From positions 1-23,189 of IMG/VR virus record IMGVR_UViG_3300042868_003471: a DNA stretch of 23,189 nucleotides; one strand, 5' to 3'. The translations under genes and the position numbers were made by a program. The notes under the pieces were generated by a model. That model was not told where the DNA came from. It worked only from the letters and a program-made list of their open reading frames with translations, and searched no databases. This document shows positions 1 to 23,189 of the stretch, in pieces; position 1 is the first letter of the stretch, and the number at the start of each line of letters is the position of its first letter. The DNA comes from a virus.

Positions 1-749
1 TCTGCATCGATATAAACTCCGGTCTGCGTTGAATCTTGTGAGTAATCGATTCCGAGGCCATAATTCAACGGAGCAGTTACCGGGAAGATGCTCCATCCGT
101 TGTTCATTATCCATGAGAATCGGTTGCCACATTCCATGTCGAATTGCTCCCAACCATAATCCATGAATGAACCGACCAATGTGTCCACGTTCGTGCAATC
201 CAATGCAACCATGATGTTGATTTTGTCGAAGTCGCTCACAAATGTCTCGTTGATTGGCACATAGTTCATTCCCGGATTGAGGTCTATCGTGTCTGAGTAA
301 ATCACCGAACCATCTTGAGTTTGGAAAATCGAGAACGGCACTCCGGTCACCGGATTCGCTCCGGCATTATAGATGTACAACTGCCGGATGCGGAGGCCGA
401 GATACTTTGAACCTTCCACCGAAACGAAGACTCCACGATATTCGGCCGATGCCGGGAGAGGAGTAATCTGCGACCATTGCTGCACATACTGCTTGGAAGT
501 CCGGAAAAGCACTTGGTCGAGTCGGGCCTCGGCCACCGAGAAAAGAACCTTCTGAATATCCATCCGGAATCGTTGGTATGCTGCTCTCTGAGTTGATGCC
601 CAAAATCCGGCATAGGATGCTTGCTCCGGAGTGCTGATTGATTCAAGCAACTCCATTCCCATTCCGGGATAGTCATTGATGTAAAGACCGGAAATCGGCT
701 CGCTCCCTACGCACGAGAGGAGACCAACGTAATTCGTGAGGCAATTCAT
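1..749 (-). CDS. Structural-like phage protein, C-terminus outside window
   Basis: The frame is open from an ATG at 749 to the window edge, giving the first 249 residues. The end lies to the left of the window. The N-terminus starts MNCLTNYVGL and carries SGLYINDYPGMGMELLESI near residues 20-38. To my memory, this kind of opening (Cys-containing start, then SGLY-N-PG) recurs in uncharacterised phage proteins of Bacteroidetes. An acidic-aromatic helical stretch follows (about 40-85), then a beta-rich part with a YIYNAG-type strand. No signal peptide or membrane helix is seen. A TAnnTTTG box lies 12 bases upstream of the start, so the gene probably opens its own transcript. Its neighbours are lysis-like membrane proteins. 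A role in the virion (head, connector or tail) is inferred from this style and context only; the exact function is unknown. Confidence 0.7.
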   Translation of the reverse strand, partial: MNCLTNYVGLLSCVGSEPISGLYINDYPGMGMELLESISTPEQASYAGFWASTQRAAYQRFRMDIQKVLFSVAEARLDQVLFRTSKQYVQQWSQITPLPASAEYRGVFVSVEGSKYLGLRIRQLYIYNAGANPVTGVPFSIFQTQDGSVIYSDTIDLNPGMNYVPINETFVSDFDKINIMVALDCTNVDTLVGSFMDYGWEQFDMECGNRFSWIMNNGWSIFPVTAPLNYGLGIDYSQDSTQTGVYIDA

Positions 750-761
750 GGCGATTTTTCG

Positions 762-769
762 CAAAGTTA
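762..769 (-). promoter_or_regulatory. Putative -7 promoter box TAACTTTG
   Basis: On the minus strand the box reads TAACTTTG followed by CGAAAAAT, 12 bases before the ATG at 749. It fits the Bacteroidetes -7 consensus TAnnTTTG exactly and shares the trailing CGAAAA with boxes upstream of 17450 and, with one base changed in the box, 4623. It overlaps the stop codon of the preceding gene (767-1003). No clear -33 TTTG is visible at the usual distance. Confidence 0.5.
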
Positions 770-1003
770 AGAATTTGAATCTTCTTTCACGTTGGCATTG
801 AGAATTCGGAAAATCTTATTTGATAATCCGACCCAAACTCCAAGAACTTGCGCGAGAATAAATAGGAGGATGTTGTCGCTCGATTGCACTCGGTTGAACT
901 TATACAACCATCCAACACCGAGGAGCAGCGCAATGAGAATGGCCGTGACTGCCGTGTAGGCATAGACTTGCATCCTCTTGTTGTACTGCCTTTCGGAATT
1001 CAT
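767..1003 (-). CDS. Small two-helix membrane protein, holin candidate
   Basis: This is a 78-residue protein. The ATG at 1003 is chosen because it forms an ATGA overlap with the stop of the preceding gene, the same coupling seen one gene earlier. A longer open frame up to 1093 has an Arg/Ser-rich start typical of a shadow. Two hydrophobic segments are visible: about residues 15-35 (YTAVTAILIALLLGVGWLY) and about 45-63 (ILLFILAQVLGVWVGL). They are joined by a short polar turn, with a basic N-terminus (RQYNKR) and a polar C-tail. Two short helices, small size and position in a three-gene membrane-protein cluster opposite an endolysin suit a class II holin. No holin family signature is recognised, so this is inference. 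Other small phage membrane proteins could look the same. Confidence 0.65.
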   Translation of the reverse strand: MNSERQYNKRMQVYAYTAVTAILIALLLGVGWLYKFNRVQSSDNILLFILAQVLGVWVGLSNKIFRILNANVKEDSNS

Positions 1004-1317
1004 ATTCCGGGAATCAATCCCCGGAGTATTCCTCCCACGAACCGACCTCTTCGTTCGGCTCGGTCTGCTTTCTGAACCTTGGATGCTTGACACGAATCAA
1101 TGTAGATTGTCGCTTGTACGATTTTGGCATTGGCTTCCTTGAGCGAGTCGATTCGAGTTTCGAGATATATGTTTTTGAGCAACAATCCATGGTTAAATTG
1201 TTCGAGTTTCTGCGCTGCCTCGACATCACGTTCGAATCCTTTCTTGTCGAAATAGAAGTTGACTCCAATGGAAATGGCAATCAGAGCCATGATAAATCGC
1301 TCGATATTCTTGTTCAT
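1000..1317 (-). CDS. Single-helix membrane protein with coiled coil, spanin-like candidate
   Basis: This is a 105-residue protein. The ATG at 1317 overlaps the stop of the gene before it (ATGA), which decides the start over an in-frame ATG at 1341. The N-terminus MNKNIERF leads into one hydrophobic helix (about residues 8-24, FIMALIAISIGVNFYF). A charged, heptad-like stretch follows (about 25-75) with FERDVEAAQKLEQFN and ETRIDSLKEANAKI. The C-terminus is basic then glycine-rich (RGRFVGGILRGLIPGI). One N-terminal anchor plus a long coiled coil is the layout of inner-membrane spanins (Rz type), and the neighbours are other small membrane proteins beside an endolysin. No partner lipoprotein Rz1 is recognised. 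The spanin role is a hypothesis from topology. Confidence 0.6.
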   Translation of the reverse strand: MNKNIERFIMALIAISIGVNFYFDKKGFERDVEAAQKLEQFNHGLLLKNIYLETRIDSLKEANAKIVQATIYIDSCQASKVQKADRAERRGRFVGGILRGLIPGI

Positions 1318-1595
1318 TTCAGAATGTTCTTCAACTCCCACATAATCGATTTCAGCACTCCGACCTTTTTGGTCTGCTCTCCATCAACGATGGTGAAATC
1401 GTGCTGCTTGGCTCTCTTATAGAGGTCAATGAACGCATTCAGCAATCGTACTGCAAGGAGCAACATCCATCCATAATGGAGGAGGAACGATTCGAGGTCA
1501 CCCATATCGGGAGGAATTACTTCTGCCAATTGCACCCATGCAACCACGGCATAGGCCGGGATGTCAGCAAGAAAGTGATATATCGTGTCTTTCAT
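1314..1595 (-). CDS. Small membrane protein, holin candidate
   Basis: With the ATG at 1595 the protein has 93 residues (MKDTIYHFL...). An in-frame ATG at 1637 would add 14 residues but would place the TAnnTTTG-type box at 1616-1623 inside the gene, so the shorter form is preferred. Two hydrophobic stretches are seen: about residues 12-25 (AYAVVAWVQLAEVI) and about 38-56 (YGWMLLLAVRLLNAFIDLY). A charged C-terminus ends in GVLKSIMWELKNILK. It is the first of three coupled membrane-protein genes and starts only about 60 bases from the divergent endolysin. This layout resembles a lysis cassette, with this gene or the one at 767-1003 as the holin. No conserved holin motif is recognised. Confidence 0.6.
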   Translation of the reverse strand: MKDTIYHFLADIPAYAVVAWVQLAEVIPPDMGDLESFLLHYGWMLLLAVRLLNAFIDLYKRAKQHDFTIVDGEQTKKVGVLKSIMWELKNILK

Positions 1596-1615
1596 TAATT
1601 TCGTAAAATATTGCA

Positions 1616-1623
1616 CAAAAATA
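1616..1623 (-). promoter_or_regulatory. Putative -7 promoter box TATTTTTG
   Basis: The minus strand reads TATTTTTG then TGCAATAT, 20 bases before the ATG at 1595. It fits TAnnTTTG. It would drive the three membrane-protein genes at 1595-767. No convincing -33 element is seen. Confidence 0.35.
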
Positions 1624-1655
1624 TCGGCAAATTGCATTCATAAATTCTCCAATTT

Positions 1656-2075
1656 ATGGTCACTTCACGAGATTGTTTTGCCAAGTATGGCGCACCGGAT
1701 GCAGCGAATCCATGCATGACATTGTGGGATGTTCCGGCATCGCTTGAGATAGGATTCATCCCGAAACGAATCTACTGCAACAAGGATATGGTGATACCTC
1801 TGAGCATCGCATTCGGGAATCTCATCAACCGGGGATTCGTGGCTGAACTCAAGACATGGGATGGTTGCTTCAATATCCGGAAAATCCGGGGAGGCAATGC
1901 GATGTCGCTGCACTCATGGGGAGTCGCAGTCGATGTCAATGCCTTCTCGAATGGACTCGGAAAAGAACCGACTCTCTCTTCGGGATTCGTGAAATGCTTC
2001 ACCGATGCCGGGTTCGATTGGGGAGGAGTTTGGCAGCGCAAGGATGGAATGCATTTCCAACTTGCAAAAATTTAG
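1656..2075 (+). CDS. Endolysin, peptidase M15-like (peptidoglycan endopeptidase)
   Basis: This 139-residue protein has the zinc-site pattern of the M15 / VanY-like peptidase family. SLHSWGVAVD at residues 84-93 gives the His86 and Asp93 ligands. DGMHFQ near the end gives Asp130 as the likely catalytic acid/base (DxxH) and His133 as the third ligand. WGGVW at 122-126 is the usual Trp/Gly stretch before it. The family cuts peptide cross-links or stems in peptidoglycan, so the protein probably lyses the host wall late in infection. It has no signal peptide or wall-binding domain and is close to a bare catalytic domain. It is read opposite to most genes and is divergent from three small membrane proteins that may supply holin and spanin functions. 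There is no obvious ribosome-binding site. The exact bond cut cannot be told from sequence. Confidence 0.88.
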   Translation: MVTSRDCFAKYGAPDAANPCMTLWDVPASLEIGFIPKRIYCNKDMVIPLSIAFGNLINRGFVAELKTWDGCFNIRKIRGGNAMSLHSWGVAVDVNAFSNGLGKEPTLSSGFVKCFTDAGFDWGGVWQRKDGMHFQLAKI

Positions 2076-2090
2076 AACTTTTTTTGCATC

Positions 2091-2139
2091 ATATTTTGCA
2101 GATTCGAAAAGTTAGTGTTCCTTCGCACTCACTAACCAA
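2091..2139 (+). repeat. 49-bp leader repeat, copy A (probable promoter/5' leader)
   Basis: This stretch matches the minus-strand stretch 22887-22839 at 42 of 49 positions without gaps. Both copies end exactly 10 bases before an ATG (2150 and 22828). The left end reads ATATTTTGCAG and the last 15 bases GCACTCACTAACCAA are identical. A T-rich run followed by GC lies just upstream of both. In this copy GTTAGTG (2111-2117) and CACTAAC (2130-2136) form a perfect 7-bp inverted repeat; the other copy does not keep this pairing fully. Identical spacing to the start codon suggests a shared promoter and leader. Confidence 0.75.
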
Positions 2140-2149
2140 TTGAATCAAT

Positions 2150-2635
2150 ATGAGTCTCTGCCATTGCTCCCTCTGCGAAGAAGTCCTCACTTCTCCGGTC
2201 TTTTACAAAAACGCACCATACGGATGGTCTTGTGTTAATAAGGCAATCGCCATGGACAATCCGAATCCGGATGCAGTCCGTAAGGCCAAGGCATCAATCA
2301 AGAAGTCTCAAGATATTTATTTGACCTTCCCGGTTGACCGGGTTGAAAAGGTTGATTTCGATGGATTAGAAACAATCCATGTTTGGTCATCTGCTTTCGG
2401 GAAAGGCAAATTCGACCTCAAGAATTGGAGAGGCGATGGATTCACCAATTTGGGAGCAGCAGTTCGATTCAATGAGGAGAAGAACATCCTCATAATCAAC
2501 TTCGGGAATGCCTCATACAATCGCAGAGAGCGGAGGAGCAATTGGAAATGGAAACATGATGTCCTCGTTCGCCATGGTCTCCTCGTGTATTCCGAAGAGC
2601 ATCATGCATGGGTTCAGAACAAGAATCTGATTTAG
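2150..2635 (+). CDS. Hypothetical protein with N-terminal Cys cluster
   Basis: This is a 161-residue protein of unknown function. The N-terminus MSLCHCSLCEEV places Cys at 4, 6 and 9, with another at 28, which suggests a small metal-binding knob. A basic linker follows (about 45-55), then a part rich in aromatic residues with WSSAFGKGKFDLKNWRGDGF near 79-98 and a C-terminal basic-aromatic region (RRERRSNWKWKHD). No enzyme motif is recognised. The start at 2150 is supported by the conserved leader at 2091-2139. The gene follows the endolysin on the same strand with a 74-base gap. Its stop shares four bases (TTAG) with the stop of the convergent gene at 2632-2865. The shared leader with the gene at 22307-22828 suggests they are expressed at the same stage. 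Confidence 0.75.
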   Translation: MSLCHCSLCEEVLTSPVFYKNAPYGWSCVNKAIAMDNPNPDAVRKAKASIKKSQDIYLTFPVDRVEKVDFDGLETIHVWSSAFGKGKFDLKNWRGDGFTNLGAAVRFNEEKNILIINFGNASYNRRERRSNWKWKHDVLVRHGLLVYSEEHHAWVQNKNLI

Positions 2636-2865
2636 TCAGATTCCAATTTCCGAGGGTCAATGAATGGTTGCGGAATCGATGGGTCTGCAACCCATGGCAT
2701 CGGTGTATAAACGAAGTCATTTGCTTGTCTCGGAATCATCTCGGTGTGCCGATTAGTGCCAAGGATGATGTCCTCCGGTATTCCATCCGGGAATGCCTCG
2801 CAATTGATTTTCTTGAAAAATCGATAGTGCTTACAAGTTCCACATGGTAAATCTTTTGCTTCCAT
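2632..2865 (-). CDS. Small CxxC protein downstream of the MuF gene
   Basis: This is a 77-residue protein starting 3 bases after the MuF-peptidase stop, so it is very likely co-translated with it. Residues 8-11 are CGTC, a third Cys is at 22, and CEAFPDGIPEDI spans 22-33 with NRHTE shortly after. I recall similar short proteins (CxxC, then C-AFP-GIP-I, then H) as frequent small neighbours of phage head genes and secreted-toxin-like genes, but their function is unknown to me. The Cys pattern suggests a small metal-binding or disulfide fold. Its position makes it a candidate partner or inhibitor of the upstream peptidase; that is inference only. The last codons overlap the convergent gene at 2150-2635 by four bases. 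Confidence 0.75.
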   Translation of the reverse strand: MEAKDLPCGTCKHYRFFKKINCEAFPDGIPEDIILGTNRHTEMIPRQANDFVYTPMPWVADPSIPQPFIDPRKLESD

Positions 2866-2868
2866 TTT

Positions 2869-4623
2869 TTACTTGAGAAAATATTTGTTGACTAATTTTT
2901 TGACCTCCATCGCCCATTTAGATGGCCGGGAATTCAGATTGAAGTTGGCGAATGCCTCTGCGAAAAATTCATCGACTTCGGTGGTTGAATAGTCACCGAG
3001 ATATTCTTGGCGATAGGTTGCAACTGCCTTGTCGAATTGCTTTGAAAAGAATCCATACTTGTCTCCGGTATCAATTATTCGTTGATACATTTTTGGCATA
3101 TCCTTTTTATAATCTGAATATAAATTTGTCATGGCATCCCAAAATTCATTCAGAGACTTGTCTGAATTCCTCTTGTATTCATAAGATGATGTAATGACAT
3201 GAGCAAATTCATGCACCGCAGTCACAATTCGTTCATTGACATTGTCAACAAGTGATTTTGGCTGATTGAGATTTGTTGAACTCATATTTCTCAGCAATCT
3301 ATCCGGGTCAATCTCATGCCCAACATTGATTTCCCGGTATCGAGTATTTCCATTTGTAGGATTGCCAAATCTGCGAACTTGACCATAAAATCCATTCTTT
3401 CCCGATTGGCTTCTGAATAATAATGTTGGTCTAATTTGCAAGCTATTATTTGCGGCAACCTTATATGTCGATGCTAATCGGTCAAGCGTACCGACTTGTT
3501 CCTTCATCATATCGATTGGTAAGTCTCTTGCAACCACGATGTCATCGAATGATTGGAATCCGATGTTCTTGGCCACAACATCGTTTAAGTATCGTTTTAG
3601 TCCTTTGACATCATTTGGCAACTTGCTGATGTCACCATAAAATCCTTGCGGTGCTTTCGGTGGCTTGGGTGGCTTCGGTAGAACCGGAGGTGCGGTCATC
3701 TGCGGAGGAATCGATGGTGGTGGAGCAACCACCGGAGGAGGAGTCGGTTTCGGTGCAACAATTCCTTTGCCTCGGTTGTACTGCTCCTCTGAAATCGGCC
3801 ACAACTTATGTCGGCAATTGTATCCTCCGGCATACGAGAAAATCGTGGTCGAGTTTGTCCCGGACATCTTACCATCCCAATCGAGAGAAACCCATTTCTC
3901 GACCTCTTCCTTGGTGAAATACTTCCCGGCTCTCGATTGGCAGAACTGCCTCGTGTCTCCGATGATTGTTCCTTGGTAGAGATAGTGCCTCATTCCAAGG
4001 TCTTCGGAGATGGTCTGCAAATATTCCCGGTTGAAGACCATGAGCGAGTCATTGGTGGTCTGCTTGATGTAGTTTTCGAGATATGCTTTTCGTTGCGGAG
4101 TGCCTTCAATAAACTTCGCCAAGGTCTCCATGAGAGTTGCCCGGTCGGAGACTCCGGCAATGTTGGCCTTGAGAACTTCTTGAATCGCATTGCCGAAGTT
4201 GTCAACGATTCCACCACCGAGGAGTGCATCCTTAGTGATGGCGATGTTTGATTGCAGAATTGCATCGTACAACTTCCGGGTCGGCACGAACTCATCCATG
4301 GTCGAACCGATGAATTGGTCGGTCAGATTCTTGATTGTCTTGAACTCGCTTGTCAACTTCAAGACCTCTCGTTGGTATTCCGGGTTGCTCACCACGAGGT
4401 CACCAATCTTGCGTTTAAGACCGATGAGTTCTCGCAATGTCTTGGCTCGGTCATTCGGGTCGAGCGAGAGATTGGCAGCTACTCTCTGCACATCACGGGA
4501 GAGAGTTGCGAAGACCTTCGGCAATGACCCGGCCATGCCATTCTCAAGCGAGACCTCAAGGTCTCCCAATTGCTTGATGATTGCTCGTTGTTTCGGAGTC
4601 AGCGCATCCAATGGGTCAGCCAT
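2869..4623 (-). CDS. MuF-type minor head protein fused to a Zn-metallopeptidase domain
   Basis: This is a 584-residue, three-part protein. Residues 1 to about 285 look like a phage Mu gpF-type minor head domain: helical, ending with DTRQFCQSRAGK (223-234) and the GGYNCRHKLWPIS signature (267-278). A proline-rich linker follows (about 290-325). The C-terminal part carries HEFAH at 471-475, a zinc-metallopeptidase HExxH motif, and DEFFAEAFANF at 551-561, whose Glu552 or Glu556 could be the third ligand. The combination recalls gluzincins of the anthrax-lethal-factor-like type. MuF proteins sit inside heads beside the portal, and MuF fused to toxin domains is a known polymorphic-toxin layout. 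The end could thus be an ejected effector, or a protease acting in head maturation. DNA of the C-terminal half looks more A/T-rich than the N-terminal half, consistent with a swapped module. Confidence 0.85.
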   Translation of the reverse strand: MADPLDALTPKQRAIIKQLGDLEVSLENGMAGSLPKVFATLSRDVQRVAANLSLDPNDRAKTLRELIGLKRKIGDLVVSNPEYQREVLKLTSEFKTIKNLTDQFIGSTMDEFVPTRKLYDAILQSNIAITKDALLGGGIVDNFGNAIQEVLKANIAGVSDRATLMETLAKFIEGTPQRKAYLENYIKQTTNDSLMVFNREYLQTISEDLGMRHYLYQGTIIGDTRQFCQSRAGKYFTKEEVEKWVSLDWDGKMSGTNSTTIFSYAGGYNCRHKLWPISEEQYNRGKGIVAPKPTPPPVVAPPPSIPPQMTAPPVLPKPPKPPKAPQGFYGDISKLPNDVKGLKRYLNDVVAKNIGFQSFDDIVVARDLPIDMMKEQVGTLDRLASTYKVAANNSLQIRPTLLFRSQSGKNGFYGQVRRFGNPTNGNTRYREINVGHEIDPDRLLRNMSSTNLNQPKSLVDNVNERIVTAVHEFAHVITSSYEYKRNSDKSLNEFWDAMTNLYSDYKKDMPKMYQRIIDTGDKYGFFSKQFDKAVATYRQEYLGDYSTTEVDEFFAEAFANFNLNSRPSKWAMEVKKLVNKYFLK

Positions 4624-4658
4624 GGGGTCAAATTTACAACTTATGAATCATTTGTCAT

Positions 4659-4687
4659 TCTGCGATTTCATTGCTATTTTTCGCAGA
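4659..4687. promoter_or_regulatory. Inverted repeat in divergent control region
   Basis: TCTGCGA at 4659-4665 and TCGCAGA at 4681-4687 form a perfect 7-bp inverted repeat with a 15-base spacer. The arms lie 22 bases centre to centre, about two turns of B-DNA. The repeat lies in the 79-base gap between the MuF gene (minus) and the nuclease gene (plus). It overlaps a possible plus-strand -7 box, TATTTTTC (4675-4682), which has a TTTG (4651-4654) 20 bases upstream. It could be an operator or part of paired promoters. Confidence 0.4.
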
Positions 4688-4691
4688 TTTA
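4684..4691 (-). promoter_or_regulatory. Putative -7 box TAAATCTG for the MuF gene
   Basis: The minus strand reads TAAATCTG then CGAAAAAT, one base off the TAnnTTTG-CGAAAA pattern seen before 749 and 17450. A transcript starting near 4677 would have a leader of about 55 bases before the ATG at 4623. That leader contains a seven-codon reading frame (M-K-S-Q-N-D-K, stop) beginning 12 bases after the box. The terminator after the portal gene makes a separate promoter for MuF likely. Confidence 0.35.
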
Positions 4692-4702
4692 CAAACTCAA
4701 AA

Positions 4703-5200
4703 ATGGAATACTTATATGATAATGTTCCTCGCTTCATGGAGGCAGAGGCGAGGGTTCAACGCATCCTTGAGGCACGAGGATTCATCGTGTTGCGTACATC
4801 GGGAGAGCATAACAAGGCCGACCTATTTATCGGCAGAGAGGTAGATGGCCGTGCGACATTGGTCGGAATGGCAGAGGTCAAGTCGAGGGAGTATGCCGGG
4901 AAAGTTCCGCTAACTCTCGACTACATCAAGAACTCCGGTGGATATTTGATTTCGTACCACAAACTCGACCATGCAGCCAAGTTGAGCGAACTGCATCAAG
5001 TGCCTTTCTTTCTCATCGTGAATCTGATGCTCACCCGGCAATTGCTATTCTTCCAATTGACCCATCACACCGGGAAATTCGCCACCAAATTCACCACGGA
5101 GCAAACCATCACGCAGAAGTCGGCCAACGGAGGCACGGCCAATCGGCTCAATGCGTTTCTCCCGGCAGAGGGAGAGTTTTTTTCGGTGTCAAAGTATTGA
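4703..5200 (+). CDS. PD-(D/E)XK nuclease-like protein
   Basis: This is a 165-residue protein. The ATG at 4703 is preferred because the long in-frame upstream extension runs antisense through the MuF gene and has shadow-like composition. The N-terminal helix (residues 11-25, with EAEARVQRILEARGF) is followed by a strand and HNKADLFIG (36-44). Then comes MAEVKSREYAG (56-66). Asp40 and the ExK pair Glu58/Lys60 match the active-site order of the PD-(D/E)XK nuclease fold, found in Holliday-junction resolvases, VSR/VRR-NUC proteins and restriction-like enzymes. A KNSGGYLISY stretch follows (76-85), then a less typical tail. It is read against the structural genes and sits between portal and MuF, as an inserted accessory gene would. 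The substrate is unknown. It could resolve branched DNA before packaging or degrade foreign DNA. Confidence 0.72.
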   Translation: MEYLYDNVPRFMEAEARVQRILEARGFIVLRTSGEHNKADLFIGREVDGRATLVGMAEVKSREYAGKVPLTLDYIKNSGGYLISYHKLDHAAKLSELHQVPFFLIVNLMLTRQLLFFQLTHHTGKFATKFTTEQTITQKSANGGTANRLNAFLPAEGEFFSVSKY

Positions 5201-5232
5201 AAAAAGAAATGCCCACAACTCCGGTGGGCATT
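5201..5232 (-). terminator. Rho-independent terminator after portal operon
   Basis: AATGCCCAC (5208-5216) and GTGGGCATT (5224-5232) form a perfect 9-bp stem with a 7-base loop. Read on the minus strand, the stem is followed by TCTTTTT (5207-5201) and lies about 30 bases past the portal stop. The T-rich side faces the minus strand, so it ends the tail-portal transcript. It sits immediately past the convergent nuclease stop. Confidence 0.8.
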
Positions 5233-5261
5233 GGTCATTGGAGACTATCCAATGAGAGGAA

Positions 5262-7067
5262 TTATCCTTCCGGCATCAATGGCACGAGGCCGGAGTTGAT
5301 TTCGGCCAACTTCGCATCTGCCAACGCATCGACATCCATGCGTTGCTCTTCGAGATTCTTCTTGAGCCACATCGGGTCTCCCTCGCTGAGTTGCATGATG
5401 AATGAGGTCAGATTCACCGACAATACGAAATCTCGCTTTGTGCATCCTCCTTGCGCCACGAGCATCACCTTCTCATCGGTGGTTTTGAATGGTAATGGGT
5501 CAAGCGCATTGTTGACTTTCAAGAAATACTTTTGAGGCGAATTCTCGCCATACAATTTCTCGACATAGTCTGATTCCAATCCGTGAACGATGATGGGATT
5601 GTACGATGATTTACGGGCCTCTGAGAGCATCATTGAGATTGCTGCTGATGTCAGCACATCGAAGTCGGTCGGAATGGTCACCTTCGGCAAAGCATTCATC
5701 ACCTTCTCTTCATTCATCAACCCGGAGTCGAAAAGCGACTTGTATCGCTGACCCATGATGTGGAAACATACTCGCTCGTAAACATCAACGAGATGAACGC
5801 ATACCGAGAAACAAAATGTGTTCAATTCCTTCCGGTCATATTCTTTTGAGATGCCGGATTGATTGCCGGGAATCTGACCAAGGATTTCGAGACCGATGGC
5901 CTTGAGTCCTTGGAATTCCTTGTTCATGATGTCATCTTGAAATAACTTGACCGAATCGGTCGGTCTCTCGATGTATCCGGCCGGAGGAATCGGTGGAATC
6001 GTTGGATTCGGGTTGATTGCGGAGACCCGGTCGATGTTGATTTCGAGAAGTCCGAACGGACTCGTGGATGCTCTCCCCGACCCACTACATTTGCCACAAG
6101 AGACTTTCTCATGCTTGGCATTGTATGACTCTCCCGTGCCGTTGCAAGTCTTACACGGACTCAACTTCAATGCCCACTTCTGAGGCAGCGCATGAACTGC
6201 ATATAAGATGTTCAAGTCATCGGTTCGATACAAGACCTCGTTCCATGCCGGAAGACACGGAGCAAGAACCGAATCATAAAGGAGATGACCTTCCTCCTCC
6301 TCGTATATCACATTCCCGGTCTTAATCACCGGGAGTCGAGGAAAATCGAATGCGATGAAATAGACCTCGAACGGGTCGATTTCACGAATCTCCTTGTATT
6401 GTCGGAAAAGCAGCAATCCGAACTTTGTGACTGCCATGTACTGACACCATTCGTGGCCGTTGGCATCCTTCCATTCTTCGACCTCGAAAAGCACCCATTC
6501 TTCCTCCTCATAAATCAAATCCTCGGTCTCAATGATTTGTGGATATGGCCGTGAGAAATCGAGAGTCGGAGTTTCACGAGGATTCTCCACGAACTCATCG
6601 AATCGAGGCAGAACCACCACAATGGAGTTCGCATCTTGCAGATATGTCTTGAGGAATAGATTGAATGTCCATGTCTCAAGGTTTGGGATTCGTGGCATCC
6701 CGGAAGTCACATACGTTTTTAACGTATTATCAACATTGCCAACTCGCTCTGCGATTCCGGTCTTGGTGTAGTCGGTTTCCCACCGGATTTTGAAGTCATC
6801 CGCTTGTTGGATTTTTTGGAGGAAGTTGTAAACTCGCCCGGTTAAGGTCTTCGTTGTTGGTTGCCAACGATGCCTCCGGTATTCCTTCATCCATCCCTCC
6901 TCAGATGGATGTTGAGCATGGAGTAGTTTGTCGGGGTATTTATCCTCGAAGTGCCATTCGAGTTGCTCGGCCTTCCACCGGGCCTCCCGAATATATTCAG
7001 ATTTGCCTCCACGGATTTCATCATCCATGAGTGCTTTGATAATTTCCCCGACAACTTGCTCCATCAT
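5262..7067 (-). CDS. Portal protein with an internal CxxCxGxG zinc motif
   Basis: This is a 601-residue protein. I call it portal from its size, acidic-aromatic character, and the helical region about 375-440. That region runs from FQDDIMNKEFQGLKAIG through GNQSGISKEYDRKELN, which resembles the stem/crown-side helices of portals. It also adjoins the MuF-type gene, the usual portal partner. The portal forms the dodecameric ring at one head vertex through which terminase pumps DNA. Unusually, residues 305-312 read CKTCNGTG and 324-331 CGKCSGSG, a DnaJ-like pair of CxxCxGxG repeats expected to bind one zinc. The ATG at 7067 is followed by a second ATG one codon later, and either may be used. It is the last gene before the terminator at 5201-5232. 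Other large head-connector proteins remain possible. Confidence 0.72.
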   Translation of the reverse strand: MMEQVVGEIIKALMDDEIRGGKSEYIREARWKAEQLEWHFEDKYPDKLLHAQHPSEEGWMKEYRRHRWQPTTKTLTGRVYNFLQKIQQADDFKIRWETDYTKTGIAERVGNVDNTLKTYVTSGMPRIPNLETWTFNLFLKTYLQDANSIVVVLPRFDEFVENPRETPTLDFSRPYPQIIETEDLIYEEEEWVLFEVEEWKDANGHEWCQYMAVTKFGLLLFRQYKEIREIDPFEVYFIAFDFPRLPVIKTGNVIYEEEEGHLLYDSVLAPCLPAWNEVLYRTDDLNILYAVHALPQKWALKLSPCKTCNGTGESYNAKHEKVSCGKCSGSGRASTSPFGLLEINIDRVSAINPNPTIPPIPPAGYIERPTDSVKLFQDDIMNKEFQGLKAIGLEILGQIPGNQSGISKEYDRKELNTFCFSVCVHLVDVYERVCFHIMGQRYKSLFDSGLMNEEKVMNALPKVTIPTDFDVLTSAAISMMLSEARKSSYNPIIVHGLESDYVEKLYGENSPQKYFLKVNNALDPLPFKTTDEKVMLVAQGGCTKRDFVLSVNLTSFIMQLSEGDPMWLKKNLEEQRMDVDALADAKLAEINSGLVPLMPEG

Positions 7068-7090
7068 TGAAAAAACCTAATTTTTACGAA

Positions 7091-8035
7091 TTAACCCGTA
7101 CATCCGGCCACAACCAAGTTGATTTCTTGAGAACCAATCACGCATCCGGATTGACTCTTAACAATAACCGAGAATGAACCACTTCCATTTGATTCAACCA
7201 CTCCTCCGGGGATTACGTTTACTGCTCCGGTGTTGGCATCAATGGTAATTGTTGGGGTATCTCCGGATGGTGTTCCGGTGTAATCTACCCAATTATCAAT
7301 CGAGAATGAACCCGGTTCACCAACGATTGGAGTAACTCCACTACCGAATGCCCATAGTTGCGTTCCCAACGTAATTCCGGACACATTCGGTGTTGCAGTC
7401 AAATCGGGAGAAAAGTTCGAGCAATCATTGGTCACCCAATTAAAACTCGCCCACGTTGATGTTGCGCTAATCACATAGTACAAACCTTCGAGAAACGAAT
7501 CGGTATCCATCGCATAAGGCAATGGGTTCATTTTACTCACCCACGTTACCGATACTTCGGCAGTTTGATAGGTGTTGAGGTCAGCACCGATAACCGGGTC
7601 ACCGATAATGGTCACATAATTTCCGGAGGCATCCCACACACGGCCGGGCGTGAAATAATAAAAATCATAATTCTGCGAGGCAGAGAGGATGTTATTGTAC
7701 CACTCGATGTTTTCCTTTACTACTCCTTGCATATCAGAGTAATTTAGGGTATGAGTTTTTGCAAGAGCCTTAGTTGTCTGCATTCCTCGCCCGGCAGTTG
7801 TTTGCGTGTCGGGTCTTGGTTTTTCTCCGGATGTGTTGAAGACAATGTATGCATCTCCATCAGCCAACAATTGAAGAAAATCGACTCTCAACTGAGATGC
7901 TGATTGGTTGAATATTGTAAATCCGGCCGTTTTTTTAACGTAAGCAACGGCAATTACTTTATTTAGAAATTCGGGGTCGCATTGGTAGTTGGTATAACAC
8001 CCAACATCCGGACACGTTAATGAATAAATTGACAT
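7091..8035 (-). CDS. Putative virion structural (tail-tube-like) protein with Ig-like C-terminus
   Basis: This is a 314-residue protein. The N-terminal two-thirds include GRGMQTTKALAKTHTLNY (83-100) and, further on, TAEVSVTWVSKMNPLP. The part is beta-rich, with a pattern of polar strands and little charge. The last hundred residues, containing PSGDTPTITIDANTGAVNV, then GSGSFSVIVKS and a closing QEINLVV strand, look like an immunoglobulin-like fold of the kind often attached to tail-tube or capsid proteins. It lies between large tail proteins and the portal gene in one operon, with gaps of 12 and 23 bases. A major tail (tube) protein is my best guess. A head decoration or capsid role cannot be excluded because no capsid gene is otherwise recognised. 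No family is firmly identified. Confidence 0.65.
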   Translation of the reverse strand: MSIYSLTCPDVGCYTNYQCDPEFLNKVIAVAYVKKTAGFTIFNQSASQLRVDFLQLLADGDAYIVFNTSGEKPRPDTQTTAGRGMQTTKALAKTHTLNYSDMQGVVKENIEWYNNILSASQNYDFYYFTPGRVWDASGNYVTIIGDPVIGADLNTYQTAEVSVTWVSKMNPLPYAMDTDSFLEGLYYVISATSTWASFNWVTNDCSNFSPDLTATPNVSGITLGTQLWAFGSGVTPIVGEPGSFSIDNWVDYTGTPSGDTPTITIDANTGAVNVIPGGVVESNGSGSFSVIVKSQSGCVIGSQEINLVVAGCTG

Positions 8036-8047
8036 ATTATTAAGTAT

Positions 8048-10507
8048 TTAGCAATTAATGCAAGTGCTGTTTTTCGGCTGAAAGCCTTGAACGAGTGCCG
8101 AGAATTTGACTTGCGCCAAGTCCTCAAATGATGATTGATTGGAGAAGTCTTGAATGGTGGCAACATCAATGTCTCCGGTTACGAATATATTTCGACCATT
8201 CCAAACGAACTGCTCATGCCGTGTAGCATCGACAAGTGCGAGTTGTGTTTCCAAGTCGAGAAAATCCGTATGCAAATCTAAAGATAAATCTTGTTTGGAT
8301 TGGGGTCTTTTGTGAACTCCGTTGGATTGGCGATATATCGATTCGGTGAGTTTAGGCTTCTCGCCTCCACCATTGATTCCGAGTCTTACTTGTTGATACC
8401 ATCCATCGAAGTATTCGAAACCTTCCGCAATGGAATTTGATTCAGTCCAAAACTGAATGATGTTCGAAAAGCAGTCGGAGTTGTCGAGATTCAGAATGTT
8501 CGAGAACGCATAAATCTCATTCACGGGAGAATCGCCACAATCAACCGAATCAATCTGATATGGTGTAAATGGAGACAATGTACCGACATTGTAATCATAC
8601 GTTCCCAACTGAATTGTCCAATTCAACAATGCAACATAAGGACAAATCGAAATTGTCAACTCATCCGTTGATGGGTTGATGGTCACATCGCCAAAAAGCA
8701 TATTGTCCTTTATCCACTCGCACAATTCAGTCCACGAACTAATTGAATTTGGAATCGCCCATGTGAATTCAGCAACTCCGGTTGGCCCACATAAGGCAAA
8801 AACATAATTTGTTCCGGCTGAAATTGTTTGTGGTTGCCACGTTGTCTTCAAACCATCATATCCATACTCTAATTTATAGAGGCCGAAACGATAACATCCG
8901 GGAGCGACTGATGGAATCAATGCATCCGATTGAAATTGATAAATTGAAACGGATGTTGTTTGATAAATTGTATTCACGAATGGATATGGAGATACATCAG
9001 TCCATCCGGTTGCTCCTATTTCATATCCGGTCGAAAATGTTTCCGGCAACTCCCATGTGACCTCGTATGCATAAATTGGGTCATCAATTGATTGAAAGCA
9101 AATAGTGCCAATTGATACATTGGCATTCCATGCGTTCAGAATGTCGATGGTCTGAATTTGCAAATTGTTGCCCGGCAAATCGGCAAAGTAACTATAATCG
9201 GCACTTAGGAGGTCAGAGCCTCCCGGAGTAGTGATGAACAATGTTTGCGGAACTCCTTTTTGCGCTCCCGGAATATTTTGGTAAGTATAGAACTCGGTCA
9301 TCCTCCATGCCAACTTCGTTCGCATTGCTGAATTTCCGACCTTCTGAACCAAATTGAAATTGGAATCGAATAATCCAACATCAACCGATGGCTTGGTAAT
9401 GACATTGCCGAGATATGGATGCACATTGAACTTGAATTCATCCCCGGTCTTAATTGGCATTAAGTACGATTCCTTCGGTGGGTATGTGCATATCGGGAAT
9501 TCGCAAAATTCGAAATCATAGAAGATGTTTCCATACTTCTTGTCATTAGATGTGGTCTCATATGGTAGCAACACCGAACTTGCGTAATCATCCAAAATGT
9601 CATAAGGAGAATAATTCGGTGCGAAAAATCGCTGAAAAAGAAATCCATCATCCTCTCGCATAATGAGCGAGAATCCAACTCCACCGGATTTGAACACATC
9701 AACTTGAATTCGATTGTTGCCTCCGGTATCAATGATTTTGCTCATGGAAAATCCATTTGGCAGAACCCATGCATCCGGTTCTGCGATTAATGAACTCCAT
9801 GTTGCACCAACCTTTTGTGAACTTGCAATCATCAAATCAAACAATGCAACGATGTACTTGCCATCGGCATCGAGTGCGCTCTGCTTAATCACCGGGCGAT
9901 TGCCACGAGGGTCAATGTCGGCATTAACTCGAACAGCAACTCCCAATGATGAACTGAATTTGCAATCCTTAAATCTTGCGACCGATGATGTTGCGATTCC
10001 GGTTGCCGAGTCGAACTTGTATGCTTTCGGAAATAGCAATGACCCGGTATTCGTATAATCAACGAGCGCATTGTACGCATCCATCTCTCCGGGAAATAAT
10101 GCCGGAGAATACGAAAAGTTGTCATTGAGATAACCGACAAACGATGGCTTATATCCAATTATATTTTTTGCCGAATTGCGTTCGCAGACAATCGAAATCC
10201 GAAGTAATGGGAATACCTTGACAATATTGGTATCGTAAACGTACACTTGAGCATTCTCCGGATATGCTGCCGGAGTTGGGAAAGGCACAAACTCACATAT
10301 AAAATTTGATTGATATGTGGAATTATATGTCAATAATATTTGATTGATGGAATTCACCATGTACTCAATCGTATTGCCAAGATATAATGTCGCAGTAATA
10401 TCTTGGTAAATCAAATATGTGGCGAATGAAATTGTTTTCGCTCCTTGACCCATCGAAGAAACTTCAATCGAATCTTCGAATCGATAAAACGGATTCATCG
10501 TTGCCAT
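8048..10507 (-). CDS. Large tail-tip / receptor-binding region structural protein
   Basis: This is an 819-residue protein. The ATG at 10507 shares its first base with the stop of the preceding gene (TGATG); a TTG one codon earlier is also possible. The body is beta-rich, poor in charge and rich in Ser, Asn, Tyr and Pro, with repeated WELP/WAIP-type strands that suggest several jelly-roll or Ig-like domains. Near the C-terminus is RQSNGVHKRPQS, followed by LSLDLHTDFLDLETQLAL and RHEQFVWNGRNIFVTGDI. I recall this type of ending from uncharacterised tail proteins of Bacteroidetes phages. It ends with a Cys pair (CINC). Position between the fibre-like gene and a structural gene supports a baseplate or tail-tip role. 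No enzymatic motif is seen. Confidence 0.7.
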   Translation of the reverse strand: MATMNPFYRFEDSIEVSSMGQGAKTISFATYLIYQDITATLYLGNTIEYMVNSINQILLTYNSTYQSNFICEFVPFPTPAAYPENAQVYVYDTNIVKVFPLLRISIVCERNSAKNIIGYKPSFVGYLNDNFSYSPALFPGEMDAYNALVDYTNTGSLLFPKAYKFDSATGIATSSVARFKDCKFSSSLGVAVRVNADIDPRGNRPVIKQSALDADGKYIVALFDLMIASSQKVGATWSSLIAEPDAWVLPNGFSMSKIIDTGGNNRIQVDVFKSGGVGFSLIMREDDGFLFQRFFAPNYSPYDILDDYASSVLLPYETTSNDKKYGNIFYDFEFCEFPICTYPPKESYLMPIKTGDEFKFNVHPYLGNVITKPSVDVGLFDSNFNLVQKVGNSAMRTKLAWRMTEFYTYQNIPGAQKGVPQTLFITTPGGSDLLSADYSYFADLPGNNLQIQTIDILNAWNANVSIGTICFQSIDDPIYAYEVTWELPETFSTGYEIGATGWTDVSPYPFVNTIYQTTSVSIYQFQSDALIPSVAPGCYRFGLYKLEYGYDGLKTTWQPQTISAGTNYVFALCGPTGVAEFTWAIPNSISSWTELCEWIKDNMLFGDVTINPSTDELTISICPYVALLNWTIQLGTYDYNVGTLSPFTPYQIDSVDCGDSPVNEIYAFSNILNLDNSDCFSNIIQFWTESNSIAEGFEYFDGWYQQVRLGINGGGEKPKLTESIYRQSNGVHKRPQSKQDLSLDLHTDFLDLETQLALVDATRHEQFVWNGRNIFVTGDIDVATIQDFSNQSSFEDLAQVKFSALVQGFQPKNSTCINC

Positions 10508-12069
10508 CAATTGTGTGTTAGATAAGTAAATGAAAAACTTATGGTTATGGTTGTCTCTGTATTAATTGAATTGTTCCACTTTGCAGACACAAGACACCAT
10601 TCGCCATCTATCGGAGCAACTATCGCCCCAATGTTTTCATGATTACCGATGGCCTCAAATCGCAATGCACCATGCCCACATCCAAGTTCACTATAATTGA
10701 GAAACGGCAACGGAAAGTAAAGAAAACATTCTTGCCCGGCAACTCCGAGATTGAATTTTGCATCAAATGTAACGGATGCGTTTATTGTTACTAAATCATT
10801 TACAACTGAATAAAATGCATCATTAATAGCAATGTTTCCGATGTCATTACCTTGTATTTGATTGAATGTTTGTAAATTTAAGGCTGTAAATCCTTGCTCA
10901 TAAGCAGCATTGTTTCCCCAACTATTAAAATACCTTCCGTGATGTGCAAAAAATTTATCGGTTGCATCAATCGTAGAGTATTCGATTCTTCCAAAAAAAG
11001 ATTTTGCGGATTGCTTGATGTTAAGAATATTCAGTTTTACCGGATTATTTGTTTCATCAATAAACATTCTTGTTGAAAATGAACCATTAGTTGTCAAGTC
11101 GGCCACATCATCAACGAAAACACTTGCGCCAAACTTCCATTGTGGTTCAGTATCATTCAAGTAAACATCAGCAAGAGTGCGTAAGTCTTCGAAATTAGTT
11201 GCCCCTCTTATCGGTAGAGACCCACTTGACAAATTTACGTTTTCAATCAAAACCGGAATCCACGAACCATTGCTGCGAATGTATGCAGTTTGCTCAATCG
11301 CTGCATTTGTTACTGCTTTTACCTTTACCTCCCAAAACTTATCGGTGGGATATTCATACGCATTTTGAACAACATACTCTGCTCCACGTTGGAACAATTC
11401 ATTTGTCAATAAATTAGTATATGCTGACAAGTCCGCTAAAACAAAATATTCTTGTGCATCTGCTCTGCGTATTCCAAGACATTTTACTTCATCGGGTTGA
11501 GTGAATTGAAAAATGGCAACATCACCAATGTTCATTACCAATGGCAAATATGCTCCGTTCGGATTTATTTCAGTATAATTTGAAAAAGTTGCGTAAAAAA
11601 TAATTCCCGGAATCCCCCCGGTGAATGCCGATAAAAGTCTATTTGCCGAATTGGCAATCGTGATAATGTTGCCATCCAAGTTGGTCAAATCAATTTCTTG
11701 GCTGACCGGAATATCATACGGATTCGGGTCGATTTTGTGCTTAAGCACATCGAAAATTCCGGTTGCTCCGGAGACCTCTCCGTTGGTTGCCGTTATATTG
11801 CCATTTTGATTTGTGAGATTACCACTTCCGAAAATATTTACATCTCCATCGGAAACTTCGATGGCCGTTCCTCCGGGGTTGTCAAAAAAAGCAGTTTGTT
11901 CAAATGTGTTTTCATCCTCAAAAATATTGGTTGATTTCAAATTAGCTGCCGAATCAATGAAGTCATCATTGAATGTGCGATGATTCGGTGGTGTGATATT
12001 GGCCGGAGGAGCATCTTGAAATGTGTTGTCCGACTGATTTTTTAATTGAGTTCTATTTTTACTTGCCAT
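10507..12069 (-). CDS. Tail fibre-like protein
   Basis: This is a 520-residue protein. The N-terminus has KNQSDNTFQDAPPANITPPN followed by HRTFNDDFIDSAAN. This attachment-type motif (SD-TF-D, then IT-NHR-F-DD-IDS) is one I recall at the start of many Bacteroidetes-phage fibre proteins. A Gly/Asn/Thr-rich stretch follows (about 75-105, with GNLTNQNGNITATNGEVSG), typical of fibre shafts. The rest is beta-rich, ending in WNNSINTETTITISFSFTYL, as expected for a trimeric head that touches the host surface. The DNA is more A/T-rich than the terminase region, in keeping with fast-changing receptor-binding genes. It ends one base into the next gene and starts 11 bases after the previous one, so all belong to one operon. 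Receptor and host range cannot be told. Confidence 0.68.
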   Translation of the reverse strand: MASKNRTQLKNQSDNTFQDAPPANITPPNHRTFNDDFIDSAANLKSTNIFEDENTFEQTAFFDNPGGTAIEVSDGDVNIFGSGNLTNQNGNITATNGEVSGATGIFDVLKHKIDPNPYDIPVSQEIDLTNLDGNIITIANSANRLLSAFTGGIPGIIFYATFSNYTEINPNGAYLPLVMNIGDVAIFQFTQPDEVKCLGIRRADAQEYFVLADLSAYTNLLTNELFQRGAEYVVQNAYEYPTDKFWEVKVKAVTNAAIEQTAYIRSNGSWIPVLIENVNLSSGSLPIRGATNFEDLRTLADVYLNDTEPQWKFGASVFVDDVADLTTNGSFSTRMFIDETNNPVKLNILNIKQSAKSFFGRIEYSTIDATDKFFAHHGRYFNSWGNNAAYEQGFTALNLQTFNQIQGNDIGNIAINDAFYSVVNDLVTINASVTFDAKFNLGVAGQECFLYFPLPFLNYSELGCGHGALRFEAIGNHENIGAIVAPIDGEWCLVSAKWNNSINTETTITISFSFTYLTHN

Positions 12070-12080
12070 AATATTTTTAT

Positions 12081-14513
12081 TTATAGATAAGCATCGTTGT
12101 AAGCATCGTTGTAAGGCCCGATTCCCGGAGGAGGAGTTGGCTCTTCCGTTTTATTAGCTGCCAAGAGAATGAATGAAGTTGTGCCTCCATTGTCATCCTC
12201 CGGCTTGTTTGCGATGGATTCAATCCATCCGGTGACATCAAGACTTCCACTCTTTAATCGGACACGGCCATACGGCACATTGTCTGCCAAATTTATGAAA
12301 TCGCAAAGAGATTGTGGATAATCAAAATCAATTTGAATCGGCTTGAATAGATACACCTTGCTTTCATCTCTCATGAATTCCGGGTCAATGTCCATGTTTT
12401 CGGCAATGAGTTCGCCAATCGCATATTCTTGGCACGGCTCAACTATATCGGAGATGTAGCTGCTATATTGGATTTGATACTGCCCGGTTTGGAATTTTAA
12501 TTTCGGAGCAGCGAGGCCGTAGGTATGCATTCCGAGAACCTTCCACCACCGGAGTGCATTCCGGGCCGGACTGATGTTGATGTTGTACAATGCACCGACC
12601 TCGCTGTTCGATTGGTTGATGCGATTTGAACTCATCGATGCATCACCTTGCGGAATGGTCACCAATCCGTTCTCATTGTAATTTGGAGGCAATCGATATT
12701 CGGAGTTCTGAATGTCATTTATTGCCAATGAATTTCGATTCAGCCAAATGATGAACAACTCGTAATCGTTTGGTCGGTCGGATGAACCGGAGTCATCTTG
12801 AAAGAAGTACATCCTCCGAGAGAATTCAATGGCATAACCTTCAGCAATAATGCCGGAAAGTAATTCAACTTTCTTGGTTGTGCCTTGCGCCATCGCCCGA
12901 TTATCAACGTAATAATTCCGGTCGGTATGAATCGCCCATAATCCGGCTGCTTGTATGTTCTTCCATGTGTCATCATAACCAATTTTGAATTGATTGGCGA
13001 GGTCTTCCACCTTGGCTGATTGCCTTACTTCGCCAACATTCAGCGCAGTAAATTCAATGTTGTTTTGGTAGAAGTATTCAACGGGTTCGACTCGAACCTT
13101 CCATGCTCCATTGATTTTCTCAAATGTCCAACCGAGGCAGAAGATGTTCGATAATCCATTGAATACTTGCTTGAATGATACCTTGAAATTCGTGGTTGAC
13201 AACACGGCATTCGGGTCGCAATTTATGGCCGTTCCAATCGTGGTTTTGGCTTGTCGAATCTTGAGACCATTGGTCAATGCATAATTCCAATAACAACCAT
13301 TATTCGCATACGAGAAAGCATCAGAAACGAATGCATTGGCATTCCCGGTGATTATGTTGACTAATCGCTTGAGGAAGTTCTCGGCTCTCATGGTCTCGGC
13401 AAATGAGGCATATTCTGCACCATTTTTCTCGGTGATTGTCAAGCAACATTCATCTACCCATACATTCAACTCCCTACCGATTCCCGATGGAGGATTGAAT
13501 GCCGGAGATATACTGCAACCATATCCCCACGAAACCAATACTTGAATAATTTCACCCGGCAGCAATCCGATAACCGGAAACGGAGTATCTTCGGTTGAAC
13601 CGGACATATCGTATGCAGTATAGTTTCCGGATGGATTCGTGAACGATGCACATGGTGATTGGTCAAGGCTCGCAGAATAGTTGATATTTGCTCCGGATGT
13701 TGGGTTGGCACTTAATCGAATAAGCAACAATTCAAGATTGGCAGTATCGCCCGGCACACCGACATTCGGATTCCATCCGAATACACCTTTGATTCTTGCT
13801 GAAACAAAAAAATATCGAGTGAACGAGGAATTGTTGATAAAGCAAGCAGTTTTAGTCGGATGCCATTTAACTTGTTGAGGGTCAAGTGCAGTTCCAAACG
13901 GGCCTTTGAAGTCATTCGGATTGCTCGAAAAATAGGCCGGAATCGCTGCTGCATAGTCTTCCAATCGCCACGGGCCGGGCGATTGCCAAAATAATGATGC
14001 GTATGATGCAATCGGATATGTCTGCACTTGAGATGAACCATAAGCCACCAAGTAAACCTCTTGAGTATGCAAGCGAGTGCTATCAAACACCGGGTCGGCA
14101 ATTGGATTGCCATCCAAGTCAAGTGATGCGTAAATATCAACATCGACATCCATCCGGCTCTTGAATTTCTCCCGGAAATTATCATCGATGATGCCTACCG
14201 ATACTTGCCACGAATCCGTATCGCATACGTTCAATTCTGAATAGAGAGCCATGTTGAGGAATCCATTGAATTCCCATGGCAACCCATTCACATAAACATC
14301 AGAAACGATTTTGATGGTGATTTGGGCATTGATGAATTGCGTATCATACAACGATTTAATCAACTTCGCTCCTTTGCCGTAAAATGAGACCTCGGTAGAG
14401 AATGGTTGGTCAACACCATGCTCCTCGGTGCGTTGTGCCGTGAATTCGATGCCATCCCAACCAATCGGCTCTTCGACTTGAATATCATTGAGAAAAAATT
14501 TCCACGATGCCAT
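12081..14513 (-). CDS. Large tail protein following the tape measure (distal tail / baseplate hub-like)
   Basis: This is an 810-residue protein encoded directly after the tape measure with a 9-base gap. That is the position of distal-tail or tail-hub proteins in long-tailed phages. The N-terminus is short and beta-rich (MASWKFFLNDIQVEEPIGWD). Segments near 85-125 (GFLNMALYSELNVCDTD, DNFREKFKSRMDVDVDIYAS) and the central FKVSFKQVFNGLSNIFCLGW resemble assembled tail-tip domains. No peptidase or lysozyme motif is recognised. The C-terminus contains a duplicated YNDA (GPYNDAYNDAYL), produced by an exact 12-bp tandem repeat. It is probably a virion component at the tail end; the specific Dit, Tal or hub identity is not established. 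Confidence 0.7.
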   Translation of the reverse strand: MASWKFFLNDIQVEEPIGWDGIEFTAQRTEEHGVDQPFSTEVSFYGKGAKLIKSLYDTQFINAQITIKIVSDVYVNGLPWEFNGFLNMALYSELNVCDTDSWQVSVGIIDDNFREKFKSRMDVDVDIYASLDLDGNPIADPVFDSTRLHTQEVYLVAYGSSQVQTYPIASYASLFWQSPGPWRLEDYAAAIPAYFSSNPNDFKGPFGTALDPQQVKWHPTKTACFINNSSFTRYFFVSARIKGVFGWNPNVGVPGDTANLELLLIRLSANPTSGANINYSASLDQSPCASFTNPSGNYTAYDMSGSTEDTPFPVIGLLPGEIIQVLVSWGYGCSISPAFNPPSGIGRELNVWVDECCLTITEKNGAEYASFAETMRAENFLKRLVNIITGNANAFVSDAFSYANNGCYWNYALTNGLKIRQAKTTIGTAINCDPNAVLSTTNFKVSFKQVFNGLSNIFCLGWTFEKINGAWKVRVEPVEYFYQNNIEFTALNVGEVRQSAKVEDLANQFKIGYDDTWKNIQAAGLWAIHTDRNYYVDNRAMAQGTTKKVELLSGIIAEGYAIEFSRRMYFFQDDSGSSDRPNDYELFIIWLNRNSLAINDIQNSEYRLPPNYNENGLVTIPQGDASMSSNRINQSNSEVGALYNINISPARNALRWWKVLGMHTYGLAAPKLKFQTGQYQIQYSSYISDIVEPCQEYAIGELIAENMDIDPEFMRDESKVYLFKPIQIDFDYPQSLCDFINLADNVPYGRVRLKSGSLDVTGWIESIANKPEDDNGGTTSFILLAANKTEEPTPPPGIGPYNDAYNDAYL
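12091..12114. repeat. Exact 12-bp tandem duplication at the 3' end of a tail gene
   Basis: GCATCGTTGTAA occurs twice in a row (12091-12102 and 12103-12114). In the minus-strand gene 12081-14513 it encodes YNDA-YNDA just before the C-terminus and keeps the frame. Confidence 0.9.
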
Positions 14514-14522
14514 GCGTTGCGA

Positions 14523-17450
14523 TTATTTATTGGGGAATCGATTGTTCAATATCTTGGTGCTTCTGCGCTCAGTTCTGATGTACTTCTCGAATCCTCGCTC
14601 ATCCATGTTGATTTGATGAATGGGGAGCGATTTGAGAATCCCACCGATTTCGGATATGCCGGAGGCCAATGGCTCAAGTGTATTGCCGGGCATCGGTCTG
14701 CTCATGTTCGATGCGTAGAATAACTCCTTACGCAATTCGTGGTTCGGGATTACTTGCGCTCCTTTCGGGAGGTCAACAAGAGTTGCCGTTGGTGGTGTAT
14801 AGTACACCTTCCCGGATTCGGTGATTACCTTCTCGACTCCTCGCTCTCCAACCATTGCCGGGCCTCCTCGGTGTTTCTTACCTTTCGTTCCTTCCGCATA
14901 TTCGGGAGTTTTTTGAGCCATAATAAACCCGATTTGCGCTGCTGCTGCAATCCCGGCAGCAATGGCGAGAGGAGCAGTAATCGCTCCGGCTGCGTACTGA
15001 GCGATGATTGGAGCAGTTCTGAACACAACTTCGGCAACTGATTGCAATTTCTGCGCTTCGAACTGCTTTCTCCGTATCTCTCGCTCCTCATCTCGCTGCC
15101 TCTGCTCGATTGCCATGATGGCTTGCTTGTTGCCATCTGCCAACCGGATTTCCTCGGCATATCGCTTCTGCGATGATTCCAACTCAACTGCGAGATTCTG
15201 CTGATATAACTGCATTGCTCCGTTGAATACCGATGCAACGTGCTGCCCATATTCCTCAACGAGTTTCGCTCGTTCTTTATTGCCTTCCTTGTCAATGTCG
15301 GTGAGTTCATTCTGCAATTCTTGATTCTTGGCAAGCAATTCCTTGTTGGTGGTATCGACCGCCTCCAATGCTGATGCGCTTCCTTCGTTCATGAATCGCT
15401 CATTGACTGCCATGATTTCCTCGTTGGAGGCAATCTGATTCTCGACCGACAATCGTTTTTTCTCAAGTTCGGTTTCTTCGGATGCTTGAATCTCAGATTC
15501 ACGAATCGTTGCTCTTGATTCGGCCAACTTGAGTTCGCTCTTATACTGCTCCTCCAATGCTTTCTCGTTGGCTGCTGACAACTTACCGAGTTGCTTGATT
15601 TGAACATCGACTCCGGCCGTTGGAATCGCTCCTTGAACTGCTCCGAGTTGCGCTTGCTCGACTGCCTTTCCCTTAATGAAATCCTTCGCCAACTTCGGCT
15701 CTTTCGCTGCATATCTCTCCCGGAGCGCAATGAGGTCTTGGAGATACTTCTCCTCGATGCGGAGCAATTCAACGGCCTTGGTTGCTGCATCCTTCTTGGA
15801 TGCGTTCAGTTCGATTTCAGCGATTTTCTGCTGTTCATCGAGTCGAGTTTTCTCGGCATCGAATTCATCCTTGATGCGCTTGAGTCGCTCTCTCTCGGCT
15901 GCATCTGCCTTGGCCTTGGCTGCTTTCGCTTCCTTGGCTGCATTGCCTTTCGCAGCATCATCTTGAATCTTCTGCCGGAGTGCCACGGCTTCCTTTTCTT
16001 TTTTGACCTCGGTCATTAGCACGTTCCTTCTGATGTTGGCATATTCGAGTTCTTGTTGAACTCGTGGGTCAGTTTTCGCAAATGTAGTCGCTGCGTTCTT
16101 GAGCGCATCATACGATTGATTCGTTATTTGCAATGCTCTTCGAGCAGCATCGGCACGAGTGACCTCTTCGGCCTTAATCCCTCGCTCGGCAGCGATTTGC
16201 ACTTGCATTTGAGCGAGTTCCAATTCCGCATTGTACTTGATGCTTTCCTTGATGTTATTCTTCTGCTTTTCGGTGTATTTATCCGAACTCATTGTGGCTT
16301 TATCATAGAGTCCACCGATTTTGTCATCCCAAAAATTTATTGAGTCGAAAACATACTTAATGACCGGGCCAACCACTCCGGATGCATTTTTAGCAGTTCC
16401 TTTCAACTTATTGAAGAATCGCTCCATGGATGTGCCGAGAGAGTCGGTCATGGCGAGCATCTGAGGCCCGAATGTCTGCTGCATCTGCATCGCCAATAAT
16501 GGCAACACATCCTTTGCCATGACATTCCCGGAGGAAATCATTTTGCCGAGTTCTGCCTCGGTCACTCCTACTGCTTGAGCAGTCATGGCAAATGCTCCCG
16601 GAATGCGCTCTGACAATTGACCACGCAATTCCTCGGCTTGCAAAACACCTTTACTGAGCGATTGTTCGAATGCCCGGAATGCGCCATCCATCTGTTCTGA
16701 ACTCAATCCCATGGCTCGTGATGCGACAACAACTGCCTTGAATTGGTCATTGGTAGCTTCAAGCGATTGCCCGGCCAACGTGGCTGATGTGGCGAATGAC
16801 TTGTATGAATTGGCTGCCGTGTCGAACGATACACCGAAGTTGTTTGCGAGTGACTTGAGCGATTCAATCTGCGTTGCTGCTTGGTCGCTCGACCCGGTTA
16901 GAAAAGTGAACTGAGCATTCAGCGATTCGACTTGTGCGCCCATTTTCGCCATGGCGATGGTGGTATCATAAATCTGCTTTGCGATGAATATCTTACCTCC
17001 CAATCTGACCATGTTGGTCAATTGGTCAATCATGTCTCCACCACCTTTTCCCGGAGCAGCCATGGTTGGCATCTTAATCGTTCCGAGTTGCCGTTGGAAT
17101 GCTGCTGCTGCTGCTTGGTTTTTCCGGAGTTGCGCTTCTACTCCGGAGAATCCGGCTGCTGCCTTATTCCCGGCCGTGACTGCTGCCGTTCCGGCCTCTC
17201 TTAGAGATGCAGTAAATGCTTTGACTTGAGATTGCGATTTGCCAATGGCAGCACCGAATTTGATGGCCTCATTGGTTGCCGGGCCGAGTCCGGCCTTACC
17301 ATCGCCTCCCGTGCCTCTGAGATTCTCTTGGAATTTGTCGAGTTCTGCATTGGCTGCTTTCTCCTCGGCAGTTAGCTTGTCGAATGCATCCGTTGCTTTC
17401 TGCAATTCGGAGGCATCGACTGAATATTTGATTTTGACCTCATTCAACAT
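14523..17450 (-). CDS. Tape measure protein
   Basis: This is a 975-residue protein. Residues about 165-330 match the phage tape-measure N-terminal domain: FTFLTGSSDQAATQIESL (181-198), then a stretch ending SLSKGVLQAEELRGQLSERI (264-283) and the KDVLPLL region. Long Lys/Glu/Ala-rich coiled coil fills about 400-790. A hydrophobic stretch follows (about 808-848, with ITAPLAIAAGIAAAAQIGF), and a typical C-terminal end contains RGGPAMVGERGVEKVI and KGAQVIPNHE. It sets tail length and passes through the tail tube at infection; at about 0.15 nm per residue it would give a tail near 145 nm. It is the first gene of its operon, with a promoter box 17 bases upstream and a terminator just before that. 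The chaperone-like genes lie directly upstream, as in most long-tailed phages. Confidence 0.93.
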   Translation of the reverse strand: MLNEVKIKYSVDASELQKATDAFDKLTAEEKAANAELDKFQENLRGTGGDGKAGLGPATNEAIKFGAAIGKSQSQVKAFTASLREAGTAAVTAGNKAAAGFSGVEAQLRKNQAAAAAFQRQLGTIKMPTMAAPGKGGGDMIDQLTNMVRLGGKIFIAKQIYDTTIAMAKMGAQVESLNAQFTFLTGSSDQAATQIESLKSLANNFGVSFDTAANSYKSFATSATLAGQSLEATNDQFKAVVVASRAMGLSSEQMDGAFRAFEQSLSKGVLQAEELRGQLSERIPGAFAMTAQAVGVTEAELGKMISSGNVMAKDVLPLLAMQMQQTFGPQMLAMTDSLGTSMERFFNKLKGTAKNASGVVGPVIKYVFDSINFWDDKIGGLYDKATMSSDKYTEKQKNNIKESIKYNAELELAQMQVQIAAERGIKAEEVTRADAARRALQITNQSYDALKNAATTFAKTDPRVQQELEYANIRRNVLMTEVKKEKEAVALRQKIQDDAAKGNAAKEAKAAKAKADAAERERLKRIKDEFDAEKTRLDEQQKIAEIELNASKKDAATKAVELLRIEEKYLQDLIALRERYAAKEPKLAKDFIKGKAVEQAQLGAVQGAIPTAGVDVQIKQLGKLSAANEKALEEQYKSELKLAESRATIRESEIQASEETELEKKRLSVENQIASNEEIMAVNERFMNEGSASALEAVDTTNKELLAKNQELQNELTDIDKEGNKERAKLVEEYGQHVASVFNGAMQLYQQNLAVELESSQKRYAEEIRLADGNKQAIMAIEQRQRDEEREIRRKQFEAQKLQSVAEVVFRTAPIIAQYAAGAITAPLAIAAGIAAAAQIGFIMAQKTPEYAEGTKGKKHRGGPAMVGERGVEKVITESGKVYYTPPTATLVDLPKGAQVIPNHELRKELFYASNMSRPMPGNTLEPLASGISEIGGILKSLPIHQINMDERGFEKYIRTERRSTKILNNRFPNK

Positions 17451-17467
17451 GGTCGATTGCGTTTTCG

Positions 17468-17475
17468 CAAAAGTA
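17468..17475 (-). promoter_or_regulatory. Putative -7 promoter box TACTTTTG for the tail operon
   Basis: The minus strand reads TACTTTTG followed by CGAAAACG, 17 bases before the tape-measure ATG at 17450. The box and the following bases are nearly identical to those before 21747. The box sits directly after the T-tract of the terminator that closes the packaging operon. Confidence 0.55.
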
Positions 17476-17502
17476 AAGAAAAAAGGTCGGCATCGACCGA
17501 CC
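17476..17502 (-). terminator. Rho-independent terminator closing the packaging operon
   Basis: On the minus strand GGTCGG (17502-17497) and CCGACC (17490-17485) pair around a 6-base loop and are followed by TTTTTTC then TTT. The hairpin begins two bases after the stop codon of the -1 frame gene that ends at 17505. Confidence 0.75.
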
Positions 17503-17504
17503 CA

Positions 17505-17813
17505 TTATTTGCCAATTTTGCGATTTGCCTCCCGGAGTCTTGAGTTCTCCTTCTTCAACTCATTCAGCCATGTGGAGTAGGTGAGGTAGTATTCGTAAAT
17601 TGGTTTTTCGACCAAGCATTTAATCTTGAATGGGTCTCCATCTCCGAACGCATAGATTTCGCTAAATCGCCTCTTAAACTCTCGATGGATAAATGCGAAG
17701 TAATATGATTTATTGTGTTCATCATTTTTCTTGTTTCTGCCTCCAAATAGGTCGGAGAATTCTTGTTCAATTCTCGCAAGGAGGGAATGTATTCGGTTTC
17801 CGGCAACTTCAAA
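17505..17813 (-). CDS. Tail-chaperone second part, read by -1 frameshift (GT-like extension)
   Basis: This open frame is in the -1 frame relative to the 17564-18337 gene. From the slip site it gives 102 residues, containing SYYFAFIHREFKRRFSEIYA, then FGDGDPFKIKCLVEKPIYEYY and a coiled-coil end (KKENSRLREANRKIGK). Its composition is more protein-like than the overlapping frame-0 tail. No good independent start is evident: an ATG at 17846 lies upstream of the T-run and has no visible ribosome-binding site. It ends immediately before a terminator and the tape-measure gene, as the T part of lambda G/GT-type chaperones does. Fused to the first 175 residues of frame 0 it would make a protein of about 277 residues. 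An assembly error in the nine-base T run would look the same. Confidence 0.65.
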   Translation of the reverse strand, partial: FEVAGNRIHSLLARIEQEFSDLFGGRNKKNDEHNKSYYFAFIHREFKRRFSEIYAFGDGDPFKIKCLVEKPIYEYYLTYSTWLNELKKENSRLREANRKIGK

Positions 17814-18337
17814 AAAAAACCCGGCACATCGTTGTGAGTCATCCAATGTTTCATCTTGACCTCGTTGTATGGGTACTGATAATCGAGAGGATTCTCCCCT
17901 TCATCGAAGTACAACACCGATGCCAATTTGAATGTCCGGGCCAACGAGAATGACATCGAGAGTTGCTCCTTGAGTCGATTCGCCAAGATGCCAATCTCGT
18001 ACAACTTCTTGTCTGCCGGAGTTTTCTGAGATATTACGAGTTGAATCAATGCCTCGTTCCACGATTGCAAAACGGATGGATTCACTTGCCACAATTCCTC
18101 GGTAAGAATGTCTCTCGCTGCGACTGCCCGTTGGAACGGGATGTTCACATCCACCGAAAATCGAAAGTAATGGATGCCTCCGGATGTGAACGCATATTCG
18201 ATTTGGTCATGTCGCTCCTTCGGTGCGAGGCCATTGTACCTCGGCACATCCGGCATTGCCGTGTTCAGAACAGAGGCTTGGCCGGAGGGATTAGTTTTCG
18301 AACCACCCAAAAATTTAGACCTAAGAAAAGAAAGCAT
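17564..18337 (-). CDS. Putative tail assembly chaperone (G-like), frame 0
   Basis: This is a 257-residue protein starting MLSFLRSKFLGG at 18337. That start overlaps the preceding gene by 73 bases; an in-frame ATG at 18256 would avoid the overlap. Residues 45-60 (IEYAFTSGGIHYFRFS), a helical middle (70-140) and DEGENPLDYQYPYNEVKMKH (145-164) resemble, from memory, proteins that precede tape measures in Bacteroidetes phages. The frame passes through GFF at 173-175, where nine T residues create a slippery T-TTT-TTT. Beyond it, frame 0 gives 82 Ser/Asn/Thr-rich residues of less convincing composition. In long-tailed phages the two chaperone forms coat the tape measure during tail assembly. The gene identity rests on position and frameshift layout rather than sequence similarity that I can verify. 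Confidence 0.65.
   Translation of the reverse strand: MLSFLRSKFLGGSKTNPSGQASVLNTAMPDVPRYNGLAPKERHDQIEYAFTSGGIHYFRFSVDVNIPFQRAVAARDILTEELWQVNPSVLQSWNEALIQLVISQKTPADKKLYEIGILANRLKEQLSMSFSLARTFKLASVLYFDEGENPLDYQYPYNEVKMKHWMTHNDVPGFFLKLPETEYIPSLRELNKNSPTYLEAETRKMMNTINHITSHLSIESLRGDLAKSMRSEMETHSRLNAWSKNQFTNTTSPTPHG
17810..17821 (-). other. Candidate -1 ribosomal slippery site (T run)
   Basis: On the minus strand frame 0 reads GGT-TTT-TTT-TTG, and a -1 slip on T-TTT-TTT continues as TTT-GAA in the frame that is open to 17505. The run has nine T residues (17819-17811). No strong downstream hairpin was worked out by eye. Confidence 0.55.
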
Positions 18338-18624
18338 AAGAGAAACGGAGAGTCAAATCCGAAAAATGAGATTGCCATGTATTGCCATCCGGCCGAGCAG
18401 TATGGGCATTCACCCAATGGTTTCGCCAAGTTCACCGGGAGTCTCTGCAATCGGCAGAGATACCATCGCCCAACCGGATGGTCTTCCATCAGAAAATTGA
18501 AGAAGTAGGACAACATTGCGCTCATTGTCGCAATGGCTGCTTGGCAAATTAGGGTCTGAATCATGGGGGAGTTCGATGATACAACATCCTCTCCGACCCT
18601 TGCCACAACTTGACTGATAATCAT
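18265..18624 (-). CDS. Membrane protein with P-GECPYC motif
   Basis: This protein has 119 residues from the ATG at 18624, or 99 from an ATG at 18564 (MIQTLICQAAIATMSAML), which would place the first helix at the N-terminus. Two hydrophobic regions are visible: about residues 21-45 and about 82-108 (MAISFFGFDSPFLLCFLFLGLNFWVV). Between them lies LQRLPVNLAKPLGECPYCSA (59-78), with a CxxC pair on what would be a loop. I recall similar short phage proteins with two helices and a P-G-C-x-x-C-x-x-W signature in Bacteroidetes phages, without a known role. It lies between the structural-like gene downstream of terL and the tail chaperone. It could be a holin-type or a superinfection-exclusion protein; nothing here decides this. 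Confidence 0.65.
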   Translation of the reverse strand: MIISQVVARVGEDVVSSNSPMIQTLICQAAIATMSAMLSYFFNFLMEDHPVGRWYLCRLQRLPVNLAKPLGECPYCSAGWQYMAISFFGFDSPFLLCFLFLGLNFWVVRKLIPPAKPLF

Positions 18625-18635
18625 ATTTTTCCATT

Positions 18636-19001
18636 TTAGTAATTGATAGTGAATTGACTGATATTTTGCGCTCCGGCATTCACCGAAAAAATAACTGATG
18701 TTACCGGGTCTCCGGATTGTTGCAAATCAACAATCGACATCGTTGTTGGATTGTAGAGAAACAATTCGTAAATGGGCGAACCATATCCGTTGATAAATCC
18801 ATCCGGGCCGTATGTGGTGAAATTGATTGAGGCAAATCCATCCTCAACCGGAACATTGTAATCGAACGAGACTTCTCCCTTCATAATTCGCACAACAACC
18901 ATCTCCTCGGTGTATGAGGTCGGAATCTTTACGAGTAATTCCTCCGGGCATCCAACGAACGATTTGCAGATGCGATAGCTATTCTTGCAACAATTTACCA
19001 T
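18636..19001 (-). CDS. Cys-rich-start beta protein, possible head-tail or tail component
   Basis: This is a 121-residue protein. The ATG at 19001 overlaps the end of terL by 23 bases; a longer open frame to 19031 lacks a better start. The N-terminus MVNCCKNSYRICKSFVGCPE holds four Cys residues. The remainder is beta-rich (MVVVRIMKGEVSFDYNV, ASINFTTYGPDGFINGYGS, SVIFSVNAGAQNISQFTINY) with little charge, as in small virion proteins. I recall proteins beginning with a CC pair and a later C before beta strands as common in Bacteroidetes-phage structural clusters. It lies between terL and a membrane protein, in the packaging operon. A minor structural role is inferred; no specific function is recognised. 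Confidence 0.7.
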   Translation of the reverse strand: MVNCCKNSYRICKSFVGCPEELLVKIPTSYTEEMVVVRIMKGEVSFDYNVPVEDGFASINFTTYGPDGFINGYGSPIYELFLYNPTTMSIVDLQQSGDPVTSVIFSVNAGAQNISQFTINY

Positions 19002-20319
19002 CGAACTTTGAGAGATTATATTCCCCGGCAATTTCGGAAAAATTTCCGAAAGAAAAATATCGCCAACAATCGAGTGCGTGAGACTTGTCCGGATTCTTGG
19101 TCTTCCATGGGTCGAGACTTAGCCTCCGATCAACCTTGGCCTCTTTCAAGTCCACGATGAGGTCACGGCAATTGGCCCGGCTGATTTGAACCCGGCACTT
19201 CGAGAAGAGCAATGTGTCCACGATTCTCGTGTTCAGATGGCTCGGTGCAGAGCGCATGATTGCCATGACATTGTCCGGGAGACTCATGTAGTTCACGATG
19301 AGTTGGTATGCGCTGATGTTGCCTCGTGTGGTTGCGCTCCGGGAGTTTCCGGCCGGGTCTCCGTTGATGATGAATCTGCGACCCGGATAATCGCTCTTGA
19401 TGGTCTCGCAGAGGTCACCGAGGTCTCCGATGCGATACACCTTCAAGACATTGATGGTTGCGTAGTATTGATGCCCCGGCTGATTCTTGGAGTATTGAGC
19501 GACAACACAAGTGTTCGTGACATTGAAGTCGAACGAGAGATGGATGTTGAACGATGGATGAGCCTTGATTTCGCCATTGACCACATGGAGTTGCTCATCG
19601 AAATTTTTAGCATAGAGCGATTCCCTATCCCAAACTCCCCAATTGCCGTTCGCATAGACATCCCAATAAGTGAAGTCAATCTCCTTGAGTGCCTCCATCC
19701 GAACCGGGTACTCAGCATCGAGGAACTGCAACGAGTCTCGGTAGGTCGAGTGACTGATGAGTATCTTGTCTCGCTCCAATGCCGGAGGATTGTCAAAAAA
19801 TCGCTCCTTTATCCAATGCGAATCCGAGACCGGGTTGAACGTGAGGAAGAATCGTTTCGGATGCTTGCTGACACCACGGAGTCGGAGAGTGATTTGAATG
19901 TAGTCATCCTTCGTGAATTCCGTGGCCTCCTCCATCCAAATGAATTTCGCTTGAGTGAGCGACTTGAGTTTCTCCGGGTTGTCCACTCCCATCATGATGA
20001 TGCGATTCGTGCCGTACCGAATCTCGAACAATCCATCCAAGCACCGAACGAGACCATCCAATCCCCACTCGCTTATTTTGTTTTTGAAATCGCCATACAC
20101 CGAATTCCGGATTGTCGCAGCGACCTTCCGCAGAACCACGAATGTCTGATGCTGATTCTCGACATCATCGAGAATCTGAGCGAGGAAGAACTGAATCATG
20201 GTTTGCGATTTCCCCGACCCGGCTCCTCCGTAGAGGAGATTGTGAATATTCGGCCGGGTTATCGCTCCGAGATACTTCTTGTTCCACAATCGTGGATTGC
20301 TGATGTCGATGACTGCCAC
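18979..20319 (-). CDS. terL: Terminase large subunit
   Basis: This is a 446-residue protein with both catalytic parts. ATPase: Walker A GGAGSGKS at 31-38, Walker B FIWMEE at 126-131, and a coupling-motif-like FLTFNPVS at 158-165. Nuclease (RNase H-like fold): LSFDFN with Asp264, INGDPAG with Asp321, and DKSHALDCWRYF with Asp417 near the end. This is the order of Terminase_3-type large subunits, about 400-470 residues long. The protein pumps DNA into the head through the portal and cuts the concatemer. The start is a GTG at 20319, three bases after the small-subunit stop. It contains the window's only GATC (19128-19131). A long plus-strand frame across it is a shadow. Confidence 0.96.
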   Translation of the reverse strand: MAVIDISNPRLWNKKYLGAITRPNIHNLLYGGAGSGKSQTMIQFFLAQILDDVENQHQTFVVLRKVAATIRNSVYGDFKNKISEWGLDGLVRCLDGLFEIRYGTNRIIMMGVDNPEKLKSLTQAKFIWMEEATEFTKDDYIQITLRLRGVSKHPKRFFLTFNPVSDSHWIKERFFDNPPALERDKILISHSTYRDSLQFLDAEYPVRMEALKEIDFTYWDVYANGNWGVWDRESLYAKNFDEQLHVVNGEIKAHPSFNIHLSFDFNVTNTCVVAQYSKNQPGHQYYATINVLKVYRIGDLGDLCETIKSDYPGRRFIINGDPAGNSRSATTRGNISAYQLIVNYMSLPDNVMAIMRSAPSHLNTRIVDTLLFSKCRVQISRANCRDLIVDLKEAKVDRRLSLDPWKTKNPDKSHALDCWRYFSFGNFSEIAGEYNLSKFDGKLLQE

Positions 20320-20322
20320 GAA

Positions 20323-20634
20323 TCAATCCTCGCTTATCTCCTCCTCTCCCGGTGGTTTCGGCATGATGACAACATTGGTGCTGCCGGACAATTCGATGCT
20401 CTCCTTGGCCTTACCATAGGCCCGGTCGATGATGAACTCAGCAGCACGGACATCGCCCTTGATTGCCTTGTTTCGCATCGCCATCATGATGGCCTCTGCT
20501 GCGCTCTTGCCATCCTTAATGTCACCAAGCACCGAATCCATGATGGTCTTCATGGATGGCAATTTCGGCCTCCCATTCGGGTTTCCGGATTGGCCTTTCT
20601 GCCAAGGTTTTTTCAAATTCTGAGGGTTCGCCAT
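20323..20634 (-). CDS. DUF5681-type protein, likely small terminase subunit
   Basis: This is a 103-residue protein. Residues 9-24 read KPWQKGQSGNPNGRPK, the conserved N-terminus of the DUF5681 family, which is common next to phage large terminases. A helical basic middle follows (about 28-75, with AAEAIMMAMRNKAIKGDVRAAEFII) and an acidic C-terminus (GEEEISED). Small terminase subunits recognise phage DNA and load the large subunit. Its place directly before terL, with only three bases between, fits this role. The DNA site it would bind is not identifiable here. The identification as small terminase comes from context and family habit rather than a proven activity. Confidence 0.8.
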   Translation of the reverse strand: MANPQNLKKPWQKGQSGNPNGRPKLPSMKTIMDSVLGDIKDGKSAAEAIMMAMRNKAIKGDVRAAEFIIDRAYGKAKESIELSGSTNVVIMPKPPGEEEISED

Positions 20635-20654
20635 GGTCGGTGAATTCTCGTTGT

Positions 20655-21194
20655 TTATCGTTGACTGATTTTTGCCGGGATTCCGAACCCGGATAATGAC
20701 TGAGCAATGAGCGAGTGCGCTCTCTGCGCTTCCTCCTCTGAATTGAACTGAATGATGAGTGAGTTTCCGGAGTTAGCCTCGAAATTACTGCTCTCCTCCT
20801 CCACCGATGCCTCCTCAGTCTGCCATACATTCATTCCCCATTCCTTGAGTTCTTCGGCATCCCAATTGTTGCCGAGTGCATCCCATTCCCATTCGCCATG
20901 GCTGAGATTGTCCTTGATGATGAACTCTCGCTGCTTGTCATCGCTCCAATCGACTTGGATGACCGGGCATTCCTTCCATCCGGCTTCCTTCATTGCTCGG
21001 AATCGCATATTGCCTCCGAGGATGATGTTGTCTTGATTGATGACAATCGGCCGGACATCGGCCATCTCCGGGAAGTCTTTGAGCGACTTCACGAGTTTCT
21101 TGAAATCCTCATCCTTGATGATGCGAGGATTCTCCGGATTCGGTTTGACCCGGTAAATCGGCCATGTCATGATTCGTGTCTCCTCGTTCAGCAT
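20655..21194 (-). CDS. ParB-like nuclease-domain protein
   Basis: This is a 179-residue protein. The N-terminal domain shows the ParB/sulfiredoxin-like pattern: VKPNPENPR at about 16-24, then VRPIVINQDNIILGGNMRFR (47-66) and AMKEAG, where GGNMRFRA is the equivalent of the ParB GxxR/H-R-x-A motif. The pattern is typical of CTP-binding or nuclease-like phage ParB proteins, which often precede terminases. The remainder is acidic (EEASVEEESSNFEANS). It lacks a recognisable helix-turn-helix and is too short for full ParB, so plasmid partition is unlikely. The ATG at 21194 overlaps the previous stop by seven bases; an ATG at 21170 is possible. A role in DNA binding before packaging is inferred from neighbours. 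Confidence 0.82.
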   Translation of the reverse strand: MLNEETRIMTWPIYRVKPNPENPRIIKDEDFKKLVKSLKDFPEMADVRPIVINQDNIILGGNMRFRAMKEAGWKECPVIQVDWSDDKQREFIIKDNLSHGEWEWDALGNNWDAEELKEWGMNVWQTEEASVEEESSNFEANSGNSLIIQFNSEEEAQRAHSLIAQSLSGFGIPAKISQR

Positions 21195-21391
21195 TGATGT
21201 TCTCTGATGATTTCCTTGAGTTGTCTCTTCTGCTCCTCCCGGCTGTCGATGAAGTCGGTCATGAGTTGCCGAAGTTTGTCCGCTGCCTTAAATTCTTGAC
21301 CACAAGCAACAAGCCATCGGTCATGGAATTCACGAGTCACTTGAACGGAGACCTTAGTGTACTCAACGAACTCTCGTGGCTCTCGTGGCAT
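21188..21391 (-). CDS. Small hypothetical protein, basic/acidic helical
   Basis: This is a 67-residue protein of unknown function, largely helical, with KVSVQVTREFHDRW (13-26) and a heptad-like C-terminus (DFIDSREEQKRQLKEII). An early strand followed by two helices recalls ribbon-helix-helix proteins, but no signature is certain. It overlaps the ParB-like gene by seven bases and follows the preceding gene after three bases, so it is coupled to both. A small DNA-binding or regulatory role in the packaging operon would fit, without proof. Confidence 0.6.
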   Translation of the reverse strand: MPREPREFVEYTKVSVQVTREFHDRWLVACGQEFKAADKLRQLMTDFIDSREEQKRQLKEIIREHQC

Positions 21392-21394
21392 GAC

Positions 21395-21598
21395 TTAGTT
21401 TATTGAATCAATGGTTGCCGAATCTTCCGGCATTGCTGATGTGTCACCGATTGATGCCTTAACCGAATCCAACTCATGGAAGAACTGCTCGATTCGTTGG
21501 TCTTGATTGTCATCAATTGCAACTTGATGGTGATGTATTAGCACGATGACTGCCGTTAGCAGCAATGTAACAATCCGGTCGATGGTGATATGCTTCAT
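21395..21598 (-). CDS. Small single-helix membrane protein
   Basis: This is a 67-residue protein. A hydrophobic helix is at about residues 7-21 (DRIVTLLLTAVIVLI), followed by HHHQ and an acidic soluble tail (IDDNQDQRIEQFFHELDSVK). The start ATG shares one base with the stop of the previous gene (TAATG). One N-terminal anchor plus an acidic tail gives no clear family. It lies in the packaging operon. Phage membrane proteins of this sort are often unassigned; a holin or inhibitor role is possible but unsupported. Confidence 0.6.
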   Translation of the reverse strand: MKHITIDRIVTLLLTAVIVLIHHHQVAIDDNQDQRIEQFFHELDSVKASIGDTSAMPEDSATIDSIN

Positions 21599-21747
21599 TA
21601 CATCTTGCGTTTTTTGGCTGCTTTCTTGGCTTCCTTTGCCACGGAGAGAGCGATGGCAACTGCTTGCTTTTGTGGCCTCCCGGCTTTCATCTCGGTTGAG
21701 ATGTTCTTCGAGATGGTCTTCTTGGAGTATCCTTTCTTGAGAGGCAT
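21598..21747 (-). CDS. Small basic protein, PLKKG / KPQKQA-type phage family
   Basis: This is a 49-residue, very basic protein. The ATG at 21747 is chosen because the promoter box and terminator upstream exclude the longer frame to 21834, and because the family begins MPLKKG. The sequence MPLKKGYSKKTISKNISTEM is followed by AGRPQKQAVAIALSVAKEAKK. It matches a short protein common in many phages (DUF6496-like, from memory) with no known role; the Lys-rich composition suggests nucleic-acid binding. It opens the packaging operon, 16 bases after a TAnnTTTG box. Confidence 0.8.
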   Translation of the reverse strand: MPLKKGYSKKTISKNISTEMKAGRPQKQAVAIALSVAKEAKKAAKKRKM

Positions 21748-21763
21748 GGCTTTTTCGTTTTCA

Positions 21764-21771
21764 CAAAAGTA
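21764..21771 (-). promoter_or_regulatory. Putative -7 promoter box TACTTTTG for the packaging operon
   Basis: The minus strand reads TACTTTTG followed by TGAAAACG, 16 bases before the ATG at 21747. It is a full TAnnTTTG match, nearly identical to the box at 17468-17475. It lies about 20 bases beyond a terminator hairpin, the same arrangement as at 17468-17502. A TTTG occurs only 14 bases upstream of the box. Confidence 0.55.
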
Positions 21772-21786
21772 TGAAAAAAGCGAAAC

Positions 21787-21810
21787 AAAAAAGTCGGGTA
21801 AGACCCGACT
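21787..21810 (-). terminator. Rho-independent terminator
   Basis: AGTCGGGT (21792-21799) and ACCCGACT (21803-21810) form a perfect 8-bp stem with a 3-base loop. On the minus strand it is followed by five T residues (21791-21787). It lies about 35 bases past the stop of the gene at 21844 and just before the packaging-operon promoter. Confidence 0.85.
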
Positions 21811-21843
21811 CCTTTGATTAATGAAACTATGCAATAAAAAAAA

Positions 21844-22017
21844 TTAAATACTTCGAATGATGAGATTGAGTTTTGGAACTGCGTTCTCCTCAATCCATTT
21901 TTTTTCTTGAACTGCCTTTCCGTAAACGAGGAGAGGCCTACCTCTCCGGTCTCGTGCCGTGTAGAGTTGGTCTGCTCCGGTCTCGGTGATTTTGAAAATT
22001 CCGAACTTCGCTCTCAT
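21844..22017 (-). CDS. Small hypothetical protein
   Basis: This is a 57-residue protein. The ATG at 22017 makes an ATGA overlap with the previous stop and is preferred over an ATG at 22053. The sequence contains GIFKITETGADQLYTARD and ends KLNLIIRSI, giving a beta-alpha look with mixed charge. No family is recognised. It is the second gene of a two-gene unit closed by the terminator at 21787-21810. Confidence 0.6.
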   Translation of the reverse strand: MRAKFGIFKITETGADQLYTARDRRGRPLLVYGKAVQEKKWIEENAVPKLNLIIRSI

Positions 22018-22259
22018 ATCCGGGATGAATAAGTGTTTCGGATGATTTCCCATGTTCCGGCCGGAGTCAATCCCATGGGGATGTTCTTGACATCGTTGGC
22101 CGTTATATCATACACGATGACCTCCTCGGCCTCGTACTCTTCGGAATCGAATCCGATGACCACGAAGTGATTCGGGATGTTGGACTTGTTGCCGGACTTG
22201 GCTCTGAACTCCGTGCCGAATGGAACGGAGGAGTCGATTTTGATTTGCGTTTTTGCCAT
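22014..22259 (-). CDS. Small hypothetical protein
   Basis: This is an 81-residue protein starting at the ATG at 22259; the longer frame to 22403 begins with a His/Arg-rich shadow and crosses a hairpin. It is beta-rich and acidic (VVIGFDSEEYEAEEVIVYDI) with no membrane helix or motif I recognise. It is coupled to the following gene by an ATGA overlap. No TAnnTTTG box is seen before it, so it may be transcribed by read-through past the hairpin at 22277-22296. Confidence 0.6.
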   Translation of the reverse strand: MAKTQIKIDSSVPFGTEFRAKSGNKSNIPNHFVVIGFDSEEYEAEEVIVYDITANDVKNIPMGLTPAGTWEIIRNTYSSRI

Positions 22260-22276
22260 TTTTGAAATTTGAAAAT

Positions 22277-22296
22277 GGGGAGGATTGCTCCTCCCC
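22277..22296 (-). terminator. Hairpin, weak terminator or attenuator
   Basis: GGGGAGGA (22277-22284) and TCCTCCCC (22289-22296) pair perfectly with a 4-base loop, about ten bases past the stop of the gene at 22307. On the minus strand it is followed by ATTTTC, a weaker T tract than the others, and the next gene starts 18 bases on. Partial termination is likely. Confidence 0.6.
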
Positions 22297-22306
22297 GGTG
22301 AAACAT

Positions 22307-22828
22307 TTACTTGATAAGGTAGCGATAGTGAGGTCTTACGATTTCGCCTTCTGCGATGATGGTGAATGCTCTCACTTTCTTTGTGCCATCGGTGATGGTG
22401 CATTCGAAGTTTACACCTTGAAACCCGGAGGTCACTTGGATTGACTCAGCATTCAGATTCTTGGCCTCTACACGAAAAGCCAATTTCTCGATGCTCTGAA
22501 TGTAGTGGGTTTCGGCATTCTGAATTTCTTTTGCGATGAATGCTTCACGACCTTTGCGAACTTGAGATTTTGCATTTCTCTCCATGTTGTAATGAGTTTT
22601 TGCATCTTTTGAATTGTAAAAACTTAATGGGAACAATGTATATTCTTTTCCATATTGATTCACAATTCTTGGAGTGATACCAAAATAAGAACAATATTCA
22701 GCGACATTCCATTTTGCAATTTTTTCGATACGAGTGAACTCTCTTTCTGCGTATTCTTGAGTTTTTGCCATGAATGTTGCCTTGAATTCGGCAGTTTGAG
22801 CGAGGAGGATGTTTTTTAGTGTTTCCAT
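22307..22828 (-). CDS. Hypothetical protein with its own conserved leader
   Basis: This is a 173-residue protein. The ATG at 22828 is fixed by its leader, a 49-bp repeat ending 10 bases upstream. The protein is helical and charged in its first half (METLKNILLAQTAEFKATFM, REFTRIEKIAKWNVAEYCSY) and has an AKSQVRKGREAFIAKEIQNA helix in the middle (about 86-105). The C-terminal 50 residues are beta-rich (GVNFECTITDGTKKVRAFTI). No family is recognised. The DNA is A/T-rich compared with the terminase genes. A shared leader with the gene at 2150 points to common timing. Its place before the packaging genes suggests an early or DNA-related role, by inference only. Confidence 0.7.
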   Translation of the reverse strand: METLKNILLAQTAEFKATFMAKTQEYAEREFTRIEKIAKWNVAEYCSYFGITPRIVNQYGKEYTLFPLSFYNSKDAKTHYNMERNAKSQVRKGREAFIAKEIQNAETHYIQSIEKLAFRVEAKNLNAESIQVTSGFQGVNFECTITDGTKKVRAFTIIAEGEIVRPHYRYLIK

Positions 22829-22838
22829 TTTTTTGCTG

Positions 22839-22887
22839 TTGGTTAGTGAGTGCAAAGCAATACCAAGTTTCCGAAACTGCAAAATAT
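22839..22887 (-). repeat. 49-bp leader repeat, copy B (probable promoter/5' leader)
   Basis: Read on the minus strand from 22887 down, this stretch matches 2091-2139 with seven mismatches and no gaps (positions 12, 17, 21, 24, 27, 30 and 34 of the alignment). It ends 10 bases before the ATG at 22828, as the other copy does before 2150. ACTTTTTTTGC lies just upstream. The perfect inverted repeat of copy A is only partly kept; TTGGT and ACCAA could pair here instead. Confidence 0.75.
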
Positions 22888-22921
22888 CGGAGCAAAAAAA
22901 GTGAAATATTTTTCGATTATT

Positions 22922-23158
22922 TTACAATCTCTTGAATTTCTTGGCCTTAGACTTGACCGATTTGTTGCCAACGCAACCCCATGCTTGGCGAGACAACTCG
23001 TTTGGGCATGTGGTTGTCTTGGACTTACACTTCGGAATCCCGGCAGACCGGGTGCAATACGAATCGCCTTTCTTCGTTCCGGGAGCGATGGAATATCCCT
23101 TCGCCCCGAACTTGATGGTCTTGCCGTTGATGGTGGTCTTGAACTTCTTCTCTGCCAT
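22922..23158 (-). CDS. Small Cys/Lys-rich phage protein
   Basis: This is a 78-residue protein from the ATG at 23158. The frame stays open to the window edge, so an upstream start is not excluded, but MAEKKFKTTINGKTIKFGAK is a natural beginning. It continues with GYSIAPGTKKGDSYCTRSAG, then CKSKTTTCPNE and WGCVGNKS. The YC-RS and spaced Cys residues match, from memory, a short protein widespread in phages of diverse hosts with no known function. It is strongly basic (ends KSKAKKFKRL). Its Cys pattern hints at a metal-binding knob. About 90 bases, including the leader copy B, separate it from the next gene. Confidence 0.7.
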   Translation of the reverse strand: MAEKKFKTTINGKTIKFGAKGYSIAPGTKKGDSYCTRSAGIPKCKSKTTTCPNELSRQAWGCVGNKSVKSKAKKFKRL

Positions 23159-23189
23159 GGTTTCAACGGCCTTGGCCTCGGTACTGCTT

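What the first reader, a model, noticed from the sequence alone, without database searches (positions are those of the whole stretch)
2091..2139. A 49-bp leader shared by two genes at opposite ends and on opposite strands
2091-2139 (plus) and 22887-22839 (minus) agree at 42 of 49 positions with no gaps, both end exactly 10 bases before an ATG, and both follow a T run plus GC. The downstream proteins are unrelated. The ATATTTTGCAG start looks like a -7 type element, shifted by one from TAnnTTTG. A weaker relative, TATTTTTCGCAGATT, lies at 4675-4689 before the nuclease gene. This suggests a second promoter or leader class, perhaps early genes, with a translational or repressor-binding role for the identical last 15 bases.
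Basis: partly seen in the sequence, partly recalled or inferred. Interest (0 to 1): 0.7.

Follow-up and report, generated by a model that had tools for sequence, protein, structure and literature searches.

The report
Phage promoter with start-linked leader
Two unrelated genes of an uncultured phage, probably of Flavobacterium-like bacteria, share a roughly 90-base control unit (a host-style promoter plus a short fixed leader just before the start codon), and related phages carry the same unit in front of many different small genes.

Summary
In detail: 42 of 49 positions match, and the next-best 49-base match in the window is 34. The shared unit is longer than reported, about 90 nt. It recurs at 20 sites (19 full, one weaker) in 10 contigs counting the window, before about ten unrelated genes of unknown function.

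Anatomy: an A/T block; TATTTTGCAG; exactly 19 nt after its TTTG, a TAnnTTTG-like box; then CACTAACCAA and an A-rich stretch before ATG. Flavobacterium phage 1/32 has a repeated promoter of the same geometry, with a perfect -7, before a 39%-identical homologue of one of the genes and at the head of its exonuclease operon.

CACTAACCAA is a separate module. It shifts 8 nt relative to the promoter and also occurs without it inside operons, yet stays 7-16 nt before ATG, which suggests an mRNA-level start element. It is not enriched in 297 genomes of a Flavobacterium's phylum. The closest known kind is the SAS/ESAS of Cluster K mycobacteriophages. The 4675 site is a different, ordinary promoter. Transcription starts and any translational effect are untested.

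The parts
2066..2084 (+). A/T block, predicted -64 to -46, at the position of an UP element
   Evidence: conserved in 17 distinct cassettes, mostly 1.2-2 bits per position; alignment; function inferred
2092..2101 (+). TATTTTGCAG box; TTTG at 2095-2098 read as the -33 element
   Evidence: TTTTGCAG was part of the search pattern, so its invariance is partly by construction
2118..2125 (+). -7-like box TTCCTTCG (4/6 match to TAnnTTTG), 19 nt after TTTG
   Evidence: not used in the search; spacing peak at 19 nt, mean 4.71/6; 0 of 20000 shuffles reach it
2130..2139 (+). CACTAACCAA leader element; predicted transcript start at 2130/2131
   Evidence: start inferred from the 4-5 nt -7-to-TSS distance in PMC6847099
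2150..2635 (+). gene behind the first copy, 161 aa, unknown function
   Evidence: no Pfam or PHROG match; same cassette before its orthologues in G001, G003 and c019928
22894..22912 (-). A/T block of the second copy
22877..22886 (-). TATTTTGCAG box; TTTG at 22883-22880 read as -33
22853..22860 (-). -7-like box TTGCTTTG (5/6)
22839..22848 (-). CACTAACCAA leader element
22307..22828 (-). gene behind the second copy, 173 aa, unknown function, upstream of the ParB-like and terminase genes
   Evidence: homologues in G001, G002, G003, G005 and F132_63 of Flavobacterium phage 1/32, 39% over full length

Best explanation
The repeat is a two-part expression cassette. Part one is a phage promoter for the host's primary Bacteroidetes sigma factor: A/T block, TTTG at -33 inside TATTTTGCAG, an exact 19-nt spacer, and a TAnnTTTG-like -7 box. 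It starts an mRNA with a short leader of roughly 20-30 nt. Part two is CACTAACCAA, a start-associated mRNA element 7-16 nt before ATG that helps translation begin in a host without Shine-Dalgarno signals. The cassette gives small accessory genes and some operons, probably early ones, their own transcription, independent of the structural operon. The extra conservation at -38 to -20 suggests that a further factor also reads the site. Shown: recurrence, geometry, modularity. Inferred: sigma use, start site, early timing, translational effect, extra factor.
For: Recurrence: 19 full cassettes plus one weaker site in 10 contigs. Geometry: the match to TAnnTTTG peaks at spacing 19 (4.71/6; next best 2.65), with no indel between the boxes in 16 aligned copies, while just downstream there is an 8-nt indel and a variable ATG distance; 0 of 20000 shuffles reach the observed -7 match. 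TTTG (-33) / TAnnTTTG (-7) is the described sigma-ABfr consensus (PMC7366714, PMC6847099). Parallel: Flavobacterium phage 1/32 has four copies of TTG-N19/20-TAnnTTTG, one before a homologue of the gene at 22828 and one at the head of its exonuclease operon. Modularity: the leader occurs without the promoter inside operons at G001 27424+, c000456 903+ and G003 21248-. Early role: the cassette at G002 11238+ and the weaker one at G001 22642- head the operons of a shared non-structural protein (74% identical, phrog_862), whereas structural genes have a bare TAnnTTTG near ATG without TTTG at N19.
Against: Many copies have T instead of A at -11 (TTGCTTTG, TTCCTTCG), a position reported as nearly invariant in F. 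johnsoniae (PMC6847099). TATTTTGC also fits the alternative TAnnTTGY box of F. psychrophilum (PMC9723704), and G002 11238 and G001 22642 read TAATTTTG, a perfect -7, at the upstream position. The cassette matrix does not detect the 1/32 promoters, so that parallel rests on geometry and gene homology. The copies share ancestry, so shuffles overstate significance. In the window the cassette stands upstream of the packaging genes, so 'early only' is not established. There are no RNA data and the host is not identified.
Confidence: 0.68

Rival explanations
1. ATATTTTGCAG is itself the -7 box (alternative TAnnTTGY type), so transcription starts just after it and the next 45-60 nt, including the TTTGC box and CACTAACCAA, are an mRNA leader.
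For: TATTTTGC fits TAnnTTGY (PMC9723704); the region upstream is AT-rich; G002 11238 and G001 22642 read TAATTTTG there; a separate lineage (G006, c002048) keeps TATTTTGCA and the leader without a TAnnTTTG box at N19.
Against: It does not explain the rigid 19-nt spacing or why very different 8-mers all match TAnnTTTG. Phage 1/32 has a perfect TAAATTTG at the same spacing and no TA at the upstream position.
Confidence: 0.17
2. Tandem overlapping promoters: both boxes act as -7 elements, giving two starts with a shared leader.
For: Both boxes are conserved in all copies.
Against: No start-site data; it needs two promoters where one explains the pattern.
Confidence: 0.1
3. The leader is a structured RNA or attenuator in which CACTAACCAA pairs with upstream sequence.
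For: Alleles before the gene at 2150 can pair GTTAGTG with CACTAAC (z -1.3 to -1.9), and two other copies fold better than shuffles by a different pairing.
Against: Most copies fold no better than shuffles and the pairing is not kept across the family; no Rfam match in the window.
Confidence: 0.04
4. A recent chance duplication with no function.
For: It would explain two similar copies in one contig.
Against: Copies persist before orthologous and unrelated genes in many contigs, with conserved boxes and variable intervals.
Confidence: 0.01

Closest known systems
[quoted passage not shown]
   Same: A short conserved sequence next to start codons of a subset of phage genes, several copies per genome; a longer upstream element accompanies only some copies; copies follow gene families; absent or very rare in the host genomes examined.
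   Different: SAS is GGGATAGGAGCCC with a Shine-Dalgarno core, 11-19 copies per genome; here the element is CACTAACCAA with no Shine-Dalgarno character, at most about five copies per contig, and the upstream part is promoter-like rather than a pair of 17-bp inverted repeats.
Bacteroidetes sigma-ABfr promoter, TTTG (-33) / TAnnTTTG (-7) (PMC7366714, PMC6847099)
   Same: Two boxes at a matching spacing and a plausible short leader.
   Different: Conservation extends far beyond the two boxes, and A-11 is often T.
Repeated promoters of Flavobacterium sp. phage 1/32 (KJ018210)
   Same: Repeated A-rich block, TTGC, N19/20, TAnnTTTG, before a homologous gene and an exonuclease operon.
   Different: Different bases in the spacer and no CACTAACCAA leader.
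F. psychrophilum SM5 promoter motif TAnnTTGY (PMC9723704)
   Same: TATTTTGC matches the motif.
   Different: No second rigidly spaced box is described for SM5 in the passages read.

Membership tests
sigma-ABfr promoter | TAnnTTTG -7 box | tested here: inconclusive
   4-6 of 6 positions in all 17 distinct copies, two exact; A-11 often T
sigma-ABfr promoter | TTTG at about -33 | tested here: met
   TTTG 19 nt before the -7-like box in all distinct copies; TTTTGCAG was part of the search pattern
sigma-ABfr promoter | transcription start 4-5 nt after the -7 box | not testable with these tools
   needs 5'-end mapping
SAS/ESAS of Cluster K mycobacteriophages | sequence GGGATAGGAGCCC | tested here: not met
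   the element here is CACTAACCAA
SAS/ESAS of Cluster K mycobacteriophages | repeated element placed just before start codons of a subset of genes | tested here: met
   25 of 28 CTAACCAA occurrences in 12 contigs lie 7-16 nt before an ATG; two of these look like chance matches in coding sequence
SAS/ESAS of Cluster K mycobacteriophages | absent or rare in the host | tested here: inconclusive
   not above the reversed-pattern control in 297 genomes of a Flavobacterium's phylum (compared by eye); the true host is unknown
SM5 alternative sigma promoter | TAnnTTGY box at -12 to -5 from the start | tested here: inconclusive
   TATTTTGC matches by sequence; start site unknown
Structured RNA leader | base-paired structure conserved across copies | tested here: not met
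   folding of 17 leaders; no Rfam match in the window

The most novel reading that the evidence does not exclude
CACTAACCAA is a phage-specific translation start element for ribosomes that do not use Shine-Dalgarno pairing, shared by otherwise unrelated phages and read by the ribosome, by protein bS1 or by a phage factor. Suggestive only: several unrelated viral contigs carry two or more ACTAACCAA-ATG leaders with no reversed-control hits.
Probability: 0.3. Interest if true: 0.7.

Novelty: new variant of a known kind. Interest (0 to 1): 0.42.

Why it matters
I found little published on how phages of Bacteroidetes switch on their genes, or how they mark start codons in hosts that lack Shine-Dalgarno sequences. 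This cassette gives a compact, testable promoter and leader, separates one gene class from the structural-gene class, and flags small unknown genes by their control region.

Tried and rejected
Exact scan for the 15-mer: 28 stretches, mostly chance; six contigs have a similar surrounding sequence, one of them (G006) a separate lineage. Leader hairpin: not general. Leader as a normal host feature: not supported. 4675 as a third copy: rejected. Relatives among deposited phages by DNA: none. Widened leader scan: 30 stretches against 8 for one permuted control; apart from the window's relatives and one further group, the rest is near the control level, so spread across phages is only suggestive. 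Literature searches on promoters of Bacteroidetes phages found nothing specific.

Full report
Check. The two stretches agree at 42 of 49 positions, ungapped, and both end 10 nt before an ATG. No other ungapped 49-base pair in the window exceeds 34 matches. The repeat finder extends the unit to 87 nt at 71%. The two proteins behind the copies are unrelated.

Relatives. A scan of viral contigs for the last 15 bases gave 28 stretches; in six contigs the surroundings are similar too, one of them (G006) belonging to a separate lineage. Further patterns added more. Counting the window there are 19 promoter-plus-leader sites in 10 contigs, plus one weaker site at G001 22642 that lacks the leader (the c002048 site printed there belongs to the separate lineage and is not counted). 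The search patterns required TTTTGCAG and the leader, so those bases look invariant partly by construction. A position matrix applied without those requirements found the 19 sites and the weak one and nothing else: full cassettes score 55 or more, the weak site 32.5, the best reversed-sequence control 0.7. The first genes downstream fall into about ten unrelated families. Nine of these were scanned, together with the c002048 gene, and only one weak PHROG match of unknown function appeared.

Anatomy. Seventeen distinct cassettes (effective number 10.7) show an A/T block at -64 to -46, TATTTTGCAG at -38 to -29, conserved TTC and AAA up to -20, a variable stretch at -19 to -13, and then a box with conserved T-12, T-7, T-6 and G-5 followed by C. 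This box was not part of the search patterns. The match to TAnnTTTG peaks at exactly 19 nt from TTTG (mean 4.71 of 6; every other spacing 2.65 or less), and none of 20000 shuffles reaches the observed value (shared ancestry makes this optimistic). In the alignment there is no indel from TATTTTGCAG through this box; immediately downstream an 8-nt indel and variable distances to ATG appear. Rigid up to the -7 box and flexible after it is what a promoter followed by a leader should look like. The described sigma-ABfr promoter has TTTG at -33 and TAnnTTTG at -7 (PMC7366714, PMC6847099), and starts lie 4-5 nt after the box (PMC6847099). This predicts mRNAs beginning at CACTAACCAA in the shorter leader type, as in the window, and about 9 nt before it in the longer type.

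Parallel in a cultured phage. The 173-aa protein behind the second copy has a full-length 39% homologue, F132_63, in Flavobacterium sp. phage 1/32. Upstream of that gene lies AAAAAAAAACTTGCGGGAATGAAAAATAGTTGTAAATTTGC: TTG, 19 nt, perfect TAAATTTG. Similar units (19 or 20 nt) precede the genes at 5907, 8641 and 33994, the last heading the exonuclease operon. The window's cassette matrix does not detect these sites, so the parallel is one of geometry and gene context.

Leader as a separate module. CTAACCAA occurs 28 times in the 12 contigs studied. Twenty-five of these lie 7-16 nt before an ATG, of which two (G001 3604-, G004 6202-) look like chance matches in coding sequence. The leader also occurs before genes inside operons without the promoter (G001 27424+, c000456 903+, G003 21248-). 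It is not above the reversed-pattern control in 297 genomes drawn from the phylum of a Flavobacterium genome; this was judged by eye, and the first 40 rows hold about 35 hits against about 59 control hits. Some unrelated viral contigs carry two or more such leaders with no reversed-control hits, but they were picked for having one, and a permuted-pattern control shows that single hits elsewhere are near chance level.

Gene classes. Structural genes in these phages have a bare TAnnTTTG close to ATG with no TTTG at 19 nt, sometimes right after a terminator-like T run. Cassettes stand before small unknown genes, several on the strand opposite to their structural neighbours. In G002, and in weaker form in G001, one heads the operon of a shared non-structural protein (74% identical, phrog_862). 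In the window and in G001 one stands upstream of the ParB-like and terminase genes. This suits early or accessory genes but does not prove timing.

Doubt. The upstream box also fits the F. psychrophilum SM5 motif TAnnTTGY (PMC9723704), and many copies have T at -11. The upstream-start and two-start readings remain open until 5' ends are mapped. The host is inferred to be a Flavobacterium-like bacterium only from the promoter type and the phage 1/32 homologue.

Comparison. The closest kind is the SAS/ESAS system of Cluster K mycobacteriophages (PMC3203893): a short sequence at start codons, an extended upstream part in only some copies, and rarity in the host. The bases differ, and here the upstream part is promoter-like, so this works like that kind but is not a member; I call it a new variant of a known kind.

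Noticed in passing
window 17475-, 21771-, 4636-, 1623-; phage 1/32 before genes 16722 and 30513: A second promoter class: TAnnTTTG 5-20 nt before ATG, without TTTG at N19, sometimes directly after a terminator-like hairpin and T run, before structural and other genes.
   Followed up: partly
window 4651-4682 (+): Ordinary TTTG-N20-TATTTTTC promoter before the PDDEXK nuclease gene, conserved in G002 and with changes in G003.
   Followed up: yes
G001 near 27122-27149 (+), G002 near 6702-6675 (-), and the equivalents in c001608 and c000456: In the longer leader type an ATG at the predicted transcript start is in frame with the gene (ATGTTTAACACTAACCAA...ATG), so a leaderless, N-terminally extended product is possible (read from sequences).
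   Followed up: no
window 2103-2144 and orthologues: Only the alleles before the 161-aa gene can form a hairpin pairing GTTAGTG with CACTAAC; the orthologue in c019928 keeps the stem with a changed base.
   Followed up: partly
L318, L320, L321, L322, L324, L326, L335, L337: A viral group with almost no detectable protein similarity to the window has CGGCTGGGGACACAGCCACTAACCAAGGGA before different genes, a second leader cassette sharing the same core.
   Followed up: partly
G006 1682- and c002048 726+: A further lineage has TATTTTGCA, CTACCCGAACC and the same ACTAACCAA leader but no TAnnTTTG box at N19.
   Followed up: partly
window 22828- compared with G001 10867-: The 173-aa gene and its cassette sit at the head of the packaging side in the window but after the 601-aa structural gene in G001, so gene and control region appear to move together.
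   Followed up: partly
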